Part shown: positions 1-64,000 of the stretch, piece after piece
Position numbering within the stretch: position 1 is the first letter of the stretch
Layout of the letters: each line of letters opens with the position of its first letter
Assembly (NCBI GenBank): GCA_001295775.1
Contig: LJIA01000001.1
Location: 434,001 to 498,000, forward strand
Origin: a beta proteobacterium AAP99
Lineage (GTDB): Bacteria > Pseudomonadota > Gammaproteobacteria > Burkholderiales > Burkholderiaceae_C
Direction: 5' to 3'
Length of the DNA: 64,000 nucleotides
The notes under the pieces: model-generated
Database searches by the model: none
Seen by the model: only the letters and a program-made list of their open reading frames with translations
What the model was told of the DNA's origin: nothing
Translations under genes and position numbers: made by a program

Positions 1-1042
1 CGCCGGCCTGGGTGCGCATTCGCATCTGATTGGCAAGCCCATGCAGGGCGGCAAGATCGAGGTGTACCGGGACGCCAAGTGCATCCTGTCGGCATCGCGC
101 AGCGAGCTGCAACAGGAATGGAGCCGCGTCAGCTTCGAGATCCAGAAGGGCCGCGACAACCCGGCGGGTGCCGACAGCGAATTCGCGCTGATCGCCAACG
201 AGACGCATCGCGGCCTGTACGCCGAACTGAGTTTCGATCCGGCTGAGGACATCGCGGCGCCGTTCATCGGCAAGGGCGCCAAGCCCAAGGTCGCCGTGCT
301 GCGCGAGCAGGGCTGCAACAGCCAGGTGGAAATGGCCTACACCTTCCACAAGGCGGGCTTCGAGGCCATCGACGTCCACATGAGCGACCTGATTGCCGGG
401 CGCGCCAAGCTGGCCGACTTCCAGGCGCTGGTGGCTGTGGGCGGTTTCAGCTATGGCGACGTGCTTGGCGCGGGCGAAGGCTGGGCCAAGACCATTCTCT
501 TCAACGCGCAGCTCACCGAGCAGTTTGCGGAATTCTTCCGCCGGCCCGACACCCTGAGCCTGGGTGTGTGCAACGGTTGCCAGATGATGGCCAACCTCAA
601 GCCGCTCATCCCGGGCGCAGATGCCTGGCCCAAGTTCACGCGCAACAAGAGCGAGCAGTACGAAGCCCGCACGGTGATGATGGGCGTGGAAGCCAGTCCG
701 TCGAAGTTCTTCGAGGGCATGACCGGCACCCGTGCACCGATCGTGGTCTGCCATGGCGAGGGGTATGCGGACTACAGCCAGACCGGCAACATCGCCGCCA
801 CGCTGGTGGCCGCCCGCTTTGTGGACGGCACCGGGCAGGGCACCGAGGTCTACCCGCTCAACCCGAACGGCGCACCCGCCGGCATCACCGCCGTGACGAG
901 CACAGACGGCCGCGCCACGATCATGATGCCGCACCCGGAGCGCATCTTCCGCACCGTGCTGCATTCCTGGGCACCGCAGGGCTGGGGCGAAGACGGGCCG
1001 TGGATGCGCATGTGGCGCAATGCGCGCAAGACGCTGGGGTGA
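1..1042 (+). CDS. purL: Phosphoribosylformylglycinamidine synthase, C-terminal part (5' truncated by window)
   Basis: This is the end of the large FGAM synthase of de novo purine synthesis, which converts FGAR to FGAM with glutamine and ATP. Only about 346 codons are present; the reading frame is open from base 2, so the gene starts before the window. The visible part is the class I glutamine amidotransferase domain. It begins near KPKVAVLREQGCNS. It has the nucleophile elbow LGVCNGCQMM with the catalytic Cys, and MPHPER near the end supplies the His of the triad. The C-terminal WMRMWRNAR region is typical of PurL. A perfect hairpin follows the stop. The family assignment is secure. Confidence 0.97.
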   Translation, partial: AGLGAHSHLIGKPMQGGKIEVYRDAKCILSASRSELQQEWSRVSFEIQKGRDNPAGADSEFALIANETHRGLYAELSFDPAEDIAAPFIGKGAKPKVAVLREQGCNSQVEMAYTFHKAGFEAIDVHMSDLIAGRAKLADFQALVAVGGFSYGDVLGAGEGWAKTILFNAQLTEQFAEFFRRPDTLSLGVCNGCQMMANLKPLIPGADAWPKFTRNKSEQYEARTVMMGVEASPSKFFEGMTGTRAPIVVCHGEGYADYSQTGNIAATLVAARFVDGTGQGTEVYPLNPNGAPAGITAVTSTDGRATIMMPHPERIFRTVLHSWAPQGWGEDGPWMRMWRNARKTLG

Positions 1043-1061
1043 TTCGCCACTGAGGTGTCCC

Positions 1062-1097
1062 AAAGCAAACGGGCCGCAACTGCGGCCCGTTTGCTTT
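1062..1097. terminator. Bidirectional intrinsic terminator between purL and the S9 peptidase
   Basis: Two perfectly complementary 16-nt arms (1062-1077 and 1082-1097) enclose a 4-nt loop AACT. The arms start and end in AAAGC/GCTTT, which gives short A and T tracts on both sides. The hairpin sits between two convergent genes, so it can serve both. Confidence 0.85.
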
Positions 1098-1131
1098 GAC
1101 CCGGGCAAGGCAGCCCGGGCCGATTGGCGGC

Positions 1132-3183
1132 TTACTTCTCGAGGTGTTCAGCCAGGAACTTCAGCATGCGCTCGTAGAGTTCCTTGTTGTTCTCGACTCG
1201 CCCGAAGCCGTGGCCTTCATTGTCCGCAATCATCACGTCCTTGGGCGGGTTGCCGGCACGCGTGAGTGCGTCGATCATCAGGCGCGTCTGTTCCAGCGGC
1301 GTCCGGATGTCGTCGCGACCTGCGTAGATGAACACCGGCTGCTTGATCTGATCAGCCCAGAAGTTGGGCGAGATCTGGCGCACGATCGGGTCATCCAGGT
1401 TGGGTACGCCCAACACACGGCGCCAGTATTCGACTCCTGCCTCATTGCCTGCGGTATCGCCGAAGCGCGAGGTGAGCTGGCGCTTCATGTCCACGACCAT
1501 CAGGCCGGACACACCGCACTTAAACAGGTCCGGCGACTTCTGCAGGGCGCGCATCACGGCGTAGCCGCCGTAGCTCGCGCCCGAGATGCACATGCGCTTC
1601 GGATCAGCAAAGCCCTGAGCAATGGCCCAGCGCGCGGCGTCTTCATGGTCTTCGGACATCTGGCGGCCATAGGCGCCGAAGCCCTTGTAATAGACGTCGT
1701 TGCCCAGGCCTGGCGTGACACGGAAGTTCGGGATCACGACGGCATAGCCGCGCGACGCGAGGATCTGGCCTTCCATGATGCCGAAGCTGAACTGGCCCCA
1801 GAGGTCGGCACGCGCGAACGGGCCGCCGTGGATATGAAGCACCGTGGGGATCTTGGTGCCTGGCACGTAGTCACGCGGCAGGATGTAGTACGAGGGGATC
1901 TCCAGACCGTCGCGGGTCTTGAGCAGGAAGGGGCGGACTTCAGCCAGCTTGTCGGCGTTCAGCCAGGGGCGGCCGGCACCAATCTCCTCGAGCGTCTTCT
2001 TTTCCTCGTTCATGAGGTACCAACGCGGCGAGCTGCGGTCCGACACTGAGGTGACGAGGAACTGCTTGCCGTCCGGCGTGCGGCGGAAGGTGTTGACCGT
2101 GTTGGGCAATGCACCGTCGATCATGCGCTGGAAGCGCTGGTAGGCTTCATCGATCCACACGGTCTGCGGTTTGTCGGCGGAGACGGCATAGCCAATGATC
2201 TTGCCGGTGCCCGGTTCCGTGATCACGCCGGGAACGATCTGGCCCTGGGCATCTGCACCCATGTCAAAGCGCGGATGCTGCGCCGCAACTTCGATCATCT
2301 TCTTGGCTTCCGGGTTGTAGCGGAACACGGCCATGTTCTGGCGCTCGCCGTTGTAGGCCACCTGCAGTGTCTTGTCGTCCGACTCGAAGGCCAGCGGCTT
2401 GAAGACCGGGCCCTTGGTCGGGTCGTAGCGCGCGATCTCTTCCCAGGGTGAGTCGGCGTCCTTGCGGTAGTGGACGGTCGTGATCAGCTCGTCACGACGC
2501 ACCATCTCGACCACGCGGGGCACGAGCTTGCTGTCGAGCACCCAGCGCGTGGCGATGCCCGCAGGGCGACCTTGGGTGATCAACGTGGATCGGCCCGTGC
2601 GGACATCCACGCGGTACACGTCGGTGGAGTCGGCAGAAGTCAGGTTGCCAGTGGCCAGGAACTCGGTGTCACTGCCCGGGATGGATCGGAAGTAGGACAG
2701 GCCACGGTACACAAACTGGTTCTGCGCCCGCACTTCGCGGATGGTGGGCGAGATGCGGCGCTGGTACTTACCATCGCGACTGACTGCGAACAACCCACCC
2801 CCATCTTGTTGTCCTGGGCCAGTCGGTGTGTTCTGCTGACCCAGCGAGAACACAAGGTGATCTTCACCGACCCAGTTGATGGAGATGACGTCAAAGTCGG
2901 ACAGCGAGCTGAGCAGCGAACCCTGGCGAGTCTGCAGGTCCATCACAACCAGATTCATGCGGCCGCGCGAGGGGGCGGTGGACGCGAAGTAGCGCCCGGA
3001 TCGCGACATGATGGGCTGTGTGAGGGCCGGCTGGCGTACGAAGTCTTCGACGCTGACCAGACCGGCCTTTGTCCCCTGGACCTCAACGCGTGTGGGGTTG
3101 TTGGGTGCGGCGCCTTGCCCTGTTTGGGCCAGCGCGGCGCCTGCGGCCGCGAATAGGCAGGCCGCAGTGAACTGTTTGAACAT
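1132..3183 (-). CDS. Secreted S9-family prolyl oligopeptidase-like serine peptidase
   Basis: A 683-residue exported peptidase. The chosen start gives a classic signal peptide (MFKQFTAACLFAAAGAALAQ) and is preceded by an AGGAGA site; a longer reading 29 codons upstream has neither. The N-terminal two thirds look like the beta-propeller part of S9 enzymes. The C-terminal third is an alpha/beta hydrolase fold with the nucleophile elbow GASYGG (Ser about 537), Asp in AGRDD (about 624) and His in EGHGF (about 658), so the triad is complete. It probably cleaves short peptides in the periplasm. Substrate cannot be deduced. It is convergent with purL and shares its terminator. Confidence 0.9.
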   Translation of the reverse strand: MFKQFTAACLFAAAGAALAQTGQGAAPNNPTRVEVQGTKAGLVSVEDFVRQPALTQPIMSRSGRYFASTAPSRGRMNLVVMDLQTRQGSLLSSLSDFDVISINWVGEDHLVFSLGQQNTPTGPGQQDGGGLFAVSRDGKYQRRISPTIREVRAQNQFVYRGLSYFRSIPGSDTEFLATGNLTSADSTDVYRVDVRTGRSTLITQGRPAGIATRWVLDSKLVPRVVEMVRRDELITTVHYRKDADSPWEEIARYDPTKGPVFKPLAFESDDKTLQVAYNGERQNMAVFRYNPEAKKMIEVAAQHPRFDMGADAQGQIVPGVITEPGTGKIIGYAVSADKPQTVWIDEAYQRFQRMIDGALPNTVNTFRRTPDGKQFLVTSVSDRSSPRWYLMNEEKKTLEEIGAGRPWLNADKLAEVRPFLLKTRDGLEIPSYYILPRDYVPGTKIPTVLHIHGGPFARADLWGQFSFGIMEGQILASRGYAVVIPNFRVTPGLGNDVYYKGFGAYGRQMSEDHEDAARWAIAQGFADPKRMCISGASYGGYAVMRALQKSPDLFKCGVSGLMVVDMKRQLTSRFGDTAGNEAGVEYWRRVLGVPNLDDPIVRQISPNFWADQIKQPVFIYAGRDDIRTPLEQTRLMIDALTRAGNPPKDVMIADNEGHGFGRVENNKELYERMLKFLAEHLEK

Positions 3184-3353
3184 CAGCTTCTCCTGGTCAG
3201 ATCCCGGGCGCGCGTTCCCTGATGAGGGACGCACGCTGCCTGAAAGCGGCGGCAGAATACCGTAGGGCACCGCAGCCGTCGCTTATGGTGCACGAACGGC
3301 TCGTTCCGTGGATCAGGTGGCGGGTAAACACGGATCAGCTGTGGCGCTCAGGT

Positions 3354-3914
3354 TCAGACGGCGCCCAGGGCGCCCACCGTGCAGATTCGTGCAAAGCGCC
3401 CCGCCAGAACCAGTTCCGTACGTTCCTTGATGTCTGCCGGGCTGAACACGCGGCCATTGGCGTGGTGCATCGGAAAGGTGAGGGTGGCTTCGGTGACGTA
3501 GTCCACCTGAAGCCCTCGGTCAGAGGCGTCGCGCGTGGTGGTCTCGCAGCACTGTTCGGTGCGGATGCCGCTGATGACGACTCGGCCGATGCTGCGCCGC
3601 AGCAGCCATGCGGCGAGGGGTGTGCCGGCAAATGCAGAGTGCGCGCGCTTGTGGATCGTCAATGCTGAGTTGAACGCGCGCAAGCCATCGATTGGCCGCA
3701 CCAGGCCGCTTTCCAGGCTGAAGGGGCCGGTGTCTTCAACATGCAACACCCGCACGATCGGTTTGCCTTGCTTTGCAAATGCGTCAATCAATCGATTCTG
3801 CGCGTCCAGCCAGCCCGGAAGGTCCGTGTCCTGCCAATAGGGGCGCGCCGCAAAGGATGCCTGGGCGTCAATCACCAGCACTGCCGCGGACAATTGAGCA
3901 TCAGTTTCGGTCAT
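3354..3914 (-). CDS. Isochorismatase-family cysteine hydrolase
   Basis: A 186-residue cytoplasmic hydrolase of the isochorismatase/nicotinamidase fold. The triad is visible: Asp16 in LVIDAQ, Lys89 in the HKRAHSAF strand, and Cys122 in GIRTEQCCETT followed by TTRDAS. Members hydrolyse amides or vinyl ethers such as nicotinamide, isochorismate or carbamoylated amines; nothing in the sequence decides among them. The gene is alone, divergent from the gene at 4226, and a 7-bp inverted repeat lies just upstream of its start. Confidence 0.88.
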   Translation of the reverse strand: MTETDAQLSAAVLVIDAQASFAARPYWQDTDLPGWLDAQNRLIDAFAKQGKPIVRVLHVEDTGPFSLESGLVRPIDGLRAFNSALTIHKRAHSAFAGTPLAAWLLRRSIGRVVISGIRTEQCCETTTRDASDRGLQVDYVTEATLTFPMHHANGRVFSPADIKERTELVLAGRFARICTVGALGAV

Positions 3915-4225
3915 CTTTAATCATCCAATGAATTGCGTGGGAAAGACCATTGGACATGCGGAGATTGCCATTAGACAGACCAAAATCGGATCAAATTCGG
4001 TCACTCTCGGATGTGTTGTTTCGCGGCCTGCGTGCTGCGTTGCCATGCCGTCGACCATCCTCACCGGGGATCGGTGTCGTCACTTTGTACTGGTGCCCAG
4101 CGGATAAAACTTGAGGCAAGTTGCATATAACTCTCCCCAAGTTGGAGGATCTGCGGGCTTCGTGCAACGACGAAGTCGCTCCTAGGATTGGGTGTAACAA
4201 AACGTTCCAGCTGTGGAGGTCAGGA
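3915..4225. other. Divergent intergenic region with a short inverted repeat
   Basis: About 310 bases between two divergent genes and without a convincing gene. It contains an inverted repeat TCCAATG/CATTGGA (3924-3930 and 3948-3954, spacer 17 nt) about 10 bases upstream of the isochorismatase-like start. This is a plausible operator for that gene. A purine-rich ribosome site (GGAGGTCAGGA) ends the region in front of the start at 4226. I see no clear -35/-10 pair. Confidence 0.45.
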
Positions 4226-5050
4226 ATGTCCAGTTCATTCAATCGTCGCCAAGTGCTCGTGTTCGGCGCCCTGGGCGCCATCGGTTTCGTAACCAGCACG
4301 TCCGTTTCCGCGCAAACACGCAAGCCGCCAGTCGCCGCAGCGCGCAATACGCCGGGAACGAATATCGACCGCGCGGGCCGCAGCCAGACCGATGGCAACC
4401 GCATGGCGCGCAGCTATGCGCAGGTTCTTCTGGGTGTGGAGCCTGATGTCGGCCTTCGCGCGATCACGGAATCCACGCGCAACGTGGACGCGTCGTTCCA
4501 GACGATCGAACTGGCCGTTCCAGCCAGCGGGCCGCTGCGGCAGTCCCTGAAGCTCGCGGCCGACGACTGGGCCGAGGTCAAGCGTCACTTCCTGCGCCAG
4601 CCCACGCGCGGTGGCCTGTATGCCATGTACGTGGCGTCCGAGCGATTCTCGGAAAGTGCCGCCGGTCTGACCCGTGCACTGACCGAATCCTCGCGCCAGC
4701 CGGCGGCAGCGCTCACCAGCACGGCGGCGATGCAGCGCACCCGCGTCATGCAAATTGCACGCGGCTACCTGCTGCAGCAAGCGGGGGTGGATGTGGGGCA
4801 GGGCGTGCGCATCGCACGGACGAGCTTCGATTCCGCGCACACCTCGCTGGAGAAAGCCGCAGAGACGACGCCCGCGATCCGCGCCCAGCTGGATGCTGTG
4901 AAGATCCAGTTCGGCTATCTGGCCACTGCGGTGGACCAGCGCAATGTCGACGCCGCCAAGTTCTCCGTGGCCGCGGTCAGCGCCAGTGAGCGCATCGTTG
5001 AGCTGATGGACGATGTGGTGCGCGGCTACGCCCTGCAAGTCACGGCCTGA
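4226..5050 (+). CDS. Tat-exported protein with PilJ N-terminal-like (type IV pili MCP) domain
   Basis: A 274-residue protein. The chosen start has a strong site (GGAGGTCAGGA) and gives a twin-arginine leader, FNRRQVLV followed by a hydrophobic stretch and SVSAQ. After it comes IDRAGRSQTDGNRMARSY, which resembles the RAGRQRMLSQRMAKAY signature of the PilJ N-terminal sensory helix bundle. A second, weaker helical module follows (about 120-260). No transmembrane helix or methyl-accepting signalling domain is present, so it is a stand-alone periplasmic sensor-like domain. Its role is unknown; binding a small ligand is an inference from the family. A strong terminator follows. Confidence 0.65.
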   Translation: MSSSFNRRQVLVFGALGAIGFVTSTSVSAQTRKPPVAAARNTPGTNIDRAGRSQTDGNRMARSYAQVLLGVEPDVGLRAITESTRNVDASFQTIELAVPASGPLRQSLKLAADDWAEVKRHFLRQPTRGGLYAMYVASERFSESAAGLTRALTESSRQPAAALTSTAAMQRTRVMQIARGYLLQQAGVDVGQGVRIARTSFDSAHTSLEKAAETTPAIRAQLDAVKIQFGYLATAVDQRNVDAAKFSVAAVSASERIVELMDDVVRGYALQVTA

Positions 5051-5066
5051 GTCGTTCGCGCATGCA

Positions 5067-5096
5067 AAAGGGCAGCCGCTGGCTGCCCTTTTTCTT
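5067..5096. terminator. Intrinsic terminator after the PilJ-N-like gene
   Basis: A perfect 11-bp stem (5067-5077 with 5081-5091) closes a 3-nt loop and runs into TTCTTTG. The start of the stem is A-rich, so it may also terminate the convergent DUF1993 gene. Confidence 0.85.
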
Positions 5097-5122
5097 TGCG
5101 GCCCGATTGGCGCCGCTTCGGC

Positions 5123-5626
5123 TCAAGCGTTGCCGATGAAGTCCCCTTTGCCCAACGGAACGCCGTTGCTGCGCAGAATGGCGTAGGCAGTGGTGAGGTG
5201 GAAATAGAAATTGGGCATGACGATGTAGCTGACATAGGTGGCTGCGTCGAACTGCTTGTCCTGCCCGCCGATCTTGATGCTGATCGTTCGGGACTCCGGA
5301 CCGTCGAGCTGCTCGGGCTTGAAGCTCTGGACGTAGTCGATGGTCTTGGCGATGCGAGCCTTCAGGTCGGTGAGGCTCGCCTCGTTGTCTTCCCACTTGG
5401 GCACGTCGACCCCGGCCAGCCGCGACATGGCGCCTTTCGCAAAGTCGCAGGCGATCTGCACCTGACGCGTGAAGCTCAGCATGTCGGCGATCAGACGGAG
5501 CTGCAGATAGTTGCTGCTGTCAAACTTCGTCGAGTCGGCGTGGTGCTGAGCCTTGTCCAGGATGCTGGACAGGTTCGTGAGCTGGCGAACAAAGGTCGGG
5601 GCGGTCTGGGCGTAGAGCGTAGGCAT
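5123..5626 (-). CDS. DUF1993 family protein
   Basis: A 167-residue soluble protein matching DUF1993, whose members are four-helix bundles related to the DinB fold. Family-like stretches are the N-terminal LTNLSSILDKAQHHAD, the central RLIADMLSFTRQVQIACDFAKG and the C-terminal VSYIVMPNFYFHLTTAYAILR. The end GDFIGNA fits the usual C-terminus. The function of the family is not established; DinB relatives use a His-based metal site. It is divergent from the two-component operon at 5825. Confidence 0.88.
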   Translation of the reverse strand: MPTLYAQTAPTFVRQLTNLSSILDKAQHHADSTKFDSSNYLQLRLIADMLSFTRQVQIACDFAKGAMSRLAGVDVPKWEDNEASLTDLKARIAKTIDYVQSFKPEQLDGPESRTISIKIGGQDKQFDAATYVSYIVMPNFYFHLTTAYAILRSNGVPLGKGDFIGNA

Positions 5627-5824
5627 GAGGAGCGTCCTTGCGGTTCTGAAGAGAGCGGGAGGCGGCGGCCTCCGGGCGCAGCGAGTGTATGCAATGCGCC
5701 CGCTGCCGGTGCGCAGTGTTGCGAACCCCGCTGTTCATGTCGCCATCCCTGCCAGTGATGTGCGGGAACCGGCGATCCACCCTCTGCCCACGCTCGCCGG
5801 AGAGGCCGCCCATACACTGCGCCC

Positions 5825-7123
5825 ATGCAGTCATCCACCCAAGAACTCGATCGGCCCCCCACCGCGCCGCAAGCCCCGGCGTCTGGCCAGACCGCGGCGC
5901 CCGAGTCAAACGGCGCGGCGAGCGCCGCGCCGCTGCCCGAAGTCGACACCACCGGCATGAACTGGCTGCAGCGCAAGTACTTCACGTGGGCGCAGCCCAA
6001 GTACTGCATGTTCAGCCCCGAGCAGCGCGCCGACGTGATGGCGTTCGATCTCTGGCTGTACTCGCGCCGCTCTCTGGGGGCGCTGTTCGGGCTCGTGGCC
6101 TCGATGGCGGGGATCTCTGCCGGGCTGATTTTCAATGGCGTGCACCCCGTGCTCGCGGTGATTTCCAGCCTGGTGCTCTGGTCGGTGCTCATCATCACCG
6201 TGATGACGGCCTGGTTCGCCCCGGACGGCATCACCACGCGGCGCCGCCCGGCCTGGCGCCACGCGGCGACCTTCATCGGCTCCGGCTACCTCGGCGGGAT
6301 TGTCGGCTACACGGCGGCGCACACCGTGAGCACGGGCGACTGGTCGCTCGCATCGCTGATCGGTACCGCCACGGACGCAACGATTCGCACCATCCCGGTG
6401 GCCATTGCCGGCATCGCGACCGTGGTGGGCGTGGCCTTGCTGGTGAGCTGGATCCGTCGGCGCCAGCTCCAGCAGCGCCTGCAGGGCCAGCTGCGCGAGG
6501 CTGAGCTCGCCGCCCAGCGCGACGCCGCCGCGCGCGCAGCGGCCGAGGCGCGCCTGAAAGTGCTGCAGGCGCAGATCCAGCCGCACTTTCTGTTCAACAC
6601 CCTGGCCGCGCTGCAGCACTGGGTGGACGCTGGGGACAAGCGCGCGGGGCCTTTGTTGCGCGAACTGACGCAGTTTCTGCGCGCGAGCACGCAGCTGCTC
6701 GGCCGCGAGGATGTGAGCCTCGCCGAGGAAGCGACCCTGGCGCAGCGCTACCTGACCATCATGCAGGCGCGCATGGGCAGTCGGCTGCAGTTCGAGGTCA
6801 ATGTGGACGAGCGCTCGGGCTCGGTGCGCATCCCGCCGGGCATTCTGCTCACCCTCGTGGAAAACGCGGTGGAGCATGGGATTACTGGTGCACTGAGCGG
6901 CGGTTCGGTTCTTGTGTCGTCTGCGCAGCAGGGCCGCACAACGGCGATCGAGGTCAGCAACAGCGGCATGCCGCTTCCTGCGCATGTGCACGATGGCACC
7001 GGGCTCGCAAACACCCGGGAGCGTCTGGAGCGCAAGTTCGGCGACCGCGCACGGCTCGAGCTGGACACGGCCGATGACGGCCGCACGGTCGCCCGCGTCA
7101 CGCTGGAAGGAGCAATGGCATGA
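5825..7123 (+). CDS. LytS/YehU-type sensor histidine kinase, first of a tandem pair
   Basis: A 432-residue membrane kinase. The N-terminal 75 residues are proline/alanine rich and precede four hydrophobic segments (about 80-215). A coiled region rich in Arg/Ala leads to the His_kinase domain, where His254 in QIQPHFLFNTL is the phosphorylation site. An ATP-binding domain with ENAVEHGITGAL and a GLANTRERL G-box completes it. It overlaps the next kinase by ATGA, so the two are translated together. The partner is presumably the LytTR regulator at 8381. Such systems often sense envelope state or small metabolites; the signal here is not apparent. Confidence 0.92.
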   Translation: MQSSTQELDRPPTAPQAPASGQTAAPESNGAASAAPLPEVDTTGMNWLQRKYFTWAQPKYCMFSPEQRADVMAFDLWLYSRRSLGALFGLVASMAGISAGLIFNGVHPVLAVISSLVLWSVLIITVMTAWFAPDGITTRRRPAWRHAATFIGSGYLGGIVGYTAAHTVSTGDWSLASLIGTATDATIRTIPVAIAGIATVVGVALLVSWIRRRQLQQRLQGQLREAELAAQRDAAARAAAEARLKVLQAQIQPHFLFNTLAALQHWVDAGDKRAGPLLRELTQFLRASTQLLGREDVSLAEEATLAQRYLTIMQARMGSRLQFEVNVDERSGSVRIPPGILLTLVENAVEHGITGALSGGSVLVSSAQQGRTTAIEVSNSGMPLPAHVHDGTGLANTRERLERKFGDRARLELDTADDGRTVARVTLEGAMA

Positions 7124-8307
7124 GCGTCTGGCAGTTTCTCGCCCTGTTCTGCTTTGGCACCTATCGCAACTTCACGCCAGCGGAGCTGACCCGCGCCGCC
7201 AACGAGCCGATGCCTCGCGTCTGGCTGATCTACATGGTCGCTTACGCCACCTTCGTCTTTGGGCTGGACTATGTGGCCAGCGCCCTGGCCGGCCCGGCAC
7301 TGTTCATTCGCGTTGCCGGTGACCTGCTGATTGCCATGATGGTGATCTGGGTGGTGTATCGCGTCTGGCGCCGTCCGGTGGTCCGTACCGGAGCGGCCAA
7401 TCTGGCCATCGTGATTCTGTGCATCTTCGGCGTGACCTTCGGCATGTTTGCGCTCATGGGCTTCCTGGGCTTGCCGCCGGCCAAGGTGCTGACGGAGACG
7501 GAGATGAGCCGGATGCTGACCTCATGGACGATGGTGCTGTCCTTGATGCTCATCTTCAGCATCTCGCGCACCGTGATGGTCGAAGGGCGGCTGCGCGAAC
7601 TCGCGGAGACCGACAAGCGCCTTGAGATGCAGCGCCAGATGCTGGCCGCGCAGATCCAGCCGCACTTCCTGTTCAACAGTCTGGCCAGCCTGCAGCAATG
7701 GGTCAACACCAAGGACGACCGTGCCGCGCCGCTGCTCGAAAGCCTGACTGCTTACCTGCGTGCCACCTTGCCCATGTTCCAGAAGAGCAGCATTGCCATG
7801 GGCGAGGAAGCCGCAGCAGTGCGCAGCTACCTCGAAGTGATGCGCGCCCGCCTGGGCGATCGTCTGCAGTTCGAGCTATCTGTGCCCCAGGCGCTGGAGT
7901 CCGTCTTGCTCCCACCCGGCATTCTCCTCACCTTGACCGAGAACGCGGTGGAGCACGGCATCACCCCGGCGCTGCGTGGTGGCTACATCAGTCTGTCGGC
8001 TCACGTGGCTGGCGACCGTGTCCTGATCGAGTTGGCCGACACGGGCGTTGGCCTGCCGCCGGGGGGTGTGCCGAGCATCACGCCTGAGGCACCCTCGGCA
8101 GGAAAGCAGGGCGGCAAGGGTGGCGTCGGGCTGGCCAACTCGCGTCTGCGTCTGGCTCAGGCCTACGGCGATGCGGCGCAGTTGGAGATTCTCGACAACC
8201 CGGCCGGGCAGGGCTGCCTTGCGCGCTTGAGCCTGCCAGCAGGCCCGCCGTTTTCAGCCCCCGCAGCGCCTGCCCTGAACGCCCCCGCGCCGGCGGATTC
8301 GACCTGA
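7120..8307 (+). CDS. LytS-type sensor histidine kinase, second of a tandem pair
   Basis: A 395-residue paralogue of the preceding kinase. Four hydrophobic segments (about 25-155) are followed by the phosphorylation motif QIQPHFLFNSL with His182 and by ENAVEHGITPAL and GLANSRLRL in the ATP-binding domain. The catalytic parts of the two kinases are clearly related (LPPGILLTLTENAVEHGIT against IPPGILLTLVENAVEHGIT), while their membrane parts differ. Its C-terminus is an Ala/Pro-rich tail. Start ATG overlaps the previous stop. The two kinases may form a heterodimer on one regulator; this is inference. Confidence 0.92.
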   Translation: MSVWQFLALFCFGTYRNFTPAELTRAANEPMPRVWLIYMVAYATFVFGLDYVASALAGPALFIRVAGDLLIAMMVIWVVYRVWRRPVVRTGAANLAIVILCIFGVTFGMFALMGFLGLPPAKVLTETEMSRMLTSWTMVLSLMLIFSISRTVMVEGRLRELAETDKRLEMQRQMLAAQIQPHFLFNSLASLQQWVNTKDDRAAPLLESLTAYLRATLPMFQKSSIAMGEEAAAVRSYLEVMRARLGDRLQFELSVPQALESVLLPPGILLTLTENAVEHGITPALRGGYISLSAHVAGDRVLIELADTGVGLPPGGVPSITPEAPSAGKQGGKGGVGLANSRLRLAQAYGDAAQLEILDNPAGQGCLARLSLPAGPPFSAPAAPALNAPAPADST

Positions 8308-8380
8308 GCCGCTCGGCACTGCACGCGCGCACGCTTTCCACTCTTCTTGCCACCTTTCCATCCCACGTTCCGCTGCAAAA

Positions 8381-9163
8381 ATGACTACCCTCCTGATCGC
8401 CGACGACGAAGAAGCTCCCCGCGAAGCGCTGGCCAGTGCCATCGCCCGACTCTGGCCCGAGGCGCAGATCGTCGCCAAGGCAGAAAACGGCGTGGACGCC
8501 TGGGACAGCTACCTCGAGCATGATCCAGCGGTCTGCTTCCTCGACATCCGCATGCCTGGCCTGACCGGCATTGACGTGGCGCGCCGCATCGCGGCCACGG
8601 AGCACAAGGCGCAGGTCGTGTTTGTCACCGCTTTCGACGATCACGCACTGGCCGCGTTCGAAGCCGGTGCGGTGGACTACGTCATGAAGCCCGTGGACGA
8701 CGCGCGTCTCGCCCAGGCCATTGCACGCGTCAAGGCGCGCATGGTGGCCCCGCCGGCCGACCTGCAGAAGCTCCTCGGCCAGCTCATGGGCTCGGGCAGT
8801 CTGGATGCACTCGCTGCGCGCCGCCCGGCGCCGCCCAGGTTCATCCAGGCCAGCGTGGGCAAGGAAGTGCGCATGATCGCCCCCGAGGACGTGATCTTCT
8901 TCGAGGCCGACAGCCGCTACACCCGCGTGGTCTACGGCGGCACGCAGCCCGGCGAGGCCCTGATCCGCACCCCGCTCAAGGAGCTGCTGGCCGCACTGGA
9001 CACCGACCGCTTCTGGCAGATCCACCGCAGCGTGATCGTCAACTGCCACAGCATCGCCAGCGCCGTGCGCGTGGACGAGAACACCATGCACGTCACGCTC
9101 AAGACCCGCAGCGAGAAGCTGCCGGTGTCACGGCAGTTTCAGGGCCTCTTCAAGGGCCAATGA
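8381..9163 (+). CDS. LytTR-family response regulator
   Basis: A 260-residue regulator. The receiver domain (1-120) has the acidic pair DD8-9, phospho-acceptor Asp55 in FLDIRMPG, Thr/Ser in VTAFDD and Lys in YVMKPVDD. The LytTR DNA-binding domain (about 150-258) contains VIFFEADSRYTRVVY and FWQIHRSVIVN. LytTR regulators bind direct repeats through beta strands. It lies 73 bases after the kinase pair and overlaps the P-loop gene by ATGA, so the four genes probably form one operon. Confidence 0.95.
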   Translation: MTTLLIADDEEAPREALASAIARLWPEAQIVAKAENGVDAWDSYLEHDPAVCFLDIRMPGLTGIDVARRIAATEHKAQVVFVTAFDDHALAAFEAGAVDYVMKPVDDARLAQAIARVKARMVAPPADLQKLLGQLMGSGSLDALAARRPAPPRFIQASVGKEVRMIAPEDVIFFEADSRYTRVVYGGTQPGEALIRTPLKELLAALDTDRFWQIHRSVIVNCHSIASAVRVDENTMHVTLKTRSEKLPVSRQFQGLFKGQ

Positions 9164-9723
9164 GCCACGTGGCGGCGCCCCGGCGCATCCAGGTCGTTGG
9201 GCTGTCGGGCAGCGGCAAGACCACGCTGGGGCGTGCGCTGGCACGCGAGCTGGGTGTGACCTTCATCGATCTGGACGATCTGCACTGGGACCCGGGCTGG
9301 GTCGAAGTCCCGCCCGCCACGATGCGCGAGCGCCTGGCACCGCTGCTCGAGCAACCCGGCTTCGTGATCGCCGGCAACTACCGCAGCCGCACCTGGCCGC
9401 TGACGCTGCCGCTTCTGGACACCATGATCTGGCTTGATGTGTCGCTGCCGCGGCTCTTCGTGCGCGTGCTGCTGCGTTGCCTGCGCCGCGCATTCACACG
9501 CGAGCGTGTGTGCAACGGCAACGTGGAGAGTCTGGCGCGGACGTTCGCCAGCCGCGATTCCATCCTGCTCTGGGTGCTGACGCAGCATGCGCCGCGCCGC
9601 GTGGAAATGCAGCGCTTCATCACTCAGGAAAAGCCGCCCGGCTTGCGCGTGCTGCGCCTTGATCACCGCGCCAACGTGCAAGCCGTGGTGGAGCCCACTC
9701 CAAGCCCGGAAACCAGAAGCTAG
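9160..9723 (+). CDS. P-loop nucleotide kinase-like protein (adenylate kinase/topology-modulation type)
   Basis: A 187-residue P-loop protein. Walker A is GLSGSGKTTL near residue 15. FIDLDDLHWDPGW and FVIAGNYRS follow, as in proteins annotated as adenylate kinase-related or DNA topology modulation (FlaR-like) kinases. The Arg-rich centre (RCLRRAFTRERV) could be a lid. The substrate is unknown. Its start is fused by ATGA to the LytTR regulator gene, an odd but firm coupling. It is followed by a repeat-rich gap rather than by an obvious terminator. Confidence 0.75.
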   Translation: MSHVAAPRRIQVVGLSGSGKTTLGRALARELGVTFIDLDDLHWDPGWVEVPPATMRERLAPLLEQPGFVIAGNYRSRTWPLTLPLLDTMIWLDVSLPRLFVRVLLRCLRRAFTRERVCNGNVESLARTFASRDSILLWVLTQHAPRRVEMQRFITQEKPPGLRVLRLDHRANVQAVVEPTPSPETRS

Positions 9724-9730
9724 ATCCAGC

Positions 9731-9788
9731 ATTCATGCGCTTCTTCAGACCAAAATGGCTGAAGACGCCCGCCAGACAAGCGGAAAGC
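9731..9788 (-). repeat. Dispersed ~55-bp intergenic repeat, copy A
   Basis: On the minus strand it reads GCTTTCCGCTTGTCTGGCGG, then a CTTCAGCCATTTTGG core and GAAGAAGCGCATGAAT. It matches copies B, C, D and E and the partial copies F and G in this window. It sits directly after the P-loop gene and before the 121-bp inverted-repeat element. It lies outside any credible coding sequence. Confidence 0.8.
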
Positions 9789-9795
9789 ACTTTGG

Positions 9796-9916
9796 GGAAC
9801 TTCTAGAAACCGTAGCGAGCGTGCCAAGTTGCGTGTGAGGAGCGCAGACAGTACGAGCAGTACGGCGAGCACCGGAGCGCGCAAATTGGTCCGCGGATTA
9901 GGTTTCTAGAAGTTCC
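9796..9916. repeat. 121-bp element bounded by perfect 16-bp inverted repeats
   Basis: GGAACTTCTAGAAACC at 9796-9811 is matched by its exact reverse complement at 9901-9916. Each arm holds the palindrome TTCTAGAA. Inside, CCAAGTTGCG is loosely complementary to CGCAAATTGG, and GTAC-GAGCA-GTAC lies at the centre, so most of the element can fold into one long interrupted hairpin. There is no open frame. It could be a MITE-like element, a structured RNA or a protein-binding palindrome pair. Confidence 0.75.
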
Positions 9917-9931
9917 GTTCTGGATGCAGCC

Positions 9932-11059
9932 TCAGAATGCCTCCTCAAGCATCTGCCGGTAGTCCTGCGCGCTGGCAGTGCGCGGATTGGTGCCGTGGCA
10001 ATGGTCGCGCAGCGCGTTGGCGATCACGCCGTCGAAGTCCGCACGCTCCACGCCGATCGCTGCAAGCCCCGCAGGCATCTTTAGTGTCCTGTTGAGATCG
10101 GCAAAGGCCTGCGGTACTGCCGCTGCGGAGGCCACGCCGATCTCGCGTGCCAGGCGATCCATCTTGGTGCCGACCGCCGGTGTGTTGAAACGCAGCACCG
10201 TGGGCAGCAGCAGGGCGTTGAGGGTGCCGTGGTGCAGATGCCGGCCGGCAAGCCCGCCCAGCGCGTGCGCGAGCGAATGCACACAGCCCAGGCCCTTCTG
10301 GAAGGCCATGGCGCCCTGCATGCTGGCGCTCATCATCTGCCGGCGTGCCTCGCGGTCGCTGCCGTCTTTCACGGCGCGTTCGATATGCGCCAGGCCGCGC
10401 GCCAGACCGTCCAGCGCAATGCCTTCGGCGGGTGGATTGAAGGCAGGCGCCAGGTAGGTTTCCACGCAGTGCGCAATGGCGTCCATGCCGGTGGCGGCTG
10501 TGAGCCCGGCGGGCAGACCGAGGGTGAGTTCGGGGTCGAGAATGGCGACGCGCGGCACAAGATGCCAGCTGTGAAAGCCGAGCTTGCGGCCGTCTTCCAC
10601 GATCAGGATGCTGCCGCGCGCGACCTCGCTGCCGGTGCCGGCGGTGGTCGGGATCGCGATCAGCGGTGCGGCTTGCGCAGTGATCTTCGGGCTGCCGCCC
10701 TCGATGGTGGCGTAGTTGACCAGTCGCCCCGGGTGCGTGGCCATGATCGCGACGCCCTTCGCGCAGTCGATGCTCGATCCACCGCCGAAGGCGATCAACC
10801 CATCGCAGCCCTGTGCCTTGTAGAGCGCGGTGGCGGCCATGACCGCCGCCTCCGTCGGATTGCCCGGCGTGCCATCGAACACGGCGTGAGGCAAGGCGCT
10901 GAGCGCGGCAAGCAGCCGATCCAGCAGGCCCGCGGCGCGAATACCCGCATCGGTCACGACGAGCGGTTTGGTGATGCCCGCGGCAGCCAGTTCGCCGGGC
11001 AGCAGCGACAGACTGCCAAAGTCAAACTGCACGCGGGTGATGTAACGGATCTCGGGCAT
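9932..11059 (-). CDS. Iron-containing alcohol dehydrogenase
   Basis: A 375-residue NAD(P)-dependent group III alcohol dehydrogenase. The GGSSIDCAKG loop binds the nucleotide. The iron ligands are visible: Asp and His in TGMDAIAHCVETYL, His in LGCVHSLAHALGG, and His in HLHHGTLNALLLP. The chosen start (MPEIRYITR) follows GGAGACCCC, while an ATG 11 codons upstream lacks a ribosome site. The family covers alcohol, lactaldehyde, butanol and maleylacetate reductases; the substrate is unresolved. It is the last gene on this minus-strand group and is separated from ppiC by a terminator. Confidence 0.92.
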   Translation of the reverse strand: MPEIRYITRVQFDFGSLSLLPGELAAAGITKPLVVTDAGIRAAGLLDRLLAALSALPHAVFDGTPGNPTEAAVMAATALYKAQGCDGLIAFGGGSSIDCAKGVAIMATHPGRLVNYATIEGGSPKITAQAAPLIAIPTTAGTGSEVARGSILIVEDGRKLGFHSWHLVPRVAILDPELTLGLPAGLTAATGMDAIAHCVETYLAPAFNPPAEGIALDGLARGLAHIERAVKDGSDREARRQMMSASMQGAMAFQKGLGCVHSLAHALGGLAGRHLHHGTLNALLLPTVLRFNTPAVGTKMDRLAREIGVASAAAVPQAFADLNRTLKMPAGLAAIGVERADFDGVIANALRDHCHGTNPRTASAQDYRQMLEEAF

Positions 11060-11097
11060 GGGGTCTCCGTGGTCAGCCGTGCAGGTGCCCAAATGAA

Positions 11098-11121
11098 CAA
11101 GGGCACCCGAAGGTGCCCTTG
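11098..11121 (-). terminator. Intrinsic terminator downstream of the parvulin gene
   Basis: A perfect 10-bp stem CAAGGGCACC/GGTGCCCTTG (11098-11107 and 11112-11121) with a 4-nt loop. On the minus strand it is followed by TTCATTT, so it should end transcripts of the peptidyl-prolyl isomerase gene. Confidence 0.75.
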
Positions 11122-11180
11122 ATTGTGCTGCGCGCGCTGCGGCCAGTGAACCCGTCGCGGCGCGTGGCCAGAAACTTGCC

Positions 11181-11948
11181 TTACTCGACCTTGGCCTTCT
11201 TGGTCAGGTCTTCCTGGAAAGCGCGCAGCTTCTGCTGCTGAACCATCTCGGTCAGCTGAGGACGCACCTGATCCAGCGGCGGGAACTGGGCCTGACGGGT
11301 GTCTTCGAGACGGATCACATGCCATCCGAACTGCGTCTTGACGGGGGTCTTGGTGGTCTCACCCTTCTTGAGCGCAGTCATGGCCTTGGTGAACTCGGGC
11401 ACGTAGGCATCGGCCGGGGCCCAATCCAGGTCGCCACCATTGGCTGCGGAGCCCGGATCCTTGCTCTGCTTGGCGAGGGCTTCAAACTTCTGGCCCTTGG
11501 CGAGGTCGGCGATGATCTTCCTGGCCTGTTCTTCCTTCTCGACCAGGATGTGGCGAGCGCGGTACTCGGTGCCGCTGGCCTGCTTCTTCTGCTCGTCGTA
11601 GGCGGCCTGGATTTCAGCGTCGCTCGGCGGGTTGGACTTCACCACATCCTGCACCAGAGCGCGGATCAGCAGCTGCTGGCGCATGGTGTCCATCTGCAGC
11701 TTGAAATCCGGCGTGTCGGTCAGGCCGCGGCGTTCGGCTTCCTGAGACAGGATCTCGCGGTTCACCAGTTCCTGGCGAACCATGCTGCGCAGCTCGGGGG
11801 TGTCTTTCTGACCTTGCGAAGTGACCTGCTTCATCATCGCGTCGACGCGCGAGGAGGGGATGGGCTTGCCGTTGACGATGGCCGCGTTCTGGGCAAGTGC
11901 GGCAAAGCTGAAACCAGCGACCAGAGCCGCGGCGAACACTTTCTTCAT
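11181..11948 (-). CDS. Periplasmic parvulin-type peptidyl-prolyl cis-trans isomerase
   Basis: A 255-residue exported foldase. The chosen start gives a signal peptide (MKKVFAAALVAGFSFAALAQ) and a GAGGGA site; the longer reading adds 12 residues without support. The N-terminal helical chaperone part (about 20-130) is SurA/PrsA-like. The parvulin domain (about 135-230) has RARHILVEKEEQA, ANGGDLDWAPADAYVPEF and FGWHVIRLED. It follows bolA on the minus strand in the common Burkholderiales order yciB-bolA-ppiC. It probably assists folding of periplasmic and outer-membrane proteins. Confidence 0.92.
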   Translation of the reverse strand: MKKVFAAALVAGFSFAALAQNAAIVNGKPIPSSRVDAMMKQVTSQGQKDTPELRSMVRQELVNREILSQEAERRGLTDTPDFKLQMDTMRQQLLIRALVQDVVKSNPPSDAEIQAAYDEQKKQASGTEYRARHILVEKEEQARKIIADLAKGQKFEALAKQSKDPGSAANGGDLDWAPADAYVPEFTKAMTALKKGETTKTPVKTQFGWHVIRLEDTRQAQFPPLDQVRPQLTEMVQQQKLRAFQEDLTKKAKVE

Positions 11949-12018
11949 GGAGTCCCTCGTGAAATGTTGATCGGCGTGAACCACACAGCGCCGGATCAGG
12001 CGTCCGATCAGGCCTGAA

Positions 12019-12300
12019 CTACTCGGCTGGCACCGCGGTTTCGAGGGCCAGCGCGTGGACTGGATGAGGCATCAGATCGGCGACGGCATCATACACAAGG
12101 CGATGTTGCTGAACGCGGGTTTTCCCTCGGAAACATGCCGCTACAACTCGCGCGTGGTAGTGCCGTGCGCCACCCTGCGAACCTGCATGCCCGGCATGCA
12201 GATGACTCTGATCCGTGATGACAAGTTCCATCGGCGCGAGTGCGGCAGCGAGTCGGTTGCGCAGCTGTGCCGTCAGCGGGTGTTCAGGAAGCTCGCTCAT
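12019..12300 (-). CDS. bolA: BolA family protein
   Basis: A 93-residue protein with the BolA signature: DQSHLHAGHAG, then HYHARVVAACFRGKTRVQQHRLVYDAV and a terminal HPVHALALETAVP. BolA proteins pair with monothiol glutaredoxins in Fe-S trafficking or act in the stress response. No typical cysteine-type reductase motif is present, so it belongs to the BolA rather than the SufE side. Its start codon overlaps the yciB stop (TGATG), so translation is coupled. Confidence 0.92.
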   Translation of the reverse strand: MSELPEHPLTAQLRNRLAAALAPMELVITDQSHLHAGHAGSQGGARHYHARVVAACFRGKTRVQQHRLVYDAVADLMPHPVHALALETAVPAE

Positions 12301-12860
12301 CAGGAGCCCTTGGACTCGGCCGGCGGCGGCTCATCGAGCTTGATGTGCCGACTCACATAGATCGCCACCACGACCGTGAACGCGATGATCGCGCCAGTGA
12401 TGCCCCAGGTGCGCCAATAGACCCAGGTTTCGGTCGGGTAGTTGAGCGCGACGTAGGCATTGGCGGCAGCCAGGCCCGAAAAGAAGATGCACCACATCTG
12501 CAGCAGGCGGAGCCAGACGCCATCGGCCAGTTCCAGCTGCGCACCGAGCAACCACTTGAGCAGGTTGCGTCTGAAGCCGTACTGGCCGATCAGCAGCGCA
12601 CTGGCTGCGAGCAGATACAGCACCGTGGGCTTCCACTTGATGAAGCGCTCGTCATGCAGCGCAATGGTCAGGCCGCCGAAGAGCACGATCACGATCAACG
12701 ACAACCAGAGCAGCGGCTGGATCTTCTGCTTGGTCAGCTTCATGTACAGCACGACGAGCGCGGTGACCGCGATCCCGAGCTTGGTGGCGAAGTAGATGTC
12801 GCCCAGCTTGAAACCGACAAAGAAGGCGATGGCGGGCAGGAAATCGATCAGAGCTTTCAA
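12300..12860 (-). CDS. yciB: Septation protein A / YciB family inner-membrane protein
   Basis: A 186-residue integral membrane protein with five or six hydrophobic segments. The family start MKALIDFLPAIAFFVGFKLGDIYFAT and the internal KWKPTVLYLLAA are diagnostic of YciB (IspA/IspZ family). Members influence cell division and envelope synthesis. It lies between msrB and bolA with the usual short spacing. Confidence 0.95.
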   Translation of the reverse strand: MKALIDFLPAIAFFVGFKLGDIYFATKLGIAVTALVVLYMKLTKQKIQPLLWLSLIVIVLFGGLTIALHDERFIKWKPTVLYLLAASALLIGQYGFRRNLLKWLLGAQLELADGVWLRLLQMWCIFFSGLAAANAYVALNYPTETWVYWRTWGITGAIIAFTVVVAIYVSRHIKLDEPPPAESKGS

Positions 12861-12920
12861 GAGCTGACTTTCGTGGCGATGGGAGCCGCAGCGGCGCCAG
12901 GCTGACGCGTGAAGACGCGC

Positions 12921-13322
12921 CTATTCGGTGGCGCCGGCGCGGAAAGTGAGAGCGTAGCCGTTGATGCAATAGCGCAGGCCGGTGGGCGGCGGGCCGTCCT
13001 CGAACACATGCCCCAAGTGCGCGTCGCAGACATTGCAACGGATCTCGGTGCGCACCATGCCGTGCGAGTGATCGGCGATCTCGCGCACGTTCTCCGGATT
13101 GAGTGCCTTGAAGTAGCTCGGCCAGCCGCAGCCGGAATCAAACTTGGTGTCGCTGGCAAACAGCGCCGTGCCGCAGCACACGCAGTCATAGATGCCATGC
13201 TCATGGCTGTTCCAGAAGCGCCCAGTGAAGGCGCGCTCGGTGGCGGCTTCACGTGTGATGGCGTACTCGATGGGAGACAGCAGGGCACGCCACTCGGCTT
13301 CGGTTTTGGTGACCTTTTTCAT
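12921..13322 (-). CDS. msrB: Peptide-methionine (R)-S-oxide reductase MsrB
   Basis: A 133-residue MsrB that reduces methionine-R-sulfoxide in proteins. Two CxxC pairs bind structural zinc (CVCCG and CNVCD). The substrate region is [24 protein letters not shown] and [10 protein letters not shown], with the catalytic Cys in RYCIN. The usual NS after the catalytic Cys is NG here. It has no signal peptide, so it is cytoplasmic. The gene follows selO on the same strand with a 21-base gap, pairing two redox-linked functions. Confidence 0.95.
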
Positions 13323-13343
13323 CTTTGGCTCCGATAACTGACA

Positions 13344-14873
13344 CTAGGACGAACAGCTCACTTCGAGCGAGCCGGCCCAATCCGGCGGCATTGCTGCGTA
13401 GGCCTCATGTTCAGGCTGTTCGTCGTATGGGGCGGCCAAAACTTTCAGCAGGCGTGCGACTTCGCTGTCGTCGCGTTCATCCGCGCTCTTGCGGATCGCG
13501 GTCTCGGCCAGATGGTTGCGCAGCACGAACTTCGGGTTCACGCGCTTCATGGCGGTTGCTCGCTCGGCGTCAACGCTGCCTTCGCTGCGCAGGCGTTCGC
13601 GGTAGGTCGCGGCCCACGCATCGAATGCGGCGCGGTCGATGAACAGATCGCGGATCGGCGCGTCGGCCGATTGATCGTCCAGCTTCAGCTCCGCAAGCCG
13701 GCGAAAGAAGATCGTGAAGTCCGGGTGGTTGCGGTGCATCAGCTCCAGCAGCTGCGTGAGCAGCTGCGCGTCGCCTTCCTGCCAGCTCTTGAGCCCAAGC
13801 TTGTGCTGGAACGCCGCGCTGAAGGCAGACTCGAAGCGATCCACGTAGTGCTGTACCGCAGCCTTGGCTTCGTCCACGTCGCCGATAAGCGGCAGAAGGG
13901 CCTCCGCCAGCGCGGCGATGTTCCAGTGTCCGATGGCGGGCTGGTTGTGATACGCGTAACGGCCCTGGTGGTCGCTGTGATTGCAGATGTGTCCGGCGTC
14001 AAAGCCGTCCATGAAACCAAAGGGGCCGTAGTCCAGCGTCAGCCCGAGGATGCTCATGTTGTCGGTGTTCATCACGCCGTGCATGAAGCCCACAGCCTGC
14101 CACTGCGCGATCATGTCTGCCGTACGTCCCGCCACGTCCTTGAACAGCGCGGCGTAGGGGTTGGCGGCGCCACGCGCCTCGGGTCGGTAGGTGTCGATCG
14201 TGAAGTCCGCCAGCGCGCGCAATGCATCGTGCTGCTTGCGGCTCGAGAAGTGCTCGAAATGGCCAAAGCGGATGAAGCTGGGCGCAACGCGGAGCACCAC
14301 GGCGGCGGTTTCGACGTTCTCGCGGATCACCGGGTCATCGGTGCCCACCACGCCCAGCGCACGGGTCGTCGGAATGCCCAGGCCGGCCATGGCTTCGCTG
14401 CACAGGAATTCGCGAATCGAGCTGCGCAGCACGGCGCGGCCATCGCCCATGCGGGAGTAGGGTGTCTTGCCGGAGCCCTTGAGCTGCAGCTCATAGTGCT
14501 GACCATCCGCACCCCGCACCTCACCCAGCATCAGTGCGCGGCCATCACCCAGCTGGCCCGCCCAGACACCGAACTGATGCCCTGAGTACACGGTCGCAAG
14601 CGGCGCACCAGAAAGGGGTACCGCGCGTCCAGCAAGGATCTCCAGCCAATTTGCCTTGGAAAGGCGCATGGATGCTGGATCCAGCATTTGCGCCACCGCA
14701 TCGGAGAAGCCAACCCAGCGTGCCGGCTGAGCCAGCGGCTGCGGCTGCAGGCGGGTGAAGAAGGCTTCGCCCAGAGCCGCAAATCGGTTGGTGAAGGGCA
14801 GGCCGGTATCGAGTTCTGGCAGGCCGCCTGCCGGCACGCCACGTTGCAGCGCAGATTGGAAGGGAGCATTCAT
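13344..14873 (-). CDS. selO: SelO/YdiU family protein adenylyltransferase (pseudokinase fold)
   Basis: A 509-residue SelO homologue. SelO proteins have an inverted kinase fold and transfer AMP to Ser, Thr or Tyr of target proteins, including redox proteins. Seen here are [17 protein letters not shown], the nucleotide-binding stretch [20 protein letters not shown] and [19 protein letters not shown] with the metal Asp. The C-terminus is SCSS, matching the conserved Cys (selenocysteine in eukaryotes) three residues from the end. It is divergent from the acyl-CoA ligase and upstream of msrB. Confidence 0.95.
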
Positions 14874-14968
14874 ATGGGCTACTTTCGGCCGGATTTTAGG
14901 TGGCTGCGCTCCCGGCGGAGATCAGGGTACTGCGCGCAAGACCCCACAGAAACCAAGGAGACTGGACG

Positions 14969-16597
14969 ATGCTGCACGGGCTGATGATGGACGCGCCCCT
15001 CACGATTTCAAGCCTGATCGAGCACGCTGCAAGGCATCACGGCGAAGGCGAAATCGTTTCGCGCGGGACGGAGGGCGTGATCCGCCGCAAGACCTGGGCG
15101 CAGATCCGCAGCCGCGCCAAGCAGGTCGCCAACGTGCTCACGCAGATGGGCGTGAAGCCCGGTGATCGCGTGGCCACGCTGGCCTGGAACACCGATCGGC
15201 ATCTGGAGCTGTACTTCGGCGTCTCCGGCATGGGGGCGGTGCTTCACACCATCAACCCGCGCCTGCACCCCGAGCAGATCGCATGGATCGCCAACCATGC
15301 CGAAGACACCGTGCTGTTCTTCGACAGCACCTTCCTGCCGATCGTCAAGGCGATGGCTTCGCACGCCAAGACCCTGCGCCACCTGGTCATGCTGACCGAC
15401 GCAGCGCACATGCCGGCTGACAGCGACCTGAATCTCCAGTGTTACGAGACCCTGCTGGGCGCCGCCTCCGAGGCGTTTGACTGGCCTGTCATCGATGAGC
15501 AGGCCGCATCCAGCATGTGCTACACGAGCGGCACCACCGGCCACCCCAAGGGCGTGCTTTACAGCCATCGCTCCACGCTGCTGCACACCTATGGCGTGTG
15601 CATGCCGGACTCGCTGAACATCAGCGCTCGTGACAGCCTGCTGCCCGTGGTCCCCATGTTCCATGTGAATGCCTGGGGCCTGCCGTATGCGGCAGCCGCC
15701 ACGGGCTGCAAGCTCGTCATGCCCGGCCCCGGGCTGGATGGCAAGAGCCTGCATGAGCTGTTTGAAGCGGAGGGCGTGACCATATCCGCTGGTGTGCCGA
15801 CGGTCTGGCTCGGGCTGCTCAACCACATGCGCGAGCACGGGCTGAAGTTCTCGACGATGAAGCGCACAGTGATCGGCGGCTCCACCTGCCCGCCGGTGAT
15901 GCTGCGCAGCTTCGAGCTCGACTATGGCGTGCAGGTGCTGCATGCCTGGGGCATGACGGAGATGAGCCCGCTGGGCACGAGCTGCACGTTCAAGCGCCAG
16001 CACATGGTCCAGGACCGTGAGACGCAGTTTGCGGTGCAGTTCAAGCAGGGGCGAACCGTTTTTGGTGTGGACATGCGCATCGTCAACGACGCTGGCGAGT
16101 CCTTGCCCTGGGATGGCACGACCAGCGGGCACCTGCAGGTGCGCGGCCCGTGGGTGCTCAAGAGCTACTTCAAGAACGAAGGCGGCGATCCGCTCACGCC
16201 CGACGGCTGGTTCCCCACGGGCGATGTGGCCACCATCGATCCCGAGGGCTACATGCAGATCACCGACCGCAGCAAGGACGTCATCAAGAGCGGCGGCGAG
16301 TGGATCAGCTCGATCGACCTGGAAAACATCGCCATGAGCCACCCCGCGGTGGCCATGGCGGCCTGCATCGGCGTGCCGCACCCCAAGTGGGACGAGCGCC
16401 CCCTGCTGCTGGTCGTCAAGCGGCAGGGTCAGGAGGTGAGCAAGGCCGAATTGCTCGCACACTTCGACGGCAAGATTGCCAAGTGGTGGATGCCTGACGA
16501 GGTGCTGTTCATCGACGCCATTCCGCTCGGTGCCACTGGCAAGATGCTGAAGACCAGGCTGCGCGAGCAGTACGGCCACACGCCGCTGCCGGCATGA
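14969..16597 (+). CDS. Fatty acid/carboxylic acid-CoA ligase (AMP-forming)
   Basis: A 542-residue ANL-superfamily ligase that activates a carboxylic acid with ATP and CoA. The P-loop is [16 protein letters not shown]. The A5 motif is [33 protein letters not shown] forms the hinge, and the C-terminal Lys is in [11 protein letters not shown]. The chosen start has AAGGAG nine bases upstream; a longer reading begins inside the divergent promoter. The sequence looks like the medium/long-chain FadD-like subgroup. It opens a region encoding an ABC transporter and beta-oxidation enzymes, so it probably activates the imported acid. Confidence 0.92.
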
Positions 16598-16753
16598 ACG
16601 CTGCGTAGGCGGGTCGACTGTTGTTTCCACCCCGCTTTAGGGAAACCCCGACACCTGCTTGGATTGAATGCTGCGCTGCGGTTTACCTACATTCGGCGGT
16701 ACCCAAGGGTTGCCCCGGAGCATGGGGCCAGAGATCACAACAAGGAGACATGT

Positions 16754-18010
16754 ATGCGCAATCTGCGCTTGAAGACGCTGGCAGCAGTCACGCTGGTCAC
16801 GGGTTCGATGCTTGCGGGCAGTGCCTTCGCCCAGACCAAGGTCCGGATCGCATTCATCGACCCGCTCTCCGGCCCCTTCGCGCCGGTGGGGCAGAACCAG
16901 CTCAAGAGCTGGCAGACCGTCGCCGAACTCGCCAACCAGCAGAAGTGGGCGCCGGGCTATGAGTTCGAAGTCGTGGGCTTTGACAACAAGACCAGCCCGC
17001 AGGAAAGCCTCACCGTGCTGCGCACCGCGATCGACCAGGGCTTCCGTTACGTGGCTCAGGGCAACGGCTCCAGCGTGGCGATTGCGCTGTCCGATGCCAT
17101 CAGCAAGCACAACGAGCGCAATCCGGGCAAGGAACTCGTCTTCCTGAACTATGCCGCCATCGACCCCGTCCTGACGAACGCGCAGTGCAGCTTCTGGCAC
17201 TTCCGCTTCGATGCGAACGTGGACCAGAAGATGGAGGCGCTCACGACCTACATGCAGAACCGCAAGGAGATCAAGAGCGTCTACCTGATCAACCAGAACT
17301 ACTCGTTCGGTCAGCAGGTTGCGCGCTCGGCCAAGGACATGCTCTCGCGCAAGCGCCCGGACGTGAAGATCGCCGGTGAGGACCTGCATCCTCTGGGCCA
17401 GGTCCGCGATTTTTCGCCCTACGTGGCGAAGATCCAGCAATCCGGCGCGGACACGGTCATCACCGGCAACTGGGGCACCGACCTCGCGCTGCTGATCAAG
17501 GCCGCCAATGACGCCGGCTTGAAGGCCAACTTCTACACCTACTACGCCGGTACCACAGGTGTGCCCACAGCCATGGGCGCCACGGGCGCTGACCGCGTGC
17601 GCATGGTGTCCTACTGGCATCCGAACGAAGCCACCTTCAAGGGCGCAGACGTCGTCAAGCGCATGAAGGACAAGTTCAAGGACGACTACTACTCCATGGC
17701 CACGTTCAGTGCCATCCGCATGATGGCCGACAGCATCAATGCCTCCAAGAGCGCCGACCCGGTCAAGGTGGCTTTCGCCATGGCCGGCCGCAAGAGCCAG
17801 AGCCTGAACGGCGAGATCGAGATGCGCGCCATGGACCATCAGCTGCAGCAGCCGCTGGTGATCGCCACCTGGGCCAAGGTCGATGGCAAGGCCGTGAAGA
17901 TCGACCAGGAGAACACCGGCTTTGGCTGGCGTACCGAGTCCGTGCAGCCGGCCTTTGTGGGTGTGCAGCCGTCGTCGTGCCAGATGAAGCGTCCGGCCCA
18001 GCCCAAGTAA
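16754..18010 (+). CDS. Branched-chain amino acid-type ABC transporter substrate-binding protein
   Basis: A 418-residue LivK-family periplasmic binding protein. The start has AAGGAG upstream and yields a signal peptide ending AGSAFAQ. The mature part begins TKVRIAFIDPLSGPFAPVGQNQ, typical of Peripla_BP_6. It contains VYLINQNYSFGQQVA and TYYAGTTGVPTAMG. Because the neighbours are an acyl-CoA ligase and beta-oxidation genes, the ligand may be a fatty, aromatic or dicarboxylic acid rather than leucine; this is inferred from context. A strong terminator follows, so the binding protein can be made in excess over the membrane subunits. Confidence 0.92.
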   Translation: MRNLRLKTLAAVTLVTGSMLAGSAFAQTKVRIAFIDPLSGPFAPVGQNQLKSWQTVAELANQQKWAPGYEFEVVGFDNKTSPQESLTVLRTAIDQGFRYVAQGNGSSVAIALSDAISKHNERNPGKELVFLNYAAIDPVLTNAQCSFWHFRFDANVDQKMEALTTYMQNRKEIKSVYLINQNYSFGQQVARSAKDMLSRKRPDVKIAGEDLHPLGQVRDFSPYVAKIQQSGADTVITGNWGTDLALLIKAANDAGLKANFYTYYAGTTGVPTAMGATGADRVRMVSYWHPNEATFKGADVVKRMKDKFKDDYYSMATFSAIRMMADSINASKSADPVKVAFAMAGRKSQSLNGEIEMRAMDHQLQQPLVIATWAKVDGKAVKIDQENTGFGWRTESVQPAFVGVQPSSCQMKRPAQPK

Positions 18011-18025
18011 GTCATGCTCAAGCAC

Positions 18026-18059
18026 AAGCCGCGGAAGTATCTTTCCGCGGCTTTTGTTT
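18026..18059 (+). terminator. Intrinsic terminator/attenuator after the substrate-binding protein gene
   Basis: A perfect 11-bp stem AAGCCGCGGAA/TTCCGCGGCTT (18026-18036 and 18043-18053) is followed by TTGTTTG. It separates the binding-protein gene from the permease genes, a common arrangement for setting subunit ratios. Confidence 0.8.
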
Positions 18060-18071
18060 GGCTGAAAATCT

Positions 18072-18081
18072 AACGATCGTT
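18072..18081. promoter_or_regulatory. Perfect palindrome AACGATCGTT upstream of the permease operon
   Basis: The 10-bp perfect palindrome lies 60 bases before the first permease gene. It resembles the operators of TetR-type acyl-CoA regulators, which often carry CGAACG/CGTTCG half-sites. A similar but imperfect site occurs at 22142. Which regulator binds is unknown. Confidence 0.4.
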
Positions 18082-18140
18082 CGCATTCTCAATCGCTACC
18101 CAGCGGCGTGAGCCAACGGCCGCTTTCCTACTGAGCCTGC

Positions 18141-19124
18141 ATGGACTCCACCTGGATCACCTCCATCCTGAACGGGCTGGCCTACGGGCTGCTGCTGTTC
18201 ATGCTGTCGTCGGGGTTGACGCTCATCTTCTCGATGATGGGCGTGTTGAACTTTGCCCACGCCAGCTTCTACATGATCGGCGCCTATGTCGCCTACCAGA
18301 TCACGGTGCTGAGCACGAAGGCGCTGGGCGGCAACGCGGGCTTTGTGCTGGCGCTGATCCTGGCGCCGCTGGTTGTCGGCGCGCTGGGTGCGCTGATCGA
18401 GCGTTACGGATTAAGGCGGGTGCACAAGTTCGGGCATGTGCCTGAGCTGCTGTTCACCTTCGGCCTGTCCTACATCATCGTGGAGCTGGTGCAGGTGATC
18501 TGGGGGCGCGCTGCGGTGCCCTATCGCGTACCCGACATGCTGACCGGGCCGATCGACTGGCTGCAGCAGAGCATGGGGCTGACGTTTCCCGAGTACCGCC
18601 TGTTCCTCATGGGTGTCGCGGTCGCGATGCTTGCTGCACTGTGGCTGGTGCTCGCCAAGACTCGCACGGGTTTGGTGATTCAAGCCGCACTCACGCACCC
18701 CGAGACGGTCGAGGCGCTGGGCCACAACGTGCCGCGGGTGTTCATGCTCGTGTTCGGCGGGGGATGTGCGCTCGCGGGGCTGGCCGGGGTGATCGGCGGG
18801 CCGGCCTTCGTGACCGAGCCTGCGATGGCTGCGACCCTGGGCTCGATCATCTTCGTGGTTGTGGTCGTCGGCGGCATGGGTTCGCTGGCCGGCGCGTTCG
18901 TCGCGTCGATCCTCATCGGCCTGCTGCAAAACCTCGCGGTGAAGGTGGACTCGAGCGGTGTGGATGTCTTCCGCGCACTTGGCATGACAGTCACAGAGCA
19001 GACCTTCGGCTACGCCGTCTGGAAGCTGTCGCTGGCTCAGGTGGCGCCTGTGCTGCCGTATCTGCTGCTGGTGCTGATCCTGATCTTCAGGCCCAAGGGA
19101 CTCCTTGGGACGAGAGAAGGGTGA
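18141..19124 (+). CDS. Branched-chain amino acid-type ABC transporter permease (LivH-like)
   Basis: A 327-residue inner-membrane permease with about eight hydrophobic helices. LivH-type features include the N-terminal ILNGLAYGLLLFMLSSGLTLIFSMMGVLNFAHASFYMIGAY. The cytoplasmic coupling loop lies around ALGHNVPRVF, and the GGMGSLAGAFVAS segment follows. The C-terminal LLVLILIFRPKGLLG is the usual end. It forms the transport path together with the LivM-like gene that follows after 85 bases. Confidence 0.93.
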   Translation: MDSTWITSILNGLAYGLLLFMLSSGLTLIFSMMGVLNFAHASFYMIGAYVAYQITVLSTKALGGNAGFVLALILAPLVVGALGALIERYGLRRVHKFGHVPELLFTFGLSYIIVELVQVIWGRAAVPYRVPDMLTGPIDWLQQSMGLTFPEYRLFLMGVAVAMLAALWLVLAKTRTGLVIQAALTHPETVEALGHNVPRVFMLVFGGGCALAGLAGVIGGPAFVTEPAMAATLGSIIFVVVVVGGMGSLAGAFVASILIGLLQNLAVKVDSSGVDVFRALGMTVTEQTFGYAVWKLSLAQVAPVLPYLLLVLILIFRPKGLLGTREG

Positions 19125-19209
19125 GCATGGACATGAAGGCCTGCAAGTGCAGGGCTGAATGCCTTGCGAACGACCGCAGACTCCGGCTGCGGGCTGGAGG
19201 AGCGTGCTG

Positions 19210-20502
19210 ATGGCTCGCGACACCTTCCGCTTCAAGCCGATCAACTTCGGCCGTTGGTTCATCTGGGGGTTCACCGCGCTGCTGTTCGTTGGCGCGCCGC
19301 TGGTGTTCGACAGCGGCTTTGCGATCACGCTGCTCTCGCAGATGGGCATCATGATCATCTTCGCGCTGTCCTACAACATGCTGCTCGGTCAGACCGGCAT
19401 GCTGAGCTTCGGCCATGCGGTGTATTCGGGCTTGGGGGCCTTCTTTGCCATCCATGCGCTGAACTGGATTGCCGCGGGCAAGCTGCATCTGCCGGTGAGC
19501 TTGCTGCCTCTCGTGGGCGGTCTGGCCGGTGCATTCTTCGGCGTGATCTTCGGCTACGTGACGACCAAGAAGGCCGGCACGCCCTTTGCCATGATTACCC
19601 TGGGCATCGGCGAGATGGTGTTTGCCTGCTCGCTGATGTTCCCCGGCTTCTTTGGCGGGGAGGGCGGCATCACCGGCAACCGCGTCGTGGGTGAGCCCTT
19701 CTTCGGCCTGACCTACGGCCCGGCGATCCAGGTCTACTACCTCATCGCCGTCTGGACGCTGGTGTGCATGGTGATGATGTTCGCCTTCACGCAGACGCCG
19801 CTGGGGCGCATGGCCAATGCCGTGCGTGACAACCCCGAGCGGGTCGAATTCATTGGCTACAACACGCAGCGGGTGCGCTGGTTCGTGCTGATCGCATCAA
19901 GCTTCTTTGCGGGCATCTCGGGCGGGCTCACGGCCATCAACTTCGAGATCGTGAGTGCCGAGGCGGTGAGTGCCATCCGATCCGGTGGCGTGCTACTGGC
20001 GGTGTTTCTGGGTGGTGCGCTGTTCTTCTTCGGGCCGATCCTGGGCGCGATCGTGTTCGTGATCTTTGCGATCTCCATGAGCGAGTTCACCAAGGCCTGG
20101 CAGCTCTACCTGGGTGTGGTCTTCGTGCTCATGGTCATGTATGCGCCGGGTGGACTGTCCAGTCTGATCCTGATGAACCTGCGCGTTGTCGGCTATGGCA
20201 AGTTCAAGCGTCTGTTGGACCCCTACTTGGGCGTATTCGCCGGCAGCCTGCTGCTCACGCTTGGCGTGATCATGGTCATCGAGATGACCTACCACCTCAC
20301 GCTGGAGGCCGCCAACGGGACCGTGCGCAGCCTCTTCGGTTTCCAGATGGACACCGCCGGCGTCACGGCCTGGATCATCGCGGGCTCGCTGCTCGTGGGT
20401 GGCACGCTGATCTTCGAACCCATGCGGCGCCGATTCAAGGCCGAGTGGGACGCGATTGCCGAAGAGATCGAAGACGAAGAAAAGAAGAAGCTCGTTCTAT
20501 GA
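19210..20502 (+). CDS. Branched-chain amino acid-type ABC transporter permease (LivM-like)
   Basis: A 430-residue permease, longer than most LivM because of a C-terminal extension with two more hydrophobic segments and a charged tail (EEIEDEEKKKLVL). The family core is seen in ALSYNMLLGQTGMLSFGHAVYSGLGAF, GYVTTKKAGTPFAMITLGIGEMVF and NPERVEFIGYNTQRVRW. The chosen start follows GGAGGA by eight bases; the longer reading overlaps non-conserved sequence. Its stop overlaps the ATPase start (ATGA), which couples the subunits. Confidence 0.93.
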   Translation: MARDTFRFKPINFGRWFIWGFTALLFVGAPLVFDSGFAITLLSQMGIMIIFALSYNMLLGQTGMLSFGHAVYSGLGAFFAIHALNWIAAGKLHLPVSLLPLVGGLAGAFFGVIFGYVTTKKAGTPFAMITLGIGEMVFACSLMFPGFFGGEGGITGNRVVGEPFFGLTYGPAIQVYYLIAVWTLVCMVMMFAFTQTPLGRMANAVRDNPERVEFIGYNTQRVRWFVLIASSFFAGISGGLTAINFEIVSAEAVSAIRSGGVLLAVFLGGALFFFGPILGAIVFVIFAISMSEFTKAWQLYLGVVFVLMVMYAPGGLSSLILMNLRVVGYGKFKRLLDPYLGVFAGSLLLTLGVIMVIEMTYHLTLEAANGTVRSLFGFQMDTAGVTAWIIAGSLLVGGTLIFEPMRRRFKAEWDAIAEEIEDEEKKKLVL

Positions 20503-21278
20503 CGCACGCCGCGCTCAAACTCACAGACGTCCGCAAGTCCTTCGGCAAGACCGAGATCATCCGCGGCGTGAACCTGAGCATTGCCTCGGGCGAGCGGCAC
20601 GCCATCATCGGCCCCAACGGTGCGGGCAAGTCCACGCTGTTCAACCTGGTCAGCGGGCGCTTTGGCGTCAGCAGCGGCCGCATTGAACTGAACGGCGCCG
20701 ATGTCACCCGCAAGAAGCCCTTTGAGATCAACCGCATGGGTCTGGCGCGCAGCTTCCAGATCAACAATCTGTTCGGCAACCTCAGCGTCTTCGAGAACCT
20801 GCGCTGCGCGGTGCTCTGGAGCCTGGGCTATCGCTACTCCTTCTGGCACAAGCTCAGCCAGCTCAAGGACGCGCGGGAACGCGCCGAGCAGGTGATGGAG
20901 CGCATCGGCCTGAAGTACCGGCGCGACACCAAGGCGAGCCTGCTGACTTACGCCGAGCAGCGCGCTCTGGAGATCGGCATCACGATCGCCGGTGGCGCTG
21001 ACGTGATTCTGCTCGATGAGCCGACGGCCGGCATGTCGCGCAGCGAGAGCGATCGGGCCGTGGAGCTGATCCGCGAGGTCACCATTGGCAAGACCCTGGT
21101 CATGGTGGAGCACGACATGAGCGTGGTGTTCGGTCTGGCGGATCGCATCAGCGTGCTGGTGTACGGCGAGGTGATCGCCAGCGACACGCCACAGGCCATC
21201 CGCGAGAGTGCGGCCGTGCAGGAAGCCTACCTCGGCGGACATGGCGCGGAAGAAGCGACGGAGGCGGCTCATGGCTGA
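20499..21278 (+). CDS. ABC transporter ATP-binding protein (LivG-like)
   Basis: A 259-residue ATPase subunit. Walker A is GPNGAGKST, the Q-loop lies in RSFQINNLFGNLSV, Walker B is VILLDEPTAGM and the H-loop is VEHDMSVVF. The signature is the relaxed LTYAEQRALEIG, as is common in LivG. It overlaps the LivM-like gene by 4 bases and the LivF-like gene by 8 bases. It energises the transporter together with the next gene. Confidence 0.93.
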   Translation: MTHAALKLTDVRKSFGKTEIIRGVNLSIASGERHAIIGPNGAGKSTLFNLVSGRFGVSSGRIELNGADVTRKKPFEINRMGLARSFQINNLFGNLSVFENLRCAVLWSLGYRYSFWHKLSQLKDARERAEQVMERIGLKYRRDTKASLLTYAEQRALEIGITIAGGADVILLDEPTAGMSRSESDRAVELIREVTIGKTLVMVEHDMSVVFGLADRISVLVYGEVIASDTPQAIRESAAVQEAYLGGHGAEEATEAAHG

Positions 21279-21975
21279 AGACTTGCTCTCGATCAGGAAT
21301 CTGCACGGCTGGTACGGCAAGAGCCATGTGCTGCATGGTGTGGACATGCACGTGGGCAAGGGCGAGATCGTCAGCCTGCTGGGCCGCAACGGGGTGGGGC
21401 GGTCCACCACGGCCAAGGCCATCATGGGGCTGGTGGACGCCACGGGTTCGGTGCGCTTCAAAGGGGCTGAGCTGGTGGGCAGGAAGGCCTACGAGATTGC
21501 GCATCTGGGCATGGGCTACGTGCCTGAGAACCGCGACATCTTCCCCACGCTCACCGTCGAACAGAACCTCACTCTGGGCCTCAAGGCGACGAAGCCGGGC
21601 CAATGGAGTTACGAGGACATGTACCGCATGTTCCCGCGCCTGAAGGAGCGCCAGCACACGCAGGCCGGGGTCCTGTCCGGTGGCGAGCAGCAGATGCTGA
21701 CGCTCTGCCGCACACTCATGGGCGACCCGGAGCTGATCATCATCGACGAGCCGACCGAGGGGCTTGCGCCCAAGATCGTCGAGCTCGTGGCGCAGTATCT
21801 GCAGGAGCTCAAGCGCCGCGGACTGTCCGTGCTACTCATCGAACAGAAGCTGGCCATCGCTCTGGATATCTCCAACCGCGTGTACGTCATGGGCCATGGC
21901 AACGTGGTGTTCGAGGGCACCCCGGCCGATCTCAAGGCCAACGAAAAGGTGCGCAAGGAGTGGCTGGAGGTTTGA
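21271..21975 (+). CDS. ABC transporter ATP-binding protein (LivF-like) with Walker A Lys to Arg
   Basis: A 234-residue LivF-type ATPase. The signature LSGGEQQML, Walker B LIIIDEPTEGLAP and the LLIEQKLAIAL switch are normal. Walker A, however, reads GRNGVGRSTT: the invariant Lys is Arg, encoded by CGG within 21391-21411. Lys-to-Arg usually lowers or abolishes ATP hydrolysis. Either this subunit carries a degenerate site and its LivG-like partner drives transport, or the subfamily tolerates Arg. The start overlaps the previous gene. Confidence 0.9.
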   Translation: MAEDLLSIRNLHGWYGKSHVLHGVDMHVGKGEIVSLLGRNGVGRSTTAKAIMGLVDATGSVRFKGAELVGRKAYEIAHLGMGYVPENRDIFPTLTVEQNLTLGLKATKPGQWSYEDMYRMFPRLKERQHTQAGVLSGGEQQMLTLCRTLMGDPELIIIDEPTEGLAPKIVELVAQYLQELKRRGLSVLLIEQKLAIALDISNRVYVMGHGNVVFEGTPADLKANEKVRKEWLEV

Positions 21976-22141
21976 TCGCCGCCAAGTTTGGCCGATTTTG
22001 ACTGATTTGATTTGTCTAATTTGCCACTTCCCGCTTGTATGAAGCCATTTCTGGCCGGTTCTGGTGATCGGAATTCATGACCGAATGTGTGACTCATCGG
22101 CGTCGAATTGACTTGGCTTGCCGAGCGGCACACTGAAACCG

Positions 22142-22151
22142 AACGGTCGTG
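22142..22151. promoter_or_regulatory. Degenerate palindrome resembling the 18072 site, upstream of the fadJ-like gene
   Basis: The sequence CCGAACGGTCGTGC (22140-22153) shares its half-site layout with AACGATCGTT at 18072. It lies about 85 bases before the fadJ-like start, within a 259-base gap that otherwise has no feature. It could be a second operator of the same TetR-type regulator. Support is weak. Confidence 0.3.
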
Positions 22152-22234
22152 CTTTTTGAGGTACGCTGCCCCAATCGAAGCGGCGCCGCAGCTGGGCTTC
22201 AACGCGAGCGCCGCCCATCCTCCCAGGAGACTTC

Positions 22235-24334
22235 ATGACCGCCAAATACGCACTTCACGGCGCCATTGCCGTCCTCACGCTGGACAACCCGCCAGTCAAC
22301 GGCCTGGGCTACGAGACCCGCAAATCCCTTTGCGAGGGCATCGAGCACGCCAATGCCGATGCCGCCGTCAAGGCCATCATCATCACGGGTGCGGGCAAGG
22401 CCTTCTCGGGCGGCGCGGACATTCGTGAATTCAACACCCCCAAGATGGCGTTGCAGCCGGACCTGCACGCCTGCATCCGCACGGTGGAGCTCAGCGCCAA
22501 GCCGGTGATCGCCGCCATCCACACCGTGTGCATGGGCGGCGGGCTGGAGCTCTCCCTGGGCTGCCACTACCGGATCGCCGCGCCTGGCGCGCAGATTGCG
22601 CTGCCGGAGGTGAAGCTGGGCCTGCTCCCCGGCGCAGGGGGTACGCAGCGTCTGCCGCGCGCCCTGGGTGTCGAGAACGCGCTCAACATGATCGTCAGCG
22701 GCGAGCCGGTCAAGAGCGAGCTCCTGGCCATGGCGCCGGGCCAGAAGCTTTTCGACAAGCTCAGCAAGAGCGTCGAGACCCTGGCTGAAGAAGCGCTGGC
22801 TTTCGCCAATGAAGTGGCAGACAAGCGGCCTTTGCCGCTGGTGCGCAACCTGCCGGCCAAGCATGCCGAGGCCGACGGCTACTTCCAGTTCGCCCGCAAC
22901 ACGGTGCGCGCCGTCGCGAAGAACTTCCCGGCGCCGGTCAAGTGTGTGGACTGCGTGGAAGCCGCCGTCAAGAAGCCCTTCGATGAAGGCCTGAACTTCG
23001 AGAAGGAGCAATTCATCGAACTGATGATGACGCCGGAGAGCAAGGCCCTGCGTCATGCCTTCTTCGGCGAACGTGCCGCCAGCAAGATCCCGGACGTGCC
23101 GGAGAGCACGCCGGTACGCGAAATCAGGAAAGTGGCTGTCATCGGCGCCGGCACCATGGGTGGCGGCATTTCCATGAACTTCCTGAATGCCGGCATCCCG
23201 GTCACGATCCTGGAGATGAGTGCCGAGGCCTTGGAGCGCGGCACCGGCATCATGCGCAAGAACTATGAGGGCCAGGTCAAGAAGGGCAAGCTCAAACAGG
23301 AGAAGCTCGATCAGCGCATGGCGCTGCTGAGCACCACCACGAGCTACGAGGACATCAAGGACGCCGATCTCGTCATCGAGGCCGTGTTCGAGGACATGGG
23401 CGTCAAGGAGAAGGTGTTCACGCAGCTGGACGCCGTCATGAAGCCCGGCGCGATCCTGGCGTCCAACACCTCCACGCTGGACGTGAACAAGATTGCCAGC
23501 TTCACCAAACGGCCGCAGGACGTGGTGGGCATGCACTTCTTCAGCCCGGCCAACGTCATGAAGCTGCTGGAGGTGGTGCGCGGCGCCGCCACCGCCAAGG
23601 ATGTGCTCGCCACGGTCATGAAGGTCGCCAAGACCATCCGCAAGACGGCCGTGGTCAGCGGCGTGTGCGACGGCTTCATCGGCAACCGCATGATAGAGCA
23701 GTACAGCCGCCAGGCCCTGCAGATGGTGGAGGAGGGCGCCAGCCCCGAGCAGGTGGACCGCGCCATCGAGAAGTTCGGCTTTGCCATGGGCCCCTTCCGC
23801 ATGAGCGACCTGGCCGGCAACGACATCGGCTGGGCCATCCGCAAGCGCCGCTATGTCGAGCAGTCCGAGCTGAAGTACAGCAAGGTCGGCGACAAGCTCT
23901 GCGAACTCGGCCGCTTCGGCCAGAAGACCGGCGCCGGCTGGTACGACTATCTGCCGGGCAAGCGTGATGCGCTGCCTTCGTCGGTGGTCAAGGAACTGGT
24001 CGAGAAGCACCGCGCGGACGCAGGCATCACGCCGCGCAAGATCGGCAACGACGAAATCGTCGGCCGCCTGGTGTATGCGCTCGTGAACGAGGCCGCGCAC
24101 ATCCTAGAGGAAGGCATTGCCAGCAAGGCCAGCGACATCGACATGGTTTACCTGACTGGCTACGGCTTCCCGCTGTGGCGCGGCGGCCCCCTGTGCTACG
24201 CCGACACCATGGGTCTGCACAACGTGGTTACCGACATGAAGCGCTTTGGCAGCCAGCCGGGTGCGGACGCTGCGTTCTGGACGCCCGCGCCGCTGCTCGT
24301 GAAGCTGCTGGCCGAAGGCAAGCCGCTCGTTTGA
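22235..24334 (+). CDS. Bifunctional enoyl-CoA hydratase / 3-hydroxyacyl-CoA dehydrogenase (FadJ/FadB-like)
   Basis: A 699-residue beta-oxidation enzyme. The N-terminal crotonase domain (1-190) has the oxyanion stretch GKAFSGGADIREF and both catalytic Glu residues, in GGGLELSLGC and ALPEVKLGLLPGAGGTQ. The NAD-binding domain begins at GAGTMGGGIS (about 303-312). HFFSPANVMKLLEVV and SGVCDGFIGNRM carry the dehydrogenase active site. A duplicated C-terminal domain ends in TGYGFPLWRGGP. It should convert enoyl-CoA to 3-ketoacyl-CoA, and the thiolase that follows completes the cycle. It is preceded by AGGAG. Confidence 0.95.
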   Translation: MTAKYALHGAIAVLTLDNPPVNGLGYETRKSLCEGIEHANADAAVKAIIITGAGKAFSGGADIREFNTPKMALQPDLHACIRTVELSAKPVIAAIHTVCMGGGLELSLGCHYRIAAPGAQIALPEVKLGLLPGAGGTQRLPRALGVENALNMIVSGEPVKSELLAMAPGQKLFDKLSKSVETLAEEALAFANEVADKRPLPLVRNLPAKHAEADGYFQFARNTVRAVAKNFPAPVKCVDCVEAAVKKPFDEGLNFEKEQFIELMMTPESKALRHAFFGERAASKIPDVPESTPVREIRKVAVIGAGTMGGGISMNFLNAGIPVTILEMSAEALERGTGIMRKNYEGQVKKGKLKQEKLDQRMALLSTTTSYEDIKDADLVIEAVFEDMGVKEKVFTQLDAVMKPGAILASNTSTLDVNKIASFTKRPQDVVGMHFFSPANVMKLLEVVRGAATAKDVLATVMKVAKTIRKTAVVSGVCDGFIGNRMIEQYSRQALQMVEEGASPEQVDRAIEKFGFAMGPFRMSDLAGNDIGWAIRKRRYVEQSELKYSKVGDKLCELGRFGQKTGAGWYDYLPGKRDALPSSVVKELVEKHRADAGITPRKIGNDEIVGRLVYALVNEAAHILEEGIASKASDIDMVYLTGYGFPLWRGGPLCYADTMGLHNVVTDMKRFGSQPGADAAFWTPAPLLVKLLAEGKPLV

Positions 24335-24439
24335 GCCTGATGACGAAATGACCTCGCGCTGCGCGGTTTGATGACGGTCGTCGAGCCTGTCTCGATTGCC
24401 CAGATCGAAGCCCGCAGCACGATCCTCCGGAGAATTCAC

Positions 24440-25615
24440 ATGCAAGACGCAGTCATTGTTTCCACCGCACGCACGCCTCTGGCCAAGAGCTGGAAGGGCG
24501 CCTTCAACATGACCCACGGCGCCACGCTGGGCGCCCACGTGGTCAAGGCTGCTGTGGAACGCGCCGGCATCGACGGCGGCGCCGTGGAAGACGTGCTCAT
24601 GGGCAACGCCTTCCCGGAAGGCGCCACGGGCAGCAACATCGCCCGCCAGATCGCGCTGCGCGCCGGCCTGCCCGTCAGTGTGGCGGGCGCGACCGTGAAC
24701 CGCTTCTGCTCCAGCGGCCTGCAGACCATTGCCATGGCGGCTCAGCGCGTGATCGCGGGCGAGGGTGATGTCTATGTGGCCGGCGGCCTGGAAGCCATCT
24801 CCTGCGTGCAGAACGAGATGAACACGCACATGCTCAAGGAGAGCTGGCTGGACGCGAACATCCCCGCCATCTACTGGCCCATGCTGCAGACCGCCGAGAC
24901 CGTGGCCAAGCGCTATGGCATCGGCCGCGATGTGCAGGACGAATACGGTGCGCTCTCCCAGCAGCGCGCCTGCGCCGCCTGGGCGGCCGGCAAGTTTGCC
25001 GATGAAGTGGTACCCATCACCGTCACCGCCGGCGTGGCCGACCCCGTCATGGGCATGCGCACCAAGGAAGTGACCGTCTCGGTGGACGAAGGCCTGCGTG
25101 AAGGCACCACCAAGGAAGCACTGGGCAACATCAAGCCCGCCCTGCCGGGTGGTGTGGTGGCTGCAGGCAATGCCAGCCAGTTCTCGGATGGCGCCGGCGC
25201 CTGCGTGGTGACGAGCGCAAGGTACGCCGAGCAGAAGGGCCTGAAGCCCCTGGGCATCTTCCGCGGCTTTGCCGTGGCGGGCTGCGAGCCAGACGAAATG
25301 GGTATCGGCCCCGTGTTTGCCGTGCCCAAGCTGCTCGCCCGCACTGGCGTGAAGATGGACGACATTGGCCTGTGGGAGTTGAACGAAGCCTTTGCGGTCC
25401 AGGTGCTGTATTGCCGCGACAAGCTCGGCATCCCGGCCGACCGCCTGAACGTGAACGGCGGCGCCATCGCCGTGGGCCATCCCTACGGCATGAGCGGCCA
25501 GCGCCTCGTGGGCCAAGCGCTCATCGAGGGCAAGCGCCGCGGCGCGAAGTATGTGGTCGTCACCATGTGCATTGGTGGCGGGATGGGGGCGGCGGGGTTG
25601 TTTGAGGTGTGCTGA
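24440..25615 (+). CDS. Acetyl-CoA C-acyltransferase (thiolase, FadA-like)
   Basis: A 391-residue thiolase. The nucleophile Cys90 is in [14 protein letters not shown]. His is in [18 protein letters not shown], and the second active Cys is in [14 protein letters not shown]. The chosen start ([18 protein letters not shown]) matches the family and follows CCGGAGA. It probably works with the upstream bifunctional enzyme, cleaving 3-ketoacyl-CoA to acetyl-CoA. The stop overlaps the start of the next gene. Confidence 0.95.
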
Positions 25616-26361
25616 TGCGAGCACGAAATGCCTTGATATCCGTGCTGCTTGCGCTCGCAAGTAAAGGCGCTACGGCCGTTGAGTTGCCTAATTCGTTGCT
25701 CAACCGAATTGCAAAGGGCCAGTGCGATCAAGCGGTCGAGCAGCTCAACGGCATGCTGGAAAAGCCGACTGCTGCGACTTACTTGATTGCTGGGTCGATG
25801 TATGAGCGGGGTGCCTGCCTCAAACCAAACACCGACCGTGCGCGCGATTTCTACGCCAAGGCGTGGGGGCTGGGTGACACGGCGCGGGCTCCTGCCTATC
25901 TGGCTGCGCTGTCGGCCAGCGCGGCCGGTGGCGCCGACGTCGCACAGACGCTTTGGTGGTACGCCCGCTTGCCCGATGGCGGGCGTGCACCCATGCCAGA
26001 GATCTGCCGTGTTGCGAAGACCGAAGATGTCGAGGCGTTTGTGCGTGGCATCGAGTCTTGGTCTGCCGATCGGCGCGAGCGATGCCGCCTTGCGGTGGGC
26101 CTGGAGGCCATGGCGTCAGCGATCAAACCGTTCTATCCCTTCGCGTCGCTGCTGGCGGGCGGCCAAGGGCAGTTTGATGTTCGCGTCGATTTCGCGAGAG
26201 GGACGGTTGAAGTAATGGAGCGATCTGGTTTTCGATCGACCCCGCTCAAGGACCTGCTCGAAAAGCTCTATCGCGATGCGGTCGGACGCCTGGGGCCGCC
26301 CAAGGTACAGCCCACGGCTGAATGGGTCGTTGTGACACCCTGGGAGTTCAAGATCCAATGA
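25615..26361 (+). CDS. Hypothetical exported protein with weak Sel1/TPR-like repeats
   Basis: A 248-residue protein that I do not recognise. It begins with a signal peptide-like segment (ALISVLLALASKGATA). SMYERGACLKPNTDRARDFYAKAWGLGD looks like one Sel1-type helical pair and the following part like a second; four Cys are spread through it. The ATG overlaps the thiolase stop (TGATG) and its own stop overlaps the acyl-CoA dehydrogenase start (ATGA). It is therefore embedded in the beta-oxidation operon. A GTG two codons upstream is an alternative start. Its codon use is less GC-rich than that of its neighbours. Confidence 0.7.
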   Translation: MRARNALISVLLALASKGATAVELPNSLLNRIAKGQCDQAVEQLNGMLEKPTAATYLIAGSMYERGACLKPNTDRARDFYAKAWGLGDTARAPAYLAALSASAAGGADVAQTLWWYARLPDGGRAPMPEICRVAKTEDVEAFVRGIESWSADRRERCRLAVGLEAMASAIKPFYPFASLLAGGQGQFDVRVDFARGTVEVMERSGFRSTPLKDLLEKLYRDAVGRLGPPKVQPTAEWVVVTPWEFKIQ

Positions 26362-28229
26362 ACGATGCACTTCGGCTGGAGCTCTCTTTTCAGATGGAAC
26401 AGTGGCTGGGCGTGAATGCATTGACCACACGTCAGCGCTTCGCCGACCACTCCCCCGACACCTTCCAGGCTGCGCTCGATCTGGCCGAGAAGCTGGCCCG
26501 CGAGCACTTCGCGCCGCACAACCGCAAGGCCGACGAGAACGAGCCGCGCTTCGATGGCGAGCGGGTGCATCTGATCCCTGAAGTCAAAACGGCGCTGGAT
26601 GCCTTCATTGCCTCCGGTCTCATTGCGGCCGAGCATGACTACGAATTCGGCGGCATGCAGTTGCCGCAGGTGGTGGCCAAGGCCTGCATGGCCCATGTGA
26701 TGGCGGCCAATGTGGCCACAGCGGGCTACCCCTTCCTGACGATCGGCAATGCCAACCTGCTGCTGGCCTACGGGAGTGCGGCGCAGATCGACGCCTTCGT
26801 GCGCCCCGAGCTGGCCGGCCGCTTCTTCGGCACCATGTGCCTGTCCGAACCCCAGGCGGGTTCCAGTCTGTCGGACATCACCACGCGCGCCGAATTCGAG
26901 GGCGACTCAGCGCTGGGCCCGCAGTATCGGCTGCGCGGCAACAAGATGTGGATCTCGGGTGGTGACCATGAACTCACCGAGAACATCGTGCATCTGGTGC
27001 TGGCCAAGATTCCGGGGCCGGACGGCAAGCTGATTCCGGGCACCAAGGGCATTTCGCTCTTTGCCGTGCCCAAGCGGCTGGTGAGCGTGGCCGGGCAGGG
27101 CGACAGCGCGCAAGTGACGGTAGGCGAGCGCAATGACGTGGTGCTCGCAGGCCTGAATCACAAGATGGGTTACCGCGGCACGGTGAACACGCTGCTGAAC
27201 TTTGGCGAAGGCCAGTTCAAGCCGGTGGGCTCGAGTGGTGAGGCGAAGGCGGGTGCGATCGGCTACCTGGTGGGTGAGCCGGGCCGCGGCCTGAACGCCA
27301 TGTTCCACATGATGAACGAGGCGCGCATCGGCGTGGGGCTGGGCGCCACCATGCTCGGCTGGGCGGGCTATGTGGCCAGCCTGGAATACGCCCGCGGCCG
27401 GCCACAGGGCCGCCCGATGACCGCGGCGGGCAAAGACCCGGCCAGCCCGCAGATTCCCATCATTCAGCATGCCGACGTGAAGCGCATGCTGCTCGCCCAG
27501 AAGGCCTATGCCGAAGGCGCGCTGGCCCTGAACCTGTTCTGCGCCCGCCTCGTGGACGAGGAAAAGACCGGCGAGACCGAGCAGGCGCGCAAGGACGCGA
27601 CCCTGCTGCTCGACATCCTGACGCCGATCGCCAAGAGCTGGCCCAGCCAGTGGTGCCTGGAGGCCAACGCCCTGGCCATCCAGGTCCATGGCGGCTACGG
27701 CTACACCCGGGACTATCCGGTCGAGCAGTACTACCGGGACAACCGCCTCAACCCCATCCACGAAGGTACGCACGGCATCCAGGGGCTGGATCTGCTGGGC
27801 CGCAAGGTCGTCATGGCCGAGGGCGCAGCCTTCAAGCTGCTGGGCGAGCGCGTCAAGGCCACCATCGGCCGGGCCGCGCAGAGCAAGAGTGCCGACACGC
27901 GGCGCTGGGCGCAGATGCTCGGCGAGCGTGTCATGCGCCTGGCCGCCGTGACGCAGACCCTCTGGGGCGCGGGCGATCCGCAGAAGACCCTGGCCAATGC
28001 CACGGCCTATCTGGAGGCCTTTGGCCATGTGGTGATGGCGTGGGTCTGGCTGGACCTGTCGCTCGCGGCGTCGGCTGCATGGGACGAAAGCAAGAGCGAC
28101 TTCCTGCATGGCAAGTGGCAGGCCTGCCGCTACTTCTACCTGTACGAGCTGCCCAAGGTGGACTCGCAACTGACGTTGCTGGAGTCGCTGGACACCACCA
28201 CGCTGGATATGCAGGACGCGTGGTTCTGA
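26358..28229 (+). CDS. Acyl-CoA dehydrogenase, FadE-type with C-terminal extension
   Basis: A 623-residue flavoprotein that oxidises acyl-CoA to trans-2-enoyl-CoA. Visible are MCLSEPQAGSSLSDITTRA and KMWISGGDH (FAD and substrate loops) and VHGGYGYTRDYPVEQYYRD. The catalytic Glu is in NPIHEGTHGIQGLDLLGRK. The tail (about 490-623) matches the acyl-CoA dehydrogenase C-terminal extension seen in FadE-like and DMSP-type enzymes. Its start is coupled to the preceding hypothetical gene by ATGA. Confidence 0.94.
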   Translation: MNDALRLELSFQMEQWLGVNALTTRQRFADHSPDTFQAALDLAEKLAREHFAPHNRKADENEPRFDGERVHLIPEVKTALDAFIASGLIAAEHDYEFGGMQLPQVVAKACMAHVMAANVATAGYPFLTIGNANLLLAYGSAAQIDAFVRPELAGRFFGTMCLSEPQAGSSLSDITTRAEFEGDSALGPQYRLRGNKMWISGGDHELTENIVHLVLAKIPGPDGKLIPGTKGISLFAVPKRLVSVAGQGDSAQVTVGERNDVVLAGLNHKMGYRGTVNTLLNFGEGQFKPVGSSGEAKAGAIGYLVGEPGRGLNAMFHMMNEARIGVGLGATMLGWAGYVASLEYARGRPQGRPMTAAGKDPASPQIPIIQHADVKRMLLAQKAYAEGALALNLFCARLVDEEKTGETEQARKDATLLLDILTPIAKSWPSQWCLEANALAIQVHGGYGYTRDYPVEQYYRDNRLNPIHEGTHGIQGLDLLGRKVVMAEGAAFKLLGERVKATIGRAAQSKSADTRRWAQMLGERVMRLAAVTQTLWGAGDPQKTLANATAYLEAFGHVVMAWVWLDLSLAASAAWDESKSDFLHGKWQACRYFYLYELPKVDSQLTLLESLDTTTLDMQDAWF

Positions 28230-28239
28230 GGGGCGTGCA

Positions 28240-28464
28240 ATGAGCTGGATGGGCGTCTTCACCAACCGCTTCGAAGGAATCATCTGGATCCTGATCTACG
28301 GCGGCATGATCGTCACCGCAGGTGGGCTGTACATGATGTTCAACGAGCTCGCGCCGGCGGTGACGCCCTTCGTGCTCACGGGCGGCGTGCTGGCGCTCAT
28401 CATCGGAGTGGCCATGATCTTCAAGCGCGCCCGCATGACCCTGCCGGAGGACGAGAACCCATGA
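28240..28464 (+). CDS. Small two-helix membrane protein
   Basis: A 74-residue protein with two hydrophobic helices (about 13-35 and 40-61) and a charged end (KRARMTLPEDENP). I recognise no family. It lies 10 bases after the acyl-CoA dehydrogenase and overlaps the next gene by ATGA, so it is a genuine operon member. It may be an inner-membrane anchor or accessory protein; this is inference. Confidence 0.7.
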   Translation: MSWMGVFTNRFEGIIWILIYGGMIVTAGGLYMMFNELAPAVTPFVLTGGVLALIIGVAMIFKRARMTLPEDENP

Positions 28465-28745
28465 TCCGCCACGTGGTGATGTGGAAGCTCAAGAACCCGG
28501 CCGACGCGCCCGAGTTCAAGCGCCTGCTGGACAGCTGCGCCACGGTGGTGCCGGGCATCCTGCGTTTTGAGGTGGCACTCGCGACGCCGGGGCTGGAGGC
28601 CAATGCAGACGTCATTCTCGTCAGCGACTTTGCGGACGAAGCTGCGCTGGTCGCCTACCAGAGTCACCCGCACCACAAGGCCGTCGGCCAAGCCCTGGGT
28701 GCGATGCGCGAGACGCGCAGCGTGCTGGATTGGCGGGTCGAGTGA
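28461..28745 (+). CDS. Dabb (stress-responsive A/B barrel) domain protein
   Basis: A 94-residue Dabb protein: IRHVVMWKLKN at the N-terminus, a central VVPGILRFEVALATPGLEANADVILVSDF and the terminal YQSHPHHKAVGQAL. Dabb domains are small dimeric alpha/beta barrels, some of them enzymes of polyketide or aromatic metabolism; bacterial ones mostly lack an assigned function. Its start overlaps the small membrane protein gene. Confidence 0.88.
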   Translation: MIRHVVMWKLKNPADAPEFKRLLDSCATVVPGILRFEVALATPGLEANADVILVSDFADEAALVAYQSHPHHKAVGQALGAMRETRSVLDWRVE

Positions 28746-28768
28746 CTCCGAGTCGCGCCGCTTTGGAA

Positions 28769-28820
28769 GGCTTTCCGCTTGTCTGCGGGTTTCGCGGCGC
28801 ATGCGCCGTGCGCAGACAAG
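28769..28820 (+). repeat. Dispersed intergenic repeat, partial copy F with hairpin
   Basis: GGCTTTCCGCTTGTCTG matches the head of the dispersed repeat. CTTGTCTGCG at 28778-28787 pairs perfectly with CGCAGACAAG at 28811-28820 and can form a stem, with a GCGGCGCATGCGCC core between. It follows the Dabb gene and may act as a terminator, although no U-tract follows. Confidence 0.65.
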
Positions 28821-28842
28821 AGCTCGCGCCTGCCAGCGCGAG

Positions 28843-28959
28843 CCCCGATGCGGTCTGGCATGGGTTATCCGCTGGAGCCGGGGTTTCGCCGGGCACTGCC
28901 CGGCGCCGGCGCAAGAGGCGAGTCTTGCAAGCCTCGCCCCCGATGCGGTCTGGCATGGG
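28843..28959 (+). repeat. 22-bp direct repeat pair
   Basis: CCCCGATGCGGTCTGGCATG plus two G occurs at 28843-28864 and again at 28938-28959. The first copy runs on to TTATCCGCT and the second to CTTTCCGCT, so similarity extends into the head of the dispersed repeat. The spacing is 95 bases. It looks like a local duplication. Confidence 0.75.
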
Positions 28960-29013
28960 CTTTCCGCTTGTCTGGCGCGGCTTTCCAGCCATTTTGGCCT
29001 GAAGAACCGCGCC
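28959..29013 (+). repeat. Dispersed ~55-bp intergenic repeat, copy B
   Basis: A full copy in plus orientation: GCTTTCCGCTTGTCTGGCGC, then a TTTCCAGCCATTTTGGCC core and GAAGAACCGCGCC. It is nearly the reverse complement of copy A at 9731. It lies 35 bases before the SDR start. Confidence 0.8.
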
Positions 29014-29047
29014 AAATGGACTTCCACGTTTTCACATCGAGGACACC

Positions 29048-29827
29048 ATGAGCATCAAGCAGCTGCTTGACCTGTCCGGGCGCACGGCGCTCATCACTGG
29101 CGGTTCGCGCGGGCTGGGCCTGCAGATCGCCGAGGCGCTGGGCGAGATGGGCGCGCAGCTCATGCTGTCAGCCCGCAAGGAAGACGAGCTGCGCGAGGCG
29201 GTGGCGCACCTGGCAGCCCAGGGCATCCGCGCCGGCTACGTAGTGGCCGACGGCAGCGACGAAGGCTCGATCGACAGCCTGGCGCACGAGAGCATCGCGG
29301 TGCTCGGGCATGTGGACATTCTGGTCAACAACGCCGGTGCCACCTGGGGCGCCCCGGCCGAGGACTACCCGCTCGAAGCCTGGGACAAGGTCATGGATCT
29401 GAACATCCGCGGCCTGTTCCTGCTCACCCAGGCCATCGGCAAGCGCAGCATGATCCCGCGCAGGTACGGCCGCATCATCAACGTGGCCAGCATCGCCGGC
29501 CTGGCCGGCAACCCGCCCGGCACCATGCAGACGATTGCCTACAACACCAGCAAGGGCGCGGTCATCAATTTCACGCGCACCCTCGCAGGGGAGTGGGGGC
29601 GCCACGGCATCACGGTCAATGCCCTCGCCCCCGGTTTCTTCCCGAGCAAGATGACCAAGGGCGTGCTCGCCGCCATCGGCGAAGACCGGCTTGCGATGGG
29701 TGCGCCCTTGCTGCGCATCGGTGGGCCCGAAGATCTCAAGGGCGCCGCACTCCTGTTTGCCAGCAACGCCGGCCAACACATTACCGGGCAGGTGCTGGCG
29801 GTGGATGGCGGGGTGAGTGCGGTGTGA
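29048..29827 (+). CDS. SDR-family NAD(P)-dependent oxidoreductase
   Basis: A 259-residue classical SDR. The nucleotide site is TGGSRGLGLQIAEALG, then NNAGATWG, catalytic Ser in INVASIAG and Tyr/Lys in YNTSKGAV. The C-terminal SNAGQHITGQVLAVDGGVSAV is typical. It is close to the 3-ketoacyl/gluconate dehydrogenase subgroup. With beta-oxidation genes on both sides, a hydroxyacyl substrate is likely but not shown. An AGGACACC site precedes the start. Confidence 0.93.
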   Translation: MSIKQLLDLSGRTALITGGSRGLGLQIAEALGEMGAQLMLSARKEDELREAVAHLAAQGIRAGYVVADGSDEGSIDSLAHESIAVLGHVDILVNNAGATWGAPAEDYPLEAWDKVMDLNIRGLFLLTQAIGKRSMIPRRYGRIINVASIAGLAGNPPGTMQTIAYNTSKGAVINFTRTLAGEWGRHGITVNALAPGFFPSKMTKGVLAAIGEDRLAMGAPLLRIGGPEDLKGAALLFASNAGQHITGQVLAVDGGVSAV

Positions 29828-29836
29828 GGAGCTGAG

Positions 29837-30211
29837 ATGCCGCTCGGCGAATTTCTGTTTGAGGTTGGCTTCCGTGTGGTCGGTGAAGTGCTGTTCGCCG
29901 GAGCCTTCGACGGGCGCAAGCAAGCAAACAACCTCGACTCGAGCACCGCTCAGGAGTTACGAGAGCGGTTCGCGGCGGAAGCTGCGCGTGTGCCAGGCTC
30001 AATCTTTCTTGGCCTGATCGACGGCAAATCTGTCGGAGTTTTTCGGGACGGTGAAGGCATGTATCGGTTGCACACCATCTATCTTCCGGGAAAGCGCGAC
30101 AAGCGCTGGCACGCATATACGAAGGCACTCGATTCGACGGCAGCCAAGGCCCTGATCATGAAGTACGGACTTGCGCCGATGGATCCCCTTCGACTCCACC
30201 TACCCAAATGA
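29837..30211 (+). CDS. Hypothetical protein
   Basis: A 124-residue protein with a hydrophobic, acidic N-terminus (GEFLFEVGFRVVGEVLFAGAFDG). A globular part follows, with IFLGLIDGKSVGVFRDGEGMYRLHTIYLPG and a lysine-rich end. No family is recognised. It begins nine bases after the SDR, and its stop overlaps the thioesterase start (ATGA), so it is translated with them. Its GC content is lower than that of its neighbours, like the other hypothetical in this operon at 25615. Confidence 0.6.
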   Translation: MPLGEFLFEVGFRVVGEVLFAGAFDGRKQANNLDSSTAQELRERFAAEAARVPGSIFLGLIDGKSVGVFRDGEGMYRLHTIYLPGKRDKRWHAYTKALDSTAAKALIMKYGLAPMDPLRLHLPK

Positions 30212-30663
30212 GCAAATCCCTCGCCGCCCGCGGCATCGAAATCCCTTTTCACGACGACCTTGGCCTGGACTACGGCCCGGTGGAGGGCGGGCGCGCCGAG
30301 TGCTATCTCGACGTGGGCCGGCGCCACACCAACAGCTGGGGCGTGGTGCATGGCGGCGTGGTGATGACCATGCTGGATGTGGCCATGGCGATGGCGGGGC
30401 GCTCGGTGCAGGCCTCGCAACAGGGCGGCAATGTCACGGTGGAGATGAAGACCACCTTCGTGCGGGGTGCCAAGGGGCCGCGGCTCACGGCGCGCGGCAC
30501 CTGTTTTCACACGAGCACGAGCATGGCCTTCTGTGAAGGCGAACTGATCGACAGCGAAGGGCAGGTCTGCGCCAAGGCCAGCGGCACCTTCAAGTTCCTC
30601 AAGTCCTGGGAAGCCGCTGCCAAGCTGGGCATGGCCCCCACCACCATTCTCAAAGGAGACTGA
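30208..30663 (+). CDS. PaaI-type hotdog-fold thioesterase
   Basis: A 151-residue hotdog protein. NSWGVVHGGVVMTMLDVAMAMA carries the HGG motif and the Asp expected in PaaI-family acyl-CoA thioesterases. The second half (TVEMKTTFVRGAKGPRLTARG) completes the fold. It would release acids from acyl-CoA and so relieve CoA shortage. Its start overlaps the previous gene, and the oxidoreductase follows after three bases. Confidence 0.9.
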   Translation: MSKSLAARGIEIPFHDDLGLDYGPVEGGRAECYLDVGRRHTNSWGVVHGGVVMTMLDVAMAMAGRSVQASQQGGNVTVEMKTTFVRGAKGPRLTARGTCFHTSTSMAFCEGELIDSEGQVCAKASGTFKFLKSWEAAAKLGMAPTTILKGD

Positions 30664-30666
30664 ATC

Positions 30667-31686
30667 ATGGCCACCACGTTCAACCGGATCGTCCTCGCAT
30701 CCCGCCCCACCGGCCCCGTCACGCCGGACAACTTCCGCCTGGAGAGCGTCACGGCGCCTGATCTGGCCGACGGCCAGGTGCTGGTGCGCCATCACTACCT
30801 GAGCCTGGACCCGTACATGCGCGGCCGCATGAACGAGGGCCGCAGCTATGCCCAGCCGCAGCCGCTCAACGAAACCATGATCGGCGGCACGGTGGGTGAG
30901 GTGGTGGAAAGCCGCAACCCGCACTTCAAGGCAGGCGACAAGGTGGTGGGCATGGGCGGCTGGGCGGAATATGCCGTGGTCGATGCCAGCCAGCGCGGCG
31001 TGCTGCAGAAGGTGGACACAACCCACATTCCGCTAAGTGCCTACCTGGGCGCCGTGGGCATGCCCGGCGTGACCGGCTGGTACGGCCTGACGCAGATCTG
31101 CGAGCCTAAGGCGGGTGAGACGGTCGTGGTCTCGGCCGCTTCCGGCGCGGTGGGCGGTGCGGTGGGGCAACTCGCCAAGGCGCGCGGCTGCCGCGCGGTG
31201 GGTATCGCCGGCGGCCCGGACAAGTGCCGCTACGTGGTGGAGGAGCTCGGCTTCGATGCCTGCATCGACTACAAGGCCCACAGCGACGGCAAGGCCCTTG
31301 CCAAGGCGCTGAAGGAATCCGCGCCAAACGGTATCGACTGCTACTTCGAGAACGTGGGCGGCTGGATCATGGACACCGTGCTGCTGCGCATGAACGCCTT
31401 CGGCCGCATTGCGGTGTGCGGCATGATCGCCGGCTACAACGGCGAGCCTCTGCCCATGGCCAACCCGGCACTCATTCTGGTGAGTCGCCTGAAGATGCAG
31501 GGCTTTATCGTCAGCGAGCACATGGACAAGTGGCCCGAGGCGCTCAAGGAACTGGGCACGCTCGTGGCCACGGGTAAGCTCAAGTACCGCGAGACGGTCT
31601 CGCAGGGCCTTGCCAGCGCGCCCGAAGCCTTCATGGGCCTGCTCAAGGGCGCCAACTTCGGCAAGCAGCTCGTCAAGCTGGTCTGA
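30667..31686 (+). CDS. NADP-dependent MDR oxidoreductase (zinc-free, CurA/leukotriene B4 reductase-like)
   Basis: A 339-residue medium-chain dehydrogenase/reductase. HYLSLDPYMRGRMNEGRSY is diagnostic of the PTGR/CurA branch, which lacks the zinc-ligand Cys. The nucleotide site is VVSAASGAVGGAVGQLAKARGC, and NGIDCYFENVGG is typical. It reduces alpha,beta-unsaturated ketones or aldehydes with NADPH. It sits in the acyl-CoA region with AAGGAGA before its start. Confidence 0.93.
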   Translation: MATTFNRIVLASRPTGPVTPDNFRLESVTAPDLADGQVLVRHHYLSLDPYMRGRMNEGRSYAQPQPLNETMIGGTVGEVVESRNPHFKAGDKVVGMGGWAEYAVVDASQRGVLQKVDTTHIPLSAYLGAVGMPGVTGWYGLTQICEPKAGETVVVSAASGAVGGAVGQLAKARGCRAVGIAGGPDKCRYVVEELGFDACIDYKAHSDGKALAKALKESAPNGIDCYFENVGGWIMDTVLLRMNAFGRIAVCGMIAGYNGEPLPMANPALILVSRLKMQGFIVSEHMDKWPEALKELGTLVATGKLKYRETVSQGLASAPEAFMGLLKGANFGKQLVKLV

Positions 31687-31702
31687 ATCACTCCCAGAGG
31701 GC

Positions 31703-32038
31703 ATGTCGCTCAAGCACGTCGTCATTCTTCGCGCCGGACCCCAATGGCAAGCTGGTCAACCCCTGCGCAGCCAGCGCTTCCATGTCGAGCACCTCGCCCA
31801 TTGGGGCAAGTGGCTCAACAAGGGGCTGCTGCTCGAGGGCGGCCACTTCATGGACCACTCCGGCGGCCTGATGATCCTGGCCGAGGGCGTCACGGAGGAG
31901 GACGCCATGGACTTCGCGTCCAAGGACCCGGCCGTGAAGAACGGCGTGCTGATTGCCTACGTGAAGCCCTGGTACCAGACCGTCACCTCGCTGGTGGCGG
32001 CGCCCACGGCGCGGCCGCGCGACCCGGATCGATTCTGA
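31703..32038 (+). CDS. YCII-domain protein
   Basis: A 111-residue YciI-like protein. RFHVEHLAHWGKWLNKGLLLEGG, LMILAEGVTEEDAMDFASKDPAVKNG and YVKPWYQ fit the YCII ferredoxin-like fold with its His and Asp pair. The start is placed at MSLKHVV, which follows an AGAGGG site; a longer reading would overlap the oxidoreductase end. YCII proteins are small enzymes or detoxifying factors, mostly uncharacterised. Confidence 0.82.
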   Translation: MSLKHVVILRAGPQWQAGQPLRSQRFHVEHLAHWGKWLNKGLLLEGGHFMDHSGGLMILAEGVTEEDAMDFASKDPAVKNGVLIAYVKPWYQTVTSLVAAPTARPRDPDRF

Positions 32039-32105
32039 CTGGCCGCTTCGTGCGAGGCGCGTTGCGGCGCTTGCCTTTGGCCAGCATTCAGCCGGAAGGG
32101 CGTCC

Positions 32106-33218
32106 ATGAGCCAGCACACCACGCCGCCGCAGGGCGAAGAGTTCCGCAATGACGAGCGGCCTGCCGTTGCCGGATCGGTCGCGGCCGGGTCCAGCGCCTC
32201 AGCGGCCGCGCCACGCAAGCTGCTGAGCGCAGACGAACTCAAGGCCTTCACCGCCTTGTCGAGCGCCCAGGGCGGGCTGGCGGTGCTGCGCGTGTTCGGG
32301 CCGGTGATCGCCGTCACCGCACTGGCGGTGGCAACCCAGCACTGGGCGGCGGTGGTGCTCGCCATCCTCGTCAACGGCGTCCAGCAGCACGCCATGTTCG
32401 TGCTGGCCCATGAGGCCACGCACTACCGGCTGTTCGAGCATCGCGGGCTGAATGACTTCTTCGGCCGGCTGGCTGGCGTGCTGGGCGGCATCTCGATGTG
32501 TACCTACCGCGTCACGCATCGCCTGCATCACAACAACCTCTACGGGCCGGAAGACCCGGACACGGCCATCCACGGCGGCTATCCGCGCGGCCGCGCCTAT
32601 CTCTGGAAGAAGCTCGCGCAGGATCTGGCCGGGCTGAACGCCTGGAAGACCTTTGCCTACTTCTTCGGCAGCCCGGCGCTGAATGCCGACACCGGCAGGA
32701 GCATCCGGCCGCTGGATGACACCTCGCCCGCCCTGCGCGCCGCTGCCCGCAAGGACCGCTGGCTGGTCGTCGCCGGGCAGCTGCTGCTGCCGGCGCTCGC
32801 GGGGCTGATCTGGGGCGGGCAGGGGCTCGCGCTGTATCTGCTGCTCTGGGTGCTGCCGCTGGTCACGGTGCTGCAGCCCATCCTGCGCCTGCGGGCCATC
32901 TGTGAACACGGCGCGGTGACGGACCTGTCCTGGCCACTCACGGCTGCGCGCACCAATGAACTGCGCGGTCTGCCGGGGCTGATCGCGCGCGCCGTGTTCT
33001 TCCCGCTGCACGTGAACTATCACCTGGAACACCACTTGTACCCGGCGGTGCCGCACTACCGGCTGCCGGCCCTGCACGCGCTGCTGGCCACGCGTGGCCA
33101 TCTGCACGGGGCGCAGGTGATGCCCTGGCCGCACACCCTGCGCACCGTGTTTGCGCCGCGCCGGCCGAAAGCGCAGGCCGCTCAAGACGACACGCTGGAC
33201 CATCCCCGCACTGCATGA
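32106..33218 (+). CDS. Membrane fatty acid desaturase
   Basis: A 370-residue membrane di-iron desaturase. The three histidine boxes are present: HEATHYRLFEH, HRLHHNNLYGPEDPD and NYHLEHHLYPAVPHYR. Four hydrophobic helices lie between them. The N-terminal 60 residues are polar and Ala/Gly-rich. It introduces a double bond into, or hydroxylates, an acyl chain or similar lipid. Its stop overlaps the next start by ATGA. Confidence 0.93.
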   Translation: MSQHTTPPQGEEFRNDERPAVAGSVAAGSSASAAAPRKLLSADELKAFTALSSAQGGLAVLRVFGPVIAVTALAVATQHWAAVVLAILVNGVQQHAMFVLAHEATHYRLFEHRGLNDFFGRLAGVLGGISMCTYRVTHRLHHNNLYGPEDPDTAIHGGYPRGRAYLWKKLAQDLAGLNAWKTFAYFFGSPALNADTGRSIRPLDDTSPALRAAARKDRWLVVAGQLLLPALAGLIWGGQGLALYLLLWVLPLVTVLQPILRLRAICEHGAVTDLSWPLTAARTNELRGLPGLIARAVFFPLHVNYHLEHHLYPAVPHYRLPALHALLATRGHLHGAQVMPWPHTLRTVFAPRRPKAQAAQDDTLDHPRTA

Positions 33219-33691
33219 CTTCACAAGCTCCCGCCCTGGTCTGGACCTGGGCCCGATTCCCCGATCTCAGCCCCCATGACGTCTATGACCTGCTCGCCCT
33301 GCGCAGCGAGGTCTTTGTGGTGGAACAGAATTGCGTCTTTCAGGACCCGGACTACGTGGATCAGCAGTGCTGGCATCTGCTGGGCCGCGCGGACGATGCT
33401 CAGGGCAAGCTCCTGGCCTATCTGCGTCTGGTGGACCCCGGCGTGAAGTACCCGGAGCCCTCGATCGGCCGGGTGATCAGCTCGCCCGCAGTGCGCGGTA
33501 CGGGCATCGGCCGCGTGCTGGTGACCGAGGGCATTGCCCGCCACCACGCGACCTGGCCGGGGCAGAAGAACCGCATCGGCGCACAGGCGCGGCTGGAGCG
33601 CTTCTACACGGACCTGGGCTTTCGCACGATCTCCGAGCCCTATATCGAAGACGACATTCCCCACATCGAAATGATTCTGGAGGCAGCATGA
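33215..33691 (+). CDS. ElaA-type GNAT N-acetyltransferase
   Basis: A 158-residue GNAT protein of the ElaA group. LTPHDVYDLLALRSEVFVVEQNC-type sequence is seen at the N-terminus (residues 18-40). The acetyl-CoA loop is SPAVRGTGIGRVLV, and IGAQARLERFYTDLGFRT is the ElaA C-terminal part. It is coupled by ATGA on both sides, to the desaturase and to the next SDR. The substrate is unknown. Confidence 0.9.
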   Translation: MTSQAPALVWTWARFPDLSPHDVYDLLALRSEVFVVEQNCVFQDPDYVDQQCWHLLGRADDAQGKLLAYLRLVDPGVKYPEPSIGRVISSPAVRGTGIGRVLVTEGIARHHATWPGQKNRIGAQARLERFYTDLGFRTISEPYIEDDIPHIEMILEAA

Positions 33692-34593
33692 AGCAGTTTG
33701 CCGGCCGCACGGCCGTGATCACGGGCGCGGGTTCGGGCTTTGGCCTGGAGTTTGCGCGTGAAGCTGCACGCCGCGGCATGAACCTGGTGCTCGCCGACGT
33801 GCAGGACGATGCGCTCGCCTCAGCGGCCGCCGAACTGCAGGGGCAGGGCGCCCGGGTGCTCGCGCAGAAGGTGGACGTGGGTTCTGCCGCCGCCATGGAG
33901 GCCTTTGCCGCTGCGGCCATGGAGCGCTTCGGCGTGCCGCACCTGGTCTTCAACAACGCCGGGGTGGCCTTCGGCGGCCTGATCTGGGAGCACACCCAGG
34001 CGGACTGGGAGTGGGTGATCAACGTCAACCTCTGGGGCGTGGCCCATGGCGTGCGCCTGTTCACGCCGCACATGATCGCCGCCGCGCAGGCCGATGCCGC
34101 CTACGAGGGCCACATCATCAACACCGCCAGCATGGCCGGGCTGCTCAACGCGCCGAACATGGGTGTGTACAACGTCAGCAAGCATGCGGTGGTGAGCCTG
34201 TCCGAGACACTGTACCAGGACCTTGCCCTGGTCACGCCGCAGGTCAGCGCCAGCGTGCTGTGCCCGTACTTCGTACCCACCGGCATCCACCAGAGCCACC
34301 GAAATCGCCCGGCAGACCTCAAGGGCGCGCGGCCCACCAAGAGCCAGATGATCGCGCAGGTGATGAGCGAGAAGGCCGTGACCTCCGGCAAGGTCAGCGC
34401 CGCCGAGGTGGCCGCCAAGACCTTTGCCGCCATCGAGGCGCGCCAGTTCTACATCTACAGCCACCCCCAGGCCCTGGCCATGGTGCAGACCCGGCTGGAA
34501 GACGTGGCGCTCGGCCGAAACCCAACGGACCCCTTCAAGGACCGCCCGGACCTGGGCGAAAAGCTGCGCTCCCAACTGCGCGCCGAGGGCTGA
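33688..34593 (+). CDS. SDR-family oxidoreductase
   Basis: A 301-residue SDR. The start follows GGAGGC and overlaps the stop of the acetyltransferase gene. Cofactor site TGAGSGFGLEFAREAARRG, then NNAGVAFGG, Ser in INTASMAG and Tyr/Lys in YNVSKHAVV. Replacement of the basic residue after the glycine motif by ADVQDD suggests NAD rather than NADP preference. The long C-terminus (YSHPQALAMVQTRLEDV) matches SDRs annotated near lipid catabolism. Confidence 0.92.
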   Translation: MKQFAGRTAVITGAGSGFGLEFAREAARRGMNLVLADVQDDALASAAAELQGQGARVLAQKVDVGSAAAMEAFAAAAMERFGVPHLVFNNAGVAFGGLIWEHTQADWEWVINVNLWGVAHGVRLFTPHMIAAAQADAAYEGHIINTASMAGLLNAPNMGVYNVSKHAVVSLSETLYQDLALVTPQVSASVLCPYFVPTGIHQSHRNRPADLKGARPTKSQMIAQVMSEKAVTSGKVSAAEVAAKTFAAIEARQFYIYSHPQALAMVQTRLEDVALGRNPTDPFKDRPDLGEKLRSQLRAEG

Positions 34594-34596
34594 GCC

Positions 34597-35517
34597 GTGG
34601 CTGCCGCGATCCGCGACGGCCAGTTTGCCGAGGTTCAACCCGGCATCAAGCTGCACTACGCCACAGCCGGCACGCCCGGCGCCCCACTCATGCTGTTCAT
34701 CCACGGCTTTCCGGAAGCCTGGTTCGAGTGGGAGGCGCAGCTGGCGCACTTTGGTCAACGCTACTTTGCCGTGGCGCCGGACCTGCGCGGCTTCAACCTC
34801 TCCAGCAAGCCCGCCGAGATCGCTGCCTACCGGCCCAAGTTGCTGCTGGGTGACCTGACGGGCCTCATCAAGCACCTGGGCTATGACAGCGCAATCGTCG
34901 TGGCGCACGACTGGGGCGGGGCGCTGGCCTGGAACCTCGCCATCCAGCAACCGCAGTGGGTCAGGCAGCTGGTCATCATCAACTCGCCGCACCCCTACGT
35001 GTTCATGCGTGCGCTGGCGACCGACCCGGCGCAACAGGCCGCAAGCCAATACATGAACTGGCTGCGGGCGCCCGGCAGCGAGGAGGCGCTGGTCAAGAAC
35101 GGCTTTGCCGCCGCCGAAACCTTCTTCAACGGGATGGGCCAGCCGCCGGCGCCCTGGTTCGAGCCCCTGCGCGCGCGCTACCAGGCCATGTGGTCCGTGC
35201 CCGGCGAGAACGGCAGCCATTCCATGACCGGTGGGGTGAACTACTACCGCGCCAGCCCCCTGCATCCGCCCACCCCGACCGACCCCGGCCCGGCGGCCCT
35301 GAACCTGCAGCCCCAGGACTGGCTGGTCAAGCGGCCGACTTTGGTGATCTGGGGCGAACGCGACATGGCGCTGCCCGCGACCCTGCTGGACGGCCTGGAC
35401 GCGCTGGTGAGCCCTCTGAGCATCGAACGCATTGCCGAGGGCGGCCACTGGGTGGTGCATGAGCAGCCGGAGCGCATCAACGCCGCGATCGACGCTTGGC
35501 TCGCCAGCCAGCCGTGA
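34597..35517 (+). CDS. Alpha/beta hydrolase, epoxide hydrolase/haloalkane dehalogenase-like
   Basis: A 306-residue hydrolase with a GTG start three bases after the SDR stop. The oxyanion turn is FIHGFPEAWFEWEAQ. The nucleophile elbow is VAHDWGGALAW, where Asp rather than Ser sits at the nucleophile position, as in epoxide hydrolases and dehalogenases. The cap lies around 130-220 and the catalytic His is in EGGHWVVHEQPERIN. An epoxide hydrolase role is the better guess because two cap Tyr residues (NYYRA) are available. Confidence 0.9.
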   Translation: MAAAIRDGQFAEVQPGIKLHYATAGTPGAPLMLFIHGFPEAWFEWEAQLAHFGQRYFAVAPDLRGFNLSSKPAEIAAYRPKLLLGDLTGLIKHLGYDSAIVVAHDWGGALAWNLAIQQPQWVRQLVIINSPHPYVFMRALATDPAQQAASQYMNWLRAPGSEEALVKNGFAAAETFFNGMGQPPAPWFEPLRARYQAMWSVPGENGSHSMTGGVNYYRASPLHPPTPTDPGPAALNLQPQDWLVKRPTLVIWGERDMALPATLLDGLDALVSPLSIERIAEGGHWVVHEQPERINAAIDAWLASQP

Positions 35518-35546
35518 CGCCCGGACTTCGAATGCGAGATCGGCTC

Positions 35547-35606
35547 TGGATGCGGCTCTTCAGGTCAAAATGGCTGAAGAAGCCCGTGGGACAAGCGGAA
35601 GCGCTT
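35547..35606 (-). repeat. Dispersed ~55-bp intergenic repeat, copy C
   Basis: Same orientation as copy A. On the plus strand GATGCGGCTCTTCAGGTC, an AAAATGGCTGAAGA core and GGGACAAGCGGAAGCGCT follow one another. It lies in the 127-base gap between two hydrolase genes. A longer reading of the downstream gene would translate it, which argues for the later start. Confidence 0.75.
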
Positions 35607-35644
35607 TCGGCTTTTTGGGCACCTGCCGCAGCCGGGCGTCCTGC

Positions 35645-36646
35645 ATGACCGCATCGGGTCTCGATCCGCAGGTCGCTGTGCTGATCGCCCAGGCCGGCAA
35701 GCGGCGCACGCCGCACTTTCGCGATTTGCCGCCGGCCGAAGCCCGCAAGCTCTACGAGAAGCAGGCGCCGATCGTGGACATCAAGCCGGTGGCTCTGCCG
35801 CGCGTGGACGATCTTCATTTGCCTTTGGCAGGTTTTGGCGGCGGTGCCAGCGTCCCGGCCCGGCTGTACTACGGCGCCGAACCCAACCCCTGGCTGCCGC
35901 AGCCGGTGCTGCTGTTCCTTCACGGCGGCGGGTTCACGATCGGCTCCATCAATACACATGAGCGCATCTGCCGCTGGCTGGCCGCCAACGTGCCCTGCGC
36001 GGTGCTGAGCGTGGATTACCGCCTGGCGCCGGAGCACACGTTCCCGGCCGCCGTGCATGACGCCTGGGGCGCGCTGCGCTGGCTGGAGGTGCATGGCGCC
36101 GGCCACGCGCTGGATACGGGTCGAATCGCGGTGGGTGGAGACAGCGCCGGCGGCACACTCGCTGCTGTTACGGCGATCCACGCGCGCGACCACGGCCTGA
36201 TGCTGGCCCTGCAGCTCCTGATCTACCCCGGCACGGCGGGCCACCAGAACACGCCGAGCCACAAGCGGCTGACGCACGGCTACTTGCTGGAGCGCGAGGA
36301 CATCGACTGGTTCTTTGGCCTTTACCTGCGCAGCCCCATCGACCGCAACGACTGGCGCTTCGCACCGCTTGACGCGCCCAATGCGCCGCCGCTGGCCGGC
36401 GTGGCGCCGGCCTGGGTGCTCACCGCTGGCTTCGATCCGCTCTGCGACGAAGGCCGCCTGTACGCCGAGAAGCTGCAGGCCCAGGGCGTGCCGGCGCAGT
36501 GGGTGGACTTTCCCAACATGATCCACGGCTTCTTCAACATGGGCGGCTGGGTGGACCGGGCGCGCGTTGCTCACGAGCTGGCGGCCGGCGCACTGCGCGA
36601 AGCCTTCGGGCTGAGCGAGGGCATCGTCCCCGGCTTGGTCGTCTGA
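35645..36646 (+). CDS. Alpha/beta hydrolase of the hormone-sensitive lipase family
   Basis: A 333-residue esterase/lipase. The HSL oxyanion motif is LHGGGFTIGS, the nucleophile elbow GGDSAGGTLAAV, the acid AGFDPLCDEG and the His MIHGFFNMGG. The chosen start (MTASGLDPQVAVL) leaves out upstream sequence that is dispersed repeat C. It probably hydrolyses short acyl esters. It ends the plus-strand run before a pair of facing repeats. Confidence 0.92.
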   Translation: MTASGLDPQVAVLIAQAGKRRTPHFRDLPPAEARKLYEKQAPIVDIKPVALPRVDDLHLPLAGFGGGASVPARLYYGAEPNPWLPQPVLLFLHGGGFTIGSINTHERICRWLAANVPCAVLSVDYRLAPEHTFPAAVHDAWGALRWLEVHGAGHALDTGRIAVGGDSAGGTLAAVTAIHARDHGLMLALQLLIYPGTAGHQNTPSHKRLTHGYLLEREDIDWFFGLYLRSPIDRNDWRFAPLDAPNAPPLAGVAPAWVLTAGFDPLCDEGRLYAEKLQAQGVPAQWVDFPNMIHGFFNMGGWVDRARVAHELAAGALREAFGLSEGIVPGLVV

Positions 36647-36650
36647 GGAT

Positions 36651-36710
36651 GGCTTTCCGCTTGTCTGGTGCGGGTTTCCAGCCGCTTTGCCTTGAAGAGG
36701 CGCGTGAATG
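36651..36710 (+). repeat. Dispersed ~55-bp intergenic repeat, copy D
   Basis: GGCTTTCCGCTTGTCTGGTG, a GGGTTTCCAGCCGCTTTGCC core and GAAGAGGCGCGTGAATG. Plus orientation, starting five bases after the lipase stop. It faces copy E about 25 bases further on. Confidence 0.8.
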
Positions 36711-36734
36711 CTTGAATCAGTTCATTCTTGTGAG

Positions 36735-36795
36735 GATCCATGCGCTTCTCCAGCCCAAAATGCCCGGAGATGCCCGCCAGACAAGCGGAGCGCCT
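36735..36795 (-). repeat. Dispersed ~55-bp intergenic repeat, copy E
   Basis: On the plus strand CCATGCGCTTCTCCAGCC, CAAAATGCCCGGAGATGC and CCGCCAGACAAGCGGAGC. It is inverted relative to copy D, so the pair (36651-36795) can form a large imperfect stem-loop, as in BIME-type repeat pairs. Confidence 0.8.
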
Positions 36796-36826
36796 TCCCT
36801 GACCTTACCCAACCTGCCCATCATCC

Positions 36827-37270
36827 ATGAGCCAACGCACTGACTTCGCCTTCCTCCACACCCTGCGCGTGCGCTGGGCCGAGGTGGATCTGCAGAAGGT
36901 GGTCTTCAACGGCCACTACCTGACCTACTTCGATGTCGCCTTCACCGAGTACTGGCGCGGCACCGGTCTGCCCGGGCCGCTTGAGCAGCACGCCGCGGGG
37001 CAGGAGCTCTACGCCCGCAAGGCCACGATCGAATACCACGCCCCGGCGCGCTTCGATGATCTGATCGAGGTCGGCGTGCGCTGCGTGCGCATTGGCAGCA
37101 GCTCCATGCGCTTTGCGCTGGCGATCTTCCGGGAGGCCGAGCTGCTGATCACCGGCGAACTGGTCTACGTCTTTGCCGAGAGCGCCACCAGCACGCCACA
37201 GCCCGTACCCGCCGCCTGGCGCCAGCGCCTGGCGAGCATCGAGAAACAGCCGATCGAAGGGCTGGGCTGA
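36827..37270 (+). CDS. YbgC/FadM-like acyl-CoA thioesterase
   Basis: A 147-residue 4HBT hotdog protein. VRWAEVDLQKVVFNGHYLTYFDVAFTEYWR is the active-site helix and strand with the catalytic Asp. KATIEYHAPARFDDLIEVGV and FALAIFREAELLITGELVYVF continue the fold. It hydrolyses acyl-CoA esters. It lies after the repeat pair, so it may have its own promoter. Confidence 0.9.
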   Translation: MSQRTDFAFLHTLRVRWAEVDLQKVVFNGHYLTYFDVAFTEYWRGTGLPGPLEQHAAGQELYARKATIEYHAPARFDDLIEVGVRCVRIGSSSMRFALAIFREAELLITGELVYVFAESATSTPQPVPAAWRQRLASIEKQPIEGLG

Positions 37271-37299
37271 GGTCTCTCCGGCAAGCGCCCAAAGCAAAA

Positions 37300-37319
37300 G
37301 GCCCCGGCATGCCGGGGCC
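37300..37319. terminator. Perfect 20-bp palindrome terminator between convergent genes
   Basis: GGCCCCGGCATGCCGGGGCC is fully self-complementary. On the minus strand it runs into TTTTGCTTTGG, so it is best as terminator of the lipoprotein gene; on the plus strand CTTGCGTTG is a weaker tail. Confidence 0.75.
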
Positions 37320-37337
37320 CTTGCGTTGCTGCAGCGA

Positions 37338-38597
37338 TCAGCGCGAGGTCAGGTAGCTGCCGCCCGTGCCCACAGCGAGATACACACCGAATCCGGCCAG
37401 CACCGAGCGCAGCTCCGCGGTGGAACCGCTGGTGACTGCGTTCCAGGTGGTGCCATCCAGGCTGTTCAGGATCGGGCCGTTGGCGCCAACCACCACGAAC
37501 TGCGAGGCGTAGCCGCCTGCGCGCAGGTTGGCGGTGACGGTCGATGTCCGCGCCGTCCAGGTGATGCCGTCTTCGGAGGTGACGATGGTGCCACCATCGC
37601 CCACGGCGACCAGACGCGCCAGGCCCGTGGGCAGCGGAAACACCTGCGGCAGCACGATCAGGCCGCGCAGATTGGCCGTGGTGTTGCTGGTGCGCGCCGT
37701 CCAGGTGATGGCGTCCGTGCTCGTGAGAATCGTGCCGCCGTCGCCGACCGCCACGAAGACGTTCAGCAGCACCGAGTAGCGCACTGCATTGAGGTTCTGC
37801 GTGGTGCCGCTGGTGCGTTGCGTCCAGGTGGCGCGGTTGCTGGTGGGGGCCGTGAAGATCGCGCCGCCTTCACCGACTGCCGTGAAGTTGGACGAACCGC
37901 CGAAGTTGGCGTCCACGCCGCGCAGGTTTGGGTTGCTGCCGCCCACCTGATTGACCGCCCAGGTGGTGTAGTCGCTGCTGCTGACGACCGTGCCCGCATC
38001 GCCCACGGCGATCGGGATGCCCGTGGCGCTGACCGCCGTCAGGTTGGCGGTGGTGTTGGTGGTGATGTTGGTCCACGTCGTGGCATCGGTGCTGGTGGTC
38101 AGGAAGCCGCCGTTGCCCGCAACGAGGTAGCGCGATCCGAAGCTGCTGATGATCCCGCTGATGCCGTTGAGGTCGGCCGTGCCGATCGGCGTCGCGGTGG
38201 TCCAGTTGATGCCCGCCAGACGCGGCGTGGCCGTCACGGAAGGTGATCCGGGCCCGGCCGGGCTGCCGCTACGCGTGGATAGCACGACAAAGGCGTAGGG
38301 CTTGCCGTTGGTCAGCGAACCGATGCTCACGCTGGACAGACCGCTCGGGATCTGAAGAATGCGTGCATCCGGAAACTGGTTGTAGTTGTCGAAGGTGATG
38401 GCTGACGCCTGGGCCATGACGATCCAGTAGTTCAGACCGGCTTCCGTGGTCCAGCTCACGGTGACGGTGCTGTCCCCGGCAACCGCCGTCACGCCTTGCG
38501 GCGCCGTGCTGGGTGAATTGCCACCGCCACACCCTGCCAACACCAACGCCAGACCGGCCGCCAGACCCATAAGCACGCGCTTCACGGACAAGAACAC
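37338..38597 (-). CDS. Lipoprotein with FN3-like domain and seven propeller-type repeats
   Basis: A 419-residue exported lipoprotein (lipobox LVLAGC). Residues about 30-125 resemble a fibronectin type III domain (VTVSWTTEAGLNYWIV). From about 130 to the end there are six repeats of roughly 40 residues plus a closing half repeat. Each has the form FVAVGDGGTILTSTDAITWT, then RTSNTTANLRGL. This is the pattern of Ycf48/BNR-like beta-propellers, and the last half repeat could close a seven-bladed ring. A role in binding or cell-surface assembly is a guess. Confidence 0.8.
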   Translation of the reverse strand: MFLSVKRVLMGLAAGLALVLAGCGGGNSPSTAPQGVTAVAGDSTVTVSWTTEAGLNYWIVMAQASAITFDNYNQFPDARILQIPSGLSSVSIGSLTNGKPYAFVVLSTRSGSPAGPGSPSVTATPRLAGINWTTATPIGTADLNGISGIISSFGSRYLVAGNGGFLTTSTDATTWTNITTNTTANLTAVSATGIPIAVGDAGTVVSSSDYTTWAVNQVGGSNPNLRGVDANFGGSSNFTAVGEGGAIFTAPTSNRATWTQRTSGTTQNLNAVRYSVLLNVFVAVGDGGTILTSTDAITWTARTSNTTANLRGLIVLPQVFPLPTGLARLVAVGDGGTIVTSEDGITWTARTSTVTANLRAGGYASQFVVVGANGPILNSLDGTTWNAVTSGSTAELRSVLAGFGVYLAVGTGGSYLTSR

Positions 38598-38787
38598 TAG
38601 CTACTCCTGCAACGCGGCCGCGTGAACAAAAAGCGGGCCGCCGGAAATGTCGGGAAACATGCAGTTTAACGACCTTCACAAGCGGCCCTGGGGCAGCAGG
38701 GGCGAGCCGCGCTTGAGCGCGTGGCGGGGGCGTGCCGTGCTGCTGCAGCTGTGCGCCGCACGGGTAGCGCGGCCGGCGCGTTCAGGC

Positions 38788-41079
38788 TTACTTCAGGGCG
38801 CCGGTGAAGCCCATCGGACGTTCATAACGAACATCAGGCTTCACACCGTGTTCACGTTCGAGCTGGGCCAGAAACTGTTCAGCCACGATCGGTTCATCAA
38901 ACAGCAGCCACTGGCGCTTGACCGTGGCGAAGTCGCCGGGTGCGAGCAGACGCAGCAGGCGCAGCCGCTGCCGCTGGTCATCCGTCAGGCGCGCCGGATC
39001 ACCGCCCAGCGCTTCGGTGACGAACATGCGTTCGCGCTGCTCCGGTGTCAGCGGCAGGAACTTGATCTTGAACGAGAAGCGACGCAGCGCGGCTTCGTCG
39101 ATGCGCTCCATCAGGTTCGTGGTGCAGATGAAGACCCCGGCAAAGCGCTCCATGCCGGCCAGCATCTCGTTGACCTCGGAAATCTCGTAGTTGCGCTGCG
39201 CCATCTGCCGGTTCTGCAGGAAGCTGTCGGCTTCATCGAGCAGCAGGACCGCACCTTCGCTTTGCGCCTCCTCAAACATGCGGGCCATGTTCTGTTCCGT
39301 CTCGCCGACGAACTTGCTCACCAGATCGCTGGCGCGCTTGAGCATCAGGGGGCGATCGATCGACTGCGCGATGTGCTCGGCCAGGGCCGTCTTGCCACTG
39401 CCGGGAAGCCCGTAGAAGCACAGCGTGCCGGCCTTCTTGGCCTGCAGGCTCTGAATGATGCGCTCGACTTGGAACTGGCTTTCGATGTTGAGCAGGCTCA
39501 GGTCGTAGTGGGTCACGACCGGGCGGCCGCTGGCGGCCTGCTTGACGCCCATGGCGGCGTCGGACAGCTTGATTTGCCGTTCGATCAGGGTCTCGACGGA
39601 TTCATCGAGCACGTCACAGGTCAGGCGCACGAAGCGGGCGGCAGATTCAATCTGGGCCGGAGTGAGGGTGGGGCGGCCAGCGAGCTTGGCAACAAAGGCC
39701 TCGGAGATGTCCAGGCCCTGCAGGTGCTTGCGCACGATGTTCTCGCGCACGTTGGCCGGCGGGTTCTTCAGCTCCAGGTGGTACTGGAAGCGGCGGAGAT
39801 ACGCCGGGTCGATCTGGCGGATGTTGTTGGAAATCCAGATGGTCGGCACCTGATTGGATTCCAGGGTCTGATTGACCCAGGCCTTGCCGTTCACGGCCAT
39901 GCTTTGCGTTTCGGCGCTTGCCCCGAACAGGCCCAGAATCTCGCGGGGGGTGGACGGAAAGACGTCCTCCACCTCGTCAAACAGCAGTACCGTATTGCGC
40001 CGGCCCTTCAGGAAGGCCTGGGCGATCTGCATCGAGCGATAGCGGTCCCGGCCCGTCAGCCCGCCGCCGGCGGCGTCCGTGCTGTCAACCTCGTAGAGTT
40101 CGCAGCCCGCCTCGGAGGCGAGCAACTTGGCCAGCTCGGTCTTGCCCGTGCCCGGCGGCCCGTAGAGCAGGACGTTCACGCCGGCCTCGCCCCGCTTGGC
40201 GCTGGCGGCGAGCAGGGCGCGCAGATAGCGGGCGTCGTCTTCCAGATGCATGTAGTCGGCGAGCTTGAGCTTGGGTGCGGCGGCCGGCTTGGTGAACACC
40301 GCCATCAGCTCGCTTTCTTCCTGGTACTCGGCCAACAACGGGGCGAGCAGCCGGTCACTCATCCGAACCAGATCGCCCAGATCGGTGATGGAGGCTTCAG
40401 GAATCGGGCTGTCGATCAGACCCAATGCCTCAAGTCGGGCGCCCGGCTTGAGCGCAGCGGCAACATCTGCCGGCGGCACACCACCCCATTGCGCCATGAA
40501 GGCATAGGCCTCCTGGGCGTGGGTGACCTTGCAGTCGACCAGTACGCTGCGGACGTCGCGCTTGAACTTGGTCAGTGCGCCGGCGTGCATCAGCCAGCGC
40601 TCGGCCGGCGTCAGCCCCAGCACATGGGCCAGGAGCGTGGTGTTTTCGAGCAGGCGCACCGGGTTGCCCGCCAAGCGCGCGGCTAGATGGTCGCGCGTGA
40701 TGCCGAACACGGCCATGAGGTCCTTGCCGTGCTGCTTGACGTACTCGTCAAGGTAGTAATAGATCGTGGTGTCGTTTGAGACCGTCCCACTCCAGGCGCC
40801 ATGGCGCTCCATGAAGGCGCCGGGGCTGAGCTTTCCGCAGCCGCGCCAGGGCTCATAGTCAGCGCAGCGGCTGGACAAAAAACGTTGCAGCCGGGCAAGC
40901 ACAGCCTCTGGCCAGACCAGCAGCGGGGCAGCGACCATCAGCACATCGTTGATATGCGTACGCAGCGCAAAGCGCGTGCCGTAGCGGCAGACGGCATCCA
41001 GCGCGAAATGGGCACAGGCCAGCTCCACCGCGGGCGCGGTGTCCGCCTCAGGCAAGCTGATCGGCTCGATGTGCTTCAT
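38788..41079 (-). CDS. Tandem-AAA ATPase of unknown function
   Basis: A 763-residue protein with two AAA modules. An N-terminal helical region of about 290 residues has no recognised fold. Module 1: Walker A YGPPGTGKTE (Lys about 313), Walker B VLLFDEVEDVF and sensor WISNNIRQID. Module 2: YGLPGSGKTAL (Lys about 563), AVLLLDEADSFL and FICTTNLMERIDEAALRRFSF, with an Arg finger candidate. The first module differs from FtsH/ClpB types, and no protease domain is present. The start MKHIEPISL follows a GGGGGG run. It is divergent from htpX and stands alone. A remodelling role is plausible, but the target is unknown. Confidence 0.85.
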   Translation of the reverse strand: MKHIEPISLPEADTAPAVELACAHFALDAVCRYGTRFALRTHINDVLMVAAPLLVWPEAVLARLQRFLSSRCADYEPWRGCGKLSPGAFMERHGAWSGTVSNDTTIYYYLDEYVKQHGKDLMAVFGITRDHLAARLAGNPVRLLENTTLLAHVLGLTPAERWLMHAGALTKFKRDVRSVLVDCKVTHAQEAYAFMAQWGGVPPADVAAALKPGARLEALGLIDSPIPEASITDLGDLVRMSDRLLAPLLAEYQEESELMAVFTKPAAAPKLKLADYMHLEDDARYLRALLAASAKRGEAGVNVLLYGPPGTGKTELAKLLASEAGCELYEVDSTDAAGGGLTGRDRYRSMQIAQAFLKGRRNTVLLFDEVEDVFPSTPREILGLFGASAETQSMAVNGKAWVNQTLESNQVPTIWISNNIRQIDPAYLRRFQYHLELKNPPANVRENIVRKHLQGLDISEAFVAKLAGRPTLTPAQIESAARFVRLTCDVLDESVETLIERQIKLSDAAMGVKQAASGRPVVTHYDLSLLNIESQFQVERIIQSLQAKKAGTLCFYGLPGSGKTALAEHIAQSIDRPLMLKRASDLVSKFVGETEQNMARMFEEAQSEGAVLLLDEADSFLQNRQMAQRNYEISEVNEMLAGMERFAGVFICTTNLMERIDEAALRRFSFKIKFLPLTPEQRERMFVTEALGGDPARLTDDQRQRLRLLRLLAPGDFATVKRQWLLFDEPIVAEQFLAQLEREHGVKPDVRYERPMGFTGALK

Positions 41080-41410
41080 TGGCCCCCCCGAAAAGAAAGC
41101 CGTGGTGCGCAAATCCGCGGGTGCAACAGGGTCAACCCGCATGCGTTCGAAATTAGCGCATGCCAGCGCACATGCAAGCAGAAATTGCAGCCTTGCCCCA
41201 GTGCAGTCAATTCACACGCGTGCCGGCGGCTCGCAAAGGCCCCTCGCTTGATGAACCCGCGTGACATCGACAGGTCTCAGCAAGCTGCCGCCGCACACAA
41301 GAGCGTGCGACGAATACGGGTAAACGCGGCGCGAAGCCCGGTTGAACATTCGCCTGCTGCCCATATCATTGTCTGCAAACCACTCGTGCAGCGCGAGCTG
41401 TATCACTGAA

Positions 41411-42280
41411 ATGAAGCGCATCTTTCTGTTTGTCCTGACCAACTTCGCCGTCGTCGGCGTTCTCCTCGTGGTCTCCAGCCTGCTGGGGGTCAACCGCTTC
41501 CTGACTGCAAACGGCCTGAACCTGACCATGCTGGCCGGTTTTGCGCTGGTGATGGGCTTCGGCGGCGCGATCATTTCGCTGCTGATGAGCAAGCCGATCG
41601 CCAAGTGGAGCACCGGCGCGCGCATCATCAACCAGCCGCAGACCGCGCAGGAAGCCTGGATCGTGCAGACGGTGCAGAACTTTGCCCAGAAGGCCGGCAT
41701 CGGCATGCCTGAAGTCGGCATCTACGAAGGAGAGCCCAATGCCTTCGCGACGGGCGCATTCAAGAACAGCGCGCTGGTCGCTGTATCCACGGGCTTGCTC
41801 CAAAGCATGAGCAAGGAGGAAGTTGAGGCCGTGATCGGCCACGAGGTGGCTCACGTCGCCAACGGCGACATGGTCACGATGACCCTGATCCAGGGCGTGA
41901 TGAACACCTTTGTCATCTTCATCAGCCGCGTCGTCGGTTACTTCGTGGACAAGGTCGTGCTGCGCAACCAGAACGATGGGGTCGGCATCGGCTACATGAT
42001 TACCGTGATCGTGATGGACATTCTGCTGGGTGTGCTCGCCGCCATCATCGTGGCCTGGTTCAGCCGTCAGCGCGAGTTCCGCGCGGATGCAGGTGCTGCA
42101 CAGCTCATGGGCCGCAAGCAGCCGATGATCAACGCACTTGCTCGGTTGGGCGGCATGGCACCGGGCGAACTGCCCAAGACGGTGGCCACGATGGGCATCG
42201 GCGGCAAGATGGGGTCGCTGTTTTCCAGCCACCCGCCGATCGAGGAGCGCATCAAGGCACTGCAGTCCGCCCAGGGCTGA
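41411..42280 (+). CDS. htpX: Membrane protease HtpX
   Basis: A 289-residue M48 metalloprotease of the inner membrane that degrades misfolded membrane proteins. It has two N-terminal helices ([18 protein letters not shown] and a second near 35-55), then the zinc motif HEVAH (His144, Glu145, His148). Two more helices follow, and the third ligand Glu lies in [28 protein letters not shown] is the usual end. The start MKRIFLF fits the family. A terminator hairpin follows. Confidence 0.97.
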
Positions 42281-42296
42281 TCCATCGCGAACGCCC

Positions 42297-42338
42297 CGTG
42301 GCCGCCGCGTCGCACAGACGCCGCGGCCACGTTCGTTT
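42297..42338. terminator. Terminator hairpin between htpX and the convergent kinase gene
   Basis: 15-nt arms CGTGGCCGCCGCGTC and GACGCCGCGGCCACG (42297-42311 and 42317-42331) pair with one mismatch around a 5-nt loop and are followed by TTCGTTTC. They lie between convergent stop codons. Confidence 0.75.
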
Positions 42339-44227
42339 CAAGCGGCGGGTAGCGGGTAGGTCAGCCGCACGCACGCGCCACCGAGCTGGCTGGCGCCCAA
42401 CTCCAGGGCCGCACCGATCTGCCGGGCACGCTGCTTCATGCCCTGCAGGCCCCGCCCGCTGCGGCTGCTGGCGGGCAGACCGTCGCCGTTGTCGAGAATC
42501 TCGATCACCAGCTGCTGGCGTCGGGTGTCAATGTCGCAGCTGAACTGCGCGGCAGTCGCGTTTGAGTGCTGGATCACGTTGCTCAACGCCTCCTGCACGA
42601 CGCGCGCGAGATGCCGATTGACCCCGGCTTCCAGCTCAATCTCTGCCACGCCGTCCGCCATGTGCCATCGCAAGTCGATTCCCAGGCGTTCAAGCGCGGG
42701 CTGAAGCCGGTAGCGCATCGCCGCCAGGAGGTCACTGAGCGACGCATCCTCAAGCGACAGCAGATCGACCGTGGACTTCATTTCGAGCAGGCAGCGTTCG
42801 ATGGCGTCGGCAATCAGGCGATGGTGCGGCTGGCTACGATCCAGCAAGGCGAGCGCGGAAACCAGTTCGGAACCGGGTCCGTCGTGCATCTCCTGAGCGA
42901 TGCGCTCGCGCTCCTGCGTCAGCGCAGCGCGCTTGTCACGGGAGTGCAGGTTCTCCAGGACGCCACGCAGCTCCTGAGTGCGATGGTGCAGCTCGATTTC
43001 CAGCTGGCGGTTGGTCTCGATCAGCCGCTGCGACAGGCTGGCAAGGCGCCCAACCATGGTCAGCGCCATCACGACGATCAATGCAGGGTAGACAAACGGG
43101 CTCAGGCTGAGGGCGCCGTAGCCCTCGTGGCTGAGTTGCACATTCAGCAGGTCCCAGAGCGCGCTGCTGACCAGGATGACCGTCGACAGGCCTCCCGCCA
43201 GCAGAATGGTCGATCGCTCCTGCCGCCAGGCGAGCAGCATGCCCAGGCCCGTCAGCGCAGCGGGCGCGATGCTCAGCAGCTTCACCAGGGCTGCGCCAGG
43301 CTGTCCAACCAAAACGACCTCGATAAGCACGCCAGCTGACATGCACACGGTGTGCACGGTGCGCGAGGCGTCGAGCACGACAGTTCTGCGTGCGGCAAGG
43401 CGCGCCAGAAAGCCGCATAGCAACCACAGGAACAGGTGAAAGCTCAGTGCATGGACGAGGTACCAGGCCACGGCGGGCAAGGGCGGATCGACGAACAGTT
43501 CGAACAGCAGGTAGCCCGCCCAGGCCAGGGAGGCCGCAGCGAACCAGACATCCGCCGCAGTTTTGGTGTGCCACCACAGCAGGGCCGCGACGAGGCTCAT
43601 GATCAGCATGAGCGAAAACAGGGCTGTGATCGCACCGTTCTGCCAGACCCAGCGCCGCTCGTACAGAGGGCGCAGTTCCGCCTGCGGTCCGATATAGAAG
43701 TCGGCAAGTCCGGCCGCGCCAAGCGGCGCACCCGTAATGACGACGTCAAGCTGGTTGGCACCGGAAGCGACCTGGGCCGGCAGCGTGATCCAGTGCGGCG
43801 TGAGGTTGTAATTGGGCAGGGTGTGTCCGAAAGTGCCGACCTGCGCCGCCAATCGCCCGTTGACGAGCACAGTCAGTACGTTGCCTGCGCGAGGCAGGTA
43901 CATCGCCAATGGCACGGCGGGGTCCGTGACGGTGAAGAAGGCGCGATACGCGTAGGTGCCGCGCAGGGGCGGGCTGGCCACGTCCCACGCATGCGGGAGT
44001 GCGACACGCCCGATCCGCTGCAGCTCGCCCGTCGGCTGAACTGCGTGCAGATCCGCCTGGTACACCCGCAGCACGGCGCGCGCGGCGTCCGGCGCTTCCA
44101 CCTCCGCACGAGCCGGCGCGACGGCCGGGCCGATGGTCCACGGCAGTGCGATGACGGCGATGATCAGACCGATCAGGACGCGCACCACGTTGCTGCTCAA
44201 TTCAATGCTCCGTGGTCTGCAAGCCAC
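42338..44227 (-). CDS. 7TM sensor histidine kinase, NarL/HisKA_3 type
   Basis: A 629-residue kinase, starting at GTG nine bases after the regulator gene. After a leader comes a periplasmic domain (about 45-190) with LPHAWDVAS and GTYAYRAFFTV, a jelly-roll resembling 7TMR-DISM or glycosidase-type carbohydrate-binding modules. About seven hydrophobic helices (195-400) and a coiled coil follow. The HisKA_3 motif is ERERIAQEMHDGPGSEL with His448, and the ATPase part has EALSNVIQHSNA and DNGDGL. It is divergent from the fibre-secretion genes, so it may sense a cell-surface sugar or envelope signal and control them; this is inference. Confidence 0.88.
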   Translation of the reverse strand: MACRPRSIELSSNVVRVLIGLIIAVIALPWTIGPAVAPARAEVEAPDAARAVLRVYQADLHAVQPTGELQRIGRVALPHAWDVASPPLRGTYAYRAFFTVTDPAVPLAMYLPRAGNVLTVLVNGRLAAQVGTFGHTLPNYNLTPHWITLPAQVASGANQLDVVITGAPLGAAGLADFYIGPQAELRPLYERRWVWQNGAITALFSLMLIMSLVAALLWWHTKTAADVWFAAASLAWAGYLLFELFVDPPLPAVAWYLVHALSFHLFLWLLCGFLARLAARRTVVLDASRTVHTVCMSAGVLIEVVLVGQPGAALVKLLSIAPAALTGLGMLLAWRQERSTILLAGGLSTVILVSSALWDLLNVQLSHEGYGALSLSPFVYPALIVVMALTMVGRLASLSQRLIETNRQLEIELHHRTQELRGVLENLHSRDKRAALTQERERIAQEMHDGPGSELVSALALLDRSQPHHRLIADAIERCLLEMKSTVDLLSLEDASLSDLLAAMRYRLQPALERLGIDLRWHMADGVAEIELEAGVNRHLARVVQEALSNVIQHSNATAAQFSCDIDTRRQQLVIEILDNGDGLPASSRSGRGLQGMKQRARQIGAALELGASQLGGACVRLTYPLPAA

Positions 44228-44236
44228 GAACAGGGC

Positions 44237-45019
44237 TCAGACGAGCCCCAGCAACGCCAGCTGTTTAGCCGCCTGAGCGCGCGTGCGCACCTGGAGCTTG
44301 CGATACACGTTCTTCACATGCGTGTTGACTGTGTGCACGCTGATGGCGAACTGGGTCGCAATCTCCGTGTTTGTGTAGCCCAGCGCGACTTTACGGATGA
44401 TGTCCTGCTCGCGCTCGGTCAGTTCTTCGCGGGCTTGCGGGACAGCAAAGCGTGGAATGGGCAGCTCTGCGGCCAGCGGGCGGGCCGCCGCAACAGCGCG
44501 AGCGGGCGGCAGAGTCGCTGCGCTCTGGAAATACTTCAAGAGTCGGCGCGCGATCAGCGGCGTGATCGGCGATCCGCCGTTGACGGCCTCCACGATCGCT
44601 TGCGCGTAGTTGTCGGTGGCGCTGCCTTTGAACAGGAAGCCGACCGCACCGGCAGTCAACGCCCGCATGACCGCTTCGTCATGGCCCAGCGCGGAAATCA
44701 CGATGATCTCGATGGCGCGACCCGCTGCTCGAACTTCCGCAATCAAGTCGAGGCCTGAGCCGTCGCCAAGCTCCAGATCGACCAGAAGCACCTGGAACGC
44801 CTGGTTGCTCAGCAGTTTTCGGGCTTGCGCAAGGCTCTCCGCCTGGCCGGCCAGATGGACGCGTGGGTCGCCGTGCAAGGCACGAGCAATCCGCTGACGA
44901 CTGTGCAGGTCGTCATCCACCATCAGAACGCGAATACCGCCTCGCGTGCCATCCGGTTCGGGTTGGGCGCGCAGGCGCTGCTCGGCGACGGATTGCGCCA
45001 CCGCGGTGAACTCGGTCAT
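44237..45019 (-). CDS. NarL/LuxR-type response regulator
   Basis: A 260-residue regulator. An unusual 28-residue N-terminal extension precedes the receiver domain, with acidic residues in VDDD and phospho-acceptor Asp81 in LLVDLELGDGSG. A variable linker (about 155-195) leads to the LuxR helix-turn-helix (ELTEREQDIIRKVALGYTNTEIATQFAISVHTVNTH). It is transcribed with the 7TM kinase, away from the fibre-like gene at 45524, and may bind the 500-base region between them. Confidence 0.93.
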   Translation of the reverse strand: MTEFTAVAQSVAEQRLRAQPEPDGTRGGIRVLMVDDDLHSRQRIARALHGDPRVHLAGQAESLAQARKLLSNQAFQVLLVDLELGDGSGLDLIAEVRAAGRAIEIIVISALGHDEAVMRALTAGAVGFLFKGSATDNYAQAIVEAVNGGSPITPLIARRLLKYFQSAATLPPARAVAAARPLAAELPIPRFAVPQAREELTEREQDIIRKVALGYTNTEIATQFAISVHTVNTHVKNVYRKLQVRTRAQAAKQLALLGLV

Positions 45020-45523
45020 GGGTTTGCTCCCTCGTTCGCGGCCTTGAGGGGTTCTCCGGCCGTCGCGTCGTGCCGTTTGCAGATCGCTCGCATTCAGTTG
45101 GTTGCGAATCCGACAACGGAGCGCGGACGATATGGAGCCGCTTGCACGCGGTCAATCGACCGGCCTTGGCATCTCAACGAACTGGGGAGAGGCTGCTACC
45201 GCGTTTGCGGCATGCGACTGGCGCGAACACCTGCGCCGCTTGCATGTCGTCTCACGCGAAATGTGAGCGGGCGCTCGCGCGGACGTGTATGCACATTCGC
45301 CGCAGCAGCACCTCTTCATGTGTGCGAGCTAGCCCGAATGAGTGAGTACGGCGGGCGATCAGCGAGTGACTCGGGCTAGCCGCGCCGAGCGATTGTCGCG
45401 CCGTCAACCGAGGCAAAGAATGCCGCCAGGTGCTCAGCAAATCGTCTGGCATCAGGCCCCAAGAGATGCGCAGCTCTGCACGGCCGATTCAACAACCTAC
45501 GTCAATCTTTGGTGAGGAAAATC
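45020..45523. promoter_or_regulatory. 504-bp divergent regulatory region of the fibre-like locus
   Basis: No gene is convincing here. The region holds a perfect 10-bp inverted repeat (45328-45337 and 45371-45380) about 145 bases before the fibre-like gene. It is also rich in GCGAAC/GTTCGC-like words and AGTGAGTA/GAGTGACTC near-repeats. Such length is unusual in this compact segment and suits several regulator sites for both divergent units. I cannot place a -35/-10 pair with confidence. Confidence 0.55.
45328..45380. repeat. Inverted repeat GCTAGCCCGA / TCGGGCTAGC upstream of the fibre-like gene
   Basis: The arms 45328-45337 and 45371-45380 are perfectly complementary, with a 33-base spacer that itself contains GAGTGAGTAC and GCGAGTGACTC. 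It could be a two-site operator for a dimeric or tetrameric regulator, or an RNA stem if the promoter lies upstream. Confidence 0.65.
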
Positions 45524-45955
45524 ATGAAGAAGCTTGTCATCGTCCTGGCTGGTCTCGTGTCCACCGCTGCGTTTGCCGGCGCGTCGGAAGTGAAGGTCAA
45601 TGGCGTGTCTGCCCAGACCGCCGCATTCGCAGGCAGCGAAGTGGTCAACGCCAGCGGCGTGGCCCGTACCCTGGCTCAGCAGAACATCTCCACGAATGCC
45701 GGCAACGTGAAGATCAACGGTGCCTCCGCACAAACCACGGTGGCTGCAGGCTCGGCCATCGTGAACGAAACCCTCGGCATGAAGAGCACCGCGCTGCAGA
45801 ACGTGTCCAGCAACGTGGGCAAGGTCACGGTGAACGGTCTGTCGACCCAGTACACCGCCGCAGTGGGCTCGCTGGTGTGGAACGCCTCCTATGGCGTGCA
45901 CAGCAAGGCCGTGCAAAACATCGCCACGAACACCAGCTGCGCTGGCTGCAAGTAA
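45524..45955 (+). CDS. Secreted protein of three 39-residue repeats, candidate fibre subunit
   Basis: A 143-residue protein. The signal peptide is MKKLVIVLAGLVSTAAFAGA. The mature part is three gap-free repeats of exactly 39 residues (23-61, 62-100, 101-139) followed by AGCK. Conserved in all three: Asn4, Gly5, Ser/Thr7, Gln9, Gly15, Ser16, Asn20, Gln31, Asn32 and Asn36, with alternating hydrophobics (INGASAQT and ALQNVSSN types). Regular Gln/Asn/Ser ladders of this kind resemble curlin and other beta-solenoid amyloids, though the exact curlin motif is not present. Two Cys close the chain (CAGCK). A GGTGAGG site precedes the start, and a GTG five codons upstream is less likely. Confidence 0.8.
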   Translation: MKKLVIVLAGLVSTAAFAGASEVKVNGVSAQTAAFAGSEVVNASGVARTLAQQNISTNAGNVKINGASAQTTVAAGSAIVNETLGMKSTALQNVSSNVGKVTVNGLSTQYTAAVGSLVWNASYGVHSKAVQNIATNTSCAGCK

Positions 45956-45968
45956 ACACGCGCGCCAG

Positions 45969-46000
45969 AAGGTCGGGGTTCAGAGACCCCGACCTTTTTT
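45969..46000 (+). terminator. Strong intrinsic terminator between the fibre-like gene and the secretion genes
   Basis: A perfect 11-bp stem (45969-45979 and 45986-45996) with a 6-nt loop runs into six T in all (45995-46000). It lies 14 bases after the fibre-like stop and before three co-directed genes, so it probably limits read-through and keeps the subunit mRNA in excess. Confidence 0.88.
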
Positions 46001-46031
46001 GGGCCTTCAATCCAGACTTTCGGGATCCGCC

Positions 46032-46478
46032 ATGTTGCTTCGCTCATCTGCCTGCGGCAGCTGCACACTTCGCACTCTTGTGTTGACTGTCGCCACGCTC
46101 GCATCGTTCTGCGCATGGGCCGCTGCACCGGGCGAAGACCCCATTGTTCTCAACAACACTGCCGTGCCCCAGGGCAGCGCGCAGCCCGGGCTGGCCCCTT
46201 CCAGCAGCGATGCGGCACGCAGACTGCTGCCTGCGCGCATGAAGGCCAAGATGGCGCGCTACCAGGCACGAGCCTTCCGCGACGACCTCGACGACATCTA
46301 CACCGACAACGATGTCGTGCGCAGCGCGTCGGCTGACGGTCTGAAGAAGGTCTGTGTACAGGAAGTCGGCAGCAACACCGTTCCCGCCAACACCGGGCCG
46401 TCATCCGGGCGCTACGGCCCGCAGGCCCGGCAGCAGATCGTCGTGCTGCGCGGTGATCTGGTCAACGTGTGCAAGTAA
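46032..46478 (+). CDS. Small exported two-cysteine protein of the fibre-like locus
   Basis: A 148-residue protein of no recognised family. A long leader (MLLRSSACGSCTLRTLVLTV and on to CAWAAA) directs export. The mature part has a Pro/Ser/Ala-rich linker, a basic helix (ARMKAKMARYQARAFRDDLDD) and a compact C-terminus with two Cys (VCVQEVGSN and VNVCK) that could form a disulfide. It ends in CK, as does the fibre-like protein. It is placed where curli loci carry accessory factors such as CsgE or CsgF, but no sequence link to those is visible. Confidence 0.7.
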   Translation: MLLRSSACGSCTLRTLVLTVATLASFCAWAAAPGEDPIVLNNTAVPQGSAQPGLAPSSSDAARRLLPARMKAKMARYQARAFRDDLDDIYTDNDVVRSASADGLKKVCVQEVGSNTVPANTGPSSGRYGPQARQQIVVLRGDLVNVCK

Positions 46479-46495
46479 AGCCCGCAGGAGCCGCA

Positions 46496-48181
46496 ATGCG
46501 CCGCTTCGTGTTCGTTCTCGGCAGCGCGCTTGCGCTGCTGAGCGGTTGCGCCAATCTCGACGCCCGGCGTGACCTTCCACTGCTCAGCACCGTACCCACG
46601 GAAAACCGACCGGTGGTTCGGCCCGTGCGCTCGGTCTCCAGCTTCTCCGAGTCCCTGGTCTGCATGGACCGCATGTTCCGGGACGCACGCATTCCGCCCA
46701 CACTCATCGCCAGCAAACAGATTCCGGACGCTTCGGGCAAGGTGCCGGTCGCCGCCAAGGAAATGATCGTGACGGCCCTGTCGCAGCTGTCCCGCACGAG
46801 CGGCGCGTTCCGCTACGTCGACTATGAGATCGATCTCGTCAAGCAGGACACCGTCCAGAATCTGACCACGCTTCTGCTCAACAACAATCAGATTCAGCTG
46901 CAGCGGCCGGCGCTCTATGTCAGTGGTGCCATTTCGTTCTTTGACCAGAGCGTGGTGTCGCGCAGCGGCGAGGCCGGGACGTCAGCGTCACGGCTGGAAA
47001 CGGGCTACAGCCGCAATCGCAGCGCTTCGCTCGTCGGGCTGGAGCTTCATCTGGGTGAGTTCCGTTCGCGTACGCTGATCCCGGGCATCGACTCTGCCAA
47101 TGAGGTTGTCATTGGCACCGGCAATGAGGGGCTCGACGTGGCAGGGCGCATCGGTCGCTATGGCGTCCAGTTCAACGTCGGCCGTGACTATGCCCAGGGC
47201 ACCGGCGCGGCCGTTCGCACCTTGGTCGAGCTGGGCTTGATCGAGGTTCTTGGCAAATGGGCTCGCGTGCCGTACTGGCAATGCCTGTCGCTGGATCAGG
47301 CCCACCCGGAGTTCCAACGCCAGATGCGCGACTGGTTTGACGAGCAGAAGCCCGAGGAATCCGTGGCACTCGTTCAGCGGGCGTTGGTGGCCGAAGGCTA
47401 TCTGCAGGCGCCTGTGGCCACGGGCATGAATCCGGTGCTCAAGACGGCACTTGCACGGTTCCAGGTCGATCGCGGCATCACGCCCAGCGGCGACATGAAT
47501 TTCGAGACCTGGGAGCGCGCGCTGCGCAACTACGTGAGCTTCGACGAGAAGGGGCAGCTGGTTCGTGTCGGCTGGGGTCGACCCGGGTTGGGCCAGACCG
47601 ACATCGCCAAGCCGGTCAACGCTGAAGCCCCCGCACTGCCCGAATTGCCCGTCCAGCCGGCCGGCGCAGACGGCAAGTCCGTCGAGCCTGCGGCCATGGC
47701 TGCAGCCGCTGCAGTGACGCGGCAGGTGGATGTGCGGATCGAGAACGTGTTGCGCGGCACCAGTCAGTTCGAGGTGGGTGAGCAGGTCTTCCTGTCGGCC
47801 ACACTGTCGCATGCCGGCTTCCTGTACTGCTTCCTGCAGGATGCAACCGGCACCGTGGTGCGCGTTCTGCCCAACAATCAGCATCGCTCTGTGATGGTGC
47901 CGGCTCGGCAAGCCGTGCGCATGCCAGACTGGATGAGCCCGAACCCGGGCTTCATCATCGAGCCGAGCGACCCCGGTGCAGAGGCTTTTGTGTGCCTGGC
48001 AAGCGATGTCGAGCTCACGCCCAGGTTGCCCGAGCCGCTGCGCGTGGCGCCATTCATGCCGATCCAGGGTGTTCAGACGCCGGAACAGCTCGTGACCTTG
48101 TTCAAGCAGGCGGGCGAGGTTGCCGTGGGTACCGTGAGTTGGCGTGTCGTGCCGCGCACGTCCGTTCAAGTCAAGAAGTAG
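46496..48181 (+). CDS. CsgG/HfaB-like outer-membrane lipoprotein with peptidoglycan-binding and DUF4384 domains
   Basis: A 561-residue lipoprotein (lipobox LLSGC). Residues about 20-285 resemble CsgG/HfaB, the nonameric curli/holdfast secretion channel. MIVTALSQLSRTSGAFRYVDYE, LYVSGAISFFDQSV and GRIGRYGVQFNVGRDYAQGTGAAVRTLVELGLIEV are the family landmarks. Residues about 288-345 form a PG_binding_1 domain (VQRALVAEGYL, FQVDRGITPSGDMNFETW). Residues about 410-560 match DUF4384 (HAGFLYCFLQDATGTVVRVLPNN). It likely exports the repeat protein encoded upstream while tethering the pore to the wall. Start ATG follows GCAGGAG; the gene begins 17 bases after its neighbour. Confidence 0.83.
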   Translation: MRRFVFVLGSALALLSGCANLDARRDLPLLSTVPTENRPVVRPVRSVSSFSESLVCMDRMFRDARIPPTLIASKQIPDASGKVPVAAKEMIVTALSQLSRTSGAFRYVDYEIDLVKQDTVQNLTTLLLNNNQIQLQRPALYVSGAISFFDQSVVSRSGEAGTSASRLETGYSRNRSASLVGLELHLGEFRSRTLIPGIDSANEVVIGTGNEGLDVAGRIGRYGVQFNVGRDYAQGTGAAVRTLVELGLIEVLGKWARVPYWQCLSLDQAHPEFQRQMRDWFDEQKPEESVALVQRALVAEGYLQAPVATGMNPVLKTALARFQVDRGITPSGDMNFETWERALRNYVSFDEKGQLVRVGWGRPGLGQTDIAKPVNAEAPALPELPVQPAGADGKSVEPAAMAAAAAVTRQVDVRIENVLRGTSQFEVGEQVFLSATLSHAGFLYCFLQDATGTVVRVLPNNQHRSVMVPARQAVRMPDWMSPNPGFIIEPSDPGAEAFVCLASDVELTPRLPEPLRVAPFMPIQGVQTPEQLVTLFKQAGEVAVGTVSWRVVPRTSVQVKK

Positions 48182-48188
48182 GTCCTGA

Positions 48189-49262
48189 ATGCGGGCGGTT
48201 CGCTCCCTTGCGTGGCACGCTCTTGCAGTGCTGGGCCTGTGTGCCGCTCTGCTGGCGCCCGGCACGGAGCACGGCACATCGGCCAAGGTCATTGTTCAGC
48301 CCGCACCGCCTGAGGCGCAGCGCCCTGCGCCTGCAGAAGAAGCGGCTGCCAAGAGCTACATCGTGGACAGCGGCCGGGACGAGCTGCTCGAGCAGCTGCG
48401 GGCCGAGTCGAAGCAGGCCAAGGGCGGTGAGGCCAGCCTGCGGCTCGGTCTCCTGTACCTGCATGGGCTGCGCGTGCCGCAGGATGCACGCAGCGCCCAG
48501 GCCCTGTTCGAACGCGCCGTGACGCAAGGCGAGCGGCGTGCCGCAGCGGCAGTGGCCTGGTGCCTCCTGGAGGGTTGCGTGCGCAGCCCGGATGTGGGCG
48601 GCGCGCTCGCGTACATCGCGCGCAACCGCAGCGCGATGCCGGCACGCATGGACTATCTCGAGTGGGTTGCCCTGGGCCGGCAGCTTGCAAGCGATGCGCG
48701 TGATCGGCAGCGGGCACAACTGCTCGACCGAGCAGTGCGTGCGCGCGATCTGCACGCGCAGGTCGAGCAAGGTATCCAGCGATTCGAGGAAGATCGCTAT
48801 GCGGACTCGGCGGAATTGTTTCGGCAGGCGATGCAGCAGGGCAGCCAGGCTGCGAGTCGAAACCTCGAGCTCGTGCGCCAGCGGATTGCGGAGATGGACG
48901 CGAGCAGCGCGCTCGCAGCGGCGAGCACCCCCGCAGAGGCGCAGCGCCTGTTTGCGCGGGCTCAGGCCGCGCACCGTGGCATCGCGCGACCGATCAATTA
49001 CGCTGAGGCGCTCACGCTGTATCGGCAGGCGGCAGCGCGTGGCAGCGCGCCTGCCGGGCGGATGCTGAATCTGATCGTCTCCCGCCTGCGCGCGGATGGC
49101 AGCGTCGACCCGATCTGGATGCAGCAACTCGCGCTGGTCGACATCCAGCGTGACATGGGCGGGATGGTCCGAAGCGTGGCCCCCGGCATGCTCGCCAGAG
49201 AACCCAGCCCGCTCTACGACCTGCTGCCTGCGGCGCTGCGAACGCTTGGCGCGATCCGCTGA
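48189..49262 (+). CDS. Exported Sel1/TPR-like repeat protein of the fibre-like locus
   Basis: A 357-residue protein with a leader peptide (LAVLGLCAALLAPGTEHGTSA). Sel1-like repeats are visible: ASLRLGLLYLHGLRVPQDARSAQALFERAVTQG, then ADSAELFRQAMQQGSQAA and NYAEALTLYRQAAARGSAPAG. Such solenoids bind partner proteins. It begins seven bases after the CsgG-like gene, so it is in the same transcript. A periplasmic chaperone or adaptor for the secretion complex is the natural guess. Confidence 0.78.
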   Translation: MRAVRSLAWHALAVLGLCAALLAPGTEHGTSAKVIVQPAPPEAQRPAPAEEAAAKSYIVDSGRDELLEQLRAESKQAKGGEASLRLGLLYLHGLRVPQDARSAQALFERAVTQGERRAAAAVAWCLLEGCVRSPDVGGALAYIARNRSAMPARMDYLEWVALGRQLASDARDRQRAQLLDRAVRARDLHAQVEQGIQRFEEDRYADSAELFRQAMQQGSQAASRNLELVRQRIAEMDASSALAAASTPAEAQRLFARAQAAHRGIARPINYAEALTLYRQAAARGSAPAGRMLNLIVSRLRADGSVDPIWMQQLALVDIQRDMGGMVRSVAPGMLAREPSPLYDLLPAALRTLGAIR

Positions 49263-49292
49263 AGCCTCCGCCTGGCAAGATGCGCCGGTGGC

Positions 49293-49781
49293 TCAGTTCA
49301 TCGGCGGTTTGGCGGGCGCCGGATCCGCCGCGCCGGGCATGCGCACCGTCCCGCTGGACTCGAACCGCAGGCTCCCCAGCCCCGTACCGCCCAGCTTGCC
49401 CTTGAGTTCATAAGGCACGCCTTCCTTGGGCGGGTTACGGGTGAGATTCAAGGCCTGGCGTACGACCGAAAGTGCCGACACCGTGACCGGCACCGTCAGC
49501 ACCGCCTCGCCAAAGCGGGGGATCGTGCCTTTGGCGTCGCTCACGCCGCTGGCGAACGCGCTGCCGTTCAAGCTCAGATCGAGCGCAATGCCGTCGTAAT
49601 CCAGCGCCATGTCATTGGGGTTCTGCACGCGCAGCTTGACCGCGAAGCGCGCTTCCAGGCCTTCGCTGGGCAGGGTGTCGATCCCCGCAACATTGACCCG
49701 AAGCCGATCAACACCCAGCGAGGCGCATGCAGTCAACACAGCGAGCATCGCCAAGGCCAGCCAAACACGGACGTGCTTCAT
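49293..49781 (-). CDS. LEA type 2 (WHy domain) lipoprotein
   Basis: A 162-residue lipoprotein (lipobox VLTAC). It has the WHy/LEA_2 pattern: RLRVNVAGIDTLPSEGLEARFAVKLRVQNPNDMALDYDGIALDLSLNG-type sequence (split over residues 26-74) and a second beta strand set. The chosen start follows CAGGAGCAAC. LEA-2 proteins in bacteria are linked to desiccation or envelope stability. It converges on the Sel1-like gene with a 30-base gap. Confidence 0.85.
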   Translation of the reverse strand: MKHVRVWLALAMLAVLTACASLGVDRLRVNVAGIDTLPSEGLEARFAVKLRVQNPNDMALDYDGIALDLSLNGSAFASGVSDAKGTIPRFGEAVLTVPVTVSALSVVRQALNLTRNPPKEGVPYELKGKLGGTGLGSLRFESSGTVRMPGAADPAPAKPPMN

Positions 49782-49832
49782 TGTTGCTCCTGTTTGCCGG
49801 CGAACCGGCACTTGCGGTTGTGTGCCACCGAG

Positions 49833-51548
49833 TCAAGCGAGAGTGACTTCGGCGCGAACCGTGCCCGCGCGGTCCGCCCTTGCCAGCAGTTTCACGGTCT
49901 GGCCCGCCGTGCCGCGCACGATCCATTCGGCACTGACCCGATCGCCCGTTACTTCGCGGTTGGGCAGGAAGGCGTGCTGCGTCATTTTCTGGGCGTAGCC
50001 CTCCAGATGCGCGGCGATCTCGCGCGCCTTGCCCTGCACCAGCGTCGCCCCGGCCGGCGTGTCGATCTCGAACACGCAGCCGCGCACCACCTTGCGCGCG
50101 AGGGCGCGCTTGGAGATGTAGCTCGGCAGATAGCCCGCGTTGTTCACGGCAAAGCGCACGCGCCAGGTGTCCGGCCCCAGTCGCTCGGCCTCGGCCTTGA
50201 ACACTTCCAGCCTGGGCAGGGCCAGACCGATGTAAGTCAGCCAGGCGGGGAAGCGGGCGGCTTCGCGCTCGCGCAGGTGCGGCGGCGGATTGCGCCAGAA
50301 GTTCATCTTGTCCCAGCCGCCGATTTCCACCTTGCCGAGTTGCGGGTGGTCGAACTCATACCAATCCACGAACGCCTTGCCGCCGCAATCGCGATCACTC
50401 CACTGCAGCAGCTTGATGTCGTCTTCCACCGGGTGGTCGCGGAACCAGTCGATCCACTTGTAGCCCTCGATGCCGGCTTCCTTGTTGGGTGACCAGATCT
50501 CCACCACCCAGAACAGGCTGCCCAGATGCTCGTAGATCCAGTCCTGCGTGCCGGTGATGACTTCCTTGGGGTGGTAGCGGAATTCCTCGTAGATCGAGAT
50601 GGCCGGGTAGCCCGTGGTCTGGGCGCCGACCTCGCTGAACTTCTGGAAGGTCCAGAGATCCTCGGGGATCATGTCCTTGTCGGACTCCGTGCCCATCGGG
50701 CGCAGGATCACGCCGCTGTGGGTATGGAAACTCATGCCGGCGCCGATGTTCGGGTGATCGACGATGAACTGCACCATCGAGCGCACCTCCGGCTCGCTGG
50801 CGGGGTAGGGGCCGGCACCCCACTGCTCGAACTCCTGACGCCAGAAGGCCGGGAAGTTGCGGTTCAGGTCCAGACCTTCCTTGTCCTTGTTGACGCTGAA
50901 GTTGATGCCGTCAAAGCCCGCGATCGTGCCTTCGGGCACCAGGCGGTAATAGGGACCACCCAGCGGAGGGGGCAGGTCGTCGGGCTGGCGGGGCACCAGC
51001 AGGCGCGGGTGATCCGGATGCTTCTTGTAGGTGCCGTTGGGGTCTTCGATCCGCATCGAGAGCATGCGGCCGTCGCCGTCCACGTCTTCGATGGTCAAGC
51101 CTTCAACCGTCGGCTCGTCGAAGGGGTAGGGGCGGGTGCTGGAGCGGATATGCCGCGGCTTGTCGGCCAGGGCCAGCTCAGCGCCGTCCGGGTTCAGGCG
51201 CGGCACGATGTAGAACGTGCGGGTGTCCAGCAGGTGCGTGATCTTTGGGTCACTGCCGTAGTGCGTCGCCAGATGGTTGATGTAGTACAGGCAGGCGTTG
51301 GCTGCAGACAGTTCGGCGGCGTGGATGTTGCCGTCGATCCAGAAGGCCGGCTTGTCGATGTGCGCGCCCGTGGCGGTGTTGGTGACCGTCACGCACCAGA
51401 TGTCGCGCCCCTCATGACTCTTGCCGATGGAGGCAAGCGAGAAGATCTCCGGCCGGGCGGCGCAGTAGCCGCGCAGCAGTTCGGTCAGTAGTTCGTAGCG
51501 GGGGAAGACGGAGAAATCGGGGCGCGGAAGCTGTGCGTTGGCGGGCAT
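49833..51548 (-). CDS. M14-family zinc carboxypeptidase
   Basis: A 571-residue M14 peptidase. The zinc motif is GNIHAAE (His76, Glu79). SHEGRDIWCVTVTN is the usual lead-in, MSFHTHSGVILRPMG carries the third His, and the catalytic Glu is probably in LFWVVEIWSPNKE. A C-terminal domain of about 150 residues looks beta-rich. No signal peptide is evident (MPANAQLPRPDFSVFPRYEL), so it may be cytoplasmic. It is followed by nrde and ygfZ genes upstream on the same strand. Confidence 0.9.
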   Translation of the reverse strand: MPANAQLPRPDFSVFPRYELLTELLRGYCAARPEIFSLASIGKSHEGRDIWCVTVTNTATGAHIDKPAFWIDGNIHAAELSAANACLYYINHLATHYGSDPKITHLLDTRTFYIVPRLNPDGAELALADKPRHIRSSTRPYPFDEPTVEGLTIEDVDGDGRMLSMRIEDPNGTYKKHPDHPRLLVPRQPDDLPPPLGGPYYRLVPEGTIAGFDGINFSVNKDKEGLDLNRNFPAFWRQEFEQWGAGPYPASEPEVRSMVQFIVDHPNIGAGMSFHTHSGVILRPMGTESDKDMIPEDLWTFQKFSEVGAQTTGYPAISIYEEFRYHPKEVITGTQDWIYEHLGSLFWVVEIWSPNKEAGIEGYKWIDWFRDHPVEDDIKLLQWSDRDCGGKAFVDWYEFDHPQLGKVEIGGWDKMNFWRNPPPHLREREAARFPAWLTYIGLALPRLEVFKAEAERLGPDTWRVRFAVNNAGYLPSYISKRALARKVVRGCVFEIDTPAGATLVQGKAREIAAHLEGYAQKMTQHAFLPNREVTGDRVSAEWIVRGTAGQTVKLLARADRAGTVRAEVTLA

Positions 51549-51557
51549 GAAGCGTGT

Positions 51558-52385
51558 TTATGGTTCTGAGGATGAAGAAGCCGGTTGCGCCTTGTGGGCG
51601 CTGCGGCGGACGGTGAATTGATGCGTGCTCTGCTCGTGAGGTACGCCGTTGGAGGCGTCGGGCGGATAGCGGCGTTCGGTGACGGTCACGTCCTGGCGGA
51701 CCACTTCCAGCACGGTGCTGGCGCGGGTGCCGTAGCTGTCGGTGGCAATGAACACCGCGGACAGGCGGCGCTCCCAGTCCAGGGGCACGCCCGTCTGGGG
51801 CAGGGATTCGTCATGGGCCATCACCGGGTCGCGCAGGCCGTCGAGCATGGCGTCGTGGCCGGGGCGCATCAGCAGATCCATCGTGAAACGCCCGACCGCG
51901 CGCTGCACCTTGGGCCAGGGGGTGTCCAGCGTGGCGTTGGACAGACCATAGATGCCGGGCGTCAGGCGGCGCGGGCCGAAGTCCTTGGTGTGCAGGAACC
52001 AGCACTCCTGAGCATCGAAGGCCACGCTGCCGACGATCAGGTTGAAGCCGTTGTAGCGGCTGCGGCGGCTGGCCACGTCGAAGATGTAGCGCGAAGGGCT
52101 CAGATCGCCTTCCAGGAACGCCGCCACCAGCGGGCCGCGCGACGGTGCATCCGGCCGTGCCTCGCTGGGGGCGCGCACGTTGGTGATCAGCGCAAAACGG
52201 CCGCGGCGGTTGATGCCCATCCAGGTGCTGGGGGTTTCGATGGCCAGATCCCGCCCGGCCAGCACTTCGTCGCCGGGCCAGAACTGCAGTGCTGCGGCGG
52301 GCCGGTGATAGAACTCGTCACGATTGGCGGCGATCACCAGCGGCCGGTCGGCGTTCCATTGCCAGGCGATCGTTGCGATGCACAT
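51558..52385 (-). CDS. NRDE (TANGO2-like) family protein
   Basis: A 275-residue protein with the defining N-terminal MCIATIAWQWNADRPLVIAANRDEF; Cys2 and NRDE suggest an Ntn-hydrolase-like fold. ALITNVRAP and YGLSNATLDTPWPKV are further family landmarks. TANGO2 homologues are implicated in haem or lipid handling; the bacterial function is not settled. It lies between the M14 peptidase and ygfZ on the minus strand. Confidence 0.9.
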   Translation of the reverse strand: MCIATIAWQWNADRPLVIAANRDEFYHRPAAALQFWPGDEVLAGRDLAIETPSTWMGINRRGRFALITNVRAPSEARPDAPSRGPLVAAFLEGDLSPSRYIFDVASRRSRYNGFNLIVGSVAFDAQECWFLHTKDFGPRRLTPGIYGLSNATLDTPWPKVQRAVGRFTMDLLMRPGHDAMLDGLRDPVMAHDESLPQTGVPLDWERRLSAVFIATDSYGTRASTVLEVVRQDVTVTERRYPPDASNGVPHEQSTHQFTVRRSAHKAQPASSSSEP

Positions 52386-52401
52386 GTCGGGCGGGCGTAC
52401 T

Positions 52402-53334
52402 TCAGGCGGTGATGTCGATGATCTCGTAGGGCAGGGGCTGCAGGCTCAGGCCGCGGCCGTCAGCGAGCTTGAGGTTACCGGCTTCCTGCGCGGCCAGTGG
52501 CGCCTCGAACAGAACGAGCCAGCTGCCATCGGCCGTGCTCGCTGCTTCCACCACCGCACCCACCGGCTCGGCGGCCCCCTCGGCGAGCACATCGGCCAGC
52601 GGTGCAATCTCGGCGCCGGCCGCCACGCGCGCCAGTCCCATGCGGCGCTTGAGCTTGCCCAGATACTGGCTGCGCGCCACGACCTCCTGGCCGGGGTAGC
52701 AGCCCTTCTTGAAGTTCACGCCGCCCACCAGCTCGAAATTGATCATCTGCGGCACGAAGGTCTCGCGGGTGCGTTCGTCCACGCCGGCCTGGGCCGCGGC
52801 GATGCGCGCGGCATGCCACTGCGCCAGTGCCGATGCCGCGCCAAACTGCGCGGCCAGTGCGGCGCGCATTCCTTCGGCTGCGGTCGCCGGCACGGCCAGT
52901 GTGATCTGTGTCTGCTCGCCCACAGTCCGGCTGATCGCCAGCCCGGCGTCGGTGGCGCTGGCGCTACCGGCCGGAGGCACCTTCAGGCCGGCGACCTGTT
53001 CCGGCGCGGCGCCGCTGAACTGCAGGCCGAATAGCGCCCAGGCGGCGGACTCATCGGCCAGCTTCGCCTTGGCGCGCAGCACAAACATGGACAGGCGCTT
53101 GGCCAGGAAGGCCGTGTTGTTGCGAGGGAGCACAAACACGAAGCGGTCGGCCGCAAGTCGCGCGACCTCAAAGGTGGCGAACAGCCGCCCCTTGGGGTTG
53201 CAGTAGCCCGCCAGCCGCAGGCCGCCCGGCGCCATGCCCGCCACGTCCTGCGTGAGCTGGCCTTGCAGGAAGGTGGCTGCGTCGGCGCCTTCGGCGCTGA
53301 TGAGTCCGGTGTCAGTCAGTTCGAACCACTTCAT
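52402..53334 (-). CDS. ygfZ: Folate-binding protein YgfZ/CAF17 family
   Basis: A 310-residue protein that uses tetrahydrofolate to help repair or assemble certain Fe-S enzymes. Diagnostic is KGCYPGQEVVARSQYLGKLKRRM with the reactive Cys. The N-terminal DAATFLQGQLTQDV and YCNPKGRLFATF also match. The chosen start (MKWFELTDTG) matches family length; longer readings enter the divergent promoter region. It is divergent from mltG. Confidence 0.92.
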   Translation of the reverse strand: MKWFELTDTGLISAEGADAATFLQGQLTQDVAGMAPGGLRLAGYCNPKGRLFATFEVARLAADRFVFVLPRNNTAFLAKRLSMFVLRAKAKLADESAAWALFGLQFSGAAPEQVAGLKVPPAGSASATDAGLAISRTVGEQTQITLAVPATAAEGMRAALAAQFGAASALAQWHAARIAAAQAGVDERTRETFVPQMINFELVGGVNFKKGCYPGQEVVARSQYLGKLKRRMGLARVAAGAEIAPLADVLAEGAAEPVGAVVEAASTADGSWLVLFEAPLAAQEAGNLKLADGRGLSLQPLPYEIIDITA

Positions 53335-53533
53335 GATGCAGAGGGATGCAGGCGGATGCACTTTGGCGGGCTCGATGCGCCGAGCCCGAAAACGTCGCTG
53401 GCTATCATACGTAGCACTCTGGCAGGGGCGGTGCGGCGCCACGGGCGCTCCACGGAAGGGCCCTGCAGCCACAGGGGCTTTCAGCCTTCGTCGGCATGCC
53501 GACGCCCGACCTGCCACTACACCCCGGACCGAT

Positions 53534-54529
53534 TTGAAACTCCTCAAGACCCTGCTTCTGCTCATTGTTCTGGCCCTGGGCGCCGCTGCGGCCCTCGTGG
53601 GCTGGGTGGCGGTGGCGCCGGTGACGTCCAAGCCGCTGGAAGTGGCCGTCATGCAGGGTTCCGGTCTGCGTGCGATCGCTCGTCAGGCGCGCGAAGCCGG
53701 TGTCGACATGAACGAAGACCTGCTGGTGCAGGGGCTGAAGTGGGCCACCCAATGGACGGATCGGCCGGTGCGCGCCGGTCTATATGACCTGCCAGCGGGC
53801 GCATCTGCACTGACCGTGCTGCGCAGCTTCACCAGCGGCAAGCCGCGTCTGGTCAGTGCCCGGCTGCCGGAAGGCGCCACCTTCCGCGACCTGCTGGGCT
53901 GGCTGGCCAAGTCGCCCTATCTGGTCAGAGATCTGTCCGCGCTCAAGCCCGCCGAAGCAGCCAGGCTGCTGGGCGCCGCCAGTGCGAGCGAGCTGGAAGG
54001 GCTGTATTTCCCGGACACCTATCTGCTCAACCCCGGTGCCAAGGAGAGCGACGTGCTGCGTATGGCGCGCCGGGCCATGGACGAGCGCCTGGCTGGCATC
54101 TGGGCGCAGCGCGCGCCGGACGCCGCGCTGAAGTCACCGCGCGAGGCGCTGATCCTCGCCAGCATCATCGAGAAGGAAACCGGGCGCGACGCGGAGCGGC
54201 CGCTGGTGTCTGCGGTGTTCAACAACCGCCTGCGCATCGGCATGCGCCTGCAGACGGACCCGACCGTGATCTACGGCCTGGGCGAACGCTTCGACGGCAA
54301 CCTGCGCAAGGTGGACCTGACCACCGACACGCCCTGGAACAGCTACACCCGCGGCGGCCTGCCGCCCACGCCCATCGCGCTGCCCTCGGCCGCTTCGCTC
54401 ATGGCGGCGGTGCAACCGGCAGCCTCCCAGGCGCTGTACTTTGTGGCACGTGGCGACGGCACGAGCGAGTTTTCGACCAATCTGGCGGACCACAACCGCG
54501 CGGTGAATCGCTATCAGCGGGGACAATAG
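53534..54529 (+). CDS. mltG: Endolytic peptidoglycan transglycosylase MltG (YceG-like)
   Basis: A 331-residue inner-membrane lytic transglycosylase that cleaves nascent glycan strands. The best start is TTG giving LKLLKTLLLLIVLALGAAAALVGW, the N-terminal anchor; no ATG lies close by. A LysM-like part (about 40-120) is followed by the YceG catalytic part with Glu213 in ASIIEKETGRDAERPLVSAVFNNRL (split here at 20), and LQTDPTVIYGLG. It opens the mltG-tmk-holB-pilZ-tatD series. Confidence 0.93.
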   Translation: MKLLKTLLLLIVLALGAAAALVGWVAVAPVTSKPLEVAVMQGSGLRAIARQAREAGVDMNEDLLVQGLKWATQWTDRPVRAGLYDLPAGASALTVLRSFTSGKPRLVSARLPEGATFRDLLGWLAKSPYLVRDLSALKPAEAARLLGAASASELEGLYFPDTYLLNPGAKESDVLRMARRAMDERLAGIWAQRAPDAALKSPREALILASIIEKETGRDAERPLVSAVFNNRLRIGMRLQTDPTVIYGLGERFDGNLRKVDLTTDTPWNSYTRGGLPPTPIALPSAASLMAAVQPAASQALYFVARGDGTSEFSTNLADHNRAVNRYQRGQ

Positions 54530-54659
54530 CTGTGGCCGAAAACGTCATTTATTCCGAGCGTGACATGTCAGCTTCCGCTGTCCAGCAGGCATTCTTGACG
54601 AAGAGTGGGTGGCAAGAATTTGTGGCCGATTTTGTTTTTTCCAGCCTGAATGGAGAACC

Positions 54660-55292
54660 GTGACCCTGCGCTTCATCAGCTTTGAAGGCATCGACGGCGC
54701 GGGCAAGTCCTCGCAAATTGCTGCTGCGCGCGCCTGGCTGGAAGCGCGCGGCTTCGAGGTGCTGGTCACGCGTGAACCCGGCGGCACGCCCCTGGGTGAA
54801 CGCCTGCGCGAGCTGATTCTGCAGCAGTCCATGGCGCCGGACACCGAGGCGCTACTGATCAACGCTGCCCGTGCGGAGCATCTGGCCACCGTGATTCGCC
54901 CGGCGCTCGAGCGGGGCGCCTGGGTGTTGTGCGACCGTTTTGCCGACAGCACCCTGGCCTATCAGGGCTACGCCAAGGGCGGGGATCTGGCGCAACTGCG
55001 CCGCCTGCAGCGGGAGGTCGTCGGCGGCACCATGCCGCGCCGCACCTATCTGTTTGACCTGAGCGTTTCGGATGCCGCGGCGCGCCGCGCGGCCGGCCGC
55101 GAGCAGGCGGAGTCCGACAAATTCGAACGGGCGGGGGCGAGCTTTCAGGAGCGTGTGCGGATGGGCTTCCAGGCCCTGGCCGCAGCTGAACCCGGGCGCT
55201 TCCATGTGCTGGACGCAGGCTTGCCACCCGCAAGCATTCAGGCGCAGATCGAGGCTGATCTGGCATCGTTTCACGCTCAAGCGATGGTTTAA
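54660..55292 (+). CDS. tmk: Thymidylate kinase
   Basis: A 210-residue enzyme that phosphorylates dTMP to dTDP. The P-loop is FEGIDGAGKSSQ. TREPGGTPLGERLRE and CDRFADSTLAYQGYA supply the DR motif, and the lid has REQAESDKFERAG. The start is GTG (VTLRFISFEG) after TGGAGAACC; no better ATG is near. It is followed by holB after seven bases. Confidence 0.95.
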   Translation: MTLRFISFEGIDGAGKSSQIAAARAWLEARGFEVLVTREPGGTPLGERLRELILQQSMAPDTEALLINAARAEHLATVIRPALERGAWVLCDRFADSTLAYQGYAKGGDLAQLRRLQREVVGGTMPRRTYLFDLSVSDAAARRAAGREQAESDKFERAGASFQERVRMGFQALAAAEPGRFHVLDAGLPPASIQAQIEADLASFHAQAMV

Positions 55293-55299
55293 ATAAGCG

Positions 55300-56403
55300 A
55301 TGCAAGATACTGATTTTAAAAAGCTTCCTTGGCTGCGCCTGGCTCACGACCAGGTGCTTGCTCAAGGCCAGCGTCTGCACCATGCGTTGCTGCTGCAGGG
55401 GGGCAAGGGGGTCGGTTTGCCGGAGCTGGCCCTCGGTCTGGCGCAAAGCCTGCTGTGCGAAAAACCCACGGCTGCGGGGGCGTGCGGGCAGTGCGAGTCC
55501 TGCCATCTGTTTGCCTCAGGCAATCATCCTGACCTGCACATCATCCTGCCGAGCGTCAAGGACAGCGACGACGCCGCAAGCCCGGCCGAAGAGGGTGCCG
55601 CGCCCGAAGTCGTCTGGCCGAGCAGCCACACACCCGAAATCACCGCGCGCGGCGAAATCAAGGTCGAGTCCATCCGCCAGCTGATTTCCGCCAGCACCCT
55701 GGGCACGACCCGCGGCGGTCGGCGCATTGCCCTGCTGTATCCGGCCGAGGCGCTGAACGCCGTCTCCGCCAACGCCCTACTCAAGACCCTCGAAGAGCCC
55801 CCGCCAGGCATGATGCTTCTGCTGTCGACGAGCGAACCGGGGCGGCTGCTGCCCACCATCCGCTCGCGCTGTCAGGTGGTGAACGTGCCCACGCCGGCGG
55901 CAGATGCGCCGGAGGTGCTGGCCTGGCTGGCCGGGCAGGGCGTGCAGGACGCCGCCGCCTGGCTGGCGCTGGCCCGCGGCGCGCCCTACGCCGCGCTCAA
56001 TCTGGCGGCGCAAGCCGAGACCCTGGGCGTCACCGAGCGCCTGGCCGCCTGGTGTGCGCCGGACGACAGCCGTTTCTGGAGCAGCGGCAACCTGAAAAAG
56101 GGCGAAATCCGCGCCTGGCTGGAGTGGTACTACCGCTTCGCCGCGCACTGCGCGCAGCTTGCCGCCGGCGGCACGAAGATCACTGCCTGGATGGGTGTGA
56201 GCGCCGCCCAGTGGCAGGCCGCGGCGCAGCGCCTTTCCCCGGCGGGCTGGCACAAGCTGCTGGCCGCCATCACGCGCTCGCTGCGCGCGGCCGAGCACCC
56301 CCTGGCGCCCGCGCTGGTCACTGACAGCCTGCTCGTGCATTATTCGGACTTGCTCGCCGCGGAGCAGGGCACCCAGCCCGACCGCAGCGCCGGCCGCCGC
56401 TGA
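55300..56403 (+). CDS. holB: DNA polymerase III subunit delta prime
   Basis: A 367-residue clamp-loader subunit. The zinc-finger Cys residues are in ACGQCESCHLF. The AAA core lacks a real Walker A (GGKGVGLPELALGLAQ has no Lys/Thr pair), as expected for delta prime, which does not bind ATP. RIALLYPAEALNAVSANALLKTLEEPPPG and RSRCQVV carry the sensor and SRC motifs. It is part of the tmk-holB-pilZ-tatD series. Confidence 0.94.
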   Translation: MQDTDFKKLPWLRLAHDQVLAQGQRLHHALLLQGGKGVGLPELALGLAQSLLCEKPTAAGACGQCESCHLFASGNHPDLHIILPSVKDSDDAASPAEEGAAPEVVWPSSHTPEITARGEIKVESIRQLISASTLGTTRGGRRIALLYPAEALNAVSANALLKTLEEPPPGMMLLLSTSEPGRLLPTIRSRCQVVNVPTPAADAPEVLAWLAGQGVQDAAAWLALARGAPYAALNLAAQAETLGVTERLAAWCAPDDSRFWSSGNLKKGEIRAWLEWYYRFAAHCAQLAAGGTKITAWMGVSAAQWQAAAQRLSPAGWHKLLAAITRSLRAAEHPLAPALVTDSLLVHYSDLLAAEQGTQPDRSAGRR

Positions 56404-56430
56404 TGGCTCCCCTGAATTGATACACACCGA

Positions 56431-56793
56431 ATGACCCAAGCCGCTCCGACGACTGCCCGCCCCAGCATCATCCAGCTCGCCATCAAGGAAAAGGCCGCGC
56501 TCTACGCCGCGTACATGCCCTTCCTGAAGAACGGCGGCATCTTTGTGCCCACGGCCAAGGAGTACAAGCTGGGCGATGCGGTGTACGTGATCCTTGCGCT
56601 CATGGACGACCCCAACAAGCTGCCGATCGCCGGCAAGGTGGCCTGGATCACGCCGCGCGGCGGCACCGGCAACCGCACCCAGGGCATCGGCGTGCAGTTT
56701 CCGTCCGATGAGACCGGCGCGAATGCCAAGGCCCGCATCGAGGAGATACTGGGCGCGGCGCTCGGCTCCACGCGGCAGACGCATACGCTCTGA
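56431..56793 (+). CDS. pilZ: Type IV pilus PilZ-domain protein
   Basis: A 120-residue PilZ protein. The family core is NGGIFVPTAKEYKLGDAVYVILALMDDPNKLPIAGKVAWI and GIGVQF. The N-terminal RxxxR and the D/NxSxxG motifs that bind c-di-GMP are missing, as is usual for the pilus-biogenesis PilZ. It therefore probably works by protein contacts (PilB/FimX type). It lies between holB and tatD. Confidence 0.92.
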   Translation: MTQAAPTTARPSIIQLAIKEKAALYAAYMPFLKNGGIFVPTAKEYKLGDAVYVILALMDDPNKLPIAGKVAWITPRGGTGNRTQGIGVQFPSDETGANAKARIEEILGAALGSTRQTHTL

Positions 56794-56918
56794 ACCGGCG
56801 CGGGCAGGGGGTGCACGCGGGCGTTCTGCTGCGGGGCGAATGAACACTGCCCGGAGAGCCGCACCCGTACTTTCTTGTTTCATTGTCGGCCGGAATTTTT
56901 CGTGGTGCTGAGAGGGTC

Positions 56919-56955
56919 CTTTCCGCGCACCAGACAAGCGGAAAGCCGCTTTCGA
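56919..56955 (-). repeat. Dispersed intergenic repeat, partial copy G
   Basis: On the minus strand it reads AAAGCGGCTTTCCGCTTGTCTGG-type sequence (head only), then TGCGCGGAAAGGA, where the remainder of the consensus is lost. It lies in the 230-base gap between pilZ and tatD. No other feature is visible there. Confidence 0.6.
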
Positions 56956-57026
56956 TCTGTTCAATAACCTTCAATTTCGGTCGTGTGAATGCGCACGGCC
57001 TGCTCCATCTGCCCCGTACTTGCGCC

Positions 57027-57821
57027 GTGTACTTTGATTCCCACTGCCATCTGAACTTTCCGGAACTGCGCGGCCAGCTGCCCGAGATCCGCAGCCGCAT
57101 GCAGGCCGCCGGCGTGAGCGAGGCCGTGGTGGTCTGCACGACACTTGAAGAGTTTCCGCAGGTGCGCGAGGTCGCAGGCATGGACGCGCACTGGTGGTGC
57201 TCGGCCGGCGTGCATCCGGACACCCACGAGAGCAAGAACGAGGGCATGGAAGAGCCCACGGTCGAGCGCCTGCTGGGTCTGGCCGCGGACCCCAAGGTGG
57301 TGGCCATCGGCGAGACCGGCCTGGACTACTACTGGCACAAGGAAGACCAGCCGGGGGCGCTCGACTGGCAGCGCGAGCGCTTTGCCGTGCACATCCGCGC
57401 CGCCCGAGCCTGCGCCAAGCCGCTCATCATCCACACCCGCAGCGCCTCGGACGACACCCTGCGCATCATGCGCGAGGAGGGCGCCGAAGGGGCAGGGGGG
57501 GTGATGCACTGCTTTACCGAGACCTGGGCCGTGGCGCAGGGCGCGCTGGACATGGGCTTTTTCATCTCGTTTTCCGGCATCGTCAGCTTCAAGAACGCGG
57601 CCGAGCTGCGCGATGTCGCCGCCCGCGTGCCGCTGGACCGCCTGCTGATCGAAACCGACGCGCCCTACCTGGCGCCCGTGCCGCACCGTGGCAAGACCAA
57701 CGAGCCGAGCTTCGTGCCCCACGTGGCGCGGCAGATTGCCGAGCTGCGTGGCATGACGCAGGAGGCGGTGGCCGACCTCACGCGCGAAAACGCGCGGCGG
57801 CTGTTCAAGCGAGTTGCTTGA
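57027..57821 (+). CDS. TatD-family metal-dependent hydrolase
   Basis: A 264-residue TIM-barrel hydrolase. Metal ligands are in DSHCHLNF (His6, His8), AIGETGLDYYW, LIIHTRSA, MHCFTETW and IETDAPYLAPVPHRGKTNEP. Members act as DNases or D-amino acid hydrolases. The start is GTG (VYFDSHCH), giving the family N-terminus; upstream sequence is not conserved in appearance and contains a dispersed repeat. Confidence 0.93.
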   Translation: MYFDSHCHLNFPELRGQLPEIRSRMQAAGVSEAVVVCTTLEEFPQVREVAGMDAHWWCSAGVHPDTHESKNEGMEEPTVERLLGLAADPKVVAIGETGLDYYWHKEDQPGALDWQRERFAVHIRAARACAKPLIIHTRSASDDTLRIMREEGAEGAGGVMHCFTETWAVAQGALDMGFFISFSGIVSFKNAAELRDVAARVPLDRLLIETDAPYLAPVPHRGKTNEPSFVPHVARQIAELRGMTQEAVADLTRENARRLFKRVA

Positions 57822-57890
57822 GTGTCAGGCGAACGCGCGCGCTTTCTGGCTCTTTCGAAGTCTGCTGGGGGGTCAAATTTGTTCAAGCGA

Positions 57891-58172
57891 ATGATCCACG
57901 CCTTACACCTAGCTTTGGCGCTCGGGATGGTCGGGGCATGCTCGCCGAGCTCATCGCCGACTAGCGCCGACGTGGCGCGTCAGGCGGCAGACGCGCGCTA
58001 CGCTGCTCATGCACAGGTCATTGGCGGTCTGAAGATGCCCGCACCCGATCCGACCATCGAGGTACGAGCATCTGACTTTGTGTTTGTGTATCGCATTTCT
58101 GAGCACCAGTCGCTGGTCGTCATCGTCGACAAGTCTGGAGCAGTATCTGATGGCCTCACAGCCGCAAACTGA
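57891..58172 (+). CDS. Small hypothetical lipoprotein
   Basis: A 93-residue protein with a lipobox (LALGMVGAC) after a short hydrophobic leader, a Ser/Ala-rich stretch and a compact C-terminus (VRASDFVFVYRISEHQSLVVIVDKS, residues about 60-85). No family is recognised. A GGGGGG run lies 13-18 bases upstream of the ATG. GC is lower than in tatD. Confidence 0.6.
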   Translation: MIHALHLALALGMVGACSPSSSPTSADVARQAADARYAAHAQVIGGLKMPAPDPTIEVRASDFVFVYRISEHQSLVVIVDKSGAVSDGLTAAN

Positions 58173-58184
58173 CCGAGCTTGTTC

Positions 58185-58934
58185 ATGTTGAGCGCTTGCA
58201 TGCTGCGTATTGCAAATCTCTTTCCTCTCCTCTCTCGGCTGTTCTGCGGCTGCTGCCTTGCGATAGGGCTGCTGGTCCTAGCGAACCCGTCAATCGCGCA
58301 GTCCGGCGCGATGACGCCCGCCGAAGTCCTGCGGCGCGCCGTGCAGCTGGATGACGCCGCGGGCGTGCGCCGCCTGATCGACGGCGGTACCGACGCCAAT
58401 GCGCCGATCCACGAAGGCCTGCCGCCGCTTCATCTCGCGCTCATGGAGGGTTCGCTCAAGGCCGCCGAGGCGCTCGCCAACCATCCCAAGGTTCAGATCA
58501 ACGCGACCAGCAATGTCGGTGACACGCCGCTGATGATCGCCGCGCTCAAGGGGCAGGCTGCCATGGTTGATCTGCTGCTCAAGCGCGGCGCCCGGGCGGC
58601 CGGGGCCGCCGACGGCAAAGGCCTCTGGACACCGCTGCATTACGCCGCCCTGGGTGGGCACGACGCCATCGCCGAACGCCTGCTGGCCGCCGCCGCGCCC
58701 GTGAACGCCACGGCCCCCAACGGCGCCACGCCGATCATGCTGGCGGCCCGCGGCGGGCATGATCGCCTTGTACGGCGGCTGTTGCGCGCCGGGGCCGACA
58801 TCCGCGCCCGAACGGACGCCGATCTGGACGTCGTGGCCTTTGCCAGACGCAACAATCACCCTGAGCTGGCGGATGCCATCCCGCGCTGGGCCGATCAAGC
58901 GCGAGCAGGCAAACTCCCGCTGAATCTGCCTTGA
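58185..58934 (+). CDS. Exported ankyrin-repeat protein
   Basis: A 249-residue protein. A leader (LFCGCCLAIGLLVLANPSIAQ) precedes five or six ankyrin repeats: AVQLDDAAGVRRLIDGGTDANA, LPPLHLALMEGSLKAAEALANH, DTPLMIAALKGQAAMVDLLLKRGA, WTPLHYAALGGHDAIAERLLAAAA and ATPIMLAARGGHDRLVRRLLRAGADI (each quoted only in part as a landmark; see residues 50-215). Periplasmic ankyrin proteins of this length are common in betaproteobacteria and bind partner proteins. An ATG five codons downstream is an alternative start. Confidence 0.88.
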   Translation: MLSACMLRIANLFPLLSRLFCGCCLAIGLLVLANPSIAQSGAMTPAEVLRRAVQLDDAAGVRRLIDGGTDANAPIHEGLPPLHLALMEGSLKAAEALANHPKVQINATSNVGDTPLMIAALKGQAAMVDLLLKRGARAAGAADGKGLWTPLHYAALGGHDAIAERLLAAAAPVNATAPNGATPIMLAARGGHDRLVRRLLRAGADIRARTDADLDVVAFARRNNHPELADAIPRWADQARAGKLPLNLP

Positions 58935-59037
58935 TCCTTGCCCGTGTTCCGCGTGCTTGCGCTTGTTCGTCGCTCGGGCCGTGGCTGACGCGCTGCGATG
59001 CGGGAAGCCGCTTGAAGATCCGCTTGAAGGAGTGCCC

Positions 59038-59427
59038 ATGAATTCACCGATCCTTGCACGACACCTGGCTGCAGGCCTACTGGTGTCTGCCGCCTGCCTG
59101 GCGGTGCCGCAGGCGAATGCCGCCGGCTGGGGCGCCGCGCTGCGCGACGCGCCGCTGCGTGACTTCACGGACGAAGACATCAGCCAGCACCTGGCCGCCA
59201 TCCGCAAGGCCCTGGACAGCGAAGACCCCAAGGCCGTGGTCGAGTGGCGCAACGAAGCCACCGGCGCCGGCTCCAAGATCAGCGTCATCGGCCAGCCCAA
59301 GCTCAAGGGCTACGGCGCCTGCAAGCGCCTGAGCACGCTGTCGTTCAGCAAGAAGCGCAAGGGCTACGCCACGCCGTTCACGGTGTGCAAGAACACCGAG
59401 GGGCGCTGGGTGGTTGCCGGTAGCTGA
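59038..59427 (+). CDS. Exported RT0821/Lpp0805-like surface protein
   Basis: A 129-residue protein with GAAGGAG before its start and a signal peptide ending PQANAAGW. The mature part has the VEWRNEATGAGSKISVIGQPK and YGACKRLSTLSF stretches and two Cys (ACKRL, TVCKN), as in the 17-kDa surface antigen-like family RT0821/Lpp0805. WVVAGS closes it. The function is unknown. It is the last gene before the gene-poor stretch. Confidence 0.7.
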   Translation: MNSPILARHLAAGLLVSAACLAVPQANAAGWGAALRDAPLRDFTDEDISQHLAAIRKALDSEDPKAVVEWRNEATGAGSKISVIGQPKLKGYGACKRLSTLSFSKKRKGYATPFTVCKNTEGRWVVAGS

Positions 59428-59645
59428 CCGGGCTGCGCCGGTGCCATGGTGGGATCTGGGATCTTCTTTGATAACGCATATTTGTGTTATGTCAACCGTC
59501 CGGCGCGCGATCCTGCGACATCCTGCCGCACTCGCTTTCGCGTAAACCCGAACGCAAACCCGCCACGGCCGCGCCGATCACGTTGCGCATATGGCAACGA
59601 TGAACACCCTGCCGGATGAAGTGACGGCCGAAGCGTTGAGTGCGG

Positions 59646-59779
59646 CGACAAGAATTCCTTGACTGGTAACCGCCCTTTTGCGACACAACCAAGACTTCTA
59701 GGGAAAGCTTGGAAAGTCTCGCTTTGCTGTCGTACGACAAGAATCACCACGATGCAAGCGTAACGACAAGAATTCCTTG
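59646..59779 (+). repeat. Short direct repeats CGACAAGAATTCCTTG
   Basis: Identical 16-mers at 59646-59661 and 59764-59779, with the first ten bases again at 59735-59744. The spacing is 118 bases. They could be footprints of past insertion or protein-binding sites. Confidence 0.6.
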
Positions 59780-60204
59780 GCCACGCACCGACAACTTGCG
59801 TCAACACCACCCTTCCAGCACACATTCGTACGCGCGCGGAGGACATGTCTATTATTTTCGGAGGACAAAGTGCGGCGTCATGAATGCCTTTAACGATCGA
59901 ACCATGCGCGTGCTAGGGGGCAGCCGCGGTCGGTCGGACATATCCGTCGTCCATTTGCGTCATGAATCAATTGACCAGCAGACGGTGCGACACGAGAGAG
60001 TTGTGTACCTGCAGTCGAGCGCGAACGACTGCGCCATCCCATCCCCGCACCGAGCATCCGCCCACATCGGTACAGATCAAAATTTTCTGCTGATAGAGCG
60101 ATGCCTGCTTGGTCGCGTCCTTGACTATCCGGAGCCGAGCGCCTATGCGCTGCCCCCGCCTCGACTTGCCTATAGATAAGTCGGGCAGGGTAGGTTGAAC
60201 ACCC

Positions 60205-60258
60205 GGGTCAAATTTCGATCGGCACAATCCTCACAAATGGGTCAGTTTTCGGTCAGCG
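60205..60258. mobile_element. Remnant of an IS21-family end
   Basis: GGGTCAAATTTCGATCGGC (60205) and GGGTCAGTTTTCGGTCAGC (60239) are related repeats 34 bases apart, agreeing at 14 of 19 positions. Multiple internal copies of such GGGTCA-TTTCGATCGGC words are typical of IS21-family ends. No istA/istB reading frame is present, so at most an end survives. Confidence 0.45.
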
Positions 60259-60672
60259 TCAACAGCCATGGAAGCAATTCTGCGACCGATGTGGCTTGTG
60301 CGGGCTGCGGCACTCATGCGACTGATCAGCTCAGCCATGTTCGACAGCAACGCCTCATTCCGTTAGCTGCACGACGTCCTGTAGCGGCTGCCTTCGCTTC
60401 CAGCCTGTCAGGCACTTCCTGCAGCATGGCGGCAGTCTAAGCGGCGCGGCGCCTCAGGCACACGACAGCAGCGGTTTCCAAAGCAGTGGTCCGGTTAGAA
60501 GCGGAACTCTTGGAACGGTTACTGACGCGCACGACGTGTATGGTCAATCCGACCGCCCAAGGCTGGCGGTTTTACGAATACGCGCCGGATGTCGTGGGCC
60601 GAGTCGATGAGGATTACCCCTCAGCCCACGAGGTCACGGTTGGCGCGACTGGCGCTGTTCACATGACTTCGG

Positions 60673-61581
60673 TCAAACCAAGCCCTTCAGCTCCGCCACC
60701 CTGACGGCGAGGAAGTCCAGCCACCGCGATACCTTGGCAGGCTGACGGCGGCCGAAGCCGTGCAGGGCATGCAGCGGGTACAGCGGTGGCTGCCAGCCGG
60801 GCAGCACGCGCTCGATCTCGCCTGCCTCGCGCGCGGGCTCGAAGCGCCACAGCGGCCCGGCGTGGATTCCGCCGCCCGCGGCGATCACGCGCAGAATGGC
60901 ATCTATGCTGTTGACGCCGAAGCGCGAGCCCATGCGCACTTCCGCGGCGCGGCCATCGTCGTGCCGCAGCCTAAGATGGTCCCCCGCCTCAAGGAAAGAG
61001 AAGAGCACGAAGTCGTGCGAGTCGAGATCGCTCGGCTGCTCGGGCCGTCCGCGCCGAGCGAGGTAGTCGGTCGACGCGTACAGGCCGAGCTGCATCACGC
61101 CCATGCGGCGCGCTGTCAGCGCACTGTCTGCGAGCTGGCCGATGCGCAGGGCCACATCCACGCCGGCGGCGCGCAGGTCAACGAAGCGGTCGTCCAGCAG
61201 CAGCTCCACCGCGACCCGCGGGTAGCCGCTCTGGAACTCGTGCAGCCAGCCGGCAACATGCCGCTCGCCCAGGCTCACTGGCGCGGCCACCCTCAGCAGC
61301 CCGCGCGGCGTCTCTGCTTCCTGGCGCAGCTCCGCTTCCAAGGCGTCTTGCTGGTCGATCAGACGGCGCAGGCCCTCGAAATAGCGCAGCCCGGCCTCGG
61401 TCGGCTCTGAGCGACGCAGACCGCGCTCGACGAGCTTCTGGCCAAGGCGTTTCTCAAGCGCCGCCAGCCGCCGGCTGACGGTCGACACATCCGTCTGCAG
61501 CGCCTTGGCCGCTGCGCTCAGCGAGCCGGTCTCGATCACACGCAGAAAGCTTCTCTGCGGCAGCAGGCCATCGTCATCCAT
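60673..61581 (-). CDS. LysR-family transcriptional regulator
   Basis: A 302-residue regulator. The winged HTH is at the N-terminus (FLRVIETGSLSAAAKALQTDVSTVSRRLAALEKRLGQKL, residues about 13-50). The effector-binding domain follows (GLLRVAAPVSLGERHVAGWL, DVALRIGQLADSALTARRMG). It belongs to the CrgA/YafC-like subgroup. The start MDDDGLLPQ is preferred over an ATG six codons upstream. It is divergent from the SDR/SDR/NTF2 genes and probably controls them. Confidence 0.92.
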   Translation of the reverse strand: MDDDGLLPQRSFLRVIETGSLSAAAKALQTDVSTVSRRLAALEKRLGQKLVERGLRRSEPTEAGLRYFEGLRRLIDQQDALEAELRQEAETPRGLLRVAAPVSLGERHVAGWLHEFQSGYPRVAVELLLDDRFVDLRAAGVDVALRIGQLADSALTARRMGVMQLGLYASTDYLARRGRPEQPSDLDSHDFVLFSFLEAGDHLRLRHDDGRAAEVRMGSRFGVNSIDAILRVIAAGGGIHAGPLWRFEPAREAGEIERVLPGWQPPLYPLHALHGFGRRQPAKVSRWLDFLAVRVAELKGLV

Positions 61582-61584
61582 GCC

Positions 61585-61618
61585 TTGCACTTTACGCAAA
61601 TCTACTTTGCATATGCAA
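61585..61618. promoter_or_regulatory. Candidate LysR operator in the divergent region
   Basis: TTGC-N7-GCAA (61585-61599) is followed by the perfect palindrome TTGCATATGCAA (61607-61618). They lie beside the LysR start and about 85 bases before the divergent SDR. Inverted TTGC/GCAA arms around a variable core fit LysR-type sites. Confidence 0.5.
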
Positions 61619-61700
61619 CGAGTTTCGGCGCGAACGGCAAAGGAAGATAGTCACGTCCATGCCGCGATGTCCGCGGCGTTCCACCCCCGAAAGGACTGTC

Positions 61701-62561
61701 ATGAGCACCGCTTCCACCCCCGCATCCACCAAGATCTGGTTCATCACCGGCGTGTCCAGCGGCCTCGGCCGCGAACTGGCGATCAAGGCCCTGGCGGCCG
61801 GCGACCGCGTTGTCGGCACGCTGCGCCGCCGCGAGCAGTTCGCGGCCTTCGAAGCGCTGGCCCCGGGCCGCGCGTTGGCCGTGCAGGCCGACATCACTGA
61901 CGCTGCCGCCGTGCAGGCCGCTGTGAAAAGCGCGATCAGCACCTTTGGTCGCATCGACGTGCTCGCCAACAATGCCGGCTACGGCACGGTCGGCGCCGTC
62001 GAGGAGACCTCGGCCGCCGAGGCGCAGACCATCTTCGATGCCAACTTCTTCGGCCACCTGCATGTGATCCGCGCGGTGCTGCCGCAGATGCGGGCGCAAG
62101 GCTCGGGTCGCATCATCAATTTCTCAGCCGTGGGCGGCTTCACCGGCTTCCCGGGCCTCGGCGTGTACAGCGCCGCGAAGGCGGCGCTGGACGTGATGAC
62201 CGAAGCCCTTGCCGCCGAGGTTGCGCCCTTCGGCATCAAGGTGACGGTGCTGACCCTGGGCATCTTCCGCACCGAGTTCGCCGGCGGCTCGCTCAAGAGC
62301 ACCGCCACGGTGATGCCGGCCTATGCCGACACGGCGGCCGGCAAGTTCCGCGGCTTCATCGGCAACCTGGCCGGCAAGCAGCCCAACGACCCGATCAAGG
62401 CGGCCGACGCCATCCTGCAGCTGGCCGCCGCTGAGCAGCCGCCGATGCATTTGGCCCTGGGCGGCGACGCGGTCGGCGTGATCCGCAAGAAGCTCGCCGG
62501 CGTCGAAGCCGACCTGCAGGCCTGGAGCGAGCTGTCCACCAGCGTCGCCTTCACCGCCTGA
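61701..62561 (+). CDS. SDR-family oxidoreductase
   Basis: A 286-residue classical SDR. The cofactor site is ITGVSSGLGRELAIKALAAG, then NNAGYGTVG, Ser in INFSAVGG and Tyr/Lys in YSAAKAALD. It resembles the SDR subgroup often found beside LysR regulators. The start has GAAAGGACT upstream; the same 16-base initiation sequence precedes the NTF2-like gene at 63342. The substrate is unknown. Confidence 0.93.
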   Translation: MSTASTPASTKIWFITGVSSGLGRELAIKALAAGDRVVGTLRRREQFAAFEALAPGRALAVQADITDAAAVQAAVKSAISTFGRIDVLANNAGYGTVGAVEETSAAEAQTIFDANFFGHLHVIRAVLPQMRAQGSGRIINFSAVGGFTGFPGLGVYSAAKAALDVMTEALAAEVAPFGIKVTVLTLGIFRTEFAGGSLKSTATVMPAYADTAAGKFRGFIGNLAGKQPNDPIKAADAILQLAAAEQPPMHLALGGDAVGVIRKKLAGVEADLQAWSELSTSVAFTA

Positions 62562-62575
62562 ATCGGGAGCCCGCC

Positions 62576-63331
62576 ATGAGCACTTCTCTGAACCAAGGCG
62601 GGCCGGTGACCCTGGTCACCGGCGGCACCCGCGGCGTCGGCCGCGCCATCGCCGAGCGGCTGGCGCGTGCCGGCCACCGGCTGATGCTGAACTACGCCGG
62701 CAATGCCGCAGCCGCTGACGCCGCGCGCACCGCGGTCGAGGCCCTCGGCGGCGAGGCGCTGACCCTGGCCGGCGACGTGGCCTCGGCCACCGACGTCGAG
62801 GCCCTGTTCCAGGCCGCGCAGGCCCGCTTCGGTCGCGTCGACCATGTGGTCGTCAACGCCGGCATCGAGCTGATCGACACCCCCATCGTCGACATCAAGC
62901 CCGAGGCCTTCGACCGGCTGCTCGCGGTCAACGCCCGCGGCGCCTTCCTGACGATGCAGGCCGCCGCGCGCCACCTGCCAGACGGCGGGCGCATCGTGCA
63001 GATCGGCTCCACCACCACTCTGTTCCCGCACGCCGGCTTCACCGCCTATGCGGCCAGCAAGGCGGTGGGCCGGATGCTGGTAGACGTGCTCGCCAAGGAG
63101 CTAGGCCCGCGCGGCATCACGGTCAACAGCGTCATCCCCGGGCCGCTGTCGGACGCGGGCGTGCTGCTGGACGCGCCTCTTGATGCCAAGCAATGGATGG
63201 CCTCGCTGTCGCCACTGGCTCGCATGGGCACCAGCCACGACGCGGCCGGCGCGGTCGCCTTCCTGCTCTCCCCCGAAGCCGGCTTCGTGTCGGGCCACCA
63301 CCTGGTGGTCAACGGCGCGGCCACGATCTGA
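62576..63331 (+). CDS. SDR-family oxidoreductase
   Basis: A 251-residue SDR unrelated in detail to the preceding one. Cofactor site VTGGTRGVGRAIAERLARAG; the catalytic Ser is in QIGSTTTLFP and Tyr/Lys in YAASKAVGR. VVNAGIELIDTP and the C-terminal GHHLVVNGAATI match the 3-oxoacyl-ACP reductase-like type. CGGGAG precedes the start, and the gene is 14 bases after its neighbour. Confidence 0.93.
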   Translation: MSTSLNQGGPVTLVTGGTRGVGRAIAERLARAGHRLMLNYAGNAAAADAARTAVEALGGEALTLAGDVASATDVEALFQAAQARFGRVDHVVVNAGIELIDTPIVDIKPEAFDRLLAVNARGAFLTMQAAARHLPDGGRIVQIGSTTTLFPHAGFTAYAASKAVGRMLVDVLAKELGPRGITVNSVIPGPLSDAGVLLDAPLDAKQWMASLSPLARMGTSHDAAGAVAFLLSPEAGFVSGHHLVVNGAATI

Positions 63332-63341
63332 AAGGACTGTC

Positions 63342-63899
63342 ATGAAACCCCTGATCTCCCTGCTGACCGCCGCACTGCTTGCAGTCGCCCCGGTTGCCGG
63401 CGCCCTCGCGGCCCCCGCTCCCAGTCCCGTCGAGACGCGGCTCCGCGCGCTTGAAGACCGCGAGGCCCTTGGCCAGCTTGTCCTCGACTACGGCAACAGC
63501 TTCGACCGCCGCGACTGGGTCCTGCACCGCTCGCTATTCACCGACGAAATCGAGATGGACTTCTCCGCCTCCATCGGCCCAGGCTTGGTGCGCATGAAGG
63601 CCGACGACTGGGTCAACGGCGTGAAGCCTTTCTTCGAAAGCCTGCAGGCGACGCAGCACATCGGCATGGTGCTGAGCCTGCGCATCGACGGAGACCGCGC
63701 AAACGCCCGCACGATGCTGCACGCGCAGCACTACCAGCCCAATCCACGGGGCGACGCGGTGCAGCGCATGGTGGGCACGTACGACATCGAATTCGTCCGT
63801 ACGCCCAGCGGATGGCGCATCCGCAAGATGGTGCAGCATATCGACTGGAACGAGGGCAACTGGTACGTGTTCCTGAAGGCCGCCGGCCTGGCCAAGTGA
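63342..63899 (+). CDS. Exported NTF2/SnoaL-like protein
   Basis: A 185-residue protein. The signal peptide is MKPLISLLTAALLAVAPVAG followed by ALA. The mature part is a SnoaL_4 type NTF2-like barrel: TRLRALEDREALGQLVLDYG, DRRDWVLHRSLFTDEIEMDF and GWRIRKMVQHIDW. Relatives are dehydratases or isomerases such as scytalone dehydratase-like proteins. Its initiation region repeats that of the SDR at 61701. It is the third gene of the module. Confidence 0.88.
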   Translation: MKPLISLLTAALLAVAPVAGALAAPAPSPVETRLRALEDREALGQLVLDYGNSFDRRDWVLHRSLFTDEIEMDFSASIGPGLVRMKADDWVNGVKPFFESLQATQHIGMVLSLRIDGDRANARTMLHAQHYQPNPRGDAVQRMVGTYDIEFVRTPSGWRIRKMVQHIDWNEGNWYVFLKAAGLAK

Positions 63900-63914
63900 C
63901 AGGAGGACGACATC

Positions 63915-64000
63915 ATGAAACGCCTTGTCCTTACCGCGCTGCTGGGAGCCGCCCTGACCGCGCCGGCCTTGTCGCAGGACACACCCTCGCCCTGGGTGGT
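63915..64000 (+). CDS. Start of an exported protein (3' truncated by window)
   Basis: Twenty-nine codons are visible after AGGAGGA. The leader MKRLVLTALLGAALTAPALS is followed by QDTPSPWVV, so the product is exported to the periplasm. Too little is present to name a family. It is co-directed with the NTF2-like gene and 15 bases after it, so it belongs to the same operon. Confidence 0.75.
   Translation, partial: MKRLVLTALLGAALTAPALSQDTPSPWV

Follow-up and report, generated by a model that had tools for sequence, protein, structure and literature searches.

To our knowledge, detailed descriptions exist for only a few of the systems by which bacteria export functional amyloids. Q/N-x10-Q/N spacing has been described in CsgA, FapB and FapC, while a CxxC motif is present in FapC and absent from CsgA (PMC6173800). 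Further, 94% of FapC proteins contain three repeats of 38-39 residues, each corresponding to one layer held by Asn/Gln (PMC12392863).

Here, we analysed 64,000 nt of contig LJIA01000001.1 (GCA_001295775.1, beta proteobacterium AAP99; contig positions 434,001 to 498,000), from now on referred to as the window. An earlier note on this DNA had described four co-directional genes facing a divergent kinase and regulator across 504 bases, a layout borne out by the ORF positions: six ORFs were confirmed at their predicted places, with a minus-strand pair diverging from a plus-strand four-gene unit at 45524-49262 (Table 1). It is a well-supported reading that this cassette represents a conserved CsgG-type export unit combining a new kind of predicted amyloid-like subunit (REP) with accessory proteins. 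Compared with L024, the nearest relative used (a pond Burkholderiales MAG), all six genes show dN/dS values of 0.07-0.24, indicating purifying selection, and REP is the best conserved of the six at 91% identity. The six-gene arrangement is not due to chance. No tandem repeats were found at the DNA level, the REP repeat being visible in the protein only, and Rfam gave no match.

Table 1 Features of the locus, with positions given in the window
Feature	Position	Strand	Supporting detail
Sensor histidine kinase, multi-TM, NarL/UhpB-type core	42338-44227	-	HisKA_3 (weak) and HATPase_c
NarL/FixJ-type response regulator	44237-45019	-	Response_reg 2.2e-18, GerE 1.3e-16
Divergent regulatory region, 504 bases	45020-45523	.	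Mostly conserved with L024, best beside REP
Perfect 10-bp inverted repeat GCTAGCCCGA/TCGGGCTAGC, 33-nt spacer, candidate regulator site	45328-45380	.	
REP, secreted, 143 aa, three 39-aa Q/N-ladder repeats, C-terminal CxxC; predicted fibre subunit	45524-45955	+	
Terminator-like hairpin and T-run between REP and CYS	45970-46000	+	RNA fold z -4.7
CYS, small exported protein, no known family	46032-46478	+	APGEDP, two invariant Cys, end VVLRGDLVNVCK
CsgG/HfaB-like outer-membrane lipoprotein, C-terminal PG_binding_1 and DUF4384	46496-48181	+	
Exported Sel1-repeat protein, probable periplasmic adaptor	48189-49262	+	

A scan of genome contigs yielded 26 related loci in Polaromonas, Hydrogenophaga, Delftia, Acidovorax, Diaphorobacter, Limnohabitans, a Polynucleobacter MAG, an Oxalobacteraceae MAG and others. 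Every fetched locus that is not interrupted by a contig end retains the order REP-CYS-CsgG-Sel1 (24/24), and the outer neighbour genes read vary from genus to genus. REP and CYS profiles match an identical set of 24 of the 201 family genomes, and full-length CsgG-like matches (E below 1e-150) fall in exactly these genomes, so that the co-occurrence survey proposed in the earlier note came out in its favor. Among 250 order-wide genomes, strong REP matches are found in the same family only, with one extra marginal match (E 1.6e-4). Identical genome sets together with the kept gene order argue for a joint function of the four genes, which a minority of the family carries. The four-gene unit is patchily distributed among freshwater and soil Burkholderiales.

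Some related arrangements were also encountered. A plasmid search returned two Azospirillum DUF4384 homologs only, without REP or CYS; these megaplasmid exporter homologs (L077:8863-10422 and L078:8851-10422) adjoin OmpA-family genes. Divergent cassettes at L095:5582-10076 and L098:4462-9557 encode an additional exported protein with a single REP-like unit. Paralogous systems at L093:5189-10495 and L094:5783-11490 contain a shorter CsgG-like lipoprotein without DUF4384, located next to a giant exported repeat protein of 1190-1285 aa, as well as Sel1-like genes and, in L093, an OmpA-like gene. These paralogous systems possibly constitute another class built on the same export principle.

The kinase encoded on the minus strand contains a HATPase_c domain (1.8e-9), a weak HisKA_3 match and several TM-like segments. 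The earlier note had called it a 7TM kinase; its match to 7TMR-DISM fell under the cut-off. Among the 21 informative loci, defined by upstream sequence longer than 3 kb, the divergent regulator is present in 14 and the kinase alongside in 13, with kinase length varying from 283 to 629 aa between genera. Loci with the divergent regulator span Polaromonas, Hydrogenophaga, Delftia, Acidovorax, Diaphorobacter and others, at a spacing of roughly 0.4-0.7 kb. The two-component system is a frequent, non-obligatory partner of the cassette; the suggested dedicated sensor is retained to this extent, but is absent elsewhere. That the system is an unrelated neighbour, with the cassette under other control, appears doubtful: the regulator missing in 7/21 informative loci and the variable kinase length would fit such a situation, but retention of the regulator across many genera within this spacing range argues against it. 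In the intergenic region, the left arm of the inverted repeat is exact in L024 and the right arm is altered there; the single-strand fold of this repeat is not significant. A sigma-70 scan gave no promoter exceeding chance. The hairpin downstream of REP was absent from the list produced by a standard terminator scan, having been spotted by eye and tested separately. A hairpin-like element is located 3' of REP in 14 of the 35 genes compared versus 3.5% in shuffles. Given that a hairpin and T-run after REP recur in relatives, REP is probably produced in larger amounts than the exporter, and the hairpin likely acts as an expression step-down between REP and CYS.

REP carries a signal peptide and a repeat ladder of the form Q-x10-N-x10-Q. 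Within the limits of the alignment, residues Q31/70/109, N42/81/120, Q53/92/131 and N58/97/136 are invariant or nearly so in 34 REP homologs, and Q/N-x10-Q/N pairs are found 293 times compared with 159 +/- 10.5 in shuffles. In nearly all of the 34 homologs the repeats are spaced 37-41 residues apart; 27 of the 34 possess three repeat units (28 with a spurious L041 count corrected) and the remainder four or five; a strict CxxC is found within the last 40 residues in 28/34. AlphaFold predicts an all-beta protein with pLDDT mostly >90 over the repeats and four strands per repeat in units one and two, and based on the exact repeat period we infer a solenoid in which each repeat forms one layer. 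Of the solved structures compared with REP, two functional amyloids rank highest, FapC (Foldseek E 0.002, probability 0.23; Z 3.9, rmsd 3.8 over 107 residues) and CsgA (E 0.11), both with weak scores. Neither REP alone nor its set of 30-34 homologs gave a consistent match in Pfam or NCBIfam, and Pfam gave no curlin match in the window protein or its homologs. A Fap repeat profile, built from FapB/C repeats that a bait modelled on the published motif had recovered in genome loci, scores REP the same as shuffled REP. Searching PDB sequences with all three cassette profiles returned nothing relevant, and hhalign of REP against single curli or Fap sequences gave no match, a comparison that is uninformative. 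As the Fap profile cannot separate REP from its shuffled counterpart, we propose that REP works like a Fap protein, not that it is one, and claim no homology. For the subunit, the curli/HfaB-like label of the earlier note calls for a correction: REP is not a curlin and is Fap-like in repeat length, repeat number, Q/N spacing and CxxC, without profile-level homology. REP is probably a fibre subunit that matches no described family and is closer in look to FapC than to curli.

The CsgG-like lipoprotein belongs to the CsgG superfamily as a distant member. In a profile-profile comparison with a CsgG family alignment built from 18 proteins, hhalign gave a match at E 2e-6 (probability 89, 155 columns, residues 79-252), and control profiles of REP, CYS and the Sel1 protein gave none. 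In hhalign, this family alignment was the one target to give signal. The predicted exporter model matches CsgG structures with a Foldseek probability of 1.00 (E 8e-7) and reaches Z 15.4 over 187 residues (rmsd 5.2), with CsgG structures at Z 13-15 and the next-ranked fold at Z 10.3. Model confidence is moderate (pLDDT 72.5, pTM 0.43); strands at 140-155, 176-188 and 193-207 are modelled in the monomer, with hairpin tips under pLDDT 50. The expected membrane hairpins are thus the model's least confident part, and pore formation is put forward as a prediction. The lipobox cysteine C18 is invariant in 34/34 exporter sequences, PG_binding_1 is found in 31/34 and DUF4384 in 33/34 homologs, and the exporter is probably wall-anchored. 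Pfam CsgG (PF03783) misses the window protein and finds 2/34 homologs (best 0.04), and does detect three further genes of CsgG type in this genome. The NCBIfam HfaB model matches 23/34 homologs weakly (best 1.2e-6), and gives the window exporter 18.9 bits, far under the curated cut-off of 300. The CsgG/HfaB-type exporter of the earlier note is therefore supported by fold, profile-profile homology to CsgG and HfaB-model matches, but the direct profile searches it had proposed missed both the PF03783 and HfaB cut-offs. The three additional CsgG-type genes (L001, L002 and L003; contig C28) comprise two in tandem and one beside small lipoprotein genes.

The HfaB matches bear on an alternative in which the cassette resembles the Caulobacter HfaABD anchor, with the CsgG-like protein exporting REP and CYS, which would form short oligomers on the surface and attach polysaccharide or another matrix to the cell without long fibres. 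The peptidoglycan-binding domain of the exporter would also fit such an anchor, which we nevertheless consider unlikely, as REP and CYS show no HfaA or HfaD match and polysaccharide genes were not recognised in the immediate neighbours read. It is very unlikely that the CsgG-like protein instead forms a periplasmic or cell-wall ring in the manner of PelC or FlgT, with REP as a folded beta-solenoid adhesin or periplasmic protein and neither amyloid nor channel. In favor of this view, PelC and FlgT share the fold (Z about 9) and the membrane hairpin region is modelled poorly. Against it, the scores of true CsgG are clearly above these, the alignment to it covers residues 40-267, hairpin region included, and a dedicated substrate would be expected to co-occur strictly with its exporter, as the Q/N-ladder repeat protein does.

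CYS homologs keep APGEDP at the start of the mature protein, a pair of invariant cysteines and a VVLRGDLVNIC-type C-terminal motif; neither Pfam nor NCBIfam assigned CYS to a family, whether it was scanned alone or with its 30-34 homologs. By likeness to CsgF and CsgB, CYS may act as a plug or nucleator. The last gene encodes a protein with a Sel1 domain (1.2e-7); Sel1 repeats are found in 27/27 homologs, which keep two invariant cysteines. AlgK is an example of a Sel1/TPR scaffold, and by likeness to such scaffolds the Sel1 protein may be a periplasmic adaptor.

Most likely, the cassette constitutes an undescribed CsgG-dependent functional-amyloid or anchor system, with fibre formation and channel activity as predicted properties. 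We consider it reasonably probable that it carries out CsgG-dependent export of an amyloid-like surface fibre or anchor and that, in this organism, it is under the control of its own two-component system. In the proposed mechanism, REP would cross the inner membrane via Sec, as suggested by its signal peptide, arrive unfolded at the outer membrane and exit through an oligomeric channel of the CsgG-like lipoprotein, which may be tethered to the wall by its C-terminal peptidoglycan-binding domain. The Sel1 protein could take the place of CsgE as adaptor or scaffold in the periplasm, and CYS could be a disulphide-locked minor subunit in its putative plug or nucleator role. Outside the cell, REP would stack as a beta-solenoid of 39-residue Q/N-laddered layers, three per monomer, as the repeat spacing and the FapC precedent suggest, potentially leaving its C-terminal CxxC free for cross-linking. 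The terminator-like hairpin would keep the subunit in excess of the exporter. If so, a compact CsgG-type system without CsgE/F and with another repeat type would show which machine parts are essential. The cassette would also account for an amyloid-forming or anchoring capacity of Polaromonas, Hydrogenophaga, Delftia, Limnohabitans and relatives, and would represent a small expression unit for trying Q/N-ladder fibre design.

An open-access literature search found no paper describing such a four-gene cassette. Similar to curli, the cassette combines a CsgG-fold outer-membrane lipoprotein with a small secreted Q/N-ladder repeat protein and a LuxR/NarL-type regulator close by. However, the exporter is about twice the length of curli CsgG, adding PG_binding_1 and DUF4384, the Sel1 protein and CYS are present instead of the curli accessory components, and REP repeats measure 39 residues versus 22 in curli, with a C-terminal CxxC that CsgA lacks (PMC6173800). 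Models for CsgE, CsgF and the curlin repeat (PF07012) found nothing in the genome, in line with the prior claim that CsgB, CsgE and CsgF are not recognisable, and curli was rejected as an identity of the cassette on these grounds. With Caulobacter HfaABD, the cassette shares a weakly HfaB-like lipoprotein adjoining small exported proteins, but the exporter adds C-terminal domains, and an Hfa identity was rejected based on the HfaB score, far below its cut-off, and the lack of HfaA/HfaD matches. Pseudomonas Fap is resembled in the three 38-39-residue repeats, the Q/N-x10-Q/N spacing and the C-terminal CxxC; FapC ranks first among solved folds for REP, but with weak scores. In contrast to Fap, REP repeats adjoin without long linkers, and no cassette gene resembles the FapF trimeric barrel; a Fap identity was rejected because the Fap repeat profile gives REP no signal over shuffles. 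We tentatively raise the possibility, which we hold at somewhat below even chances, that the cassette represents a third bacterial functional-amyloid lineage, with a three-layer, Fap-like Q/N-ladder solenoid subunit ending in CxxC, a wall-anchored CsgG-type channel in place of FapF, and a Sel1 adaptor and disulphide protein replacing CsgE/CsgF/CsgB. If true, such a lineage would join a Fap-style fibre to a curli-style exporter.
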